A DNA stretch of 49,164 nucleotides from Candidatus Parvarchaeota archaeon (GTDB lineage: Archaea > Nanobdellota > Nanobdellia > CSSed11-243R1): assembly GCA_015522785.1 (NCBI GenBank), contig WALP01000004.1, forward strand, positions 1 through 49,164, read 5' to 3'. The notes beneath the pieces were generated by a model, which searched no databases, was not told where the DNA came from, and was given only the letters and a program-made list of their open reading frames with translations. The translations under genes and the position numbers were made by a program. How positions within the stretch are numbered: position 1 is the stretch's first letter; every line of letters starts with the position of its first letter. Below, piece after piece: positions 1 through 49,164 of the stretch.

Positions 1-1375
1 TCTTGAATTTCTTAAGCCTCTCCTCCGGCGTTTCCGGAACTTTTATCCTCTTTAACATATCTTTTGAAATTGGAACAGGAATTTCATCTGTTTCAGGATA
101 CATCCTCGCGGCGCCGGGCATTGGGCGGAGGAATCTCGTCGTCCCGTCTTCGCTGACATCCCTGACATCTTTTGGGACTCCCTTGATATATTGCTTACAT
201 CTATCAATCAAGTGGAAAAGTGCTTTTTCAGCTAATTCCCTCTCAGCAATCACAAAAGCGAAGGCGTCCTCATTCCTACATCCCAACAATTTCCTGACTT
301 GAAAGATTTCGTTCTCGGAAATCCCGTAATTTGGAAGCTCATCGGAATGTATGAATCCACGAATACCAGTGAAATGTTTTACATACTCAACCATGTCGCG
401 GGCGAGATATTTTTCCCCCTGAAGTCTTTTCTTGAGCAAGCCGTGAAATCCTGAAAGTTTTACGGCAATTATATCATCTTCCCTTTCAACTGCCTTCTTG
501 ATTAGATTTGACTCCGTCTTCTCGAAAATTTTCTTTATGTCATGAAACTTGTTTTCTAACTTTGCTTTGCGCTGCTTGAGTTTTTTGGAAATCTCAATTA
601 AATTTTGTTGTCTTTCGATTTCCAAGTCAATCATCTTTGGAATGTCCTGTAATGCTTGGACGCCTTTTATTTCGACGCGGGTTCCTCCTTTTATGGAAAC
701 ATTTACGTCCTGGCGGATTGTCCCTATTCCTCTTTTGACTTTTCCGGTCATCCTTATTAATAAGCCAATTCTTTCGGCAGCATCCTTTGCCATTTGAGGA
801 GTGAATATATCCGGCTCAGTCCTTAATTCAACAAGAGGAATTCCTAATCTGTCAAGTCGAAAAGTAACTGAATTTTGAGTTTCGCTTATCCTTCTCGCAG
901 AATCTTCTTCAAGAGCGAGCATGTTAACCCTGACTTTTCCTTCGCTTGTTTTTATATATCCATCCTCTGCAACTAAAGCGGTTCGCTGAAAGCCAGAAGT
1001 ATTCGAGCCGTCTATGACTGTTTTCCTCATAATCTCGACTTCATCATAAGGATTCATCTTAAGAAGCATTGAAATCTGAAGTGCGATTCTAAGCGCCTCT
1101 TCATTCAATTTGTGCGGCGGCTCTTCGTCAAGCTCCACAAGGCAGGTTGTGTCATTGTATCCCTGATATATAAACATTTTTTCTCTTTGCTCCTCGGATT
1201 TAGCGGCCACATCCACCTTCCCAGTTTCTCCCGCGAGTGCCTTTAGTTTTCTTCTGACCTCAAAGTCGGGCTTGTCATCTCTTAGGATAGAGGGACAGCT
1301 ACAGAAAAGTTTGTGAGTGTCCAGCTGCTGATGAATTTCAAGCCCGCACTTAAGCCCTACTTTTTTGTAGTTCAT
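1..1375 (-). CDS. gatE: Glutamyl-tRNA(Gln) amidotransferase subunit E, 3' end outside window
   Basis: GatE is the tRNA-binding and kinase subunit of the archaeal GatDE amidotransferase, which converts Glu-tRNA(Gln) to Gln-tRNA(Gln) in the cytoplasm. Translated by eye from the ATG at 1373-1375, the protein begins MNYKKVGLKCGLEIHQQLDT. The GLEIHQQL block and later VELRTEP, VNVSI and KGVQ segments are typical of the GatB/GatE family. The window holds 458 codons; the family usually runs to about 620-630 residues, so the C-terminal part lies beyond position 1. Its start overlaps the 3' end of the unknown ORF 1350..1724 by 26 nt, and gatD lies just upstream, so the three genes form one operon. Family identification is secure. 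Confidence 0.95.
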   Translation of the reverse strand, partial: MNYKKVGLKCGLEIHQQLDTHKLFCSCPSILRDDKPDFEVRRKLKALAGETGKVDVAAKSEEQREKMFIYQGYNDTTCLVELDEEPPHKLNEEALRIALQISMLLKMNPYDEVEIMRKTVIDGSNTSGFQRTALVAEDGYIKTSEGKVRVNMLALEEDSARRISETQNSVTFRLDRLGIPLVELRTEPDIFTPQMAKDAAERIGLLIRMTGKVKRGIGTIRQDVNVSIKGGTRVEIKGVQALQDIPKMIDLEIERQQNLIEISKKLKQRKAKLENKFHDIKKIFEKTESNLIKKAVEREDDIIAVKLSGFHGLLKKRLQGEKYLARDMVEYVKHFTGIRGFIHSDELPNYGISENEIFQVRKLLGCRNEDAFAFVIAERELAEKALFHLIDRCKQYIKGVPKDVRDVSEDGTTRFLRPMPGAARMYPETDEIPVPISKDMLKRIKVPETPEERLKKFK

Positions 1376-1724
1376 TTGAATATACCCTTTCCAACTCATT
1401 CTCAATCTTGGAATTGACGTCCTCACCATTAAGCGCTTTATAGAAAAGCCCGCTCATATTTAGGGTGTTCACGCCAACCCATAACATATAGTTGTCGATG
1501 CCTTCCCTGCTGAGATTTATGTCTATATTCGCAAGCGCCACACGAAGTTCTTTTCTATCAGGGAACCATCCAAGATTTACCTGCATAGTGTATCCATTTG
1601 GCTCGTCAATCAGCTCAACTTCCTCTTCAGTCGGCAGTTTGGATAATATTTCATCCGAGAATATATCATCTATCGATTTGCCTTTCACATCTTTTTTCAT
1701 TACATAAACAACCAAATGCGTCAT
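1350..1724 (-). CDS. Hypothetical protein between gatD and gatE
   Basis: I do not recognise this 124-residue protein (begins MTHLVVYVMKKDVKG). I chose the ATG at 1722-1724 because GGTGAT sits directly upstream, in the spacing used throughout this window; an in-frame GTG and an ATG a few codons upstream are less likely. It is acidic and appears mixed alpha/beta, with no signal peptide, membrane segment or metal motif. It follows gatD by 9 nt and overlaps the gatE start by 26 nt, so translation is probably coupled to both. The position suggests a role near Gln-tRNA amidation, but that is only inferred from context. Confidence 0.8.
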   Translation of the reverse strand: MTHLVVYVMKKDVKGKSIDDIFSDEILSKLPTEEEVELIDEPNGYTMQVNLGWFPDRKELRVALANIDINLSREGIDNYMLWVGVNTLNMSGLFYKALNGEDVNSKIENELERVYSNELQKSRA

Positions 1725-1733
1725 TTTCATCAC

Positions 1734-2993
1734 CTAATTCAAAAACATCTCGACGCTTATAGCATCGTTAATTTCTCCCTTAAGATTTGTCTGCATCATT
1801 TCCCTGACTTTCTCGACTTTCTTTGTCTTGCCCAAGACATACATAAGTTTCACGTAAGCCGTTTCTGGAAGCATATCTCCGCAGAAAATGGCTCCCGCGT
1901 TCCTCAGCTTCCTCAAATTTGAATACACAAACTCATGGGTCCTTCCATAAAGGCACTGTGAGGTTATGCAAACAGGAATTCCCTTTTTAGTCAACGACTT
2001 AACTTTAGCAATTAAATTATGAGGAACATGTCCAAGTCCGGTACCCATCAGAACAATTCCATGATATTTCGAGTAATTTTCTAAAATCTTTGGGTTCATC
2101 CCGGGGTAAACATAAACAATTGCGACTTTCTTGTCTATTTTAATATTCAACTCTGTTTCCTCGTCCGGAGATTTGGAAGGTATAATCTTTTCAATTCTTC
2201 CATCGGGAAAAACTTTTGCGATTGGAAATTGATTTATCGAACGAAACGCGTCTCTTCTGCTGGTGTGCATCTTTCTGACTTTCACGGCTCTATGGAGATA
2301 GCAGAAGTTGTCGTCGGGATTGGCATGCATGCAAACCATGACCTCCCCGATTTTCTGGGTTGCGGATATTGTCGCACAGATTAGGTTCATGAACGTGTCG
2401 CTGCTCCCCCTATCCGTTGAGCGCTGCGCGCCAACCAAAACAACGGGCTTTGAAAGCTTCGGGAACATAAACGAGAGCATGGCAGCGGTGTAATGAAGAG
2501 TGTCTGTTCCGTGAGTAATCACTACTCCCGCGACTTCTTTTTTGTCAAGTTCTTTCTTTACAGCCTTGGCAATTTTTATCCAGTCATCAGGGTGGACATC
2601 CTCGCTCATAATCTGGAGAATCTGCTTGGCGCGAACGTCCGCGAACTTCAAGAGCTTAGGCTCCATTTCGATGAAATCGTCTGCCGTCAATGACGCGTAA
2701 GTTCCCCCAGTAGTGTAATCTACTCTCGAGGAAATCGTTCCGCCTGTAGAAAGAATTGAAACAGTTGGCAGTTTTTTGTTTTGCCTGATTTTTTTCCTTT
2801 TTTCCTTTTTCGGTTTGGCTTTCTTGAGAAGCTTTATTTTCTTTACTTTCTTTTTTTCAATGCCAATGTTGTATCCTGAGTCCAGCTTTATGACTATCGT
2901 CTTGCTCTTCAGAATTTTCGGCTCAGGCATAAGGATACCCTTGTATTTTTTTACCTTGGTGATAATTTCTACTAAATCTCCTGCCTTAGCCAT
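1734..2993 (-). CDS. gatD: Glutamyl-tRNA(Gln) amidotransferase subunit D
   Basis: GatD is the asparaginase-like subunit of GatDE; it releases ammonia from glutamine for amidation of Glu-tRNA(Gln). The 419-residue protein has a short N-terminal beta-rich domain (about 1-70, with a lysine-rich linker) followed by a type I asparaginase fold. Visible motifs are STGGTISSRVDYTTGG near residue 82, carrying the nucleophilic threonine, and VVITHGTDTLHYTAA near residue 158, the second threonine/aspartate motif. Length matches the family. It is the first gene of a minus-strand operon continuing into an unknown ORF and gatE. Together with the GluRS at 35 kb and tRNA-Gln at 14.8 kb it indicates the indirect Gln-tRNA route. 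Confidence 0.97.
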   Translation of the reverse strand: MAKAGDLVEIITKVKKYKGILMPEPKILKSKTIVIKLDSGYNIGIEKKKVKKIKLLKKAKPKKEKRKKIRQNKKLPTVSILSTGGTISSRVDYTTGGTYASLTADDFIEMEPKLLKFADVRAKQILQIMSEDVHPDDWIKIAKAVKKELDKKEVAGVVITHGTDTLHYTAAMLSFMFPKLSKPVVLVGAQRSTDRGSSDTFMNLICATISATQKIGEVMVCMHANPDDNFCYLHRAVKVRKMHTSRRDAFRSINQFPIAKVFPDGRIEKIIPSKSPDEETELNIKIDKKVAIVYVYPGMNPKILENYSKYHGIVLMGTGLGHVPHNLIAKVKSLTKKGIPVCITSQCLYGRTHEFVYSNLRKLRNAGAIFCGDMLPETAYVKLMYVLGKTKKVEKVREMMQTNLKGEINDAISVEMFLN

Positions 2994-3062
2994 GTTAAAT
3001 TAAAAGAATGTTTTGTTTATTAAGTTTCTTTTGAGCAACAAACTCAACAAAAAAAAGAAGAA

Positions 3063-3326
3063 TTACAACCTATATTGTTTGTGATTTTGTTTTATATCCC
3101 TTAACATCGCGCGAATGTAACCAAATGGTGTATAATTACCCAACCTTGCTCCTGTTTCAGGCATATCAATATCACCTTTCGCAATCTTTTCAATTGGCGA
3201 TTCCCCTCTCGCTACCTTAAACGAAACAGAACCTATGCCTGTTGAAGTTATATGTTTATCATCTCTAGCTAAAGGAGTGTACTGTTCAGATTCCCCCAGT
3301 GGATATTTTCCAAATCTACTAATCAT
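3063..3326 (-). CDS. Hypothetical protein, 87 aa
   Basis: Unrecognised small protein, starting MISRFGKYPLGESEQY. The start is well supported: GAGGTG lies about 4 nt upstream of the ATG. The protein is soluble and has glycine/proline-rich turns such as PETGARLGNYTPFGY, with no zinc or membrane motif. Upstream, on the minus strand, a TATA box (about 3419-3431) is followed by a TTACT-type element (3398-3417) that also occurs at promoters near 11.1, 43.3 and 45.2 kb. Downstream, the minus strand runs into a T-rich stretch (3044-3060) that could end the transcript before gatD. It is divergent from the SWIM gene. No function can be assigned. Confidence 0.7.
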   Translation of the reverse strand: MISRFGKYPLGESEQYTPLARDDKHITSTGIGSVSFKVARGESPIEKIAKGDIDMPETGARLGNYTPFGYIRAMLRDIKQNHKQYRL

Positions 3327-3397
3327 CTTTTCACCTCGCGGAATTGAGAGTATAATTGATTGTGTTTATAAACATTGCTCCCAATTGTGTTTATTTT

Positions 3398-3431
3398 GAC
3401 TACTTTATAGTAATAACTATTTATAAATATT
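3398..3431 (-). promoter_or_regulatory. TATA box plus TTACT-type palindromic element
   Basis: Read on the minus strand, an ATTTATAAATA box is followed by TTACTATAAAGTAGT. On the plus strand the element is TACTTTATAGTAATAAC, matching 43292-43308 at 16 of 17 positions. It lies where transcription of the 87-aa gene would begin, leaving a leader with its own Shine-Dalgarno. The element may be an operator or an extended initiator; the resemblance is seen, the role is inferred. Confidence 0.5.
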
Positions 3432-3497
3432 TCGGTGTATCACAAAAGATATAATATTTACACATATAAAATATCTTACTTAAAAGTGGTGATAGAA

Positions 3498-4595
3498 ATG
3501 CCAAAAAATACAAAGATAATGGGCTTAATTCCGGACGGGTATGGTATAACTCTTAATTATGGACAAAGAAAAATTTTCTTCACACCATCAAGAACGGCAG
3601 AGGGTATAGCCATGATTCTGCCAAGAGATATCTTGGAAGCGGAGTGGAACAACTTCTCGAATTATCCTTTCTCTGAGCTTGAAAAGGCAGTCATGAAAAA
3701 GAAAGGAAGCAAGAACTTAATCAACCGGGAGGGGTTGCTCGGCGCTTCCGAAGGGGGCACCGTCGGCTACGGGACTGTAAAATCCAGGGGGCATGGCGGA
3801 AGAAGTGATGAAAATGGAAACAGAATCGTCGCCCACACCGTAATGTTAAAGGGAATCCCAAAAATAAATGGGGATATATTAAACACATTTGATGTTACCT
3901 GCAGCTGCAAGGATTACACATATCACTCAGGTTCGGACGAATTCAATAATCCAAGAATGGCGTGCGCGCACATATCCGCGATGATTATGGCGTATCCATT
4001 ACGGGAGGTTATTCCATCCCTTGAGGAAGTTGTAACCCATTGCAAGCCCATGCTCGACGGCGAGCCGGTTATCCCATATACTCTTCACGAACGCCCAGAT
4101 TTAATTGTCAAGGAACTGGAAGGAAGATATATAGAAGGCAGGAAGATGTATGACTTGGATGTCGAGCTTTTGAGGGAAGATATAATTTCACCGGAATTCA
4201 AAAGGGAAATCAAGAACGGCATCGCGACATTTAACTGTTCGAAAAACTGCGAGAATTATCCTGGAAGTATTGGCTCGAAAATGAGCATAGTAAGGCAACA
4301 CCTCATAGACGAGGGAGCTGAGAGGACAGGGATTGCAAGGGAGTTTGACGGCAAGTGCTACTGGAACTTCAACATTGACAAAAACAAGGATGTGAGATTA
4401 ATTCCCGATTTCGAGAGGGGAACTGTCAACGTGCTAGAAGTTAGGTATGTTGACGACACACCCTACAATGAAATTTTAGAGAGATATGACAAAGTAGATT
4501 ATGGATTGGACCCAATGAGGAAGAGAATGCGCGTAGGCAAATTGCACAAGCTTCCAGGTTACATAACCAAAAGCGATGTTCTAAAAATAATTTAA
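3498..4595 (+). CDS. SWIM zinc-finger protein
   Basis: The 365-residue protein carries a SWIM-type zinc-binding signature, C135-x-C137 ... C156-x-H158 (CSC, 18 residues, CAH), a small domain known to mediate DNA or protein contacts. A second cysteine pair (FNCSKNCENY) lies further on. The start at 3498 is chosen because GGTGAT sits 4 nt upstream; the open frame extends 21 codons upstream without a ribosome site. The N-terminal 130 residues and the long C-terminal region match nothing I know, and there is no transposase or helicase domain of the kind SWIM often accompanies. Parts of the gene (about 3720-3850) are GC-richer than the surroundings. It is divergent from the 87-aa gene. Confidence 0.8.
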   Translation: MPKNTKIMGLIPDGYGITLNYGQRKIFFTPSRTAEGIAMILPRDILEAEWNNFSNYPFSELEKAVMKKKGSKNLINREGLLGASEGGTVGYGTVKSRGHGGRSDENGNRIVAHTVMLKGIPKINGDILNTFDVTCSCKDYTYHSGSDEFNNPRMACAHISAMIMAYPLREVIPSLEEVVTHCKPMLDGEPVIPYTLHERPDLIVKELEGRYIEGRKMYDLDVELLREDIISPEFKREIKNGIATFNCSKNCENYPGSIGSKMSIVRQHLIDEGAERTGIAREFDGKCYWNFNIDKNKDVRLIPDFERGTVNVLEVRYVDDTPYNEILERYDKVDYGLDPMRKRMRVGKLHKLPGYITKSDVLKII

Positions 4596-4597
4596 AA

Positions 4598-4756
4598 GGT
4601 GCCCTGCCCGGCCGATCTGGGGTGAGAAATAGTCTATGCCGGGCCAAAGGGCAAAGGGGTGCTCTCTAGGATGAGAGTATGATATCCCTTCCCCAATTGT
4701 AAGGGGAGGGCAGTCCTTCCTGGGGGAGGAAGGACCTGCCTCGGGTGCGCTCGCTT
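4598..4756. ncRNA. GC-rich structured element, putative non-coding RNA (strand uncertain)
   Basis: This intergenic stretch is strikingly GC-rich in an AT-rich genome and folds into successive perfect helices: TGCCCT/AGGGCA (4600-4605 with 4648-4653) stacked on GCCCGGC/GCCGGGC (4606-4612 with 4638-4644); CTCTC/GAGAG (4662-4666 with 4673-4677); CCCTTCCCC/GGGGAGGG (4686-4694 with 4703-4710); GTCCTTCC/GGAAGGAC (4713-4720 with 4728-4735), extended by GGCA/TGCC; and CGGG/CTCG (4742-4745 with 4750-4753). It lies between the SWIM gene and the ftsZ terminator. I find none of the conserved cores of RNase P RNA, SRP RNA, 5S rRNA or tRNA. On the minus strand it would end in a T-rich tract (about 4580-4597), which slightly favours minus-strand transcription. 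Confidence 0.55.
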
Positions 4757-4772
4757 AGCATGAATAAATAAT

Positions 4773-4794
4773 AAAAAAGAGGTGAAATCACCTC
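4773..4794 (-). terminator. Intrinsic-like terminator of ftsZ
   Basis: On the minus strand, arms GAGGTGA and TCACCTC (4788-4794 and 4779-4785) flank a 2-nt spacer and are followed by TTTTTT. The hairpin contains the ftsZ stop codon (4788-4790), so it ends the transcript directly after the coding region. Confidence 0.6.
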
Positions 4795-5867
4795 AAAATG
4801 TCTATTCCTAATTCGCTTGACACTCTTTGCGCCTTTTCTGCCGCCTTCCTTGATGTTGATGGCCCAAGGATATATGGTGAGTTGACGCCTGTTATTATTG
4901 TCATTATTCTCATCTTTCCTGTCATGTTGTCCTGTACTCTTGCTCCCCATGTGACCATTGCATCTGGGTCCAAGCTTGCTGTAACCATTTCCCCTGCTCT
5001 GTTTACTTCTTCAAGTGTCATGTCAGGTCCGCCTGTTATGTGTATCAATGCACCTTGTGCACCTTCATAGCTTACGTCAAGCAACGGGTTCAACAATGCT
5101 CTCTTAACTGACTCGTCTACCCTGTTTTCTGTGTCAGATTCGCCGACACCAATTACTGCTACGCCTCCGCCTGTCATGACAGATTTTATGTCTGCGAAGT
5201 CCCTGTTTACAAGGGATGGAACTGTAATCATTTCTACAATTCCCTTAATCATTGTTGCGACAAGCTCGTTTGCGACACCGAACGCCTGGCTGATTGGCAA
5301 CTGTCCTGCAATCTCAATCAACCTGTTGTTGTCAATTACTATGACTGTGTCACAGTTCTTTCTCAACTTCTTTAGTCCTTCTTCTGCCTTTTCGATTCTT
5401 GCCTTTTCAATCTTGAAAGGCATTGTAACTGTTCCTATAACTATTGCGCCCTGCTCTTTTGCGACTTGAGCCGTAATGGGTGCTGCTCCTGTTCCTGTTC
5501 CACCACCCATACCTGCGCATACGAAAACCATGTCTGAATTCTTCAATGCTTCCTTCAATTCTGGAAGGGATTCTTTTGCAGCCTGCTCACCCACTTCAAG
5601 ATATCCGCCTGCTCCAAGTCCTCTTGTGGATTCTTTTCCAATCAAAATTTTCTTGTCTGCCTCTCTTGCATCAAGGTGTGCTTTATCAGTATTTGCTAAT
5701 ATAATCTCAGCACCCTTTACTCCCTTATGGTACAACCAGTCCCCCATATTGTTTCCAGCTCCACCTACACCAATTACTTTTATGTTGGCCTTACCAACAA
5801 AGCTTTCATTCCATTTTGCTTCTTGTTCTTTAGCCGCCTTCAAAGCGTCCTGTATGATAAAACTCAT
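4788..5867 (-). CDS. ftsZ: Cell division protein FtsZ
   Basis: FtsZ is the tubulin-like GTPase that polymerises into the division ring at mid-cell. The 359-residue protein shows the nucleotide-binding start IKVIGVGGAGNN (about 29-40), the tubulin signature GGGTGTG (121-127), the NNRL segment and the T7-loop region. The end, ELGIDILR, resembles the short conserved C-terminal tail of archaeal FtsZ, with almost no linker. The start is fixed by GGAGGAGAG upstream of the ATG. It is monocistronic: a TATA-like box lies about 80-90 nt upstream on the minus strand, and a hairpin overlaps the stop codon. The 341 bp upstream hold no other gene I can support. Confidence 0.97.
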   Translation of the reverse strand: MSFIIQDALKAAKEQEAKWNESFVGKANIKVIGVGGAGNNMGDWLYHKGVKGAEIILANTDKAHLDAREADKKILIGKESTRGLGAGGYLEVGEQAAKESLPELKEALKNSDMVFVCAGMGGGTGTGAAPITAQVAKEQGAIVIGTVTMPFKIEKARIEKAEEGLKKLRKNCDTVIVIDNNRLIEIAGQLPISQAFGVANELVATMIKGIVEMITVPSLVNRDFADIKSVMTGGGVAVIGVGESDTENRVDESVKRALLNPLLDVSYEGAQGALIHITGGPDMTLEEVNRAGEMVTASLDPDAMVTWGARVQDNMTGKMRIMTIITGVNSPYILGPSTSRKAAEKAQRVSSELGIDILR

Positions 5868-5948
5868 TTTTCTCTCCTCCTCTTTTTTGTTTTACCGTTT
5901 ACCCGTCGTCTTAAGGCCGGCGAGCCAATTTATGCGCCAACCGAAAAG

Positions 5949-5959
5949 TTTTTATATAT
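5949..5959 (-). promoter_or_regulatory. TATA box of ftsZ
   Basis: The minus strand reads ATATATAAAAA here, predicting transcription start about 26 nt downstream near 5925-5930 and a leader of roughly 60 nt that includes the GGAGGAGAG ribosome site. The same bases also resemble a box on the plus strand, but no plausible plus-strand gene follows at the expected distance. Confidence 0.45.
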
Positions 5960-6016
5960 CCAATATCTATATGGGTATTAAGAAGCTAACAGAAATCGTG
6001 GTGTTGGCTTTTAAAC

Positions 6017-6054
6017 ATTCAAAGCTCAAGCTGGTAGAATTCGATTCAAAGCTC
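6017..6054. repeat. Two 11-bp direct repeats upstream of ftsZ
   Basis: ATTCAAAGCTC occurs at 6017-6027 and again at 6044-6054, a 27-bp period, in the otherwise gene-free 5868-6208 interval upstream of the ftsZ promoter. They could be regulator half-sites or chance. The remainder of the interval is AT-rich and shows nothing else I can support. Confidence 0.4.
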
Positions 6055-6208
6055 GTGGAAACTTCAATTAAATTATTCTAATGTGTCTTTATTTAAATAC
6101 TTTTCAATAATTAGGGTTATATATTGAGTTTAATACATTTAAACATATAAACGGGCATTTCTCATGGAAAAAAGAAAGAAATATGCTTTTTTAACTATTA
6201 AACAGTTA

Positions 6209-6769
6209 TTACAAAAACTTAGGCGTGTCTTTCACCCATCTCTGCCCATACTCCTCAAAAAAAGTTATACCTTCTAATCCAAGCCTATGAGGTGGCGATG
6301 GTTTTTCTGCTGGATAGCCTAAAGGTATCAAAGCGTGAACATCAATATTATTTGTTGGCACTTTTAAAATTCTTTTAACTGCAATTTCATCAAAAACCGA
6401 AACCCAGCATGCACCTAATCCCAAAGAGTGTGCCGCAAGAAGCATATTTTGAATCGCTGCAGCTGCATCGTATTTAACGTAGAAATCCTGCCCTTTTCGC
6501 CCATATGCGCGGGTTATCCTGTCGTTCTTAGTGAGAACAATAATTATAACTGATGACTGTGCAATCCAATATTGTCCAACTGCAGCTTCTGAAAGCTGGA
6601 GCTTTCTTCCTGGATCCCTAACAACTATGAATTCCCATTCCTGAAGATTTCCTATTGAAGGTGCCCACCTCGCGGCGTCCAATATCTTTGCAACCTTATT
6701 TTCCTCAACAGGTTTTGTTATAAATCTCCTTACGCTTCTCCTATCAAATATTGCCTCAAAAACATCCAT
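6209..6769 (-). CDS. Nitroreductase family protein
   Basis: A 186-residue FMN-dependent nitroreductase-fold enzyme. Family hallmarks are visible: the N-terminal DRRSVRRF segment that contacts FMN phosphate, WAPSIGNLQEWEF, AAAAIQNMLLAAHSLGLGACW in the dimer/flavin region, and IPLGYPAEKP near the end. These enzymes reduce nitroaromatics, quinones or flavins with NAD(P)H; the substrate here cannot be told. A TATA-like box about 28 nt upstream (6791-6805) suggests a leaderless mRNA. It is divergent from a winged-helix regulator, and the shared intergenic region contains two inverted repeats, suggesting joint control, perhaps by redox or xenobiotic stress. Confidence 0.92.
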   Translation of the reverse strand: MDVFEAIFDRRSVRRFITKPVEENKVAKILDAARWAPSIGNLQEWEFIVVRDPGRKLQLSEAAVGQYWIAQSSVIIIVLTKNDRITRAYGRKGQDFYVKYDAAAAIQNMLLAAHSLGLGACWVSVFDEIAVKRILKVPTNNIDVHALIPLGYPAEKPSPPHRLGLEGITFFEEYGQRWVKDTPKFL

Positions 6770-6807
6770 ACAAAATAGAAGATAACACTCAAATATAAAA
6801 TATTAGG

Positions 6808-6870
6808 TGTTTCACATTTGAAACAGCGTTCCAAAATAGAAACATTTTTATACTAAAATTTCATGTGAAA
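6808..6870. promoter_or_regulatory. Divergent promoter region with two operator-like inverted repeats
   Basis: Two inverted repeats share the half-site TTTCA/TGAAA. The first, TGTTTCA-CATT-TGAAACA (6808-6825), abuts the TATA-like box of the nitroreductase. The second, TTTCA-TG-TGAAA (6859-6870), lies between the TATA box of the regulator (TTTTTATA, 6845-6852) and its leaderless start at 6876. The layout fits a regulator that represses itself and its divergent neighbour; that function is inferred. Confidence 0.6.
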
Positions 6871-6875
6871 GAATA

Positions 6876-7409
6876 ATGGAAAACATACTAAAATCAATGT
6901 TTGATGAAAAAACAATTTCTATCCTTTCTGAAATGCCTGGAAAAAAAATTATAGGCATACGTGAGGTTTCAAGAAAAACAAAAATTCCAGTCTCGACTGT
7001 ATTCCGAATTTTTCAGAGGCTGGAAAAAAGCGGACTCCTAAGAAAGACAAAAAGTGGGGTGTTCTCATTTTATGAAATTGACCAAAACTCAAAGGCATAT
7101 CTTTTGCTTGAAAGGATTATGCCGAAGAAATCTCCGCTCGATATATTCACCACAATTGTGTCAAAGGAAAAAACAGAAGAAATTCATATGTTGGACGAAG
7201 GAGATGACAGAGCAAGTATCCTTGTCATTGGAAACGTGAAAACAAAAAAGATTCAGGAAATATGTGATGCAATTAAGAAAGAATTTGGTTATTCAATAAA
7301 ACCTCTTGTGCTTACACGTGCTCAGTATGACAATATGGTCTCTTTGAATATAGCACCATCAAGCAAAAAGGTTCTTTTCAAAAATCAAAAAGCAAACATT
7401 TATAAATGA
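6876..7409 (+). CDS. Winged-helix transcriptional regulator
   Basis: The 177-residue protein has an N-terminal helix-turn-helix (IGIREVSRKTKIPVSTVFRI, about 26-45) and wing (SGLLRKTKSGVFSFYEI), followed by a small alpha/beta domain (about 95-177) containing ILVIGNVKTKKIQEI and ending in lysine-rich sequence. The C-terminal part may be a ligand or dimerisation domain; I cannot name its family firmly. Its ATG lies about 26 nt from the TATA box, so the mRNA is probably leaderless. It is divergent from the nitroreductase, and a TTTCA-type inverted repeat sits on its own promoter, suggesting autoregulation. Confidence 0.85.
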   Translation: MENILKSMFDEKTISILSEMPGKKIIGIREVSRKTKIPVSTVFRIFQRLEKSGLLRKTKSGVFSFYEIDQNSKAYLLLERIMPKKSPLDIFTTIVSKEKTEEIHMLDEGDDRASILVIGNVKTKKIQEICDAIKKEFGYSIKPLVLTRAQYDNMVSLNIAPSSKKVLFKNQKANIYK

Positions 7410-7541
7410 AAGTGTGCTTAAATATTTGTAACTTAACAATAGTAAAACTAAAGTTCGTTTAAGTTGTGACTGGTGAGGTGGGAAAACTATATTAATACAA
7501 AAATGCTATTAATTAGAATTGAATAAGGGGGATGATGTAAG

Positions 7542-8345
7542 ATGGTTTTAAAGGATGAAATGTTGGCAAGGCTGAGAAGAACTTTCGACCTTAACCTATA
7601 TGAAGTAAAAATTTGGGTAGCATTACTTTCTAGAGGAATTTCAACTGCGGGTGAATTAAGCACCATGGCAGGTGTTCCGCGTTCAAGAACTTATGATGTT
7701 TTAGAATCGCTTGAAAGAAAAGGATTTGTCGTAATGAAATTAGGCAAACCAATACAATACATCGCCGTGTCACCAAAAGATGTGGTCGAACGGGCAAAGA
7801 AAAATGTTAAGGAAAGTGCAGACAGCAAAGTAAAGAACCTTGACAAAGTCAAATCAACAGATATGATTAAAACACTTGAAACATTGTATCAAAAGGGTAT
7901 CAACTTCATAGAACCTTCAGAACTTTCTGGAGCATTAAAAGGCAGAAACAACATATATTCCCACCTTGAATCATTGATAAAAGGAGCAAAAAGAAGCGTC
8001 GTTCTTGTGACATCCGAAGATGGATTGACAAGAAAGGCAGACTCACTCAAATCAGCGATAGAACACGCGAAGAAAAAGGGAGTATCTGTAAAAATAGCAG
8101 CTCCTTTGACAAACGCAAATTCTGAGGCAGTTAAAAAATTAAAATCTGTTGCAGACATAAGGAACATAAAGAATATGGATGCAAGATTTGCTGTAATTGA
8201 CGGAAAGCACTCTGTCTTTATGGTATTAAACGACAAAGACTTGCACCCAAACTACGACGTTGGAATATGGATGAATTCACAGCCGATTTCAACAGCGTTG
8301 ACACACATGTTCGGCCGTGTCTGGGAAGGATTGCCAAAGAAGTAA
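7542..8345 (+). CDS. TrmB-family transcriptional regulator
   Basis: The 267-residue protein starts with the TrmB winged-helix domain (about 10-80: FDLNLYEVKIWVALL, AGVPRSRTYDVLESLERKGFV), a helical linker, and a C-terminal phospholipase-D-like or sugar-binding region (about 125-260) seen in TrmB and related proteins. TrmB regulators typically control sugar or central metabolism; the target here is unknown. The start has a strong GGGGGATGAT ribosome site about 5 nt upstream, so unlike many neighbours this mRNA has a leader. The 131 bp upstream are AT-rich. The gene is followed by two hairpins and a T-run, and faces sppA. Confidence 0.92.
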   Translation: MVLKDEMLARLRRTFDLNLYEVKIWVALLSRGISTAGELSTMAGVPRSRTYDVLESLERKGFVVMKLGKPIQYIAVSPKDVVERAKKNVKESADSKVKNLDKVKSTDMIKTLETLYQKGINFIEPSELSGALKGRNNIYSHLESLIKGAKRSVVLVTSEDGLTRKADSLKSAIEHAKKKGVSVKIAAPLTNANSEAVKKLKSVADIRNIKNMDARFAVIDGKHSVFMVLNDKDLHPNYDVGIWMNSQPISTALTHMFGRVWEGLPKK

Positions 8346-8363
8346 TTTCTCATGTTGTCGGAC

Positions 8364-8422
8364 AAAACAGTCTAACTGTTTTCATCCCCCCGACTCTTTG
8401 ACGCCATCGGCGTCTTTTTTTT
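8364..8422 (+). terminator. Tandem hairpins with T-run after the TrmB gene
   Basis: AAAACAGT-CTA-ACTGTTTT (8364-8382) is followed by GACGCC-ATC-GGCGTC (8400-8414) and a run of eight T. The second hairpin plus T-run looks like a bacterial intrinsic terminator and would end the plus-strand transcript before the convergent sppA gene. Confidence 0.7.
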
Positions 8423-8429
8423 ATTTTTT

Positions 8430-9305
8430 TTAATTATATTCTGCGCTTAATTTGAAATGGTTAGAAGTCATAAACTTAAACATTTCCCTTGATGCCATGC
8501 TGGATACCATGTCAACGAGAGTCATTTCTTTTTTGGGCTCAACTAACTTGATTTTAGTCAAATTTGTGCTTTCCTTGATTATGTCCAACGCCTTGTCTTT
8601 TCCACCTATCGCATCTACAAGCCCCATGCTCTTGGCTTCTTCACCAGTATAGATAGAGCCGTCCGCAATCTTGTCAACATACTCCACTGACAGGTTCCTG
8701 TTTTCTGCAACTTCCTTCACGAACGCATTCCTTATGGAATCAATTATGCCTTGAACCTTGTTTAATTCCTCCTGGGTTGGTTCCCTATAAGGTGTTCCAA
8801 TATCCTTCTCTTTCCCGCTGACCAGCCTAACGTAATTTATGCCATACTTGTTAAACAATCCTGAAAACTCAAGATAACTGCCTGTCACACCTATACTCCC
8901 CGTTATGGTAAAATTGTCCGCGACTATTTTATCACAAGTTGTTGCAATCCAATACGCTCCCGAAGCCGCAACTTCCCTCATCCAACACACTTTAGTCTTG
9001 TTCACTGATTTAAGCGCAGATGCGATTTCCTTCGTGGCAACAACGCTCCCCCCTGGAGAATTGATTTCCACCAAAATTGCTTTTATGTTTGGGTTGTCAT
9101 TTGCATCTTTTATCTCTGAAACTATCTTATCACTGCTCACGCTATTGGAAAAAATATTGCTACTTATAGATATTTCACCATCAATTTTAATCAATGCGAC
9201 ATTACCACTTGGAGTTCCGAATATATCTCCAAGAATGTATGCAGATAGTATGGTAAATGTTAACATCAAAAAAAGTACCCAAATTGACTTTAAGATTTCA
9301 CCCAT
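8430..9305 (-). CDS. sppA: Signal peptide peptidase SppA (family S49 serine protease)
   Basis: SppA is a membrane-anchored protease that degrades cleaved signal peptides, using a Ser/Lys dyad. The 291-residue protein has one N-terminal membrane helix (about 5-25) followed by the S49 protease fold. NSPGGSV, AASGAYWIA (nucleophilic serine) and TGSIGV are all visible; the general-base lysine is likely in VSGKEKD. Length matches short archaeal SppA. I place the start at 9303-9305, where its ATG overlaps the stop of the RDD gene (TAATG); an in-frame GTG nine bases upstream sits too close to GGAG. The overlap implies translational coupling with the RDD membrane protein. Confidence 0.93.
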   Translation of the reverse strand: MGEILKSIWVLFLMLTFTILSAYILGDIFGTPSGNVALIKIDGEISISSNIFSNSVSSDKIVSEIKDANDNPNIKAILVEINSPGGSVVATKEIASALKSVNKTKVCWMREVAASGAYWIATTCDKIVADNFTITGSIGVTGSYLEFSGLFNKYGINYVRLVSGKEKDIGTPYREPTQEELNKVQGIIDSIRNAFVKEVAENRNLSVEYVDKIADGSIYTGEEAKSMGLVDAIGGKDKALDIIKESTNLTKIKLVEPKKEMTLVDMVSSMASREMFKFMTSNHFKLSAEYN

Positions 9306-9817
9306 TATAGCCACACTCCATAATTTAATGATAAATCATTGTGATATATAACTTTAGTTTTTGTAAGACGTTCTGTATACCTTTCTCCGCTTGTAAAAAT
9401 GCCTATAACATCAAAGGGAAGCAAGGGAAGCAGTATTGATTTTGTCAAATTCCTACCAAAAGCGTTCTTGTAATTCAACTCCCCGCTTATTGACAAGCGC
9501 ATAATCTTTTTTCCTATTGTTGTTCCGAAATTTTTCTCAAACATAGCAAGATAAAAGAGAAAAACAAACGAAACGCCGATTAATCCTATCAAAAATCTAA
9601 ATGATGCATCCGGGGAATGTGCGACATATTCGCTCATTGTGGAAATGTCCTCCAAGCTAAATCCAGCTTTTGGGAGATATATTAGCATAAATATCTGGAA
9701 GAATGTGAAATAAAAAAGCGTGGCATCAATGATGTACGCTATTGCACGCCTCCAAAAGAGGAACGAACTATTCATTTTTTCTTCAACAATAAGCTTATGC
9801 TTTTTATCATGCAGCAT
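9305..9817 (-). CDS. RDD-family membrane protein
   Basis: A 170-residue membrane protein with the RDD pattern: an arginine pair and aspartate in the first helix (WRRAIAYIIDATLFYF, about 22-37), a second strong helix (about 75-95, FLIGLIGVSFVFLFYLAMF) and the GTTIGKKIMRL segment characteristic of the family. RDD proteins are mostly uncharacterised; some are proposed to act in ion transport. The ATG lies 15 nt from the end of the TPR gene, with no clear ribosome site. The stop overlaps the sppA start by one base, so the two membrane proteins are made together. Confidence 0.85.
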   Translation of the reverse strand: MLHDKKHKLIVEEKMNSSFLFWRRAIAYIIDATLFYFTFFQIFMLIYLPKAGFSLEDISTMSEYVAHSPDASFRFLIGLIGVSFVFLFYLAMFEKNFGTTIGKKIMRLSISGELNYKNAFGRNLTKSILLPLLPFDVIGIFTSGERYTERLTKTKVIYHNDLSLNYGVWL

Positions 9818-9831
9818 AAATTAAAATATAC

Positions 9832-11073
9832 TTATTTAGTTAAATAGTTTCTTATCTTTTCTGCTTCTCTTGACCCAATTTTATCATAAATTGAAAGTGC
9901 AATCTCAAAATCATGTTTTGCATCTTCTGTATCCCCAAGCTTCTGATACAGTTGTCCCCTGAAAACAAGGGCATCTGCAACCCTTCTCGGCTCGCCAGAG
10001 GACTCACGAATTTCCAAACTTTTGTTTATGTACTCTAATGCTTCCTTTGGATTCCCCTTTTCTCCTTCGATTACTGCATCACACATTAGAACTCCCGACA
10101 CCCCACGAGGATCATCAAGCTCGTCAAATATCTTCCTCGCCTCAATCGAGGCTGTTTCAGCATTATCAAACTCATGAAGATATGCATAAACTTCTCCAAG
10201 GTTGAAATACAACCACCCTTCCATTTTTTTGTATCCAATGTCCCCACAAATGTTTATACCCTTTTCATAGCTTTCAGCTGCTTTTCTCAAGTATTCCTCT
10301 CTTTTTTCTTCATCCATATCCGCCATCTTGTGATACGCAACCCCAAGATTGTTGTAAAGGCTTGCCTTTAGTCTCTTCGATGAATTGTCAGTATTATCTT
10401 TAATCATCCTCAAACATTCCTCATCGAACCACACAGCTGGTTTCTTGTCATCGAGGAAATCGCCATAAAGAACACCAAAGAGGTGATAGTTTCTCGCTAT
10501 TAGTTTCTTGTCTTTAATTTTTCTTGCAACCTTAAGAGAATCTCTCGCCTTTTTTATGCTTCCAAAATAATCCCCAACCTTCCACTTGTAAAGAGCATAA
10601 TTTAGGTTTATTTCCGCTTCAAGAGGCAGTCTCTTTTTTCCAGTTATATTTTTAACTAACTCTTCTGCAGCCCAAAGAAGGGAATCTGTTTTTCTCCATC
10701 CTTCCCTGTTTAAATACTCTTCAGTTGCATTAAGCAAGAAGGAAACATACTTTGTGCTCTTAAGCGCGTCAACCTTGGAAAAGTCTTCATCCAAAAGTTT
10801 TGAAAGCTCGGACTGCATCATAGGATACTTAAAGATTGTGGCAACCCTCTCTGCAGAGTAAATGCCAAAGAAATTCTCAACATAATTCTTAACTTTAGCT
10901 ATTGCATTGCCATCAATAGGACCATCTAAGTTTACATGCTTTTCAACTATTCTCAGTATAAAATCCCCACTTGGAAGTTTCTCTATGTCTGCCCTAATAT
11001 CAATAGGTTCATTAAGAATTTCCCCCAGGCTCTCTCTTTTTGCCTCGGTTAGGATAGTATCTAATCCTCTCAT
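9832..11073 (-). CDS. Tetratricopeptide-repeat protein
   Basis: The 413-residue protein has an N-terminal region of unknown type (1-125) and then about five to seven TPR-like helical pairs (about 130-405). Examples include SLYNNLGVAYHKMAD, GWLYFNLGEVYAYLHEFDNAE, EALEYINKSLEI and ALVFRGQLYQKLGDTEDAK, with the usual small/aromatic positions. TPRs are protein-binding scaffolds; the partner is not evident. It is the first gene of a minus-strand unit continuing to the RDD protein and SppA, suggesting an envelope-related role, though it has no membrane segment itself. Its promoter is shared divergently with elp3. Confidence 0.85.
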   Translation of the reverse strand: MRGLDTILTEAKRESLGEILNEPIDIRADIEKLPSGDFILRIVEKHVNLDGPIDGNAIAKVKNYVENFFGIYSAERVATIFKYPMMQSELSKLLDEDFSKVDALKSTKYVSFLLNATEEYLNREGWRKTDSLLWAAEELVKNITGKKRLPLEAEINLNYALYKWKVGDYFGSIKKARDSLKVARKIKDKKLIARNYHLFGVLYGDFLDDKKPAVWFDEECLRMIKDNTDNSSKRLKASLYNNLGVAYHKMADMDEEKREEYLRKAAESYEKGINICGDIGYKKMEGWLYFNLGEVYAYLHEFDNAETASIEARKIFDELDDPRGVSGVLMCDAVIEGEKGNPKEALEYINKSLEIRESSGEPRRVADALVFRGQLYQKLGDTEDAKHDFEIALSIYDKIGSREAEKIRNYLTK

Positions 11074-11092
11074 TTAAGATATGACACAATGA

Positions 11093-11123
11093 GAGTTTAT
11101 AATTTTTACTATATCGTAGCAAC
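11093..11123 (+). promoter_or_regulatory. elp3 promoter with TTACT-type element
   Basis: TTTATAA is followed 3 nt later by TTACTATATCGTAGCAAC (11106-11123). It matches the element at 43291-43308 at 15 of 18 positions and sits between TATA box and predicted start site, as it does there. The TATA box is also readable on the minus strand toward the TPR gene. Confidence 0.45.
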
Positions 11124-11137
11124 AAAAAGACGTTTAA

Positions 11138-12718
11138 ATGTTAGAAATTGTTAAACACCATATGGATAGTATAGTAAAAATCCTGCTTGACGAAATAGAT
11201 AATGGTAAAATAAGGACAAAAAAAGAGCTGGAAAGAAGAAAAAAAGAAATTGCAATTGAGTATAATTTAAACAGGTTTATGCAAAACGCGGAAATTTTGG
11301 CAGAAGCAAAAGGAAAAATAAAAGAAAAAGTCAGAAAACTCCTTCAGATAAAACCGACAAGGACAATGTCAGGAGTTGCAGTTGTTGCAGTAATGGCAAA
11401 ACCTTGGCCTTGCCCGCATGGAAAATGTACATATTGCCCTCATGTCAACGGCGTTCCGGAATCTTACACTGGAAAGGAACCAGCGGCGCGGAGGGCAATC
11501 GCAAACGAATTTAATCCTTACAAGCAAGTACAGAACAGGCTTTCTCAGCTTTATTCTACGGGACATCTTCCTCAAAAGATTGAACTTATAATAATGGGGG
11601 GTACGTTTCCTGCCATGCCAAAAGAATATCAAGAAGAATTCGTGAAAAGATGTCTACTTGCAATGAACAGATACCCTAAAAATGAACCACCTTTAGATAT
11701 AGTAAAAAAGATGCCTCTTGAAAAAGTCCAGAGGGCAAATGAAAAAGCAAAAATCCGCTGTGTGGGAATGACATTCGAAACTCGTCCTGACTGGGGAAAG
11801 GAGAAGCACGCAGATTTCATGCTAAAGCTTGGAGGAACAAGAGTGGAACTTGGTGTCCAAACAATTTATGATGATGTTTACGAAAAAGTCCATCGCGGAC
11901 ACACAGTCAAGGATGTCATTGAATCCACAAAAATTCTAAAAAACAAAGGGTTCAAAGTTTTGTATCATATGATGCTTGGATTACCAGGCACAAACAAAAA
12001 AAGAGATATCAAAGCAGTTAAAGAAATTTTCAAGAACCCTAACTTCCGTCCCGACATGATAAAGGTTTACCCTACGCTCGTTATTAGAGGCTCAAAACTT
12101 TATGAAGACTGGAAAAAAGGAAGGTACAAACCTGTGAATGAAGATTATGCTACAGATGTCATAATTGAAATGAAGAAAATTGTTCCGGAGTGGGTAAGAA
12201 TAATGCGTATAGAAAGAGACATTCCAGGAACCGAAATAGAGGATGGAATAAAATCAACCAACCTTCGCCAGAAAATACAACAGCGCTTAAAAGAAGAAGG
12301 GATAAAATGCAAGTGCATACGCTGCAGGGAAGTTGGACATGTACTAAAAAGCAAAGGCAAATTTGATGCCAAAAGCATAAAACTCAATAAGATAGAATAC
12401 GAAGCTTCGGGCGGAAGAGAATTCTTCTTACAGTTCAAAGACAAAAATGACGTGCTTATAGGATTCATAAGGTTGCGCCTTTCAGATAAAGCCATGATAC
12501 GTGAGCTGCATGTCTATGGGGAGCAAATTTTAATTGGCAAAAAAGGTAGCTGGCAGCACAAAGGTTATGGAAAAAAACTCCTGAAGGAAGCGGAGAAAAT
12601 AGCGAAAGAAAACGGCTTCAGAAGGATTTATGTCATCTCAGGGATAGGCGTGCGGGATTACTACAGGAAGTTTGGATATAGGAAAAAAGGATATTACATG
12701 TCAAAAGCTTTAGCCTAA
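11138..12718 (+). CDS. elp3: tRNA uridine-34 carboxymethyl transferase Elp3 (radical SAM/acetyltransferase)
   Basis: Elp3 uses S-adenosylmethionine and acetyl-CoA to place a carboxymethyl group on wobble uridines of tRNA. The 526-residue protein has an N-terminal tRNA-binding segment (1-75), the radical SAM iron-sulfur motif C92-x4-C97-x2-C100 (CPHGKCTYC), further conserved strings such as FNPYKQVQNRL, IIMGGTFP and VELGVQTIYDDV, a CKCIRCREVG cysteine cluster, and a C-terminal GNAT acetyltransferase domain (about 400-526: HKGYGKKLLKEAEKIAKENG). Archaeal Elp3 acts without the eukaryotic Elongator partners. The start could also be the ATG eight codons in. Its stop shares four bases with that of the convergent gene. 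Confidence 0.97.
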   Translation: MLEIVKHHMDSIVKILLDEIDNGKIRTKKELERRKKEIAIEYNLNRFMQNAEILAEAKGKIKEKVRKLLQIKPTRTMSGVAVVAVMAKPWPCPHGKCTYCPHVNGVPESYTGKEPAARRAIANEFNPYKQVQNRLSQLYSTGHLPQKIELIIMGGTFPAMPKEYQEEFVKRCLLAMNRYPKNEPPLDIVKKMPLEKVQRANEKAKIRCVGMTFETRPDWGKEKHADFMLKLGGTRVELGVQTIYDDVYEKVHRGHTVKDVIESTKILKNKGFKVLYHMMLGLPGTNKKRDIKAVKEIFKNPNFRPDMIKVYPTLVIRGSKLYEDWKKGRYKPVNEDYATDVIIEMKKIVPEWVRIMRIERDIPGTEIEDGIKSTNLRQKIQQRLKEEGIKCKCIRCREVGHVLKSKGKFDAKSIKLNKIEYEASGGREFFLQFKDKNDVLIGFIRLRLSDKAMIRELHVYGEQILIGKKGSWQHKGYGKKLLKEAEKIAKENGFRRIYVISGIGVRDYYRKFGYRKKGYYMSKALA

Positions 12719-13587
12719 CCGACGATGTCATCATCTGTAGGAATGTTTAAGAATAATTTTTCAACATCATTCTTCAAATGCTTGAAAGTCGTGACAAATT
12801 CCCCAACTGCAACATTACCATTATCATATGTTTTAACTTTGCCGGGTAATCTCTTCTCCCACGACGAGATGAATTTTGGTATTTTGTAATGCACATAAAT
12901 TTTAGTATGGGGTTTTATATCTCTGCCGAACTTGAATTCCACAACTGTAGCATGTCCATAATCCCTTACTTGCAATATTTTTTTATTATCCAAACTAATC
13001 AAACGCGCATAACCTACCACCCTCTTCTTTTTCTCCGCCTCTTCTAACCCAACCAATATTGCTTTAACAATTGGGTCTATTTCACCCAAGATGTAAAATT
13101 TATCTTTCCATGCTTCTAAATCTGTATGATACAATTCAATCGCGTAAGCATGCATAAAATGTAATAACTCGTTATAAGATTCTGCATTATTGATTAACTT
13201 ACCTAATTCATCACCTAAAACTACCCATCCTGCTACCAACTTATGAACTTCTCTGACATAACTACTTCTCATATTTGTAACATACTTTTTGTACGCATTG
13301 GAGAAACCATTTCCATGCATAGTTTGTCCTTCTTTAATATACTGGTGGTAGTATTCATCTAAAATATTGTTTATTTTTTTATTAAACAAATTTACTTCCT
13401 TGCTTGTCAACCTTGTAAGTCTTTTTAGTAAATTTAACTGGCGTATGAACATTTTTTTTATGTTCTCAACATGTTTAACCTCACCAACATGGAACAATTC
13501 TACTTTGTTGTACCTGCCCATATAATCCTTAATCTTATCATCAAATTCCAGAAATGATTTGATGAGTATTAATGTTTGGTTGTCCAT
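12715..13587 (-). CDS. Hypothetical protein, 290 aa
   Basis: I do not recognise this protein. Residues 1-180 look largely helical and basic (many Lys/Asn, coiled-coil-like stretches), while 185-285 looks beta-rich with repeated Val/Lys strands (ATVVEFKFGRDIKPHTKIYVHYKIP). There is no signal peptide, membrane helix or cysteine cluster. A TATA box lies upstream on the minus strand near 13606-13632, shared divergently with the CBS gene. The stop overlaps the elp3 stop by 4 nt in convergent orientation. Codon use is AT-rich like the other unknown genes here. Function unknown. Confidence 0.75.
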   Translation of the reverse strand: MDNQTLILIKSFLEFDDKIKDYMGRYNKVELFHVGEVKHVENIKKMFIRQLNLLKRLTRLTSKEVNLFNKKINNILDEYYHQYIKEGQTMHGNGFSNAYKKYVTNMRSSYVREVHKLVAGWVVLGDELGKLINNAESYNELLHFMHAYAIELYHTDLEAWKDKFYILGEIDPIVKAILVGLEEAEKKKRVVGYARLISLDNKKILQVRDYGHATVVEFKFGRDIKPHTKIYVHYKIPKFISSWEKRLPGKVKTYDNGNVAVGEFVTTFKHLKNDVEKLFLNIPTDDDIVG

Positions 13588-13668
13588 ACAATGTTAACAC
13601 AAAAAAGATTAATAAATCTTACAAAAGCTTTATAATCCTTAAAAGAGCATTTTAATTAGGGTGATAAT

Positions 13669-14799
13669 ATGGTGATGTTGGCTAAGGATATAATGACCAA
13701 AAAAGTCATAACTGCTTCTCCAAACGAGAAAATTAAAAAAATAGTTTCAAAAATGGAAAAAAACGGAATTAATGAAGTTCCCATAACAGGGAAGAACAAT
13801 CATTTAAAGGGGATGGTTACATATTATGACATTCTCGATTTTACAAGATTAGACCCTGAGGAAAAAGTTGCATCAATTATGATGATGCCTCCAACGGCTG
13901 AACCAGAGACACATGTAAACCATATCATAGAACTTATGCTGAAAACAGGCGTCGAAGCACTGCCAATAGTTGAAAATGGAAAAATAGTCGGCTTAATCTC
14001 AGACTATGACATCCTAAAAAAAATGATAAACAATTCAAAAATTAAGAAATTAAAAGTTAGAGATATCATGGAAGAACAAATAAAAATTCTAAAAGAAGAT
14101 GACCCTATATCATTAGCAAGACGTGTCATGAGATACAACAAGTGGCCTAAACTACCAATTGTCGGAGCTGACGGCAAGTTAAGTGGTATGATTACTTCAA
14201 TGGATATCCTAAAAGCATTTTATAACATGCCAAAAGAAGGAATAGGTAGACAAGATAGAGGTGGAGATTCCATCAGCCCTCTCACACTACCTGTAAAATC
14301 TCTTATGAGGAAAAATATACCCGAAGTCCATCCTAAAGAAGGAGTAAATGTTGCACTTAAAAAACTTTTTGACGCCAGATTAAAAGGAGTCCCCGTAGTA
14401 GATAAAGACAATAAAGTAATTGGGCTGTTTGAAAGATGGCATGTTTTAGACAAAATACTGGAAAAGAAATTCAAAGAGGGAGTCTGGTTAAATTTCTCAG
14501 GATTTCCGTTAAGCGTCGAAACAATAGAACTAATTAAAGAGTATCTAAGTTCGGACATAAGAAAGATGAAAATGATATGCAAGGATTTAAAGAATATAGA
14601 TATTCACATAAAAAAACTGCACGGAGCGACACCCGAAAAATGGAATTACGAAGTATATATCCACCTACAAAGGAAAGCTGGGAAGGGAGAGGTAGTAACA
14701 AGCAAAGATCCATGGTACGGGTATAATTTAATGTTCACCCTTCAAGATGCGTTTAACAGATTGTTCTCCCAGCTTGAGAGAAAATGCAACAAAAAGTAA
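13669..14799 (+). CDS. Four-CBS-domain protein with C-terminal ribosome-hibernation-factor-like domain
   Basis: The 376-residue protein has two CBS pairs: AKDIMTKKVITASPNEKI and VASIMMMPPTAEPETHV (about 4-122), then KVRDIMEEQIKILKEDDPI and VKSLMRKNIPEVHPKEGV (about 125-265). CBS pairs bind adenine nucleotides. The C-terminal 110 residues resemble the HPF/YfiA fold that docks in the small ribosomal subunit: an amphipathic helix (SVETIELIKEYLSSDIRKM), strands (NIDIHIKKL, YEVYIHLQ) and a final helix (FTLQDAFNRLFSQLERK). Such a fusion could gate ribosome dormancy by AMP/ATP. The HPF assignment is by pattern only. A GGTGATAAT site precedes the ATG. The tRNA-Gln gene follows downstream. Confidence 0.85.
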   Translation: MVMLAKDIMTKKVITASPNEKIKKIVSKMEKNGINEVPITGKNNHLKGMVTYYDILDFTRLDPEEKVASIMMMPPTAEPETHVNHIIELMLKTGVEALPIVENGKIVGLISDYDILKKMINNSKIKKLKVRDIMEEQIKILKEDDPISLARRVMRYNKWPKLPIVGADGKLSGMITSMDILKAFYNMPKEGIGRQDRGGDSISPLTLPVKSLMRKNIPEVHPKEGVNVALKKLFDARLKGVPVVDKDNKVIGLFERWHVLDKILEKKFKEGVWLNFSGFPLSVETIELIKEYLSSDIRKMKMICKDLKNIDIHIKKLHGATPEKWNYEVYIHLQRKAGKGEVVTSKDPWYGYNLMFTLQDAFNRLFSQLERKCNKK

Positions 14800-14834
14800 A
14801 TTATTTAATGTCTTTAAACAAAATTATTGTTTAT

Positions 14835-14940
14835 AGCCCCGTAGTGTAGTGGCCAAACCCTTTGCGTAAAAAAATGCAAAGGAGGTTATGCATGGTGGCC
14901 TTTGGAGCCACAGACCGCGGTTCGAATCCGCGCGGGGCTA
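14835..14940 (+). tRNA. tRNA-Gln (anticodon UUG) with 33-nt D-loop insertion, likely intron
   Basis: The acceptor stem AGCCCCG/CGGGGCT plus discriminator A, the anticodon stem GTGGC/GCCAC with loop CTTTGGA (anticodon TTG), and the T arm CGCGG-TTCGAAT-CCGCG are all perfect. The D region is too long: removing 33 nt, either 14853-14885 or 14857-14889, restores a 73-nt tRNA with D-stem GTGT/GCAT. The insert contains the hairpin CCTTTGC/GCAAAGG (14859-14865 with 14876-14882). Archaeal introns can occur outside the anticodon loop, but I could not draw a canonical bulge-helix-bulge, so the exact splice sites are open. TATA-like sequences lie 20-28 nt upstream and a T-run follows. No CCA is encoded. 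Confidence 0.9.
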
Positions 14941-14995
14941 TTTTTATCTCTAATCAGTAGGTAAATTATTTAAATGAACATTCCTTAATTCATTC

Positions 14996-15955
14996 ATGGC
15001 AAAAGAGATATTGGACAAGATACAAGTAATTGATGAAGGTAACATAGACATACTCCTACTGGGAAACAAAATTGGATATATCCCATTGGCACTGCCTATA
15101 GATTCGACTATAAGTTGGGAGGTAAAGTGGGCATTTGCTAACGGAGTTGGGCCTTTAGAATCCTCAATTGATGATATAATGCGATTTATAGGAGTAAAGG
15201 ATGTATCACTTGAAGTTAAATTAAAAAGAGATGAATTTTATACAGATGTAAATATTGACAATAAACATATAGGGGAATACCATCTTGACGAAGTTTTAAT
15301 GTATCTATTCTCTCAAAAAACATCTATCTCATGCGAGAAAGATATATTAGCGACTGAGGATTATGACAAATACAAACAAGATAATATGAGCATACAAAAG
15401 ATATTCCAAAAAAAGAAAATACCCTATATACCTTTACCTAATAGATTAACAAAATTTGAAATAATTGATGTAACAAAAAATTATTTACTCTCTCCTACAG
15501 AGGAGCAGGATGATGATATTGAAAAGGAATTAGAATATGTTTTCCATTCAGAGAATGAAGATGGATATTCTATAGGACTCAGATACCCAGCTGAGGAAAC
15601 ACCAAATAGTGTGCTTCCTTTCCTTGAAAAGGAAGGCGTCCTTTCAAATGATGATATTTATATCCAAAAAAGTATGGGTGCATATTCCTCATTAAAGAAA
15701 ATATTGAAGAAGTATAATGTTGAAGTTAGTAGGGTTATATTCCACGACAAGCCAATACACAACTCGGGTAAACAGGTTTTCTTGCTGTCTAATATGCCAA
15801 CAGTCTCATTGGAGTTAGTAAAAGACAAAACTGTAAAAAGCTTTGTTGTGCCACACTACATTTACATGCCATTTGTACTCGAGAAAAAAGAATTTTACAT
15901 ACCTTTTATACCATCACACAAAAAAGTGAAAAACAATGACACAATGTACGCTTAA
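14996..15955 (+). CDS. Hypothetical protein, 319 aa
   Basis: Unrecognised, acidic, soluble protein (begins MAKEILDKIQVIDEGN). It appears mixed alpha/beta with no cysteine cluster, membrane helix or nucleotide-binding motif. A linker-like acidic stretch (PTEEQDDDIEKELEYV, about 168-183) divides it into two halves. The TATA box (ATTATTTAAAT, centre about 14970) lies 26 nt from the ATG, so the mRNA should be leaderless. Its stop overlaps that of the convergent TFE gene by 4 nt. It resembles the unknown ORF at 19717 in size and style but I see no clear sequence similarity. Function unknown. Confidence 0.75.
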   Translation: MAKEILDKIQVIDEGNIDILLLGNKIGYIPLALPIDSTISWEVKWAFANGVGPLESSIDDIMRFIGVKDVSLEVKLKRDEFYTDVNIDNKHIGEYHLDEVLMYLFSQKTSISCEKDILATEDYDKYKQDNMSIQKIFQKKKIPYIPLPNRLTKFEIIDVTKNYLLSPTEEQDDDIEKELEYVFHSENEDGYSIGLRYPAEETPNSVLPFLEKEGVLSNDDIYIQKSMGAYSSLKKILKKYNVEVSRVIFHDKPIHNSGKQVFLLSNMPTVSLELVKDKTVKSFVVPHYIYMPFVLEKKEFYIPFIPSHKKVKNNDTMYA

Positions 15956-16905
15956 AGGTCTTCTATTTCCTTCTTCTCCAAAAGTATCTTTTTTATCTTT
16001 TCGTTGAGCTTATCTCTTAATTCAGAAGATTCAAGAGCCACTAATCCTCTACCGCATGTCGGGCAGAAAAACATGTATTTCATAGCTTTTGTGTATGAAA
16101 AACTTTTATCACAATGCTCACAATAAAAAACCTGGTGGACATCCAAAGCCTTCTTCCTCAATTTAATAACTTGTTCATCTTTTTTTCTAATCAAAAGTTC
16201 CTTCAATCTATCCGGATGGGCAACCCATGAATAAATAAACCAACCCTTTTTCTTGTCGCGCTCCCTTGAAAAGGACACCAATTTGTATTCATAAAGTTTG
16301 TACAACAAAGAACGCACGAAGTTTATTTGCAATCCAACCTTATCCGCGAGTGTAAATTCATCTATCTGCTTACCTATTTTAATTAAGTATGAAAAAACCT
16401 GTAATCCTTCTTCTCCGGCAATTTTAATTATAAATGATTTTGCATCTTCTCTTTCAACCAACTTAACTGCGTGAGAATGAGATAATCGCTTAGGGGTCAA
16501 AATAACTTTCTTCGGTTTTTTTGTTTTTTTCTTTGTTTTCTTTTTCGCAGCTAATTTCTTTTTTACATTTTTAACTTTCTTTTTGACAAGCTTCTTTTTG
16601 ACAGTTTTTTTCTTAACAACTCGTTTCTTAATTGTTTTCTTTTTAGTTTTCTTTGGGGTTATTCTCTTCTTTTGTTTTTTTGTCTTGGCAGTTTTTTTCT
16701 TCAGTGTTTCCTTTTTTTTAGCCGTCTTTTTAGTTGCTTTTTTAAGTGATGCTTTTTTAGTAGTTTTCTTTTTCCCTACTTTCTCCTTTGGTTTCTTCTT
16801 AACAACTTCTTTCTTAATCGTTTTTCTCTTTGAAGATTTTTTCTTAACAGGTTTTTTAGATTTCTCGGCTCCAGCCAATTTTTTAAGACCATTGAACAAT
16901 CCCAT
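15952..16905 (-). CDS. tfe: Transcription factor E alpha subunit with lysine-rich N-terminal tail
   Basis: TFE helps RNA polymerase open promoters. Residues about 145-235 form the winged-helix domain (IIKIAGEEGLQVFSYLIKIG, VGLQINFVRSLLYKLYEYKLVSFSRERDKKKGWFIYSWVA), followed by a zinc ribbon with C262, C265, C281 and C284 (CEHC, CPTC). Typical archaeal TFE is about 170-200 residues. This one is 317, because residues 8-139 are a lysine tract with Thr/Val/Ala/Pro spacers, like a histone H1 tail. That tail is in frame with a good ribosome site (GAGGAGGATAAAA) upstream of the ATG, so it appears genuine. The gene follows the site-2 protease by 17 nt. The tail may bind DNA or RNA nonspecifically. 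Confidence 0.92.
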   Translation of the reverse strand: MGLFNGLKKLAGAEKSKKPVKKKSSKRKTIKKEVVKKKPKEKVGKKKTTKKASLKKATKKTAKKKETLKKKTAKTKKQKKRITPKKTKKKTIKKRVVKKKTVKKKLVKKKVKNVKKKLAAKKKTKKKTKKPKKVILTPKRLSHSHAVKLVEREDAKSFIIKIAGEEGLQVFSYLIKIGKQIDEFTLADKVGLQINFVRSLLYKLYEYKLVSFSRERDKKKGWFIYSWVAHPDRLKELLIRKKDEQVIKLRKKALDVHQVFYCEHCDKSFSYTKAMKYMFFCPTCGRGLVALESSELRDKLNEKIKKILLEKKEIEDL

Positions 16906-16922
16906 TTTTATCCTCCTCTAAG

Positions 16923-18062
16923 TTAACCAATGATTTTAAACAACCATGGACCTATAAAGTTAAAGACAATTAGTGTGATATAAATTGCTGATGTAGTATG
17001 GAGCAATAGCGTCTTTATTTTATCGCTCTTAATAACATATCCTAATAAATCATACATAACTCTTCCACCATCTATTGCCCAAACAGGTATACAATTAATA
17101 AGCCCAACAAACAGATTAATTAATGCAATCCATTTTATCACATTTATACTCCACAAAAACACATCTAATCCAGTACCATATTTCTCTCTTGCGGATTGGG
17201 ATATATGAGATTCAGGTGTAACAACAATTCCTATATACGGGCGTGATGAATCACTCGGGTTTGCAATCGTAGTCACATTAAATACAGTATTGTTAGCAGT
17301 AATTGTAATTTTATCTCCCGGATTAATAGTTTTCATAACGGTAATGAACTCGTTAATAGTACCTATAGAATTGTTGTTGATTGCAGTAATCACATCCCCT
17401 TTTTCTAATCCTGAAAGATAAGCTGGAGTACCATTTTCGACGGTGTTTATGTTAACCCCATCATAAATAATAATACCATTCAAGACAGGAGCAACAACAA
17501 GGGAAAGAAATCCAAATAAGATACCCCATGTTACAACATTCGCAAATGGGCCAGCTGATAAAACTCTAAGCCTTGCAAGCTTGCTTTTTTTCATCATCTG
17601 CTTTTCATCAAGCTCCACAAATGCCAGTGGAAGTATGGTAAACAATCCAACACCGACGGATTTTAACTTAATCCCTTCCATGGCTGCGACAATGCCATGA
17701 CTAAACTCGTGAACAATAACAAGCACGGCTATTGCTATAATGCTTGGCCAAAATGGAACCGTAAAGCCGGGAACCAAAAGTTGAACTCCTTGTCCTCCGA
17801 CTCCATTAACAATTGCTATGAGATTTTTAAATAATGAATAACCTATAAGCAACATTCCACCAACAACTACTGGTATGGCAAGGGTGGAAAAAATCTTCCA
17901 GAAAAGCTTGTATTTCGCAAGGTTGCGCATGAAATTTAATCCTTTCTTAGTCCTGTAGGTTATAAAAACTTTGTCTATTACCTTAATTTTTTTTCTGTAG
18001 ATGTAGATAATCAATGCCACAATGCCATAAAACACAACTGCTGAAACCAAGTCCCAATTCAT
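16923..18062 (-). CDS. Site-2-type intramembrane metalloprotease with PDZ domain (family M50)
   Basis: The 379-residue membrane protein has the zinc motif HEFSH (118-122) in a membrane helix, and the second M50 motif NCIPVWAIDGG in a later helix (about 333-343), supplying the aspartate ligand. Between them lies a PDZ-like domain (about 210-285: VENGTPAYLSGLEKGDVITAINN). Other membrane segments are predicted near 5-22, 58-78, 105-125, 170-190, 305-325 and 358-376. Such proteases cleave membrane-anchored substrates, often regulators. The gene precedes TFE in the same operon, which may be coincidental. The start is the ATG at 18060-18062; no strong ribosome site is seen. Confidence 0.94.
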   Translation of the reverse strand: MNWDLVSAVVFYGIVALIIYIYRKKIKVIDKVFITYRTKKGLNFMRNLAKYKLFWKIFSTLAIPVVVGGMLLIGYSLFKNLIAIVNGVGGQGVQLLVPGFTVPFWPSIIAIAVLVIVHEFSHGIVAAMEGIKLKSVGVGLFTILPLAFVELDEKQMMKKSKLARLRVLSAGPFANVVTWGILFGFLSLVVAPVLNGIIIYDGVNINTVENGTPAYLSGLEKGDVITAINNNSIGTINEFITVMKTINPGDKITITANNTVFNVTTIANPSDSSRPYIGIVVTPESHISQSAREKYGTGLDVFLWSINVIKWIALINLFVGLINCIPVWAIDGGRVMYDLLGYVIKSDKIKTLLLHTTSAIYITLIVFNFIGPWLFKIIG

Positions 18063-18140
18063 GAAAATAGCAAAACCAATGTAGTTTATAAAGTTAATTT
18101 AATATAAAAATTAATAAACAGACAACATATGTGAAGAAAC

Positions 18141-19685
18141 ATGGAAGAGATTTATTGGGCCGACAAAATAGCAAAAAAAATCATAGAAAGAAATAAGGAT
18201 ATGTATATCATCTCAAGCGGAATAACTCCAAGCGGAATTGTCCACATAGGTAATTTTAGGGAAGAGATGACTGTCGATATAGTCCGACGGGCGCTGGAGT
18301 CAAAGGGAGTAAAAGTAAGATATATTCATTCTTGGGACGACTTTGATAGATTCAGAAAAGTTCCAAAAAATGTGCCAAAAGAATGGGAAAAGTACATAGG
18401 AATTCCTGTGGCAGAAACTCCTGACCCATTTGGATGTCATAAAAGTTATGCAGAGCATTTCGAAAAGGAATTTGAAGAAGCTGCAAAAGCAGTCGGTGTA
18501 ATCCCAGAGTATATTTACGAAAATGAGAAATATTCCTCCTGCACATACGCTGAAAGTATAAAAGAGGCGCTCCAAAAAAGAAAAGACATAATTGAAATTT
18601 TGAACAAGTATAGAAAGGAGCCTTTGCCGGAGAATTGGTATCCCATTCAAGTTTATTGTACAAAATGCGGAAAGGACTCCACAAAAGTTATTTCTTATGA
18701 TGGAAATTATAAAATTAAATACAAATGCAAGTGTGGGAATGAAGAAGAGATAGACTTTTCCAAAGAGGGAAGAGTTAAATTGAGATGGAGAACTGATTGG
18801 GCAATGAGATGGAGGTTTTACAACGTCGACTTCGAGCCGGGAGGGAAGGAACATTCCACCCCTGGTGGAAGCAGAACCACCAGCACGATAATTTCAAAAG
18901 AAATTTTCAACTACGAGCCACCTGTGTATCAGATGTATGACTTTGTCATATTAAAAGGGCAAGGCGGGAAGATGTCAGGCTCCCTTGGAAACGTAATTGC
19001 ATTGAAGGATTTGAACAGGATTTATCTTCCTGAAATTGTAAGGTATTTTTACGCAGGGACTCGCCCGAATAAAGAATTTGCTGTTCCCATGGATGATGAG
19101 ATATTCAAGGTGTACGAAGACTTTTATTTCACAGAAAGGGTTTATTTTGACAAGGAAGAAATTGATGAAAAGAGACAAAAGCATCTCAAAAGAGTTTATG
19201 AAATGTCTGTAGTTGAAATGCCAAAAGAATTGCCAATTCAGGTGCCATTCAAATATCTTGTATTCCTGTCCCAAATTTACAAAGACAACGAAAGTGTGCT
19301 AAACAAACTCAAGCAAAGCAAGCACCTAAAAGAAAACATGACAGAATTCGACAAAAAAAGATTAAATAAACTAATTGAAATGGCGAGGAACTGGGCAGAC
19401 AAATACGCCGATGAAAAATACAAGTTCCAAATCCATGAAGAAAAACATTTAGAGTTAAATAAAGACGAAAAAAAGGCAGTCAAGATGCTGGTTGACAAAA
19501 TGGATAATTTGACTGAAAACGCAATTTACGACATCGGAAAGGAAAGCGGAATGGGAATGGGAAAAGAGTTCTTCAAACTATGTTACAAAATTTTATTAAA
19601 CAAAGAGAGAGGACCCCGTCTGTTTGAGTTAATTGACAGCATTGGAAAGGAAAAAGCAAAGGAAATTTTCGAGAAGTATACATAA
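18141..19685 (+). CDS. lysS: Lysyl-tRNA synthetase, class I
   Basis: This enzyme attaches lysine to tRNA-Lys. The 514-residue protein has class I signatures: HIGN (35-38, within SGIVHIGNFREE) and KMSGS (277-281, within GQGGKMSGSLGNV). A zinc-binding insert has CTKCGKD and CKCGNEEE (about 173-200). Sequence elements such as RYIHSWDDFDRFRKVP and FEPGGKEHSTPGGSRTTS are specific to class I LysRS, found mostly in archaea and some bacteria, rather than the unrelated class II enzyme. The C-terminal helical domain (about 350-514) recognises the anticodon. The ATG lies about 33 nt after an AT-rich promoter and no clear ribosome site is visible. Confidence 0.97.
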   Translation: MEEIYWADKIAKKIIERNKDMYIISSGITPSGIVHIGNFREEMTVDIVRRALESKGVKVRYIHSWDDFDRFRKVPKNVPKEWEKYIGIPVAETPDPFGCHKSYAEHFEKEFEEAAKAVGVIPEYIYENEKYSSCTYAESIKEALQKRKDIIEILNKYRKEPLPENWYPIQVYCTKCGKDSTKVISYDGNYKIKYKCKCGNEEEIDFSKEGRVKLRWRTDWAMRWRFYNVDFEPGGKEHSTPGGSRTTSTIISKEIFNYEPPVYQMYDFVILKGQGGKMSGSLGNVIALKDLNRIYLPEIVRYFYAGTRPNKEFAVPMDDEIFKVYEDFYFTERVYFDKEEIDEKRQKHLKRVYEMSVVEMPKELPIQVPFKYLVFLSQIYKDNESVLNKLKQSKHLKENMTEFDKKRLNKLIEMARNWADKYADEKYKFQIHEEKHLELNKDEKKAVKMLVDKMDNLTENAIYDIGKESGMGMGKEFFKLCYKILLNKERGPRLFELIDSIGKEKAKEIFEKYT

Positions 19686-19716
19686 GATTTAAATAAAATT
19701 ATTGTGTGTTTATGGT

Positions 19717-20637
19717 ATGTATCTCAAAAGAGTTCCACCATTTAGATATATAGAAGAAACAATGGATGATTCTATAATTAATATGGGGAACGTTCCACTC
19801 TTATTGCTACCGGGGCATGAATCTGAATTCTATGGATTAAAGTGGTTCCCAATTAAAAATAATGTATTCCCCAAATTAGAAGATGTAGTAATGACTCCTG
19901 ATGTAAGAGAATTATTGTCCAACAACATCAGCCCTAACTTCACAATATCACAGATAGGCGAAGTAAAAAAAAGCAAAGACAGTGATAAAATAGAGGATTT
20001 GCTTGCAGTAGTGTGGATGGAATCTGATGTAAAACTTCCAGATGCGGACAAATCATTAAAATCAGATGCATATTTTGGTGGAAGAGCGTGGGTATTCAAT
20101 AAAAATGGACCAATTGCGTCCATATCTGAAGACCCCAAAAAAAGGGCGAGCTTGTTCACTTTTAGTGCAAACATACTTTATGTAAATGAAAGAATATATG
20201 TTGTGACAAAAGGTGAGATATGGGATGCCTCTAAAAATGATTATATACTCACAGGGAGAATAATGGAATATCCAACTATGAAAGATGTTTTTGGAAGTCC
20301 AAACACAATCCCCTATTTCTTAGGATGCTGTACTAGAAACAGAATATACATGCCACAATATGACTTAGAATACGGAGAGTACATATTTGAACATGACAAA
20401 GAGTCAAGAGAAAAAATGCTAATAGAAGATGACAAAGTTTATCTGTTAGTTGGCAAAGTAATTACAGATAATAGCAAGAGAAAAATAAAAATGGGATTTG
20501 TCGATGAAGATGGAAAATCCATTCTCGGATGGCATGATAAAATTGAATATTCTCCAAAAGAGGATTTAGTCAAGACATTCGACATCAAAAATGGGGAAAC
20601 AAAAATTAATACTCTTTCTGTAGAAGATACCATATAA
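19717..20637 (+). CDS. Hypothetical protein, 306 aa
   Basis: Unrecognised protein, beginning MYLKRVPPFRYIEETMDD. The start at 19717 is preferred because a TATA box (ATTTAAATA, centre about 19691) lies 26 nt upstream, the leaderless spacing seen elsewhere; the frame extends five codons further upstream from a TTG. The sequence appears beta-rich, with alternating hydrophobic strands and turns (GGRAWVFNKNGPIASISE, ILYVNERIYVVTKGEIWD, DDKVYLLVGKVITDN), suggestive of a propeller or beta-sandwich. There are no membrane helices. It follows lysS by 31 nt but has its own promoter. Function unknown. Confidence 0.75.
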   Translation: MYLKRVPPFRYIEETMDDSIINMGNVPLLLLPGHESEFYGLKWFPIKNNVFPKLEDVVMTPDVRELLSNNISPNFTISQIGEVKKSKDSDKIEDLLAVVWMESDVKLPDADKSLKSDAYFGGRAWVFNKNGPIASISEDPKKRASLFTFSANILYVNERIYVVTKGEIWDASKNDYILTGRIMEYPTMKDVFGSPNTIPYFLGCCTRNRIYMPQYDLEYGEYIFEHDKESREKMLIEDDKVYLLVGKVITDNSKRKIKMGFVDEDGKSILGWHDKIEYSPKEDLVKTFDIKNGETKINTLSVEDTI

Positions 20638-20665
20638 TAAAGAACTGTTAAATAAAAAATTTTAA

Positions 20666-20851
20666 TTATTTCTTGCCGCCGGCGCCTTTTACTTCTTTGT
20701 GTTTAGGACGAAGCTGTTTTGAGCCACACTTACGGCACTTAACTTTTCCCTGCCTTACTTTTTGTGGGTCTGCCCTTATTTTTGACTTGCAAGACCTGCA
20801 TACAAAAACGTTCTTGAAAAGCCTGTCCTGCGCCTCTTTGAATTTTGCCAT
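20666..20851 (-). CDS. rpl40e: Large ribosomal subunit protein L40e
   Basis: A 61-residue basic zinc-ribbon ribosomal protein: CRSC (18-21) and CRKC (39-42) coordinate zinc, followed by LRPKHKE, the conserved C-terminal segment of L40e. The N-terminal AKFKEAQDRLFKNV matches archaeal L40e, which also starts with a short helix ending RLF. The C-terminal tail KGAGGKK is slightly longer than usual. It sits alone on the minus strand, divergent from the nucleotidyltransferase that opens the large superoperon, and converges with the unknown ORF 19717..20637 across a 28-bp gap. Confidence 0.92.
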   Translation of the reverse strand: MAKFKEAQDRLFKNVFVCRSCKSKIRADPQKVRQGKVKCRKCGSKQLRPKHKEVKGAGGKK

Positions 20852-20949
20852 TGAAAATCACTAATTTACCTCAAAGTTTTGCCTTTTTAAAGTTTGCCCA
20901 CAGAGAATTATTGCAAAAGTTTATAAACTCTGTAATTTTTTTGTTACAT

Positions 20950-21516
20950 ATGTCACAAAAAGATTACAAACTAGAGATAATATCTATTTTATCCAAAGAA
21001 GAAACGCACATAAGGGAAATAGCAAGAAAACTAAAAACCAATCAGACAACTATCGCAAGAAAAGTGAAGGAACTTTATGAAGGGAATGTAATTGATTATA
21101 GGGAGGAAGGAAAAAATAAAATCATTTTTTTAAAGAAAACAATTGAATCATTCAAATTGCTTAAAATCTTGGAATATTATAAAGCAATAAAGTTACTTAA
21201 GAAATATCCTTTCCTTAGAAAAATATTTCAAAAAATGCTAAAAGATAAGAGGATAAAGCTCGCTATATTGTTTGGTTCATTCGCGAAAGGAACAGCAACA
21301 GATAAGAGCGACATAGATATCTTTATCGAGACTAAAAGTAGACAAATAAAAAAAGAGATAGAGACAACATATTCAAGAGTGAGTGTTAAAATAGGCTTAT
21401 TCAACAGAACAAATTTGTTGATAAAGGAGATAGAAAAAAACCATATAATTTTAAAAGGTGTAGATGAATATTATGAAAAAGTTGGATTTTTTGAAGAAAG
21501 TAAAAATAGAAGGTAA
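20950..21516 (+). CDS. Winged-helix minimal nucleotidyltransferase (MNT)
   Basis: The 188-residue protein has an N-terminal winged helix (about 5-60: THIREIARKLKTNQTTIARKVKELYEGNVIDY) and a C-terminal minimal nucleotidyltransferase domain (about 95-188) with the catalytic GS-x(9-11)-D-x-D pattern in GSFAKGTATDKSDIDIFIE. MNT proteins pair with HEPN proteins, some as toxin-antitoxin systems in which MNT modifies the HEPN partner. Here the winged helix may make it an autoregulator. The start at 20950 is chosen because the TATA box (GTTTATAAAC, centre about 20924) lies 26 nt upstream; the frame extends 35 codons further without support. It overlaps the HEPN gene by 53 nt and heads the superoperon. 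Confidence 0.88.
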   Translation: MSQKDYKLEIISILSKEETHIREIARKLKTNQTTIARKVKELYEGNVIDYREEGKNKIIFLKKTIESFKLLKILEYYKAIKLLKKYPFLRKIFQKMLKDKRIKLAILFGSFAKGTATDKSDIDIFIETKSRQIKKEIETTYSRVSVKIGLFNRTNLLIKEIEKNHIILKGVDEYYEKVGFFEESKNRR

Positions 21517-21949
21517 GTTAAAGCTTACCGAACCGAGCAACGAAGTGAAACAAGCTTACTTGGATAAATCAGAAAGTTATCTTGAATCAGCAAAACTCCT
21601 GCTAAAGAATAAAAAACTTGAAGAAGCAACCTCAATGACATATTATAGCATGTACTACTCTCTGCTTGCATTATTATACCACTTTGGCATAAAATCGGAA
21701 AACCACAGCGCATCAACTATACTTCTGAAGAAACTATTTGGAATAAACAATAAAGATATTTTAGAAGCAAAAAAAGAAAGAATAGATAAACAATACTATG
21801 TTGATTTCAAAATTGCCAAAAGGGATGTGGTAAATTTAATAAAAACAGCTGAAAAGTTTAATGCAGATATATTTGACTTTTTAGAGAAAGCAACTATAAA
21901 TCAAATAAAAACAGTTAGACAAAAATTTAAGGATTGGTTCGGTGAGTAA
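21464..21949 (+). CDS. HEPN-domain protein, partner of the MNT
   Basis: A 161-residue, mostly helical protein of HEPN type: KSESYLESAKLLLKNKKLEEATSMTYYSMYYSLLALLYHFGI (about 31-72) followed by NHSAS and a second helical pair. HEPN domains bind nucleotides or act as RNases. The R-x(4-6)-H motif typical of RNase toxins is not evident; NHS may be a remnant or an alternative, so ribonuclease activity is doubtful. The start is ATG 21464, with ATG 21473 as alternative. It overlaps the MNT gene by 53 nt and is followed 3 nt later by rnp3, so it is co-transcribed with RNase P genes. Confidence 0.85.
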   Translation: MNIMKKLDFLKKVKIEGKLKLTEPSNEVKQAYLDKSESYLESAKLLLKNKKLEEATSMTYYSMYYSLLALLYHFGIKSENHSASTILLKKLFGINNKDILEAKKERIDKQYYVDFKIAKRDVVNLIKTAEKFNADIFDFLEKATINQIKTVRQKFKDWFGE

Positions 21950-21952
21950 AAT

Positions 21953-22564
21953 ATGTTTTGGGATTTTTGGGTCGAAGAATTTGACGAGAAGCTTTTGATA
22001 GACTTGGGGTTCAAAGGAGCATGTATGTTTGGAGAATCAAAAAGCAAAAAAATCCAAATCCTGAAAGGTGAAAAAGTAACTGCAAAAAACCCGAATGAAC
22101 TGAAAAAGGCGGCAAAGTTAAAGGCAGACTTTATAATGCTTGACAAATCCAACGAAAAAGTCCAAAAAATGGCAATAAAAAGATGTCTTGTGGACGGGAT
22201 TCACTCGTTTGTGAAATATCCTCTAATTAAAGAAATGGCAGAAAAAAACATCGCAGTTGTGATATCCTTCAACGATTTGCTCAACTCAAAAGAGCCACAA
22301 AAGACAATAGCAAAAATGAAGCGTACAATATTCCTAGCAAAGAAGTATAAAACGCCAATAATCATTGTATCCGGCGCCAAAACAAAATGGGAATTAAGAG
22401 GGGTAAGCGAGCTTATCGCTCTCGGCGAAGTTCTCGGGCTCCAGAGAAATTCTGCAAAAAAAGCACTTTTTGATTTCCAGGAAAAAATCGCAAAAAGACA
22501 GAAGCTAAAAAAAGAAGGGAAATATGTGATGCCAGGGGTGGAAATAGTTGAAAAAACCATATAG
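21953..22564 (+). CDS. rnp3: RNase P protein component 3 (Rpp30)
   Basis: Rpp30 is a TIM-barrel, PHP-related protein subunit of archaeal RNase P, which matures tRNA 5' ends; it partners with Pop5, encoded next. The 203-residue protein shows LIDLGFKGACMFG, KADFIMLDKSNEKVQKMAIKRCLVDGI, and the diagnostic IIIVSGAKTKWELRGVSEL-ALGEVLGL region where the family has SGA and a conserved leucine-rich helix. A GGTGAG ribosome site precedes the ATG. The 3' end overlaps rnp2 by 17 nt. The order rnp3-rnp2-psmA-SBDS-rrp4-rrp41-rrp42 is the classic archaeal exosome superoperon. Confidence 0.92.
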   Translation: MFWDFWVEEFDEKLLIDLGFKGACMFGESKSKKIQILKGEKVTAKNPNELKKAAKLKADFIMLDKSNEKVQKMAIKRCLVDGIHSFVKYPLIKEMAEKNIAVVISFNDLLNSKEPQKTIAKMKRTIFLAKKYKTPIIIVSGAKTKWELRGVSELIALGEVLGLQRNSAKKALFDFQEKIAKRQKLKKEGKYVMPGVEIVEKTI

Positions 22565-22874
22565 AAAAAGATATATATCCTTCGAAATTATTTCAGATAG
22601 TAAATTTGATGAAAATTCAATAGAAAAATCAATAAAAAACAGCATGAAGGAGCTCTTTGGCGCTTTTGGTCTAAGCGAGGCAAATCCGCGGATATTATCC
22701 GAATTAACAAAAGAAAATAGATTTGTCCTTCAAATAGATCATAGATATGTTCAAAAAGCCAAAGTAGCAATGGGGTATATAAAAGAAATAAACAAAAAAC
22801 AAGTGATACTCAAAACATTAAAAGTTTATGGAACTCTAAAAAAAATAAAGGAGGTAATAAAATGGGTGAAATGA
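22548..22874 (+). CDS. rnp2: RNase P protein component 2 (Pop5)
   Basis: Pop5 forms a heterotetramer with Rpp30 and activates the RNase P RNA catalytic core. The 108-residue protein starts KKPYRKRYISFEIISD, the typical RYI.F opening of Pop5, and contains SMKELFGAFGLSEANPRIL and RFVLQIDHRYVQKAKVAMG, matching the family. The start codon is TTG at 22548-22550, preceded by GGGGTG; no ATG in this frame would give a full-length protein. It overlaps rnp3 by 17 nt and psmA by 13 nt, so translation is tightly coupled. Confidence 0.9.
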   Translation: MKKPYRKRYISFEIISDSKFDENSIEKSIKNSMKELFGAFGLSEANPRILSELTKENRFVLQIDHRYVQKAKVAMGYIKEINKKQVILKTLKVYGTLKKIKEVIKWVK

Positions 22875-23581
22875 TACCTCACGACATAATGGGGTATGAT
22901 AGGGCAATAACGGTCTTTTCTCCAGATGGAAGACTTCTGCAAGTCGAATATGCAAAAAAAACGGTGTCTCAAGGTGCTACTGCCATAGGAATAAAATGCA
23001 AAGATGGAGTGGTATTTGTTGCGGATAAAAGGATAACCGAAAAACTCATCATCCCTGAAAGTGTTGAAAAAGTGTACCAAATAGACAAATATACAGGTGC
23101 TGCTATGACAGGAATTTTATCAGATGGTAGAGTATTAATTCAAAGGGCTCAAACAAAAGCCCAAAGCCATAAGATAACATATGACGAAAGGATAGATGTA
23201 TTATCTTTAGTTAAAGATGTCTGCGACCAGCAGCACATTTTCACACAATATGGCGGAGCAAGACCCTTCGGAGTCGCGCTCTTAATTGGTGGAATTGACT
23301 CAACAGGCCCAAGACTATTCTTAACAGAACCTAGCGGGATTTACTTTGAATACAAAGCGACAAGCATAGGTGAAGGGGCGCCAATTGTAAAAAAATATTT
23401 AGACGAATCATATAAAGAGAATATAAATGTTGAACAGGGAGTCAAATTGGCTATTTCTGCGCTCAAAAAAGCATTGGGTGCAAAATTCAGCAAAGACAGA
23501 ATTGACATAGCAGTAATCTCAAAAGATAAAGGGTTCAAGAAGCTAAACAAAACAGACATTGAGAAGCATCTGAAAAAATAA
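22862..23581 (+). CDS. psmA: 20S proteasome alpha subunit
   Basis: The alpha subunit forms the outer rings and gate of the 20S proteasome. The 239-residue protein shows the alpha signature YDRAITVFSPDGRLLQVEYAKK (about 12-33), where the N-terminal helix guards the gate, plus QGATAIGIKCKDGVVFVADKR and YGGARPFGVALLIGG. AGGAGGT lies 6 nt upstream of the ATG. The C-terminal KLNKTDIEKHLKK is the usual lysine-rich end. The catalytic beta subunit is not in this window. Placement between RNase P and SBDS genes matches the archaeal exosome superoperon. Confidence 0.97.
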   Translation: MGEMIPHDIMGYDRAITVFSPDGRLLQVEYAKKTVSQGATAIGIKCKDGVVFVADKRITEKLIIPESVEKVYQIDKYTGAAMTGILSDGRVLIQRAQTKAQSHKITYDERIDVLSLVKDVCDQQHIFTQYGGARPFGVALLIGGIDSTGPRLFLTEPSGIYFEYKATSIGEGAPIVKKYLDESYKENINVEQGVKLAISALKKALGAKFSKDRIDIAVISKDKGFKKLNKTDIEKHLKK

Positions 23582-23593
23582 GCGAGGACAACA

Positions 23594-24280
23594 ATGGTAA
23601 ATATTGAAGACGCTGTGATAGCTAAACTAAAAAAGAATGGAGAAAAATTTGAGGTTCTTGTCGATTGTGAATTGGCTATTAAGTTCCGGAAAGATAATTC
23701 AATTGATATAAATGATGTTCTCGCAGTTAGAAACATCTTCAAAGATGCAAAGAAGGGAGAAGTAGCTCCGCACCTGTATGAAGCATTTGGAACTGACAAC
23801 ATAGAAAAGATAGCGGCGCAAATAATCAAGCATGGCGAGATACAATTAACTGCGGAATACAAAAGAAAACTTACCGAGCAAAAAAAGAAAGAAGTAATAG
23901 GTAAAATAGTTGAATCCGCAATGGACCCTCGCACGAAACTACCAATTCCACCACAAAGACTGGAGCTCGCGATAGAACAAGCACACATAAACTTTGACCC
24001 ATTCAAATCAGCAGAAGAACAGCTCCAGACAGTCGTGGAAAAGCTACGGCCAATCTTACCGCTAAGTTTTGAAAAAAGAAAGTTCGAAGTGATAATTCCG
24101 GCGCAGCACTCTGGGGCTTGCTACGGCATTTTAAAAAAGTATGGAAAAATTTCAAAAGAAACCTGGCTCGGTAGTGGAGCATTACAAGCAGAAATAGAAA
24201 TGCCCGCAAAGATGGCTGAAGATTTCATGGATGAACTAAATAAAAAGACACATGGCGATGTTCAGATAGAAGAAAGGTGA
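23594..24280 (+). CDS. Ribosome maturation protein SBDS (Sdo1)
   Basis: SBDS helps release anti-association factor aIF6 from new large subunits, making them competent for translation. The 228-residue protein has the N-terminal FYSH domain (1-90: KFEVLVDCELAIKFRK, DVLAVRNIFKDAKKGEVA), a central helical domain (about 100-165: KVIGKIVESAMDPRTKLPIPPQRLELAIEQAHINFDPFKSAEEQ) and a ferredoxin-like C-terminal domain ending EEVQ-like sequence. Length and order are those of archaeal SBDS. It follows psmA by 12 nt and precedes an unknown ORF, then the exosome genes. Confidence 0.96.
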   Translation: MVNIEDAVIAKLKKNGEKFEVLVDCELAIKFRKDNSIDINDVLAVRNIFKDAKKGEVAPHLYEAFGTDNIEKIAAQIIKHGEIQLTAEYKRKLTEQKKKEVIGKIVESAMDPRTKLPIPPQRLELAIEQAHINFDPFKSAEEQLQTVVEKLRPILPLSFEKRKFEVIIPAQHSGACYGILKKYGKISKETWLGSGALQAEIEMPAKMAEDFMDELNKKTHGDVQIEER

Positions 24281-24284
24281 AAAA

Positions 24285-24596
24285 ATGGATGAAACAATAG
24301 ACAAATTACTCCATACAAGAGAGGAGTTAATATTGTTAATAGACAAGAAGGATAAACTAGCAATTGAGGTTAATGAAGTAATCATATCAGGCAATGAAAT
24401 TGGAGTTCATTACTCCAGACTGTATATCAAAGGGGAAAACAAAACAACCAAAAGCGAAACAGTTGGGTTAGTAACCATTCCCATTGATAAATTAAGTAAC
24501 ATAGGGATTTACTTTGAAAAAGAAGCTGAAGGATACCTCAAAAGAGAAGGGCTTCTTGATATGTATAATTTCGTAAAAGGTGATACAAATGAGTGA
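24285..24596 (+). CDS. Hypothetical protein inside the exosome operon
   Basis: A 103-residue acidic protein (begins MDETIDKLLHTREELI) that I cannot place. It looks like an alpha/beta fold with a beta core (AIEVNEVIISGNEIGVHYSRLYI, VGLVTIPIDKL) and no metal or membrane motif. A GGTGAAAA site overlapping the SBDS stop precedes its ATG, and its end overlaps the rrp4 start by 8 nt, so it is made with the exosome. In most archaea I know of, SBDS is followed directly by rrp4; this gene may encode an exosome- or ribosome-linked factor special to the lineage. That is inference from position. Confidence 0.8.
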   Translation: MDETIDKLLHTREELILLIDKKDKLAIEVNEVIISGNEIGVHYSRLYIKGENKTTKSETVGLVTIPIDKLSNIGIYFEKEAEGYLKREGLLDMYNFVKGDTNE

Positions 24597-25287
24597 ACTA
24601 TTAGTAAATGAAAAAGAAATTGTAATTCCTGGCGAAGAAGTCGCTAAAGGGATGGACTTTCTACCTTCAATGGGAACATTTAGAGAAGGAGAAAGTGTGT
24701 ACGCAAAAAAATTGGGACTCTTAGAAGTAAAACAACATGTGATAAGAATAGTCCCATTAAATGGGTATTATATGCCAAAAAGAGGAGATACTATCATAGG
24801 TGTTATAACTAATACTGGATTTTCCGGTTGGACAGTAGATATAGGCTCGCCTTATGACGCAAACCTACCTGTTGGAGAATCTGTAAGAGGGAGATTAGAG
24901 CTTTTAAGGTCCGATTTGAGCAGGTATTTTGACGTTGGAGATATAATTGTCGCGAATATCTACAACGTGACAAAATCAAAAATCATCCAGTTAAGCATGC
25001 GCGAGCAAGGATTGAGAAAATTAAATGGTGGAAGGATTATAACTATAACACCTAGCAAAGTTCCAAGATTAATAGGTAAAAGCGGCAGCATGATTGTGAT
25101 GATTAAAAAGTATACTAACTGTGACATCAATGTTGGACAAAATGGCTACATATGGGTGAACGGTCCCCTTGAAGGACAGTACCTGGTTGAAAAGGCAGTC
25201 AAGCTAATTGAAAAAGAAGCCCATTTATCAGGACTCACAGATAAAGTTAAGGAAATGTTGGAAAAAGAAGGTGTTAAAAATGAGTAA
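24589..25287 (+). CDS. rrp4: Exosome complex RNA-binding protein Rrp4
   Basis: Rrp4 caps the archaeal exosome and feeds RNA to the Rrp41/Rrp42 ring. The 232-residue protein has an N-terminal domain (IVIPGEEVAKGMDFLPSMGTF, about 10-30), an S1 domain (about 60-140: GDTIIGVITNTGFSGWTVDIGSPYDANLPV) and a KH domain (about 145-215: IITITPSKVPRLIGKSGSMIVMIKK) with the GKSG loop. The start at 24589 is set by GGTGATACAA; the frame opens three codons upstream at an ATT/GTG-like position without its own site. It overlaps the unknown ORF by 8 nt and rrp41 by 8 nt. Confidence 0.97.
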   Translation: MSELLVNEKEIVIPGEEVAKGMDFLPSMGTFREGESVYAKKLGLLEVKQHVIRIVPLNGYYMPKRGDTIIGVITNTGFSGWTVDIGSPYDANLPVGESVRGRLELLRSDLSRYFDVGDIIVANIYNVTKSKIIQLSMREQGLRKLNGGRIITITPSKVPRLIGKSGSMIVMIKKYTNCDINVGQNGYIWVNGPLEGQYLVEKAVKLIEKEAHLSGLTDKVKEMLEKEGVKNE

Positions 25288-25978
25288 AAGACCAGATGGA
25301 AGAAAAGTTGATGAAATGCGTGATATTGAAGCAAAAGTAGGAGTTATTGAAGAAGCTGATGGCTCAGCCATGTTTAGAATTGGAAATACCATCGCTGTAG
25401 CAGGAGTATATGGACCAAAAAAAGTGGTCCCACGCCATTTAGAAGACCCTGAAAAGGCGATATTGAAATGTTACTACGACATGTACTCCTTCTCTGTTCC
25501 GGAAAGGAAACGACCTGGACCAGACAGAAGAAGCATAGAATTGAGCATGGTAATCAAAAATGCTCTTGCGCCCGCTATATTCCTAAAGGAGTATCCAAAG
25601 ACGCAAATTGAGGTTTTTGTAAGCATAATTCAGGCAGACGCGGGAACAAGATGCGCAGCTATATCAGCAGCAGCAATGGCACTCGCAGATGCAGGAATTG
25701 CAATGAAAGATATGGTTGCCGCAGTTGCAGCTGGACATGTAAATGGTGAAGTTGTCATAGATTTGAACAAGGAAGAAGAAGACATAGAAGGGACTTCAGA
25801 TATTCCAATGGCATATATGCCAAGAACGAAAAAGATAACCTTACTTCAGTTGGATGGAAAGCTTCCAAACGACAAATTGAAAGCAGTAATGGAATTAGGA
25901 ACAAAAAGCTGCGAAGCAGTTTATGAAGTAGAGAAAAAGGCATTGAAAGAAAAGTATACGCCAGCCGAGAGTGAATGA
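25280..25978 (+). CDS. rrp41: Exosome complex exonuclease Rrp41
   Basis: Rrp41 is the catalytic RNase PH-type subunit of the exosome, degrading RNA 3' to 5' with phosphate. The 232-residue protein begins MSKRPDGRKVDEMRDIEAKVG and has the RNase PH-fold strings YYDMYSFSVPERKRPGPDRR, DAGTRCAAISAAAMALADAGI (active-site region) and EGTSDIPMAYMPRTKKI. The start at 25280 is set by GGTGTT and the conserved RPDGR N-terminus; the open frame extends 24 codons back into rrp4. It ends with GAATGA, five bases before the start of the FAU-1-like gene. Confidence 0.97.
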   Translation: MSKRPDGRKVDEMRDIEAKVGVIEEADGSAMFRIGNTIAVAGVYGPKKVVPRHLEDPEKAILKCYYDMYSFSVPERKRPGPDRRSIELSMVIKNALAPAIFLKEYPKTQIEVFVSIIQADAGTRCAAISAAAMALADAGIAMKDMVAAVAAGHVNGEVVIDLNKEEEDIEGTSDIPMAYMPRTKKITLLQLDGKLPNDKLKAVMELGTKSCEAVYEVEKKALKEKYTPAESE

Positions 25979-25982
25979 ACAA

Positions 25983-27350
25983 ATGAAAGTGAAAATAAGG
26001 GGGATATACACCACTGCCCTTACTAAGCTTTTGATAGAAAAAGGCGTTGAAGTAGTGCAGCCTTCAAAATTAACTAATGATAGGTTTAGTGATTTAAAGG
26101 ATGACAAATCCGCAACAACAATCATCTATGACAAAGATGACTCAAATGGCGTTACAATAAGCGGAACGAATGCAGAAGATGTTGCAAAATTAATTTTCAA
26201 CCACTTTTCGGATTCGGCAATCAGAAAAACAGAAATTGGAGAAATTTATTGCGGAAAAATTGAAAGAATAGACAAAAAACAAAGTAATATCCTAATTGAT
26301 TTGGGAGGAGAGGAAGGAATTTTGCCCCTCCAAAATTACTGGGGCATGCTCAAGGAAGGAGAAAAAATACTTGTACAAGTTAAGGGAAAATTCAGAGGCA
26401 AAAAAATTCTGTCAGACAAACTAAGGATATTTGGAAAAAATGCAATCTTAATAAAAGATGGATTCACAAAGATTTCCAAATATATCAATTCAGGCGAAGA
26501 AGTGAACAAACTACAGAAAATCAGCGACGAGCTACAAAAAGAAGGATGGGGTATTCTTTGGAAAGCCTTTGCAAACGGTAAGGAAGAAGAAGAATTAAGG
26601 AATGAAATCAAAAGGTTAATTGACAAAGACAAAGAAATACGCGAAAAGTTTGACAGTATTACGAGTCCGCAAAAGATAGAGGATGGTGTGAAAGTATTTG
26701 TCATAGATTTCGGGGCGATTTCAAAAAAAGAATTGGATGACTTAAGGAAAAATGTCGTAACCACAATCCCTGGGCACCACTTTCTCAAATCTGGAGGATA
26801 TTCACTGGCGGTTGATTTCGCCGAATCCCTTGAGAACATTGACTACAATGTAATATCAAAAAAAATGGATTCCGCACTGTCAAAGAACGGGCCGAATGTT
26901 GGAATGTTTTATGAAATATTCCACAAAAAGATAGGAAAGAGAGACATCATTTTCAGAGGAATAATCGAATCAGTAGACAAAGAAACGCAGACAGTAGTTA
27001 TAAAGAGAAGATTGCGTCCTGGCGGGAGATATGACGGCATTGGAGGCACAATACAACCTGGTGATTATGCAATAACAAAATTCAAGCCAAATAGTTGGGT
27101 GGTGGAGCACACTTACTTCGGAAAAACGGGAATGCAAAAAGGAAAATATTTTAATATAAATACTCCTGTTGAAACATATCCTAATTTTGCGAGATACATT
27201 GACTTAGAAGTTGATGTAGTAGAAGTCGGTGGCGAAAAAAAAGTGATAGATATGGAAAAGCTTGAAAGAGTTTCAAGCGAAAACCTAATCAAAAAGGAAC
27301 TCGCTGATAAGGCGGTTAAAATTGCAAACAAAATTATAGAAGGTGAATAA
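25983..27350 (+). CDS. FAU-1-like RNase E/G-type RNA-binding protein with DUF402 domain
   Basis: The 455-residue protein starts MKVKIRGIYTTALTKLL and contains an RNase E/G-like S1 region (about 85-145: GEIYCGKIERIDKKQSNILIDLGGEEGILPL) and a C-terminal DUF402 domain (about 330-430: GGRYDGIGGTIQPGDYAITKFKPNSWVVEHTYFGK, NINTPVETYPNFARYIDLEVDVV). This is the layout of FAU-1, an AU-rich-RNA-binding protein from Pyrococcus reported to act in rRNA processing. The ATG at 25983 is preferred over an upstream GTG. It lies between rrp41 and rrp42, which are normally adjacent, hinting at joint RNA processing or decay. Confidence 0.88.
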   Translation: MKVKIRGIYTTALTKLLIEKGVEVVQPSKLTNDRFSDLKDDKSATTIIYDKDDSNGVTISGTNAEDVAKLIFNHFSDSAIRKTEIGEIYCGKIERIDKKQSNILIDLGGEEGILPLQNYWGMLKEGEKILVQVKGKFRGKKILSDKLRIFGKNAILIKDGFTKISKYINSGEEVNKLQKISDELQKEGWGILWKAFANGKEEEELRNEIKRLIDKDKEIREKFDSITSPQKIEDGVKVFVIDFGAISKKELDDLRKNVVTTIPGHHFLKSGGYSLAVDFAESLENIDYNVISKKMDSALSKNGPNVGMFYEIFHKKIGKRDIIFRGIIESVDKETQTVVIKRRLRPGGRYDGIGGTIQPGDYAITKFKPNSWVVEHTYFGKTGMQKGKYFNINTPVETYPNFARYIDLEVDVVEVGGEKKVIDMEKLERVSSENLIKKELADKAVKIANKIIEGE

Positions 27351-27351
27351 A

Positions 27352-28140
27352 ATGATAGTTGGTAAAGAAGATTTTAGAAAATATGTTTTGAGTTTAAGCG
27401 AAAAAGGAAAAAGGGTGGATGGCAGAGGTTTCTTGGATTACCGACAGCCCATAAAAATAGAATATGGTGTTTCAAAAAATGCGGAAGGTAGTGCTGCAGT
27501 GACTATTGGAAAAACGAGAGTCATTTGTGGCGTAAAAACCGAGATTGGAACACCATATCCTGACAGGCCGGACGAAGGGACAATGATTGTAACAGCAGAA
27601 TTCGCAGCAATCGCATCACCAGACTTTGACCCTGGGGCACCAGGAGAAAAATCAATTGAACTCGCAAGAATAGTTGATAGGGGTATAAGAGAAAGTGGAG
27701 CAATTGACACAAAAAAATTATGTGTAACTGAAGGAGAAAAAGTTTGGTTGGTTTTCCTTGATATCTACATTCAGAATCACGATGGAAATTTAATAGACGC
27801 GGCTGCGCTTGCTGCGCTTGCAGCTCTAAAAAACGCTAAGTTTCCAAAATTAAATGAAGATGGAACAATAGATTACCACGAACACACAGATACGCCAATA
27901 CCTATAGTAAAACTACCTGTCGCATGCACAATAACTAAAATTGGAAAAAATTTGTTTGCGGATGCCAATGTAGATGAAGAAAAAATAAGCGATGCAAGGA
28001 TAACTATTACAACAGACGAAAATGGAACAATAAATGCCATACAAAAAGGCGGAGAAGATGGGATGACACAAGAAGAAATCGCTAAGTGCGCAGAGATTGC
28101 AACTGAAAAGGCAAAAGAATTGAGGAAATATTTGGGGTGA
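27352..28140 (+). CDS. rrp42: Exosome complex protein Rrp42
   Basis: Rrp42 is the structural RNase PH-type partner of Rrp41 in the hexameric ring. The 262-residue protein has [21 protein letters not shown] near the start, [17 protein letters not shown], and the family-specific [27 protein letters not shown]. The D-rich segment [23 protein letters not shown] is also typical. The start at 27352 is set by GGTGAATAAA, with the preceding gene's stop just before it. It is separated from rrp41 by the FAU-1-like gene. Rpl37Ae, often next in this superoperon, is not found; rpoK follows instead. Confidence 0.97.
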
Positions 28141-28144
28141 TATA

Positions 28145-28324
28145 ATGGAACTCACTAGATATGAAAAGGCAAGAATAATTGGCGCCCGCGCCCTTCAGGT
28201 TGCTATGGGTGCCCCTCTTTTGATAAAAACAAAAGAACAAAACCCGATAAGAATTGCGGAAAAGGAATTCGAGGACGATGTTTTGCCTATAACAATAAAA
28301 AGAATCAATCCAAGAAAAGTGTGA
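28145..28324 (+). CDS. rpoK: RNA polymerase subunit K (Rpb6 homologue)
   Basis: A 59-residue protein, found by translating the gap after rrp42: [18 protein letters not shown], then VAMGAPLLI, and ending [40 protein letters not shown] and LPITIRR are the invariant core of RpoK/Rpb6, which helps assemble RNA polymerase by clamping the largest subunit. GGGGTGATATA before the ATG is the ribosome site. It lies between rrp42 and enolase, in line with the rpoK-eno-rps2 order common in archaea. Confidence 0.96.
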
Positions 28325-28329
28325 TTTAA

Positions 28330-29484
28330 TTGAAAGTAAAAGACATTTCCGCTCGGAAGATACTAAATTCAATAGCCAACTTTTCGCTAGAAGTAAGTAT
28401 AACTACAAAAGATGGAATTTTCAAATCATCGGTTCCCGCAGGGACTTCAAAAGGGAAACATGAGGTAAAGGAATATATCGGTGGGATTGATGCGGCAGTT
28501 AAGAATATAACAAAATTAAAGAGAACAATCAAAAAAACAAACTTTTCCTCATTAAAAGATATCCTCTCATTCGAAGAAAAAACAAAAGGATATGGAGGGA
28601 ATGCAACACTTGCTGTAACATACTCTTTATTGAAAGCCTTAGCCTATGAAAAAAAAGTTCCTGTATGGAAATTATTTACCAAAAAGAAAAAAATTCCTAT
28701 GTTACTAAACAAAATGATTGGTGGAGGAGTCCACGCTGGAGAAGAATCCACAACATTTCAAGAGTTTCTAGTACTACAAAAGCCAACAAATCTAAAAAAG
28801 AATATTTCCCTTTTCAAAAAAATAGGAAAAGATTGGGGGTTCCATGGAAGAGATTTGGAAGGAGGATGGGTTATAAATGTCTCTGATGAAAAAGCTCTCC
28901 AAATACTAAGAAAGTATGATAAAACCTCCAAAATTGGAGTTGATATGGCAGCATCGGAATTTTACCATGATGGGATATACAAATACAAAAAGATGTCGCT
29001 AGCACGAACTGATGGAAAGATAGTTATGCCAAAGCTAACCAAAGATACGGCTGAGCAGATAAGGTTCGTTAGATACTTAAAAAATAGATATGATATGTAC
29101 TACATTGAAGACCCTCTCGACGAAAATGATTTTAGGGGTTTCGCGGAGCTCACAAGCAGGATAGGGAAAAATACCCTTGTCGTAGGGGATGATTTGTTTA
29201 CGACAAATCCCGAAAGGCTTAAAAAGGGCGCAAAACTTGGAGCAGCTAATGCGTGTATCGTAAAACCAAACCAAGTTGGCTCGCTTTCAAAGACAATTGA
29301 ATTTGTGAACTTGGCAAAGAAATATAAATACACGACAATAATTTCACATAGGTCCCAAGAAACAAACGACAGCATCTTGGCAGACCTTGCCGTTGGGCTT
29401 CAGATACCAATTATAAAAATTGGTTTGACTGGAGGAGAACGGGTTTCAAAAATAAACAGATTATTTGAAATAATGGGTGAATGA
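28330..29484 (+). CDS. eno: Enolase
   Basis: Enolase interconverts 2-phosphoglycerate and phosphoenolpyruvate. The 384-residue protein is somewhat shorter than the usual 410-430, but key elements are present: VPAGTSKG (lid loop), FQEF, VDMAASEFY and YIEDP and VGDDLFTTN (metal ligands), IVKPNQVGSLSKT (catalytic lysine), ISHRSQETND and the late IKIGLTGGERVSKINRL lysine. The N-terminal SRGNPT motif, usually strict, reads SIANFS, and SHRSGET reads SHRSQET, so this is a divergent enolase. The start is TTG at 28330, 5 nt after rpoK, with GTGA as a weak ribosome site. It is part of the superoperon. Confidence 0.92.
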   Translation: MKVKDISARKILNSIANFSLEVSITTKDGIFKSSVPAGTSKGKHEVKEYIGGIDAAVKNITKLKRTIKKTNFSSLKDILSFEEKTKGYGGNATLAVTYSLLKALAYEKKVPVWKLFTKKKKIPMLLNKMIGGGVHAGEESTTFQEFLVLQKPTNLKKNISLFKKIGKDWGFHGRDLEGGWVINVSDEKALQILRKYDKTSKIGVDMAASEFYHDGIYKYKKMSLARTDGKIVMPKLTKDTAEQIRFVRYLKNRYDMYYIEDPLDENDFRGFAELTSRIGKNTLVVGDDLFTTNPERLKKGAKLGAANACIVKPNQVGSLSKTIEFVNLAKKYKYTTIISHRSQETNDSILADLAVGLQIPIIKIGLTGGERVSKINRLFEIMGE

Positions 29485-29486
29485 AA

Positions 29487-30068
29487 ATGACAGAAAATCT
29501 TTTGGTTCCTGTTGATGTGTACCTGCAATCAGGTATCCACATAGGCTCAAAATACAAAACAGGATTTATGGAGCCATACATCTACAAAATAAGGCCAGAT
29601 GGGTTATGTGTGTTAAATATAGCAAAAATAGATGAAAAGATAAAGGCAGCCGCAAAACTGCTAGCAAGATATGACCCTGAAAAAATATTGGTAGTGTGTA
29701 GAAGAGACAATGGACACAAGGCAATCAAGGCGTTCGCAAAAGCGACAGGCGCGAAGGCAATCGCAGGAAGATATTTACCTGGAACATTAACAAATCCTTC
29801 ATTCTCAGGATTTATAGAACCGGACATTGTTGTTGTATCCGACCCCTGGCTTGACAAGCAAGTCATAAAGGATGCAATCCAATCAAACACACCAGTGATT
29901 GCACTCTGCGATACAAACAACACAACTGAGAACATAGAATTGGTTATACCATGCAACAACAAGGGTAACAAATCACTGTCGTTAGTTTACTTTATATTGG
30001 CAAGAGAATTCCTTAAAGAAAAGGGCGAGAAGGAAAAGGCGCTAACTCTTGACATGAAGGAATTTTAG
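29487..30068 (+). CDS. rps2: Small ribosomal subunit protein uS2
   Basis: The 193-residue protein shows uS2 features: YLQSGIHIGSKYKTGFMEPYIYKIRPDGLCVLNIAKIDEKI near the N-terminus, FAKATGAKAIAGRYLPGTLTNP, and DPWLDKQVIKDAIQSNTPVIALCDTNN followed by IPCNNKGNKSLSLVYFILAREFL. It sits near the 30S head/body junction. The start at 29487 is favoured over the ATG two codons upstream because of GGTGA spacing; its beginning overlaps or abuts the enolase stop. It precedes a DUF192 gene with no gap. Confidence 0.95.
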   Translation: MTENLLVPVDVYLQSGIHIGSKYKTGFMEPYIYKIRPDGLCVLNIAKIDEKIKAAAKLLARYDPEKILVVCRRDNGHKAIKAFAKATGAKAIAGRYLPGTLTNPSFSGFIEPDIVVVSDPWLDKQVIKDAIQSNTPVIALCDTNNTTENIELVIPCNNKGNKSLSLVYFILAREFLKEKGEKEKALTLDMKEF

Positions 30069-30410
30069 ATGGAACAAGTTCTCATAGGATTCGATGGAAA
30101 AAAAGTAAAAGCGGAGCTGTTGACTTCTTCTCTTGAATTGTCCAAAGGGTTAATGTTCAAACGCAAAGGAACTGTGTTGATGGAGCTAAAAAGGGAAAGT
30201 AGATTTGACGCGTCAATACACACTTTTTTCTGCAAATCATTAATGGTGGCGTGGATAGACAAAAATATGAAAGTGGTTGATATAAGGAAAACTACGCCAT
30301 TTTGGTTTTATCTCCCAAAGAAACCAGCCAAATATGTTTTTGAAACAACAAATTTAAATACTAAAATTAAAATCGGTGAAAAGATTTCAATAAGTAAAAT
30401 TTATAAGTAA
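30069..30410 (+). CDS. DUF192 family protein
   Basis: The 113-residue protein matches the DUF192 pattern: SLELSKGLMFKRKGTVLMEL (where the family has LxxGLMFR) and later FFCKSLMVAWIDKNMKVVDIRKTTPFWFYLPKKPAKYVFETTN. DUF192 is a small beta-barrel domain of unknown function. No signal peptide is present, unlike many bacterial members. The gene follows uS2 with no gap and ends the superoperon; a TATA box for the next gene overlaps its 3' end. Confidence 0.85.
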   Translation: MEQVLIGFDGKKVKAELLTSSLELSKGLMFKRKGTVLMELKRESRFDASIHTFFCKSLMVAWIDKNMKVVDIRKTTPFWFYLPKKPAKYVFETTNLNTKIKIGEKISISKIYK

Positions 30411-30430
30411 TTAGTTACCACTTACAAATA
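30400..30430 (+). promoter_or_regulatory. TATA box with GTTACYACTTACARATA element
   Basis: TTTATAA (30400-30406) is followed by GTTACCACTTACAAATA (30414-30430). The second string matches 45226-45242, upstream of the terminal operon, at 15 of 17 positions and again lies just downstream of a TATA box. It is probably the promoter of the TPR gene at 30440. Confidence 0.45.
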
Positions 30431-30439
30431 GATGCTAAG

Positions 30440-31570
30440 ATGGAATTAAATGATATCATCGATATGAGTTCGATAAAACCAGGTACATCCACTTTCTTTA
30501 CTATCGAGGGATATTTAAGGGAACAACACCCAGAACAATATCCCCAATTCTTAGAAATCACAATAGACAAACTTAAGAATGAAGGAAATGAAAACAGCTT
30601 ACTACTCGGAACGATGTATAGCAAGTTAGGTTACTCCCTTCTAAGAGAAGATGACACACAGGCAGAAGAATTATTTAAGAAGGCAATAAAAATTTATGAA
30701 AACAGACTAACCACCGAACGAAATAAAGAAAGACGCAAAAATCTGAAAAGATGGATAGCTTACAACACAGGTGAAGTTGCAGTTATACTTTTAAGAAAAA
30801 GTAATAGGACAGACGCGTTACATTTCCTAAAAAAAGAGGTAAAGGAATTTGAAGACTTAGAAGGAATTATAGATGATAATGAAAGAAAAACTCAACTTGC
30901 ACCCATTTATTACCACTTAGGTAGATTAATTCTTAATGCAAACGAAAAAGATGTATACCTTAAAAAAAGCGTGGAGTATTACAGCGACCCCTCCATAAAA
31001 GTGACTGAAAAAGTTAGACTTGAAAAGTTGATTGATTTATATAGAAGGTTAGGTAATTTGTATGAAAATGAACTTAAAGAAAATTATTTGGAGCTCGCCT
31101 TGAATTCTGCTGATGAGTACAATTCTAGATTCGATGAGCATCATTTAGGAGAAGGGTTTTTAAGGGTTTCATATGCATTCGCAATTAAAAGCAAAAATCC
31201 AATGGATGAAAGAATAGAACCCAACTACAAAACAGGGATTGAACTTCTTGAAAAGCAGAGGAGCACAAACCCGCCAAACAAGTTAAAGTTGGACAAAACA
31301 CTTGCCGTCGCGTCTTATATATTGGCGGTGCACTTATACAAAAAAGGTAAGACAAAAGAAGAAATTGAATATTTAAAGAAAACAATTCAGTATGGCAACA
31401 AAGAAGAATTTAAAGATGATATAAAAACATTGGAAAGAGTTCGCAATGCGGCATATTTCTTGACTAAAAGAGGGTTTTATGAATACCATGAAATACACCA
31501 ATACGCCAGAGATAGAATCATTCAACTTGAAAGTTCTCCAACAATTAATAATTCCCGTAAAATTATTTAA
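30440..31570 (+). CDS. TPR-like helical-repeat protein
   Basis: The 376-residue protein is almost entirely helical with TPR-like repeats: LLLGTMYSKLGYSLLREDDTQAEELFKKAIKIYE (about 54-87), WIAYNTGEVAVILL-ALHFLKKEVKEFE, IYYHLGRLILNANEKDVYLKKSVEYY, and KTLAVASYILAVHLYKKGKTKEEIEYLKKTIQYG (about 286-319). Such proteins scaffold complexes; its partner is unknown. It has its own promoter inside the 3' end of the DUF192 gene, with a TATA box about 37 nt upstream. It is unrelated in detail to the TPR protein at 9.8-11.1 kb. Confidence 0.8.
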   Translation: MELNDIIDMSSIKPGTSTFFTIEGYLREQHPEQYPQFLEITIDKLKNEGNENSLLLGTMYSKLGYSLLREDDTQAEELFKKAIKIYENRLTTERNKERRKNLKRWIAYNTGEVAVILLRKSNRTDALHFLKKEVKEFEDLEGIIDDNERKTQLAPIYYHLGRLILNANEKDVYLKKSVEYYSDPSIKVTEKVRLEKLIDLYRRLGNLYENELKENYLELALNSADEYNSRFDEHHLGEGFLRVSYAFAIKSKNPMDERIEPNYKTGIELLEKQRSTNPPNKLKLDKTLAVASYILAVHLYKKGKTKEEIEYLKKTIQYGNKEEFKDDIKTLERVRNAAYFLTKRGFYEYHEIHQYARDRIIQLESSPTINNSRKII

Positions 31571-31591
31571 GTGCTACCATATTGAGTATGC

Positions 31592-32395
31592 ATGCACGAA
31601 TTGTTAGATGCTTTGAAAAATGCTGTTCTAAAAGGAGTTGAAAATGAGAAGCAGGTAGGTTTATTCTTTTCAGGGGGATTAGATTCAACAGTTATCGGAA
31701 AATTGCTGTCTAACTTAGGTATTGAGGTTATCCCAATAACAGTTGGCACCAAAAAAAGCGAGGATGTTGCCTTTGCAAAGGGTGTATCCAATTTGATATC
31801 AACAAAACATATCATTGTGGATATAGACGAAAAAATAATTGAACATGTCATCCCAAAAGTCATACAGATAACAAAAATGAATGATGTTATCACAGTATCT
31901 GTAGGATGTGTAATATACCTCGCAGCAGAATATGCCTCAAAGATAGGATTAAATATGATATTCACAGGTGCAGGAAGCGATGAATTATTAGCGGGATATA
32001 AAAGCCACGAAGAAGCATTAAAAAAAGGATATAACCAAGTTCAAGAGGAATGCAAACGACGTCTTGAAGGGATAAAAAAGGACGTTGAGAGAGACAAAAA
32101 GATATGCGAACACTTTGGGCTCAAAGTTAAAAATCCGTTTTTGGACGAAAATGTAATCAAAGTTGCGCTTAGTATTCCCCCACAGGATAAGATATCTACT
32201 GACGAAAAGAAGATTGTCCTCCGCAAGTTGGCTAAAGAGATAGGAATTCCTGAAAAAGTATATAACAGGAAAAAAAGAGCCGCTCAATATGGAACTGGAG
32301 TACAGAAGATAATCAAAAAGCTGTCAAAGAAAGAAAGATTTAACTCAATAGGAGATTATTTAAACAATATTTATAAAAAACAAAAAATTTTGTGA
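31592..32395 (+). CDS. Stand-alone asparagine-synthetase-type ATP pyrophosphatase domain
   Basis: The 267-residue protein has the PP-loop SGGLDS (27-32 within VGLFFSGGLDSTVIGKLL) and GAGSDELLAGYKSH (about 127-140), both hallmarks of the asparagine synthetase C-terminal domain, followed by KNPFLDENVIKVALSIP and KVYNRKKRAAQYGTGVQK. The N-terminal glutaminase domain of AsnB is absent, so it may use free ammonia, or act on another carboxyl or tRNA substrate. A TATA-like ATTATTTAAG about 26 nt upstream suggests a leaderless mRNA. It is followed 3 nt later by the phosphohexomutase gene. Confidence 0.88.
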   Translation: MHELLDALKNAVLKGVENEKQVGLFFSGGLDSTVIGKLLSNLGIEVIPITVGTKKSEDVAFAKGVSNLISTKHIIVDIDEKIIEHVIPKVIQITKMNDVITVSVGCVIYLAAEYASKIGLNMIFTGAGSDELLAGYKSHEEALKKGYNQVQEECKRRLEGIKKDVERDKKICEHFGLKVKNPFLDENVIKVALSIPPQDKISTDEKKIVLRKLAKEIGIPEKVYNRKKRAAQYGTGVQKIIKKLSKKERFNSIGDYLNNIYKKQKIL

Positions 32396-32398
32396 TTT

Positions 32399-33745
32399 AT
32401 GGAAAACATATTTAGGGCGTATGATATACGAGGAATAATTGACAAAGAGCTAACGCCCCAAGTTATTAAAAAAATAGGGAAAGCATACGGGACATTCCTC
32501 GGCGGAAAAGGGACAGTTGTTATCGCAAGGGACACTAGACGAGACGGTGAACAATTTAAAAAAGCTCTTGCAGAAGGAATTGCTTCATCAGGCATGGATG
32601 TAATTGATATAGGAATGCAATGCACCCCTGTTCTTAATTTTTACTGCACTGTATCCAACGCCAACGCGGGAGCGCAGATAACAGCATCTCATAACCCCCC
32701 AGAATACAGCGGGGTGAGATTCAGAAAAAAAGACGGAACTGGATTTCCAGATGCAGTACCAAAAGTAAAGGAATTCTTCTTCAATGAAAACTTTTTGAAA
32801 GGAAAAGGCGCAATCAAAAAAATAAATGAAACTATTCCGCAAGAAGAGTACATTAAATATGTTTTAGATAAAATAAAGATAAAAAAGGAGATATCAGTAG
32901 TGCTGGATCCAGGGAATGGAGCAACATCTGGATTTGCTAAAAAAATATTTGAAGATGCAGGATGTGATGTTATTGTAATAAACGACGAACCAAGTAGCAA
33001 ATTTCCGGGGAGAGGACCTAATCCAACCCCAAAAATGTTATTTGACTTGGGACAAGAGGTAAGGATAAACAATGCAGACATAGGAATTGCATTTGATGGA
33101 GATGGAGATAGAGTTGCAGTAGTGGATGATGAAGGAGAAGTCTTATCAGCGGACGAAATTGGAAGCTTTATCATAAAAGAACGTTTATCACACAATAAAG
33201 GAAATGTAGTCATTAACGTTGAATGCTCAAAAGCGGTTGAGGAAGTTATAGAACAAAATGGTGGACACGCAATATACACACGTGTTGGAGATGCTTTTCT
33301 GGCTGAAGCAGTGAAAAAAAATAACGCTGTTTTCGGAATGGAAGCATCGAATCATTTTACAATCCCCTCAATATTCCCATTCGATGATGGCATCTTAGTC
33401 GGATTGTATATTGTAAAAATATTAAGCGGAATGAATAATTCCCTGTCTGAAATAAAAAAAACTCTTCCAAAGTACAACAAAACAAGTGCAAAAATAAAAT
33501 GCAATGACGAGTTAAAGTTCAAAGTTATATCAAACCTAAAAGAAAGATTAAAAACAAAATATAAAATAATTGATATAGATGGAGTAAGGGTAAACTTAGG
33601 GAATGGATGGGTTTTAATCAGAGCATCAAACACAACACCATTCATTAGGATAACTGTTGAGGGTAAAACAAAAAAAGAAACAGAATTGCTATTTGACAAG
33701 TTTAAGGCAATTCTTGATGAAGAAATAGAGAAGGTGAAAAAATGA
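32399..33745 (+). CDS. Phosphomannomutase/phosphoglucomutase family enzyme
   Basis: An alpha-D-phosphohexomutase of 448 residues. Domain 1 has RAYDIRGII and the phosphoserine loop TASHNPPEYSG (about 97-107); the metal loop FDGDGDRVAVVDD (about 231-243) is in domain 2; EASNHFTIPSIFPFDDG (about 319-335) in domain 3 binds sugar; and RASNTTPFIRITVEG (about 413-427) in domain 4 binds phosphate. It interconverts mannose, glucose or glucosamine 1- and 6-phosphates; substrate cannot be fixed from sequence. It overlaps the RNase J start by 4 nt. The nucleotidyltransferase at 37.7 kb could use its product. Confidence 0.93.
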   Translation: MENIFRAYDIRGIIDKELTPQVIKKIGKAYGTFLGGKGTVVIARDTRRDGEQFKKALAEGIASSGMDVIDIGMQCTPVLNFYCTVSNANAGAQITASHNPPEYSGVRFRKKDGTGFPDAVPKVKEFFFNENFLKGKGAIKKINETIPQEEYIKYVLDKIKIKKEISVVLDPGNGATSGFAKKIFEDAGCDVIVINDEPSSKFPGRGPNPTPKMLFDLGQEVRINNADIGIAFDGDGDRVAVVDDEGEVLSADEIGSFIIKERLSHNKGNVVINVECSKAVEEVIEQNGGHAIYTRVGDAFLAEAVKKNNAVFGMEASNHFTIPSIFPFDDGILVGLYIVKILSGMNNSLSEIKKTLPKYNKTSAKIKCNDELKFKVISNLKERLKTKYKIIDIDGVRVNLGNGWVLIRASNTTPFIRITVEGKTKKETELLFDKFKAILDEEIEKVKK

Positions 33746-35076
33746 TTGAATTATGGGCAGTTGGTGGATATTCTGAATGCGGAAGTAAAAACATGACTGC
33801 AATAAAAGTGGATAATGAAGTTATAATCCTTGATATGGGGTATAATGTTGGCAGGATTGTTGAATACGAAGGTGAAGAAGGAGAAGAGTTAACAAAGCTA
33901 CCTTATGAAAAAATGCTGAAAATTGACGCTATTCCAAATGACACACAATTTCACAAAGAATGGGGTGATATGGTAAAAGCAATTGTCATAGGGCATGCAC
34001 ACATAGACCATTGCGGAGCAGTAAGACTCTTGGCACCAAGATACAAAAAAGCTCCAATAATTGGAACCCCATTCACACTTGAAGTAGTAAAAAACACATT
34101 TGAAGGCAAAAAGATACCTAATAAGATAATTCCACTAAATCCATCCTCAAAATACAAAGTTTCTGATAATATAACAATTGAATTAGTTAATATGACTCAT
34201 TCAACTCCACAAACCAGTGCTGTCGCAATACACACCCCATATGGAAAAATTGTCTATGCAAATGATTTCAAACTTGACGACCACCCACTTATAGGAAGAA
34301 AACCTGATTATAAAAGATTAAAGGAAATAAGCAAAGACTGTATCGCTCTAATCTCAGATACAACAAGGGTGGAGCTAAGCGGACATACCCCTTCCGAAAT
34401 GCTTGCACGCGAGATGCTAAATGATGTGCTAATGAGATATTTACATAGAGATATGGGGATAATTGTTACAACATTCTCATCTCACATCGCAAGATTATCC
34501 ACACTAATAAATATAGCAAAGAAAATGGGGAGAAAACCAATTTTTGTAGGTAGGAGCTTGACTAACTACCTTCAAGCCGCCAAGAGAGCGCATATCTTTT
34601 CCACAGACGCAGAAGCGTTTGGATATAAAAGGGATGTAAACAAAGCACTAAGAATGGCAAATAAAGACAAAGACAAGTACTTTATTATATGTACTGGCAA
34701 TCAAGGCGAGCCGAATGCAGTGCTATCAAGAATTGCGAATGACGAAACCCCTTATCATCTCAGCAACGATGACATTGTGATATTCAGCTGCACAGTAATT
34801 CCTACACCCACAAGTGAGGCAAATAGAAAGATAATTGAAACAAAGCTCTTGGAAAAAAATGTCAGGATATTTAAGGATATACATGTAAGCGGACACGCCT
34901 CAAGAGAAGACCAAAAGGAATTTCTTCAGATATTAAAGCCAAAGCATTACTTCCCAACCCACGGTGGAATTGAAAAGCAGGCAGCCGCAGCCAAAATCGC
35001 TGAATCCATAGGATACAAACTAAATGAAAATATTCACATACTCCAAGATGGACAAAAAATGGTGATTATCGAATGA
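33742..35076 (+). CDS. rnj: RNase J (archaeal 5'-3' exoribonuclease)
   Basis: A beta-CASP metallo-beta-lactamase RNase. Motif 2 HAHIDH (85-90, GHAHIDHCGAVRLL), motif 3 NMTHSTPQTSA, motif 4 YANDFKLD, and the beta-CASP motifs ISDTTRVELSGHTPSE, VTTFSSHIARLSTL, CTGNQGEPNAVLSR and VSGHASREDQ are present. Archaeal RNase J degrades RNA 5' to 3'. Length of 444 residues is typical. It overlaps both the preceding and following genes by 4 nt (ATGA). In this window it complements the exosome (3' to 5') and lies 5 kb downstream of it. Confidence 0.95.
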   Translation: MIELWAVGGYSECGSKNMTAIKVDNEVIILDMGYNVGRIVEYEGEEGEELTKLPYEKMLKIDAIPNDTQFHKEWGDMVKAIVIGHAHIDHCGAVRLLAPRYKKAPIIGTPFTLEVVKNTFEGKKIPNKIIPLNPSSKYKVSDNITIELVNMTHSTPQTSAVAIHTPYGKIVYANDFKLDDHPLIGRKPDYKRLKEISKDCIALISDTTRVELSGHTPSEMLAREMLNDVLMRYLHRDMGIIVTTFSSHIARLSTLINIAKKMGRKPIFVGRSLTNYLQAAKRAHIFSTDAEAFGYKRDVNKALRMANKDKDKYFIICTGNQGEPNAVLSRIANDETPYHLSNDDIVIFSCTVIPTPTSEANRKIIETKLLEKNVRIFKDIHVSGHASREDQKEFLQILKPKHYFPTHGGIEKQAAAAKIAESIGYKLNENIHILQDGQKMVIIE

Positions 35077-36746
35077 ATGAATTGATATTAAAATGGACTT
35101 TGAAAAATGCAATAGAGCATGATGGGAAATCCCATGTGAAAGCGATAATCCCAAAAGTGATAGGAGAAAATCCAAAACTAAAAAAGGACATCAAATCCCT
35201 AATTAAAAAGATAAATGAAATTGTGGATGAAGTAAACAAGTTATCCCTTGAAGAACAAATTAAGAGATTAAAAGAAATAGCGCCAGAACTCCTTGAGAAG
35301 AAGAAGGAAAAACAAGGGTTACCAGAACTTCCAAACGCAGAAGTTGGAAAAGTTGTTATGATGTGGCCCCCAGAGCCTAGCAAATATCTTCACATTGGCC
35401 ATGCAAAGGCGGCAATTCTAAATTACTACTATTCCCAAAAGTACAACGGAAAGTTTTATTTGAGATTCGAAGACACAAATCCGGAAAAGGCGAAAGAAGA
35501 ATATTATGAAAACGCCATAAATGACTTGAAATGGCTCGGAATGAAATGGAATAGGATTGATTATGTTTCAGACTATATAAAAAAATTTTACGAGTACTCA
35601 GAAAGCCTAATTAAGGAAGGAAAAGCATATGTGTGCACTTGCCCAGCTGAGAAAGTCAGAAAGTTAAGGCATGAAGGAAAGGAATGCGAACACAGAAACC
35701 AAACTGCAAAAGAAAATTTAGAACTCTGGAAAAAAATGTTTTCTGAATTCAAGGACGGTGAAGCTTCATTGAGATTAAAGATAGACATGGATCACAAGAA
35801 CGCGGTTATGCGTGACCCGACAATAATGAGAATTGTTTCAAAATCACACATAAGGAAGCCAGGATACAAAGTATGGCCAAATTATGATTTTGCAACATCT
35901 ATTATGGATGGATTTGAAAAAATCACACATAGAATACGCTCAAAGGAGTTCGAACAAAGAACAGAATTGCAAAGATATATACAAAAGTTATTTGATATAA
36001 AACCACCAACGATAATAGAAATAGCAAGATTTAATATGGCAGGAGTTGTGGCGTCAGGAAGAGTAATAAGGGAAAAAGTGGAAAACAAAGAATATTTAGG
36101 ATGGGATGACCCCCGCCTTGTTACTCTAATCTCTTTAAGAAAGAGGGGATTCCAACCGGAAGCGATAAGAAACTTTGTTATAAATACAGGAATTTCAAAA
36201 ACGGAATCGATTATCCCTTGGGAAGTTCTCGAGAGCGAAAACAGAAAAATAATCGAGCCAATTGCGGATAGGTACTTTTTTGTTAAAGATAAGATTAAGT
36301 TAATAGTTCGGGGAATACCCAAAAATTTCAAGGCAAAAAGATTGAAGCATCCCAATCATCCCGAACATGGAGAGATAGTATACAAAATCAACAGAGATGA
36401 AGAAACATTTTACGTGGACAGGCATGACTTCCTGAACGCAAAGCAAGATGACATAATCCGCCTAATGGATTTGATGAATATAAAACTTGATGTTGTGGAA
36501 AATGAAATTATTGGGGAATTTGAAAGTAAAGAATATAAACAAGGAACAAAAGTAATCCACTGGGTTTTCGAAAAGGAAAATGTTCCTATTGAAGTGCTGA
36601 TGGCAGATGCAAAAACCGAAAATGGAATAGGGGAAAAAGCAACTGAAAATCTTAAAGAGGGAGATATAATCCAATTCATAAGATTCGGTTACGCCTGTCT
36701 AAACAAAAAGGGTAAAACTCTAAAATTTAGATATACTCATAATTAA
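35073..36746 (+). CDS. gltX: Glutamyl-tRNA synthetase (archaeal type)
   Basis: The 557-residue enzyme is the archaeal/eukaryotic-type GluRS. It has an N-terminal helical extension (1-85), HIGH at 107-110 within PPEPSKYLHIGHAKAA, FEDTNPEKAKEEYYENAINDLKWLGMKW, and a beta-rich anticodon-binding half (about 370-557). The KMSKS region reads SGRVIREKV, the atypical form of this class. Because GatD and GatE are present and no GlnRS is seen, it is presumably non-discriminating and charges both tRNA-Glu and tRNA-Gln with glutamate. It overlaps rnj by 4 nt and precedes the phosphoesterase by 1 nt. Confidence 0.96.
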   Translation: MNELILKWTLKNAIEHDGKSHVKAIIPKVIGENPKLKKDIKSLIKKINEIVDEVNKLSLEEQIKRLKEIAPELLEKKKEKQGLPELPNAEVGKVVMMWPPEPSKYLHIGHAKAAILNYYYSQKYNGKFYLRFEDTNPEKAKEEYYENAINDLKWLGMKWNRIDYVSDYIKKFYEYSESLIKEGKAYVCTCPAEKVRKLRHEGKECEHRNQTAKENLELWKKMFSEFKDGEASLRLKIDMDHKNAVMRDPTIMRIVSKSHIRKPGYKVWPNYDFATSIMDGFEKITHRIRSKEFEQRTELQRYIQKLFDIKPPTIIEIARFNMAGVVASGRVIREKVENKEYLGWDDPRLVTLISLRKRGFQPEAIRNFVINTGISKTESIIPWEVLESENRKIIEPIADRYFFVKDKIKLIVRGIPKNFKAKRLKHPNHPEHGEIVYKINRDEETFYVDRHDFLNAKQDDIIRLMDLMNIKLDVVENEIIGEFESKEYKQGTKVIHWVFEKENVPIEVLMADAKTENGIGEKATENLKEGDIIQFIRFGYACLNKKGKTLKFRYTHN

Positions 36747-36747
36747 A

Positions 36748-37371
36748 ATGAAAATACTAGCCGCATCAGACGTGCATGGAGACAAAAGCACCATTGAAAA
36801 ATTGGTAGCCAAAGCTAAAAAAGAGGATGTGGATTTGATAATCCTTTGTGGGGATTTGACATTTTTTGAAAATGATTTGACAGGAATTATAGGGCCGTTC
36901 AAGAAATTAAACAAAAAAATAATAATTATACCTGGAAATCATGAAAGCTTTGCAACCGCGGAATTCCTAGCGAAGCAGTATGCGCCAGGGGTATATAATC
37001 TCCATGGGCGTTCAATTTTGTTTTACAATGAGATAGGCATATTTGGTGCGGGAGGAGCGGATGTTGGATTGTTCCAAATTGGTGACAGTGAAATCGAAAA
37101 AATACTTGAAAAGGCACACGAACCAATAAAAAATGCAAAGCATAAAATCCTCATTACACACACACCGCCGTATGGAACTACAATTGATGCACTGTGGGAA
37201 CATGTCGGCTCAAAAGGGGTGCGGAAGGTAATCGAAAATGTGCAACCTGAAATAGCCCTTTGTGGGCATATACATGAAACTTTCGGAAAAAGCGACAAAA
37301 TTGGCAACACCACAATCGTAAACGTGGGGAAAGATGGTATTATAATTGAAATCAAAAAGAAAGAAAAATAA
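36748..37371 (+). CDS. Calcineurin-type metallophosphoesterase
   Basis: A 207-residue protein with the complete two-metal phosphoesterase set: SDVHGD (7-12), LCGDLT, IIPGNHES, ILITHTPPYGT and LCGHIHETFG. Such small enzymes hydrolyse phosphodiesters or phosphomonoesters; the substrate is unknown. It follows gltX directly, at the end of the plus-strand block, and converges with acylphosphatase across an 80-bp AT-rich gap that shows no other feature. Confidence 0.9.
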   Translation: MKILAASDVHGDKSTIEKLVAKAKKEDVDLIILCGDLTFFENDLTGIIGPFKKLNKKIIIIPGNHESFATAEFLAKQYAPGVYNLHGRSILFYNEIGIFGAGGADVGLFQIGDSEIEKILEKAHEPIKNAKHKILITHTPPYGTTIDALWEHVGSKGVRKVIENVQPEIALCGHIHETFGKSDKIGNTTIVNVGKDGIIIEIKKKEK

Positions 37372-37451
37372 AAAACTCGCGAAAAAATATTTTTTATGGA
37401 CGTATTATGGGCTGGGAAAAGAATGTGTATCCAAAATATCCTTGTCTTAAA

Positions 37452-37721
37452 TTATCTTCTTTCAAACTCTTCAAACTCCCCTGTTGGTTTTCCTTCCTCA
37501 ATTACCAAATCATATACCTTCGCGAGAAAAGGACCTTTTTTCAACCATTTAATTAATTTGTCAAGCTTTTCCTTTCTTCCTTCTGCGACAACTTCAACCC
37601 TCCCATCATCGAGATTTCTAATCCAACCTTTAACTCCTAACTTATTCGCAACTTTGGTAGCATTTGCTCTGAAGAAAACACCCTGTACTTTTCCAGAAAC
37701 AAAAATATGAAATCTTTTCAT
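37452..37721 (-). CDS. acyP: Acylphosphatase
   Basis: An 89-residue enzyme that hydrolyses acyl phosphates. The active-site signature GKVQGVFFRANATKVANKLGVKGWIRN includes the phosphate-binding loop with arginine and the catalytic asparagine in GWIRNL, followed by DGRVEVVAEGR. Length matches the family. Its ATG overlaps the stop of the nucleotidyltransferase gene (ATGA), so the two are translationally coupled. Confidence 0.96.
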   Translation of the reverse strand: MKRFHIFVSGKVQGVFFRANATKVANKLGVKGWIRNLDDGRVEVVAEGRKEKLDKLIKWLKKGPFLAKVYDLVIEEGKPTGEFEEFERR

Positions 37722-38416
37722 AAACCCAACTTTTTAATCCTATCTTCAACCTTCGGCAAATCATCCTTAACGGACATGTCAATCCAATAGTCTTTTAGCT
37801 CATAAATTTTAACTTTGCCTAATGAAGCAAGATTGGTAATCGCGTCCGTGAGCTCCAGTTCACCCCTTGGGGATTTTCCTATTTTAAGCAGTTCCTCAAA
37901 AATTTGTGGGGTGAACTTATACAACCCTGTGTTAATTAAATCGCTTTTCGGATTCGAAGGTTTTTCGTCAATCTTCAGCAAATTTCTTCCGGCAGTTTCA
38001 AGGACGCCATAGTCCTGTGGATGGGTGCTCTTAAACGCGGCAACATAATTAAACTTATTTTTTAGATTGGAAATATTTTTCAAATCATCTTCGGAGTATA
38101 AATTGTCACCCATAACAACAACAAAATCTTCGTTTCCTATCCACCCTTTTGATTTAAGAATTGCATCACCGGTCCCAAGAAGCTCAGGCTGTTCGATGAA
38201 ATGCAAATTAAAACCAAAGCGATTAGCAAACTCGAAAATCTTTTCCTTCTTGTATCCGACAACAACTCCTATTTCTATAAACCCTGCCTTCTGCAAGTTT
38301 CTCAATAAGTAATATAAAAATGGCTTCCCGGCAACTCCAACAAGAACTTTTGGAGTATCCTGCGTCAGTTGCCCCATCCTAACTCCTCTACCCGCAGCTA
38401 AAATTAATGCTTTCAT
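37718..38416 (-). CDS. Sugar-1-phosphate nucleotidyltransferase
   Basis: The 232-residue protein starts MKALILAAGRGVRMGQLT, the nucleotide-binding signature of GlmU/RmlA-like enzymes, with TPKVLVGVAGKPFLYYLL, a GDN metal-binding site (VVMGDNLYSEDD) and later INTGLYKFTP and RGELELTDAI. These enzymes form NDP-sugars from sugar-1-phosphate and NTP. The start at 38416 is chosen for the conserved KALILAAG N-terminus. It has no left-handed beta-helix acetyltransferase domain. Coupled with acylphosphatase; the phosphohexomutase at 32.4 kb could supply its substrate. Confidence 0.9.
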   Translation of the reverse strand: MKALILAAGRGVRMGQLTQDTPKVLVGVAGKPFLYYLLRNLQKAGFIEIGVVVGYKKEKIFEFANRFGFNLHFIEQPELLGTGDAILKSKGWIGNEDFVVVMGDNLYSEDDLKNISNLKNKFNYVAAFKSTHPQDYGVLETAGRNLLKIDEKPSNPKSDLINTGLYKFTPQIFEELLKIGKSPRGELELTDAITNLASLGKVKIYELKDYWIDMSVKDDLPKVEDRIKKLGL

Positions 38417-38469
38417 AGGAAAAAGAAGCAACTAAAAATTTATTAAACATTATGGTTAATTATCTCCTA

Positions 38470-38993
38470 ATGAAAATAGTCATAACGGGGGGTCCGTGTT
38501 CTGGCAAAACAACCACTATAAAGCACCTAGAAGAAGAAGGACACAAAGTTTTACACGAAGTTCCTCGCCAAATACTTATAGACTATCAAAAGAATAGAAA
38601 GAGACATCCTAAAGATTTTCATAAGTTTCAATATGAAATATTAATAAGAACCTTAGAAAGAAATAAACAGATTAAAAAAGGAGAATTGACATTTTTAGAT
38701 ATAGACATACCAGAAAGCATTGCTTACTTTAAAGTAAGGGGACTAAACCCCCGGAATGGCTAACCTCAGCCATTAAAAAGCATGCAAAGTATCACAAAGT
38801 AATTCTACTAGAACAAGCACCATTCTTCGAAGAAGATGGTGTGAGAATGGAAAATGAAGAAACTTCAAAAAAAATTAGTAAAATTATAGAAGAAACGTAC
38901 AGAGAACTTGGCTATGAGGTACATAAAATTCCATTTATAGAATTAAAAGAGAGAATAAAAATAATCAAAAAAATATGCGGGATTAATTCTTAG
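38470..38993 (+). CDS. AAA_28-like P-loop NTPase/kinase, reading frame broken by one base
   Basis: The first part encodes MKIVITGGPCSGKTTTIKHL (Walker A), continuing to GLNP; the frame then ends at a stop (38761-38763). Re-reading one base back at 38746-38751 restores a continuous frame that continues PEWLTSAIKKHAKYHKVILL and stops at 38991-38993, giving about 174 residues with the length and pattern of AAA_28-type nucleotide kinases. The break is at AAACCCCC, where the zero-frame codons AAC CCC form a canonical slippery heptamer (A AAC CCC). It may be a one-C deletion, a sequencing error or programmed -1 frameshifting. The start fits a TATA box about 30 nt upstream. Confidence 0.75.
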
Positions 38994-39102
38994 CAATTTT
39001 CTATAAAATTCCAGAATAATATCCTAAAAGTTTGTGTAATATATATAGAATAGAAGAATACAGATTATCTATAACGATGATTAATAGTATGTGATAAGAC
39101 AA

Positions 39103-39117
39103 TAGAAAACATTTATA
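39103..39117 (+). promoter_or_regulatory. TATA box of the L7Ae operon
   Basis: AAAACATTTATAAATG has the BRE/TATA form of other promoters in the window. It predicts a start near 39138 and a leader of about 50 nt carrying the kink-turn and ribosome site. The 160 bp between the NTPase gene and this box hold nothing else I can support. Confidence 0.6.
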
Positions 39118-39150
39118 AATGCCTCAATTTTCCTTTTCTTTACCAAATGA

Positions 39151-39183
39151 CTAATGAAAACGGTAAAACCGTTTGAAGGAGGG
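39151..39183 (+). promoter_or_regulatory. Predicted kink-turn overlapping the L7Ae ribosome site
   Basis: The leader folds as CT - AAT - GA - AAACGGT - AAA - ACCGTTT - GA - AG. That is a perfect 7-bp helix (39158-39164 with 39168-39174) flanked by two GA dinucleotides that can form tandem sheared G-A pairs, a 3-nt bulge AAT (39153-39155) and a short closing CT/AG stem. The closing AG is the first part of the Shine-Dalgarno AGGAGGG (39177-39183). L7Ae binds kink-turns and is known to regulate its own mRNA this way in archaea. Binding here would hide the ribosome site. Confidence 0.7.
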
Positions 39184-39189
39184 ATATAT

Positions 39190-39564
39190 ATGGCTATTAC
39201 TTATGCTAAAGTTGAACTACCAAAAGAGTTAGTCAACAAAGCATTGGAAATAATTGAAATCGCAAAAAATACCGGCAAGGTTAGGAAGGGTATAAACGAG
39301 GCAACAAAAGCAATTGAAAGAGAAAAAGCAAAACTTGTTGTAGTCGCAAACGACATAAACCCACCCGAAATTGTAATGCACTTGCCTCCATTGTGCGATG
39401 AAAAGAAAATACCTTTTGTAGTCGCAACATCCAAAAAAGAGTTAGGCTCAGCTGTTGGCTTAGAAGTTCCAACATCTGCAGTGGCAGTATTGGATGCTGG
39501 AGACGCAAAGAAGCAGTTAGTTGATCTTACTCAAGAACTCAAAAAACTCGAAAAGAAAGAGTGA
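39190..39564 (+). CDS. rpl7ae: Ribosomal protein L7Ae, kink-turn binding
   Basis: L7Ae is a 50S protein that also binds kink-turns in box C/D and H/ACA guide RNAs and RNase P RNA. The 124-residue protein carries the family core KVRKGINEATKAIEREKAKLVVVANDINPPEIVMHLPPLC (about 37-76) and VVATSKKELGSAVG, with the RNA-contacting GxNE-K and the VAVLDAG C-terminal region. The ATG at 39190 follows AGGAGGG by 6 nt; the open frame upstream is artefactual. First gene of an operon with S28e, L24e and Adk, and its leader carries a predicted kink-turn. Confidence 0.97.
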   Translation: MAITYAKVELPKELVNKALEIIEIAKNTGKVRKGINEATKAIEREKAKLVVVANDINPPEIVMHLPPLCDEKKIPFVVATSKKELGSAVGLEVPTSAVAVLDAGDAKKQLVDLTQELKKLEKKE

Positions 39565-39570
39565 TGATAA

Positions 39571-39891
39571 ATGGCAGAAAGAAAAACAAATGATAGAAGG
39601 CCAAGGCGAGGAAGGCCAAGAAAAAGAGAAAGACGAAAGGAAGCTCTAACAGAAGAAGAGCAGAAATTTGAGACTTACAAAGACTCAACTCCCGCAAAGG
39701 TAATTGAATTTGTATCACGTACAGGTGTAAGGGGAGAAGTAACTCAAATTAGGTGCAAAGTTCTTGCAGGCAGGGACGCTGGAAAGGTCCTGAGAAGAAA
39801 CGTAAAGGGGCCTGTGAAGATTGGTGATATATTAATGTTAATAGACACAGAAATGGAAGCTGCTCCATTGTCTAGACGTGGGAGGCGGTGA
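39571..39891 (+). CDS. rps28e: Small ribosomal subunit protein S28e with basic N-terminal extension
   Basis: Residues about 38-106 match S28e: [58 protein letters not shown]. The family is usually about 70 residues; this protein has an extra 37-residue N-terminal tail, rich in arginine and lysine ([15 protein letters not shown]), resembling an AT-hook. The start follows a GTGATGATAA site, and no internal start with a good ribosome site precedes the core. The tail may extend ribosome contacts or bind nucleic acid. Second gene of the L7Ae operon. Confidence 0.93.
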
Positions 39892-39893
39892 AA

Positions 39894-40064
39894 TTGCCTA
39901 AATGCTCATTTTGCGGAAAAGAAATAGCAGAACATAAAGGTGTAATGTATGTCAAAAATGATGGTAAAATTAGATGGTTCTGCTCGTCAAAGTGCGAAAA
40001 GAACGCGCTAAAACTCAAAAGGAACCCACGAAAAGTCAGATGGGTACGGAAGGTGAATAAGTGA
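39894..40064 (+). CDS. rpl24e: Large ribosomal subunit protein L24e
   Basis: A 56-residue zinc-binding protein read from the gap: MPKCSFCGKEIAEHKG, then VMYVKNDGKIRWFCSSKC, ending NPRKVRWVRKVNK. The CSFC and FCSSKC cysteine pairs and RNPRK-RW tail are those of L24e. The start is TTG at 39894-39896 preceded by GGCGGTG. Its stop overlaps the adk start (TGATG). The L7Ae-S28e-L24e order is the common archaeal cluster. Confidence 0.95.
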   Translation: MPKCSFCGKEIAEHKGVMYVKNDGKIRWFCSSKCEKNALKLKRNPRKVRWVRKVNK

Positions 40065-40714
40065 TGGTAAAAGTAATCATGCTTGGACCTCCAGGCGCAG
40101 GCAAAGGAACATATGCCACAAGGATGGCACCAAAGCTTGGGATACCCACAATATCAACAGGTGACTTATTGAGGGCTGCGAGAGATGACCCCGAAATAGG
40201 AGGGATAATAAGAAAATACCAAGACAGCGGCGAACTTGTTCCAGATGAAATTGTCATTAATGCACTTAAAAAGAGGCTCGAAAAAGACGACGCCAAGAAC
40301 GGATTTATCCTCGACGGATTTCCAAGGACAATTGAACAGGCAAAAGCACTTGAAGGGATAACTAATATCAATGTTGTAATAAATTTAGATGTTCCAGAAG
40401 AAATAATTATAAAACGACTCTCTTCAAGAAGAATTTGTCCAAAATGTGGGACAATATATAACTTACTTTACTTAAAGCCAAAAGTAGATGAGATTTGTGA
40501 TAAATGTGGGACAAAATTAATTCAAAGAGATGATGACAAGCCAGAAGCAATAAAAGAAAGATTAAAAATTTACCACGAAAAGACAGAGCCATTAATTGAT
40601 TTCTACAAAGAAAAAGGAATTTTAATGACAGTAACAACAGATAGAATTGATGTTCCACCAGAAGAACAAGTCGACAAAATAATGTCAATACTAAAAGAGA
40701 AAAAATTAATCTAA
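40064..40714 (+). CDS. adk: Adenylate kinase with zinc-binding lid
   Basis: Adenylate kinase converts AMP and ATP into two ADP. The 216-residue protein has the P-loop GPPGAGKGT (8-16), TGDLLRAA, and FILDGFPRT, and a long lid domain with CPKCGTIYNL and CDKCG (about 125-156), a four-cysteine zinc site. This is the long, bacterial-type enzyme rather than the short archaeal AdkA family. The start at 40064 overlaps the L24e stop; an ORF start three bases upstream (GTG) is less likely. AAGGTG precedes it. It ends before an A/T-rich stretch with a possible hairpin (CTTTTT/AAAAAG) that may act as a terminator. Confidence 0.96.
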   Translation: MVKVIMLGPPGAGKGTYATRMAPKLGIPTISTGDLLRAARDDPEIGGIIRKYQDSGELVPDEIVINALKKRLEKDDAKNGFILDGFPRTIEQAKALEGITNINVVINLDVPEEIIIKRLSSRRICPKCGTIYNLLYLKPKVDEICDKCGTKLIQRDDDKPEAIKERLKIYHEKTEPLIDFYKEKGILMTVTTDRIDVPPEEQVDKIMSILKEKKLI

Positions 40715-40759
40715 AAAGTTTTCTTTTTCCAAGATTTTTCTTTTTAAAAAAGAAAAAGC

Positions 40760-40909
40760 TTAGCCTATATAACTTAAATTTTCTTTATTCTTTTCTGTAA
40801 TTTTTTTGAAACGTTTCTTCTGTTCGGGAGTCAACAAATTCCATATCCCACTAACATCGCTTGGTTCAGGAGATTCAGATTCAGCATCTTGAAAGTTTGG
40901 TTCATCCAT
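40760..40909 (-). CDS. Small hypothetical protein, 49 aa
   Basis: A 49-codon minus-strand frame begins MDEPNFQDAESESPEPSD and ends with a lysine-rich helix (LLTPEQKKRFKKITEKNKEN). It is acidic at the N-terminus, basic at the C-terminus. On its strand a TATA-like AATTTATTAAAC lies about 25 nt upstream of the ATG, matching leaderless spacing used here, which supports it as a real gene. It is divergent from infB and converges with adk. I do not recognise it. Confidence 0.5.
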   Translation of the reverse strand: MDEPNFQDAESESPEPSDVSGIWNLLTPEQKKRFKKITEKNKENLSYIG

Positions 40910-40982
40910 ACCATAACTTAGGTACAAGGGTTTAATAAATTTTGTCCTAAGGTTTTTAAATCAAAATTTAATAAGTTAACTC

Positions 40983-42737
40983 ATGAAAACACGCCAGCCA
41001 ATTATAACAGTAGTTGGACATATAGACCATGGTAAAACGACAATATTAGATGCTATTAGAGGCACCACCGTCGCGAGGAAGGAAGCTGGTGCTATAACAC
41101 AACACGTCGGTGCTTCAGAAATACCACTTGAAGTAATAAAGAAAATTTGTGGGAAGGCATTGGATTCAATGAATATAAAATTCACAATACCCGGACTTTT
41201 AATGATTGACACCCCTGGACACGAGGCATTTACAAATCTAAGAAAGCGTGGAGGCTCAATTTCAGATTTGGCGATTTTGGTGGTTGATATAAATGAGGGA
41301 TTCAAGGCACAGACAAGAGAAGCAATATCAATGTTGAAACAATTCAAGGTACCTTTTATAGTCGCAGCAAACAAGATTGATTTGATACACGGGTGGAAAC
41401 CACAAAAGACAATGTTTTTCTCCGAAAGCATAAAGCAGCAAATGGAACATGTTCAGCAGGAGCTTGACAACCAAATTTACAAGCTGGTAATTTCACTGTC
41501 TGATTATGGGATTGAATCCGAAAGGTTTGACAGAGTGGAAGATTACACAAAAAAGGTTGCGATAGTCCCTGTGTCAGGGATAACTAAGGAGGGGATTGGA
41601 GAACTTCTTATGCTCTTAACTGGACTTGCCCAAAGATTCCTAGAGGAAAAACTGAAAATTGAGGTAAGCGGTCCTGCAAAGGGAAGCATCCTTGAAGTAA
41701 AAGAAATTAAGGGGCTGGGGAAGACAATTGATGTAATTCTCTATGATGGAATTTTGAAAAAGGGAGACACAATTGTAATAGGTGGCATAGACGGACCTAT
41801 AGTCACAAAGGTCAGAGCAATATTGAAGCCTTCGCCTTTGAAGGAATTGAGAGAAAAGGGACAATTCCAATCTGAAAATGAGGTTTCGGCAGCGGCGGGA
41901 ATAAAAATCTCGGCGCCAAACCTAGACAATGCAGTCGCGGGAATGTCGCTTAGGGTTGCCAACACGAAAGAAGAAGTTGAAAGTGCAAAAGAGGAACTCT
42001 CAAAAGAAATAAAGAGCATCCTGTTTGAAAGGGAGGATGAAGGTGTAATCATAAAGGCGGACTCCGTCGGGGCGGTGGAGGCCCTCGAGGGTATGTTCAA
42101 GCAGATAAACCTCCCGATAAGAAAAGCGGGAATTGGAGGAGTAACCAAAAGCGACGTCGTCGAAGCCAAGCTCATGAAGGAAAAAAACAAGCTGCACGGC
42201 GTCATATTCGCGTTCAATATAGATGTCCCGAAAGATGTCAAGCAGCTGGCTGACGACAATGATATCCAAATATTTTCCGCCAACATAATTTACACCTTAT
42301 TTGAAAAATACAAAGAATGGAAGGAACAGCAGATAGAAGAAGAAAGGAGAATTGCAAACGAAAAGCTTGTTTGGCCCGGAAAAATAAAAGTTCTCAAAGG
42401 CTATATATTCAGGCAGAGCAACCCTGCAGTTGTGGGTGTCGAGGTTTTCGGCAGAATAAAAACAAAGGTGCGCCTCATAAGAAAGGACGGAAAGGAAGTC
42501 GGAGAGATAAAGGAAATCCAAAACGAAGGAAAGTCAGTTTCGGAAGCAAAATCCGGCGACAAAGTCGCTATTTCTATATCGAAGGGTGTTGTGGGAAGAA
42601 ATATCCACGAGGGCGACGAACTTTTCGTCTTCATTCCAAGAAGCCACCTTGAAATAATTGAAAGCAAATTCTCAAACGATTTGACGGACGAGGAGTTGAA
42701 AATCATTGAGGAATTCAAGGCAAGCCAGCGAAAGTAA
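40983..42737 (+). CDS. infB: Translation initiation factor aIF5B
   Basis: aIF5B is a GTPase that joins ribosomal subunits and places initiator tRNA. The 584-residue protein has G1 GHIDHGKTT (12-20), the switch II motif DTPGHEAF and NKIDLIHGW (G4), then domain II, the alpha/beta domain III (about 340-430) and domain IV (about 450-570) ending DLTDEELKIIEEF. Length fits archaeal aIF5B, which lacks the long bacterial/eukaryotic N-terminus. A TATA box (GTTTTTAAATC, about 40950-40959) lies about 28 nt upstream, so the mRNA may be leaderless. Its 3' half (about 41890-42720) uses noticeably more GC-rich codons than the 5' half. Confidence 0.97.
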   Translation: MKTRQPIITVVGHIDHGKTTILDAIRGTTVARKEAGAITQHVGASEIPLEVIKKICGKALDSMNIKFTIPGLLMIDTPGHEAFTNLRKRGGSISDLAILVVDINEGFKAQTREAISMLKQFKVPFIVAANKIDLIHGWKPQKTMFFSESIKQQMEHVQQELDNQIYKLVISLSDYGIESERFDRVEDYTKKVAIVPVSGITKEGIGELLMLLTGLAQRFLEEKLKIEVSGPAKGSILEVKEIKGLGKTIDVILYDGILKKGDTIVIGGIDGPIVTKVRAILKPSPLKELREKGQFQSENEVSAAAGIKISAPNLDNAVAGMSLRVANTKEEVESAKEELSKEIKSILFEREDEGVIIKADSVGAVEALEGMFKQINLPIRKAGIGGVTKSDVVEAKLMKEKNKLHGVIFAFNIDVPKDVKQLADDNDIQIFSANIIYTLFEKYKEWKEQQIEEERRIANEKLVWPGKIKVLKGYIFRQSNPAVVGVEVFGRIKTKVRLIRKDGKEVGEIKEIQNEGKSVSEAKSGDKVAISISKGVVGRNIHEGDELFVFIPRSHLEIIESKFSNDLTDEELKIIEEFKASQRK

Positions 42738-42775
42738 TTTAAACACAATACAGTTATAACAATTTGGTTGAAATT

Positions 42776-43219
42776 ATGAAACCAATAGATATTGACAGAT
42801 TACTACAACGTCTTAAAGGAGAAGTAACAGTAAGTGTGAAGACAACACCAAAACTAGTGCAGGAGATAAGCAAATACCTCGACCGCAATGGATTTTACAC
42901 GCGGGATTATGTTTTCTCAAGAGATTTATATGAGGTTATGGATTCCGACAGGTGGAGCGTACATGGTTTTTCAGATGGAGCTTACTACTCTCAGGAAAGA
43001 CTGAATAATATATTCAACCTGGAAATTCTTGCAAACGAAAAAAGCGCGCTGGTAATGAGGATGGACACAAAAGAAGCAACAGTCATACATTCCATAGACG
43101 AGCTTTCCCAATTTCTCGAAACAGACAAAGTGGATTATCTGGAAGGCGCGCCCGAACGATTGGCTCGCGCATTTGAGATAAACTACAAAGACGCGCTTCG
43201 CCCATTTGACTGCTTCTGA
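42776..43219 (+). CDS. Hypothetical protein, 147 aa
   Basis: Unrecognised soluble protein, beginning MKPIDIDRLLQRLKGE. It looks like a mixed alpha/beta fold with DGAYYSQERLNNIFNLEILANEKSALVMRMD, ending DALRPFDCF. I prefer the ATG at 42776; a TTG four codons upstream is possible. GGTTGAAAT precedes it. A TATA-like AATTTAAACAC lies 30-40 nt upstream. It shares no recognised domain with its neighbours, but stands beside the kinase-like gene and the unknown operon, all of similar AT-rich style. Confidence 0.7.
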   Translation: MKPIDIDRLLQRLKGEVTVSVKTTPKLVQEISKYLDRNGFYTRDYVFSRDLYEVMDSDRWSVHGFSDGAYYSQERLNNIFNLEILANEKSALVMRMDTKEATVIHSIDELSQFLETDKVDYLEGAPERLARAFEINYKDALRPFDCF

Positions 43220-43277
43220 AAGCAGAATAAATGGTATATGGCAATTTATCTAAACTAGATTTAGCTATAAATAGAAA

Positions 43278-43308
43278 CATTTATAAATAATTACTTTATA
43301 GTAGTAAC
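43278..43308 (+). promoter_or_regulatory. Promoter of the kinase-like gene with TTACT-type element
   Basis: ACATTTATAAATA is followed by TTACTTTATAGTAGTAAC (43291-43308), an imperfect palindrome. Related elements lie at 3398-3417 (inverted), 11106-11123 and 45216-45225, always just downstream of a TATA box. The GAGGT ribosome site follows it before the ATG at 43323. Confidence 0.5.
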
Positions 43309-43322
43309 AGGTGAGGTAAAAT

Positions 43323-44354
43323 ATGAATTTATTAAATCTCCTAAAAGGCGCTTACAAAAGATTATCCAGCGGGAGCGCCGAATATAATGGCATTTCTGAA
43401 CTAGTCGACGACATGTTTACGGGCATGAAGCAATTTGAGGGGGGAACAAACGGAACATACTCCAAAGTGTTCGGAGATGACAAATTTGTGTATAAAGTAT
43501 TTTATGATAGAGATGACTATAAGGGTATAAAAACCGCAAAAGGTTCATTTGAAAGAGAAATATACAACACACAACTGCTCGAAAAATACGGATTAAACGT
43601 TCCAAAAATAGTTGATGCCAAGAAAATTAAAACAAAAGCTGGAGATGTGTACATTATCACAAAGGAAAGAATTGAAGGGGAAAATCTTGAAGACTATTTA
43701 AAAGACACTAACACCCCAGAAAGCAAAAAAAGAGACGCTGTTTTGAAGGCAGTTGATTATATGTCAAAAATCCACGACATCCCCTCAAGAAAGGCGAAGC
43801 GCCAAAAGGGGCTTGAAACGCTTGTAAAAGACAGAGGATTGATACCCTATTTGGAAGGAGAAGAATCAAGCACAATCATATTTGACCCAAGGTTAAGCAA
43901 CTTTGTTTACAACTCGAAAACAAACGAGGTTTATCTTGTCGACACAGAAACGATTACAAAGGGAACGCCCTACCAGGATATAGGTTGGCTCTTGGGAGAT
44001 TTGTCAGAAATTGCCATTTACAATCCGAAACTGCTTGAAATGGAAGGATTGGTCATGGCGAAGTTCCTTGCGAAGCATCCGGCTAAAAGCTTAGCAGATG
44101 GAGTCAAAAAAATTGAGCAATTTAAGGACAATTACTTCAAAATGCCGAGGGAATCGAAGCTTGAAGCGTACAAAATGTTGATTGATGATACCGATCTCAA
44201 AAAAGATGAAGTCATATTGCCTATATCCTACTCCGAAATTGGAGAATTTGAATATACAAAAGATGATATGACAAGAACAAATCTCGGAGAAGTAAGCATT
44301 CCAAAAGGGCTAATCAAAACCACAAAAGAGAAAGCACTTGAAATTCTCGCCTAA
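43323..44354 (+). CDS. Atypical kinase-like (phosphotransferase-fold) protein
   Basis: The 343-residue protein resembles the protein kinase/aminoglycoside phosphotransferase fold. Visible features are a glycine-rich start (GGTNGTYSKVFG, about 39-50), a candidate ATP lysine (DKFVYKVFYD), a glutamate in SFEREIYNTQLL, a hinge (YIITKERIEGENLEDYL), a catalytic-loop-like FDPRLSNFVYN (about 188-198; HxDxxxxN here reduced to D...N), and VDTET, where DFG would be. The histidine of the catalytic loop is missing, so it is divergent and may be a pseudokinase. Its target is unknown. GAGGT precedes the ATG. Its stop overlaps that of the convergent regulator by 4 nt. Confidence 0.65.
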   Translation: MNLLNLLKGAYKRLSSGSAEYNGISELVDDMFTGMKQFEGGTNGTYSKVFGDDKFVYKVFYDRDDYKGIKTAKGSFEREIYNTQLLEKYGLNVPKIVDAKKIKTKAGDVYIITKERIEGENLEDYLKDTNTPESKKRDAVLKAVDYMSKIHDIPSRKAKRQKGLETLVKDRGLIPYLEGEESSTIIFDPRLSNFVYNSKTNEVYLVDTETITKGTPYQDIGWLLGDLSEIAIYNPKLLEMEGLVMAKFLAKHPAKSLADGVKKIEQFKDNYFKMPRESKLEAYKMLIDDTDLKKDEVILPISYSEIGEFEYTKDDMTRTNLGEVSIPKGLIKTTKEKALEILA

Positions 44355-45178
44355 AGAAGCGACCAGTTAAGCAAAGTTCTTTCAATTATCTTAACTTGAA
44401 GGAATAATACTTTATCTTCTATTTTCTTCTTTACTGCGGATATCTCTTGAGCCAAGCCGAAATCCTTTTTCTTTATGAATTTCATAAGCATGTCCATAAC
44501 ATTAACAGATTGCTTTATGTCATTAACATCAACTTTTTCTTTAACAATCCAATCAGCCATCTCTTTAGCGGAATACAGGATTTGTAACATATCAAAAACT
44601 TCCGAAGAAGAAAATTTAAACCCGCTTATAAGAAATGGCTTTCTTAAAAGTGAGGTGTACATCCTTTGAAAAATAAGCATATTAAAAATATACTCCCTTC
44701 TGTATTCTTTGGCATCAGAATGTTCGCCGTACTCAATTGACAAAATTGCTTTTTTTACCCTTTGAAGAATTAGTTCCCACAAATCTTCCGGAGGCAAAAA
44801 TCCGGGAGGTATCTTGAAAGAAATCTCTCTTTCATCAAAATCAATTATATATTGGCTTAATCCCCTATTGATCAATTCTTTATTTAATTTTGAGCGAGTT
44901 TTGTTTTCCAACCCCTTTTCAAAAAGTATTCTAAACTCGTCATATCCATCTACATACAACGCTGCAACGTTCCGTATCACAAAATCCACATCTAAGGATT
45001 TTACCACTAAATCCTTTTTCAGTGATACCTCCTTTTCCAAGCCCACTGGGGAAATTTCAAGAATACCAAGCGGAGTAACCTCAAGTTTTACTTCTTTTCC
45101 ATTAATTTTCCTTGCCCAGTCCACAGGAAGGTAAACTGAGTATGAGTTCCCCGATTTTTGCAGTTTTTTAATTACCAT
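44351..45178 (-). CDS. AbrB-domain/PhoU-like regulator
   Basis: The 275-residue protein begins MVIKKLQKSGNSYSVYLPVDW, the AbrB/SpoVT-type DNA-binding strand pattern of archaeal PhoU-related regulators (about 1-45). The rest (about 55-270) is helical, PhoU-like, with DFVIRNVAALYVDGYDEFRILFE and late helix IKKKDFGLAQEISAVKKKIED. PhoU-like proteins usually connect phosphate supply to gene control, but no phosphate transporter is nearby. I chose 45178 because the conserved AbrB motif starts at once; an upstream ATG adds seven residues. It is divergent from the unknown operon and shares its promoter interval, so it is a candidate regulator of it. Confidence 0.85.
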   Translation of the reverse strand: MVIKKLQKSGNSYSVYLPVDWARKINGKEVKLEVTPLGILEISPVGLEKEVSLKKDLVVKSLDVDFVIRNVAALYVDGYDEFRILFEKGLENKTRSKLNKELINRGLSQYIIDFDEREISFKIPPGFLPPEDLWELILQRVKKAILSIEYGEHSDAKEYRREYIFNMLIFQRMYTSLLRKPFLISGFKFSSSEVFDMLQILYSAKEMADWIVKEKVDVNDIKQSVNVMDMLMKFIKKKDFGLAQEISAVKKKIEDKVLFLQVKIIERTLLNWSLL

Positions 45179-45204
45179 ATATAAGTATATACAATACATA
45201 CATA

Positions 45205-45242
45205 ATATATAAATTTTACTGTATAGTTACTACTTACAGATA
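45205..45242 (+). promoter_or_regulatory. Promoter of the terminal operon with shared elements
   Basis: ATATATAAA is followed by TTACTGTATAGTTACTAC (45216-45233) and, overlapping it, GTTACTACTTACAGATA (45226-45242). The first resembles 43291-43308; the second matches 30414-30430 at 15 of 17 positions. Predicted transcription starts near 45235, leaving a short leader with GGGTGATAAAA before the ATG at 45266. Binding by the divergent AbrB/PhoU protein is possible but untested. Confidence 0.5.
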
Positions 45243-45265
45243 ACAAAAGTAAGTGGGTGATAAAA

Positions 45266-45679
45266 ATGGAGTATAAATCAAAACTTAAGGAATATGGAAA
45301 GCTATTTGCTGCAAGTACAGGGATGGCAATAGATTTTTGGGGTTGGCTTTATGAATCAGCGTACGTAGAGGCAAAGTATTCAGTTCGTAATTTAGATGAG
45401 ATTAAGAAACATTCTCCAGAGTATATTCCAAAAACAATAGGCGGTGCTGCAAGTTTGTCCATAAATAAAATAGACAGCTCAGAACATGGAAAAACCCTTT
45501 CATTGGCAGCTGGTTATGTTGGAGGACTTTCACTTGTAGCTATTTCTCTACCAACACTACCAATATGGCTATTAACTGCAACTGCAGACGGTGTTTATAA
45601 TTCAGTTAGATTAGCAAGAAAAGTATACAAGGAACACAAAGAGAAAGCAAGCACACTTGAAGAGGTTGTAGGTGGGTGA
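45266..45679 (+). CDS. Hypothetical membrane-associated protein (operon gene 1)
   Basis: Unrecognised 137-residue protein beginning MEYKSKLKEYGKLFAAS. A hydrophobic stretch of about 28 residues (about 77-104: AAGYVGGLSLVAISLPTLPIW) predicts one or a re-entrant membrane helix, followed by a basic tail (RLARKVYKEHKEK). The start at 45266 is set by GGGTGATAAAA; the upstream GTG frame is an artefact of that site. Its stop TGA forms part of the ribosome site for the next gene. First gene of the terminal operon, with its own promoter. No homology I can name. Confidence 0.75.
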   Translation: MEYKSKLKEYGKLFAASTGMAIDFWGWLYESAYVEAKYSVRNLDEIKKHSPEYIPKTIGGAASLSINKIDSSEHGKTLSLAAGYVGGLSLVAISLPTLPIWLLTATADGVYNSVRLARKVYKEHKEKASTLEEVVGG

Positions 45680-45684
45680 TAAAA

Positions 45685-46356
45685 ATGAGTTTATCAGGTT
45701 TGCTCAAAAAGTCATTTCATAATGTATATCATAATAATACATTCAGAGGGCAATTGAGATGGATACTAAATGGTAGCAGCCTAAATATAGATGACACATT
45801 ATATACTCAGTATTATAGTAACCCTAATGATTGTCGCCCAGAACTACCGGAAAAAATAATCAAAGGGGAAATAAAGAGCAAGAGAAGACAAAAAAGAGCA
45901 ATAGATGTATTCGCGAAATCAAAAAATCCAGATTACCGCATAGCATTGGTAGATATTATCGAAAGTCCATTCATAGAAGATGATGAGACTAAAGAATATG
46001 CTCGACAGGCAATTGAGAAATCACCCTTAGAGTACATTTGGAGAGATATAAACAATATTAAAGGAGATAGCGCATACCTTCCTGGAGGTTATTTATCTAA
46101 GATTGTAAGACACATAAAACCAAATGTTGCTAGGCAATTAATTAGTTCAGCAGTTTCAAGGAAGGAATTCTATAAGGTAGAACCTACACTAAAATCAGAG
46201 CACATAAAAGAAGAAAATGGAAAGATAATAGTTGACGCCGCAATTGAATACTATGAGAATGGAGTTCCCCAATGGTTTTTAGACCAAATTCAAAATCAAA
46301 AGATTAGAGATTATGCCATAAAGAAAATTCGGCAAAGGGGTGATAAAAATGTTTGA
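45685..46356 (+). CDS. Hypothetical, possibly HEAT-like helical protein (operon gene 2)
   Basis: A 223-residue protein beginning MSLSGLLKKSFHNVYHN that I do not recognise. It is helical and basic in parts (KSKRRQKRAIDVFAKS), with spaced helices (NPDYRIALVDIIESP, ETKEYARQAIEKSPLEY, VARQLISSAVSRKEFY) that resemble HEAT-type repeats. There are no membrane helices, cysteines clusters or catalytic motifs. GGGTGATAAAA precedes the ATG; the gene overlaps the next by 8 nt. It is likely a scaffold or binding protein in the operon, by inference only. Confidence 0.72.
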   Translation: MSLSGLLKKSFHNVYHNNTFRGQLRWILNGSSLNIDDTLYTQYYSNPNDCRPELPEKIIKGEIKSKRRQKRAIDVFAKSKNPDYRIALVDIIESPFIEDDETKEYARQAIEKSPLEYIWRDINNIKGDSAYLPGGYLSKIVRHIKPNVARQLISSAVSRKEFYKVEPTLKSEHIKEENGKIIVDAAIEYYENGVPQWFLDQIQNQKIRDYAIKKIRQRGDKNV

Positions 46357-47473
46357 AAACCTCGCTAATATGTTAAAAAGAAATAAGCATGAAGACAATA
46401 GAACAATTGATGATATAATCCAAGAGGATTACAAAAACAGCAGTGGTATATTCTTCATAGGTGGAAAAGATGTGTACCTAGAAAAAGGTACTAAATTATA
46501 TGGAGGTCCGCATGATAAAATAATTGGCAATATTGAGGAACTTTCAGTTGGCAATGCTTTACTAACAAAAGATAGAAACAGCATGGCATATCTCACTAAA
46601 GATGGAGATATTGTTTACGGCAGGCACCAATTTATTGATGATTTTCGAGGTGGTGAGATTGATATAGATGGTGTACATGTCATAAGAGCTGGAGACGGTA
46701 AATCAGTCAACCTCTATCTACCAAATGGAGAAATATATCCAGAATATGGTGGAAAACATGAAATCGTTGAAGGATTCATGGAAACACCCGAAGGTGAGAA
46801 TGTTCTTATTGCAAAAGATGATGGAAAATACAGGATGTATCTCAAAGATGGAGATATATACCCATTTTATGGTAAACATCACGATTACATACGTGAGTTT
46901 AGGAAAGTTAATGGAGTTGACATGCTTCTTGCGCATGATAGTGACAAATACATATTTTGGACAAAGGATGGAAAAGCGATGTACCCGAGTAAAGAATATC
47001 CTGATGGGTTCATTGGAGATTTATTGTATGTCTCACCCTATCCATCAATTCTAAGGGGTGCAAAAATAAAGCTCATTGATAAAAATGGAAGAATTGTTTA
47101 TTCAGGGAAAGAAGATAGCACTTATGTTACTGATGCAATAAAGACAGATGATGGGTATCTAATTGAGATTAATGATGGAAAATTGTATATTAATACCAGA
47201 GGCAAATTAGATTGGACAATAAGAGATGGTATAGACAACCACAAAAAGGCAATTAAAGAAAACGAAAAGAAGAGGCTGCTCTCTAAAATTGTTTCCAATC
47301 GATTTACTGGAGCTGGAATCGCTTTAGGGGGCACTCTTATAATGCCTATCACATACGAACTTGGTGCTGCATTATTTCTTGCGGGCATATCCCAATCATT
47401 AATTGCAACTGAAATGTATCAACCCCAACCTCCAGGTGGGAGAATAGAATATTTAGTTAAGAAAGGTGATTAA
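46349..47473 (+). CDS. Hypothetical beta-repeat protein with C-terminal membrane hairpin (operon gene 3)
   Basis: The 374-residue protein has repeating units from about 35 to 290, each with a strand, a [KP]xG[DEK] turn and an aromatic pair: LTKDGDIVYGRHQFIDDF, LPNGEIYPEYGGKHEIV, LKDGDIYPFYGKHHDYI, TKDGKAMYPSKEYPDGF and DKNGRIVYSGKEDSTYV. This suggests a beta-propeller or WG-like repeat. Residues about 318-352 (TGAGIALGGTLIMPITYELG) predict one or two membrane helices, then a tail ending VKKGD. GGGGTGATAAAA precedes the ATG. No catalytic motif is apparent. Possible role as a membrane-tethered sensor or adhesin-like domain facing the cytoplasm; orientation and function are unknown. Confidence 0.75.
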   Translation: MFENLANMLKRNKHEDNRTIDDIIQEDYKNSSGIFFIGGKDVYLEKGTKLYGGPHDKIIGNIEELSVGNALLTKDRNSMAYLTKDGDIVYGRHQFIDDFRGGEIDIDGVHVIRAGDGKSVNLYLPNGEIYPEYGGKHEIVEGFMETPEGENVLIAKDDGKYRMYLKDGDIYPFYGKHHDYIREFRKVNGVDMLLAHDSDKYIFWTKDGKAMYPSKEYPDGFIGDLLYVSPYPSILRGAKIKLIDKNGRIVYSGKEDSTYVTDAIKTDDGYLIEINDGKLYINTRGKLDWTIRDGIDNHKKAIKENEKKRLLSKIVSNRFTGAGIALGGTLIMPITYELGAALFLAGISQSLIATEMYQPQPPGGRIEYLVKKGD

Positions 47474-47474
47474 T

Positions 47475-48107
47475 ATGATTAATCGAAAAAAACTCAAAGA
47501 ATATGGGTTAACTCCAAAATACGAAAACTCAGGACGAATATCCGGCAGACGTGCATGGTATAATACCTACTCTAGAATGGGGTATTACAATGATAAAGTT
47601 ATATCCCTTGAAGAGAGGATAGATGGAATAAAACCAGATGAAATAGATGATATATGCAAGAATTCGTTAGGTTACAAAAAAGATGGCAAACCTGCAGTTT
47701 TATTTAAAAATAAAGAAGGACGAGTGATGTCCATTATAAATGGAGAAACCCCAAAAGAAGCAACATTGGAAGACCTAACTTTAGCAGAAAAACAATTCTC
47801 AAAAAGAGGAATCTCTTCGCATATAGGTAACATAACTTATGGTATAATGACAGGGACACTCTTTATGAGTAGTGCAACATCTATGATGTATGGGATATAT
47901 AAGATAGTGTCAGAGTCATCTCTACAAAATGCAGCTATAGGTGGTGTTGCAATAGCTTTAGGTGCAGTAGGCGCATTCATAGACATGGCCCTTTCGGATA
48001 TTAGAAGGTACAAGGACATCCCAATAGGCAATTCATATTTTGATAAAAAAGAAAAGATTGATGAGTTGATATCCAAGGGAAAAAGACAAGTTGGATTGAT
48101 TAGGTGA
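47475..48107 (+). CDS. Hypothetical protein with two predicted membrane helices (operon gene 4)
   Basis: Unrecognised 210-residue protein. A soluble N-terminal part (1-115; includes YKKDGKPAVLFKNKEGRVMSI, a beta pattern like that of the neighbouring operon proteins) is followed by hydrophobic segments at about 117-145 (HIGNITYGIMTGTLFMSSA) and 152-175 (AAIGGVAIALGAVGAFIDMAL), then a basic tail. The start at 47475 is preceded by GGTGATTAAT, with the previous stop inside it. The layout (soluble beta domain, C-terminal hydrophobic hairpin, charged tail) recurs in genes 3, 4 and 5 of this operon. Confidence 0.74.
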   Translation: MINRKKLKEYGLTPKYENSGRISGRRAWYNTYSRMGYYNDKVISLEERIDGIKPDEIDDICKNSLGYKKDGKPAVLFKNKEGRVMSIINGETPKEATLEDLTLAEKQFSKRGISSHIGNITYGIMTGTLFMSSATSMMYGIYKIVSESSLQNAAIGGVAIALGAVGAFIDMALSDIRRYKDIPIGNSYFDKKEKIDELISKGKRQVGLIR

Positions 48108-48112
48108 TTAAA

Positions 48113-48664
48113 ATGTTAAAAAAAAGAAACTATGAAGAAAAAATCGCACGGCAGGTTTACAAAAAAGGAGAAACCCCACAGAGTATACTTTATGACCCAA
48201 TTGAAAAAATAGGAAAAGTTATAACTTCGAGTGGTTATGAAATGCCAGTTTACAAAGGAAGATTGATTGGTACCAAATTTGACAAAGTTTATTGGAATCA
48301 AAAAGACAAATGTATATTCTGTAACACTTTTGCTGGATACTCAAATGGCAAAAAAGAAGTGTATTATATGAAAGGTAAAAAAGCAGTAAATGTTAATTCA
48401 CAAGATTACAGCAAACTGGTTGAATCGTTAAGAGACCCATTACCTATGAAACTCACACGTATTGGCACAGGAGCTACAATGATGGCAATAAACATAGCAG
48501 CAGCAGGATTGAGTATAACACAACCAGATGTCTTCCCACCCCAGCATGCCATAATCTTACCATTTGGAACTTTTTACCTTAGTTTACTGCCAATATATAT
48601 GTTATCTAAATATTTTGAAGAATGCGAAGAAAGTGATATTGAGAAAATTATAGAGAGGGGTTAG
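48113..48664 (+). CDS. Hypothetical protein with two predicted membrane helices (operon gene 5)
   Basis: Unrecognised 183-residue protein. The N-terminal 100 residues look beta-rich (GKVITSSGYEMPVYKGRLIG, CIFCNTFAGYSNGKKEVYYM), with one CxxC pair (CIFC) that could bind metal or form a disulfide. Hydrophobic segments at about 121-140 (GTGATMMAINIAAAGLSI) and 148-168 (AIILPFGTFYLSLLPIYMLS) form a likely membrane hairpin, followed by an acidic tail. GGTGATTAAA precedes the ATG, overlapping the stop of gene 4. Function unknown. Confidence 0.74.
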   Translation: MLKKRNYEEKIARQVYKKGETPQSILYDPIEKIGKVITSSGYEMPVYKGRLIGTKFDKVYWNQKDKCIFCNTFAGYSNGKKEVYYMKGKKAVNVNSQDYSKLVESLRDPLPMKLTRIGTGATMMAINIAAAGLSITQPDVFPPQHAIILPFGTFYLSLLPIYMLSKYFEECEESDIEKIIERG

Positions 48665-48665
48665 T

Positions 48666-49164
48666 ATGAAAAAAATATTTGAAACCGAAGAGTATAGTTT
48701 GTATTTAATTCCAATAGAAAATACATTAAAGACGCTTGCGGAAAAAGGATTAGAAATTGCAACTCCAGGAGACATTGCAAGAGCAAGAAAAGAAGGATTT
48801 AATTACAAATATGGCGGGTTTGTAGATGCAAGCATAGCATATACGCCTAGTGGTAGCTACATAATCTCAAAATTAGATGATGGGCTTGTTGAATCCAAAG
48901 AAAGGTATAGAAAGTTGGATGAAAATGAAATTTCAAATCTAGAAAAGTTAGCAGAAAAAGGCGAAATACTAAAAACTAACAGATTTGGAGCGAAGGAAAT
49001 AAAAGTCAATGAGCTTGAGGGGGACGAAATTTTAAAATTTCTTTTCAAAGAAGAATTGGAAACATATAAAAATTTCTTAGAAGAAAAAGATGTAGATTCT
49101 ATTAGATTGGCACTTCTGAAAAAATCAGAAGTCAAACATTTTGGAGGCAATATTGTCTACGGAG
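48666..49164 (+). CDS. Hypothetical protein, runs off window end (operon gene 6)
   Basis: The frame from ATG 48666 stays open to the end of the window, giving at least 166 residues beginning MKKIFETEEYSLYLIPIENT. It looks soluble, helical and rich in Lys/Glu, with a central beta-like GGFVDASIAYTPSGSYIISK segment and no membrane helix in the visible part. GAGGGG lies just upstream, and the preceding gene ends 1 nt before. The true end and any further operon genes are outside the window. Unrecognised. Confidence 0.72.
   Translation, partial: MKKIFETEEYSLYLIPIENTLKTLAEKGLEIATPGDIARARKEGFNYKYGGFVDASIAYTPSGSYIISKLDDGLVESKERYRKLDENEISNLEKLAEKGEILKTNRFGAKEIKVNELEGDEILKFLFKEELETYKNFLEEKDVDSIRLALLKKSEVKHFGGNIVYG

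Follow-up and report, generated by a model that had tools for sequence, protein, structure and literature searches.

A candidate accessory island with differing cargo between infB and rpS6e in a nanoarchaeal genus

What kind of system is encoded by a tightly packed operon of unrecognised genes that stands beside a kinase and a regulator, and do its products belong to one membrane-bound complex, as the first-pass annotation proposed? The operon occupies the end of the 49,164-nucleotide stretch analysed here (the window), which is the whole of contig C2 of a 578,669-base, 30-contig nanoarchaeal genome (G000) with an estimated completeness of 68.8%. No account of the locus appeared among the titles and abstract openings covered by our literature search.

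The site between infB and rpS6e

The six open reading frames (ORFs) of the operon lie where the annotation had placed them, with spacings of +5, -8, +1, +5 and +1. The contig end cuts the sixth, and the "at least six" genes of the annotation become seven when the neighbouring contig is considered. The last 66 bases of C2 overlap the start of contig C22 (locus L003) with 95% identity. All three differences fall on third codon positions of gene 6 and the 21 shared residues are identical, which suggests that two variants of a translated gene 6 may be present in the sampled population. What lies past position 49164, a question left by the annotation, is the rest of gene 6 (to L003:173), gene 7 and rpS6e. 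The features of the locus are as follows, with positions on C22 given as L003.

40983 to 42737, plus strand: infB (aIF5B), marking the left edge of the island, which begins past the infB stop
42776 to 43219, plus strand: 147-aa ORF (P0010), with no family in Pfam, NCBIfam, PHROGs or PADLOC
43300 to 43308, minus strand: operator-like GTTACTACT, flanked by a TATA-like box and the start of the kinase gene
43323 to 44354, plus strand: APH-type kinase (P0009), core
44351 to 45178, minus strand: AbrB-like regulator (P0008), core
45179 to 45265, no strand: divergent promoter and putative operator region
45226 to 45234, plus strand: operator-like GTTACTACT preceding the operon
45266 to 45679, plus strand: gene 1, 137 aa, hydrophobic stretch at about 77-106
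45685 to 46356, plus strand: gene 2, 223 aa, helical repeat with an alpha-solenoid-like model
46349 to 47473, plus strand: gene 3, 374 aa, core, predicted propeller-like domain and C-terminal hairpin
47475 to 48107, plus strand: gene 4, 210 aa, soluble N-terminus and hydrophobic hairpin at about 129-173
48113 to 48664, plus strand: gene 5, 183 aa, soluble N-terminus and hydrophobic hairpin at about 117-165
48666 to 49164, continuing to L003:173, plus strand: gene 6, 201 aa in all, interrupted by the contig end
L003:179-583: gene 7, after gene 6
L003:726-1154: rpS6e (ribosomal protein S6e), 3' of gene 7 on C22

The two flanking genes were placed in six genomes of the family, including G000, and infB was located in all six. 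In G000 the gap between them spans about 7 kb and contains the 147-aa ORF, the kinase, the regulator and genes 1-7. The site is empty in G001, a member of the same genus (about 105 bases between infB and rpS6e), and in the family member G003, where the two genes adjoin at about 170 bases. G004 has a single 109-aa ORF in the gap, and the infB contig of G005 stops within the S6e gene, immediately past infB. The second filled site belongs to G002, which is of the same genus and carries the kinase, the regulator, gene 3 (on contig JAGGYW010000013.1, Nanoarchaeota archaeon isolate AUK188) and a different ORF of 144 aa. This gap is divided between two contigs, at one end of C3 and one end of C9. The joined ends align with window positions 45149-45248 at 84% across the join, and the two contigs were therefore taken as neighbours, with gene 3 right after the promoter. 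Given this join, genes 1 and 2 stand between the promoter and gene 3 in G000 only; genes 4-7 and the 147-aa ORF are likewise missing from the G002 island.

Profile searches detected gene 3 in two of the 378 genomes of the class. The kinase was found in the same two, and in 2/57 relatives. A single-sequence search with gene 3 in the 57 genomes gave a weak match in a third genome (E = 0.003). The remaining genes of the operon, the 147-aa ORF and the G002 ORF matched only themselves in 93 genomes, where genes 1, 2, 4, 5 and 7 were searched as one concatenated query with 0-8 first-pass candidates per genome. Gene 6 alone had two weak matches in the 57 genomes, the better at E = 6e-4, and genes 1, 2, 4 and 5 had no relatives in viral contigs. 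Conservation of synteny, which the annotation had named as its check, thus holds for gene 3 and fails for the other six. Foreign base composition, considered as a sign of transfer, was not seen: the GC content of the island (35.2%) is near the window average (36.8%), so recent transfer is not indicated. From these sequence comparisons, the locus is best described as an accessory island of variable content that occupies a single site, the infB-rpS6e gap, in a nanoarchaeal genus, with a core of kinase, regulator, promoter and gene 3 and with differing cargo; the variability of the cargo refers to one comparison, between G000 (68.8% complete) and G002, the two genomes that carry the core.

The control core and the promoter

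The kinase is the only protein of the locus that exceeds a curated cut-off in Pfam, NCBIfam, PHROGs or PADLOC, the others having weak matches or none. It matches the APH family profile PF01636 (E 7.1e-6, 26.4 bits, cut-off 23.2) and is 52-54% identical to its G002 orthologue, which on its own scores 18.8 bits, below the cut-off. Both proteins keep a D-x4-N and D-x-E pattern, which we take to be the motif of the APH family. In addition, the kinase shows a weak likeness to PD-T4-6 in PADLOC (E 0.001), and a search against plasmids gave no match. The convergent kinase and regulator genes share 4 bp at their 3' ends in the window and 20 bp in G002.

The regulator, 54% identical in G002, had been annotated as an AbrB/PhoU protein. 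The AbrB/MazE part of this assignment is weak, with E 0.004 and 17.5 bits against a curated cut-off of 24.7; its relatives in genome G043 exceed the cut-off (31.6 and 29.3 bits). For the PhoU part, profile searches gave no match, with E limits of 1 for P0008 and 0.1 for P0015. Strong matches to the regulator occur in 2/57 genomes, the ones that have the kinase and gene 3, and weaker matches occur in G010 and twice in G043. The wider family is present in 202 of the 378 class genomes. From the best-scoring matches in these 202 genomes, 46 regulators in 44 loci, read with their flanks, were surveyed for neighbours. A convergent kinase or kinase-like neighbour accompanies four of the 46 in this best-scoring subset: those of the window and G002, recognised by profile, and both G043 copies, recognised by the catalytic-loop pattern only. 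The same pattern also matched the window regulator, L094 and L114, matches that we take to be chance. Profile comparison places the window/G002 kinase pair and the G043 pair in register but weakly (E = 0.042, probability 1.2%), and A5 had no match in the PDB at E up to 5. The G043 parallels are confined to motif and position.

At other regulator loci, each of the membrane neighbours tested (6/6) is A/V-ATPase subunit I, so a common context of this regulator differs from that of the island. On contig C10 of G043, the regulator copy and a gene for an 88-aa protein that includes a hydrophobic stretch are divergent. When the 46 regulators are ordered by how near the contig ends on the cargo side, the kinase-paired four rank 1, 2, 4 and 11, a ranking made post hoc in which two of the four share one genome and fragmentation varies between genomes. 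Contig ends on this side may hint at cargo that varies between strains.

The divergent promoter region is the most conserved part of the island. Between G000 and G002, 70 of its 82 aligned columns are identical, with 9 gap columns, which corresponds to 85% identity, compared with 79% for infB, 74% for the kinase and 71% each for the regulator and gene 3. The operator-like motif GTTACTACT, of 9 bases, has two copies in the 49 kb, one of them inverted (0.19 expected; at least two copies in 3 of 100 shuffles), and these stand before the kinase gene and before the operon. The G002 counterparts are GTAACTACTATTTAGTAGT at the same place before the kinase and GTTACCACT before the operon. Scans for bacterial-type promoters and terminators gave numbers close to chance (29 versus 25.3 and 4 versus 3.7).

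The GGTGA-type ribosome sites noted in the annotation are present. The form GGTGATAAAAATG has three copies in the window, all at genes 1-3 (0.00 expected, 100 shuffles), and one further copy at gene 7; similar sequences occur at genes 4 and 5. In codon scores, another frame equals or beats the true frame of genes 2 and 3, and these scores were therefore not taken as proof of coding.

Predicted products of the operon

The description of the products as unrecognised proteins of one co-directional operon, beside a kinase and a dedicated regulator, is supported. PADLOC profiles matched none of genes 1-7 within an E limit of 0.1, and PHROGs gave no match better than E 9e-4. Paralogy among genes 1-7 was considered and rejected: all-against-all phmmer, hhalign and shuffled Smith-Waterman comparisons found only gene 3 and its G002 orthologue, the best other pair being genes 3 and 5 (z = 2.4). 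Kyte-Doolittle analysis places hydrophobic segments towards the C-terminus of genes 1, 3, 4 and 5, the first segment being weak in genes 3 and 4, and none in genes 2, 6 and 7 (gene 6 minus its last 35 residues). For genes 3-5, a common layout of beta-rich domain and hairpin had been proposed; the hydrophobic part is present in all three, and the beta-rich part is backed by a model in gene 3, the one of the three that was modelled.

Gene 3, 42-45% identical in G002, is modelled with repeated beta blades and is propeller-like at the level of this prediction. Its AlphaFold2 model, built from two sequences, has a mean pLDDT of 62.7 (mostly 68-91 over residues 21-230) and a pTM of 0.56; successive beta blades extend to about residue 281, followed by helices at 293-318 and 336-354, the C-terminal end being at low confidence. 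In a sequence-profile search, gene 3 hits WD40 propellers (2ymu, E = 1e-25, a value exaggerated by its repeats). Foldseek returns propellers at E = 3e-7, with TM below 0.3 and rmsd of about 10 or more for most rows, and the best VIA-align result has Z 6.2 (rmsd 8.2, 212 aligned). Against plasmids, the matches are solely cyanobacterial WD40-type proteins.

Gene 2 had been called HEAT-like. Its single-sequence model (mean pLDDT 73.9) is an all-helical, solenoid-like repeat, in line with the general shape, but the match to the HEAT family is weak: the best Foldseek hit among solved structures has E 0.064, VIA Z reaches 8.9, and the resemblance to helical repeats is non-significant. The best family matches of gene 4 are below cut-off and lie mainly over the hairpin (phage holin, E = 0.008; SLATT_6, E = 0.033). 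As a SLATT two-TM effector, gene 4 scores 14.2 bits against 27.1 in Pfam and 13.7 against 100 in NCBIfam.

Possible roles and relation to known systems

We propose that the locus is an accessory cassette. This reading is based on the filled site in G000 and G002 and the empty one in G001 and G003, on the kinase and gene 3 in the same 2/378 genomes together with strong regulator matches in the same 2/57, on a promoter conserved above all compared genes with a 9-base motif before both transcription units, on genes 1, 2 and 4-7 without relatives in 93 genomes, and on the propeller and helical-repeat models. The regulator would bind the GTTACTACT-type sites before the kinase gene and the operon and thereby switch both together, and the strong, uniform ribosome sites would keep production of the cargo proteins coordinated. 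The soluble domains would be cytoplasmic with the hairpins in the membrane; the propeller may serve as sensor or scaffold and the helical repeat as scaffold. Phosphorylation by the kinase could alter the state of the cargo proteins or of a small molecule. The whole chain up to this point, namely an accessory island with a fixed control core and co-switched, changeable, membrane-associated cargo, we regard as evenly balanced between right and wrong. The least certain step is the one that follows, in which the hairpin proteins would be membrane-acting effectors in antiviral or anti-competitor conflict. Turnover of the cargo suggests such a role, and we put forward a biological-conflict or defence-type system tentatively, with more doubt than confidence. 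A broader version, in which convergent kinase and regulator and one promoter form a modular nanoarchaeal cassette that drives swappable hairpin cargo, with the same layout and other kinase-like proteins in G043 and cargo that perhaps varies within populations, amounting to a new kind of exchangeable conflict or signalling system, seems unlikely.

Among other explanations, the single membrane-bound complex of all six or seven genes, raised by the annotation, would account for the tight operon, the uniform ribosome sites and the hydrophobic segments in four proteins. G002, the sole other carrier of the island, shares only gene 3 of the operon and has a different ORF, so a fixed complex is not supported and we consider it very improbable. 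An integrated virus or other mobile element, of which a remnant is left, would fit one insertion site with retained flanking genes and ORFs without relatives. It is hard to reconcile with the lack of relatives in seven viral-contig scans or in phage DNA, with the lack of a recombinase in the ten proteins scanned (nothing in PHROGs better than E 9e-4), and with a core and promoter kept in a second species, and it appears improbable; repeats were searched in 42700-49164 and in L003:1-1300 separately, within each contig.

The MazE/AbrB-like N-terminus of the regulator and its adjacency to the kinase in both genomes would also suit a toxin-antitoxin-like pair, with the kinase as toxin, the AbrB-like protein as both antitoxin and repressor and the operon as passengers. 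However, the two genes are convergent and do not form one operon, and passengers leave unexplained why the cargo promoter is the most conserved part; we judge such a pair to have little chance of being correct. Nanoarchaeal lineages are commonly host-dependent. Such a lineage with a small genome, and the membrane-associated products, would be compatible with a symbiosis or cell-contact module, in which the hairpin and propeller proteins would form a structure attached to the membrane and used with a host cell, and the cargo would vary with the host. Against this, genes 1-7 have no apparent signal peptide or long extracellular domain by eye, and a two-segment hairpin makes cytoplasmic soluble domains more likely, which leaves this module fairly unlikely. 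Among the roles considered, the likeliest for the accessory cassette would be conflict or defence, exerted by a regulated system associated with the membrane, with host interaction as the main alternative.

Many DPANN genes have no assigned role, and a locus in which the control core and its switch are kept while the cargo changes provides a handle for finding similar systems; the infB-rpS6e gap can be read in each member genome of the genus. Should the conflict reading hold, archaeal immunity would gain a compact membrane system under kinase control. Should it fail, the locus still shows new gene families entering a reduced genome with the translation cluster unbroken. DPANN archaea have few recognised RM and CRISPR-Cas systems, according to the portion of PMC12988326 consulted.

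Within the families concerned, the one to which P0008 belongs is closest to archaeal regulators that have an AbrB domain and an extended C-terminal part; elsewhere, the membrane neighbours tested (6/6) are A/V-ATPase subunit I, whereas the regulator of the island stands beside a kinase and a cargo operon. Only the kinase of the island belongs to the APH family (PF01636), by its profile match above cut-off and the motif residues kept in both species; no close solved relative was found, and its phosphotransfer activity is a prediction. As described in the part of PMC7159879 considered here, predicted conflict systems contain APH kinases, propellers, HEAT repeats and SLATT two-TM effectors, a parts list that overlaps the APH kinase, propeller, helical repeat and hairpins of the island. 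The island differs from them in that the ten proteins scanned include no MoxR, vWA or GTPase family and gene 4 is below the SLATT cut-off. Core-gene hotspots that gather accessory or defence genes (PMC10250203, for example) likewise hold variable genes between conserved neighbours; unlike those hotspots, the island combines a fixed control core and promoter with cargo that differs.

Insertions around rpS6e

On contig C22, which continues the operon of the window in the same genome, rpS6e is separated from aIF2-gamma by an inserted block (L003:1595-5961); in the congener G002, rpS6e directly adjoins aIF2-gamma. The block is possibly a second insertion into the translation cluster that also houses the infB-rpS6e island, and contains two neighbouring proteins.

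Within L003:1595-5961: 1165-aa surface-type protein, its C-terminus nuclease-like by eye
Within L003:1595-5961: 286-aa protein, neighbour of the 1165-aa protein

Neither gave a match in a Pfam search. The 1165-aa protein may be an inter-microbial toxin and the 286-aa protein its partner. At the infB-rpS6e site of the family member G004, a single 109-aa ORF is present (L026:1716-2045), encoding a putative protein without assigned role.

Contig overlap and further ORFs

The window end and L003:1-66 overlap by 66 bases and differ at three of them, all third codon positions, which points to two strains having been sampled. Two more ORFs of about 300-320 aa, located at window 14996-15955 and 19738-20637 and flanked by housekeeping genes, had no hits in Pfam with E values of 0.1 or below.

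Neighbours of AbrB-like regulators

Among other nanoarchaeal genomes, A/V-ATPase subunit I genes lie near AbrB-like regulators in all six tested loci (L079, L083, L086, L090, L094, and L109). Two regulators of the distant lineage G043 are each convergent with a long protein harboring a kinase-like catalytic loop, and these proteins are related to each other (30% identical).

L049:2012-4000: long protein with the kinase-like loop
L050:3402-5009: long protein with the kinase-like loop
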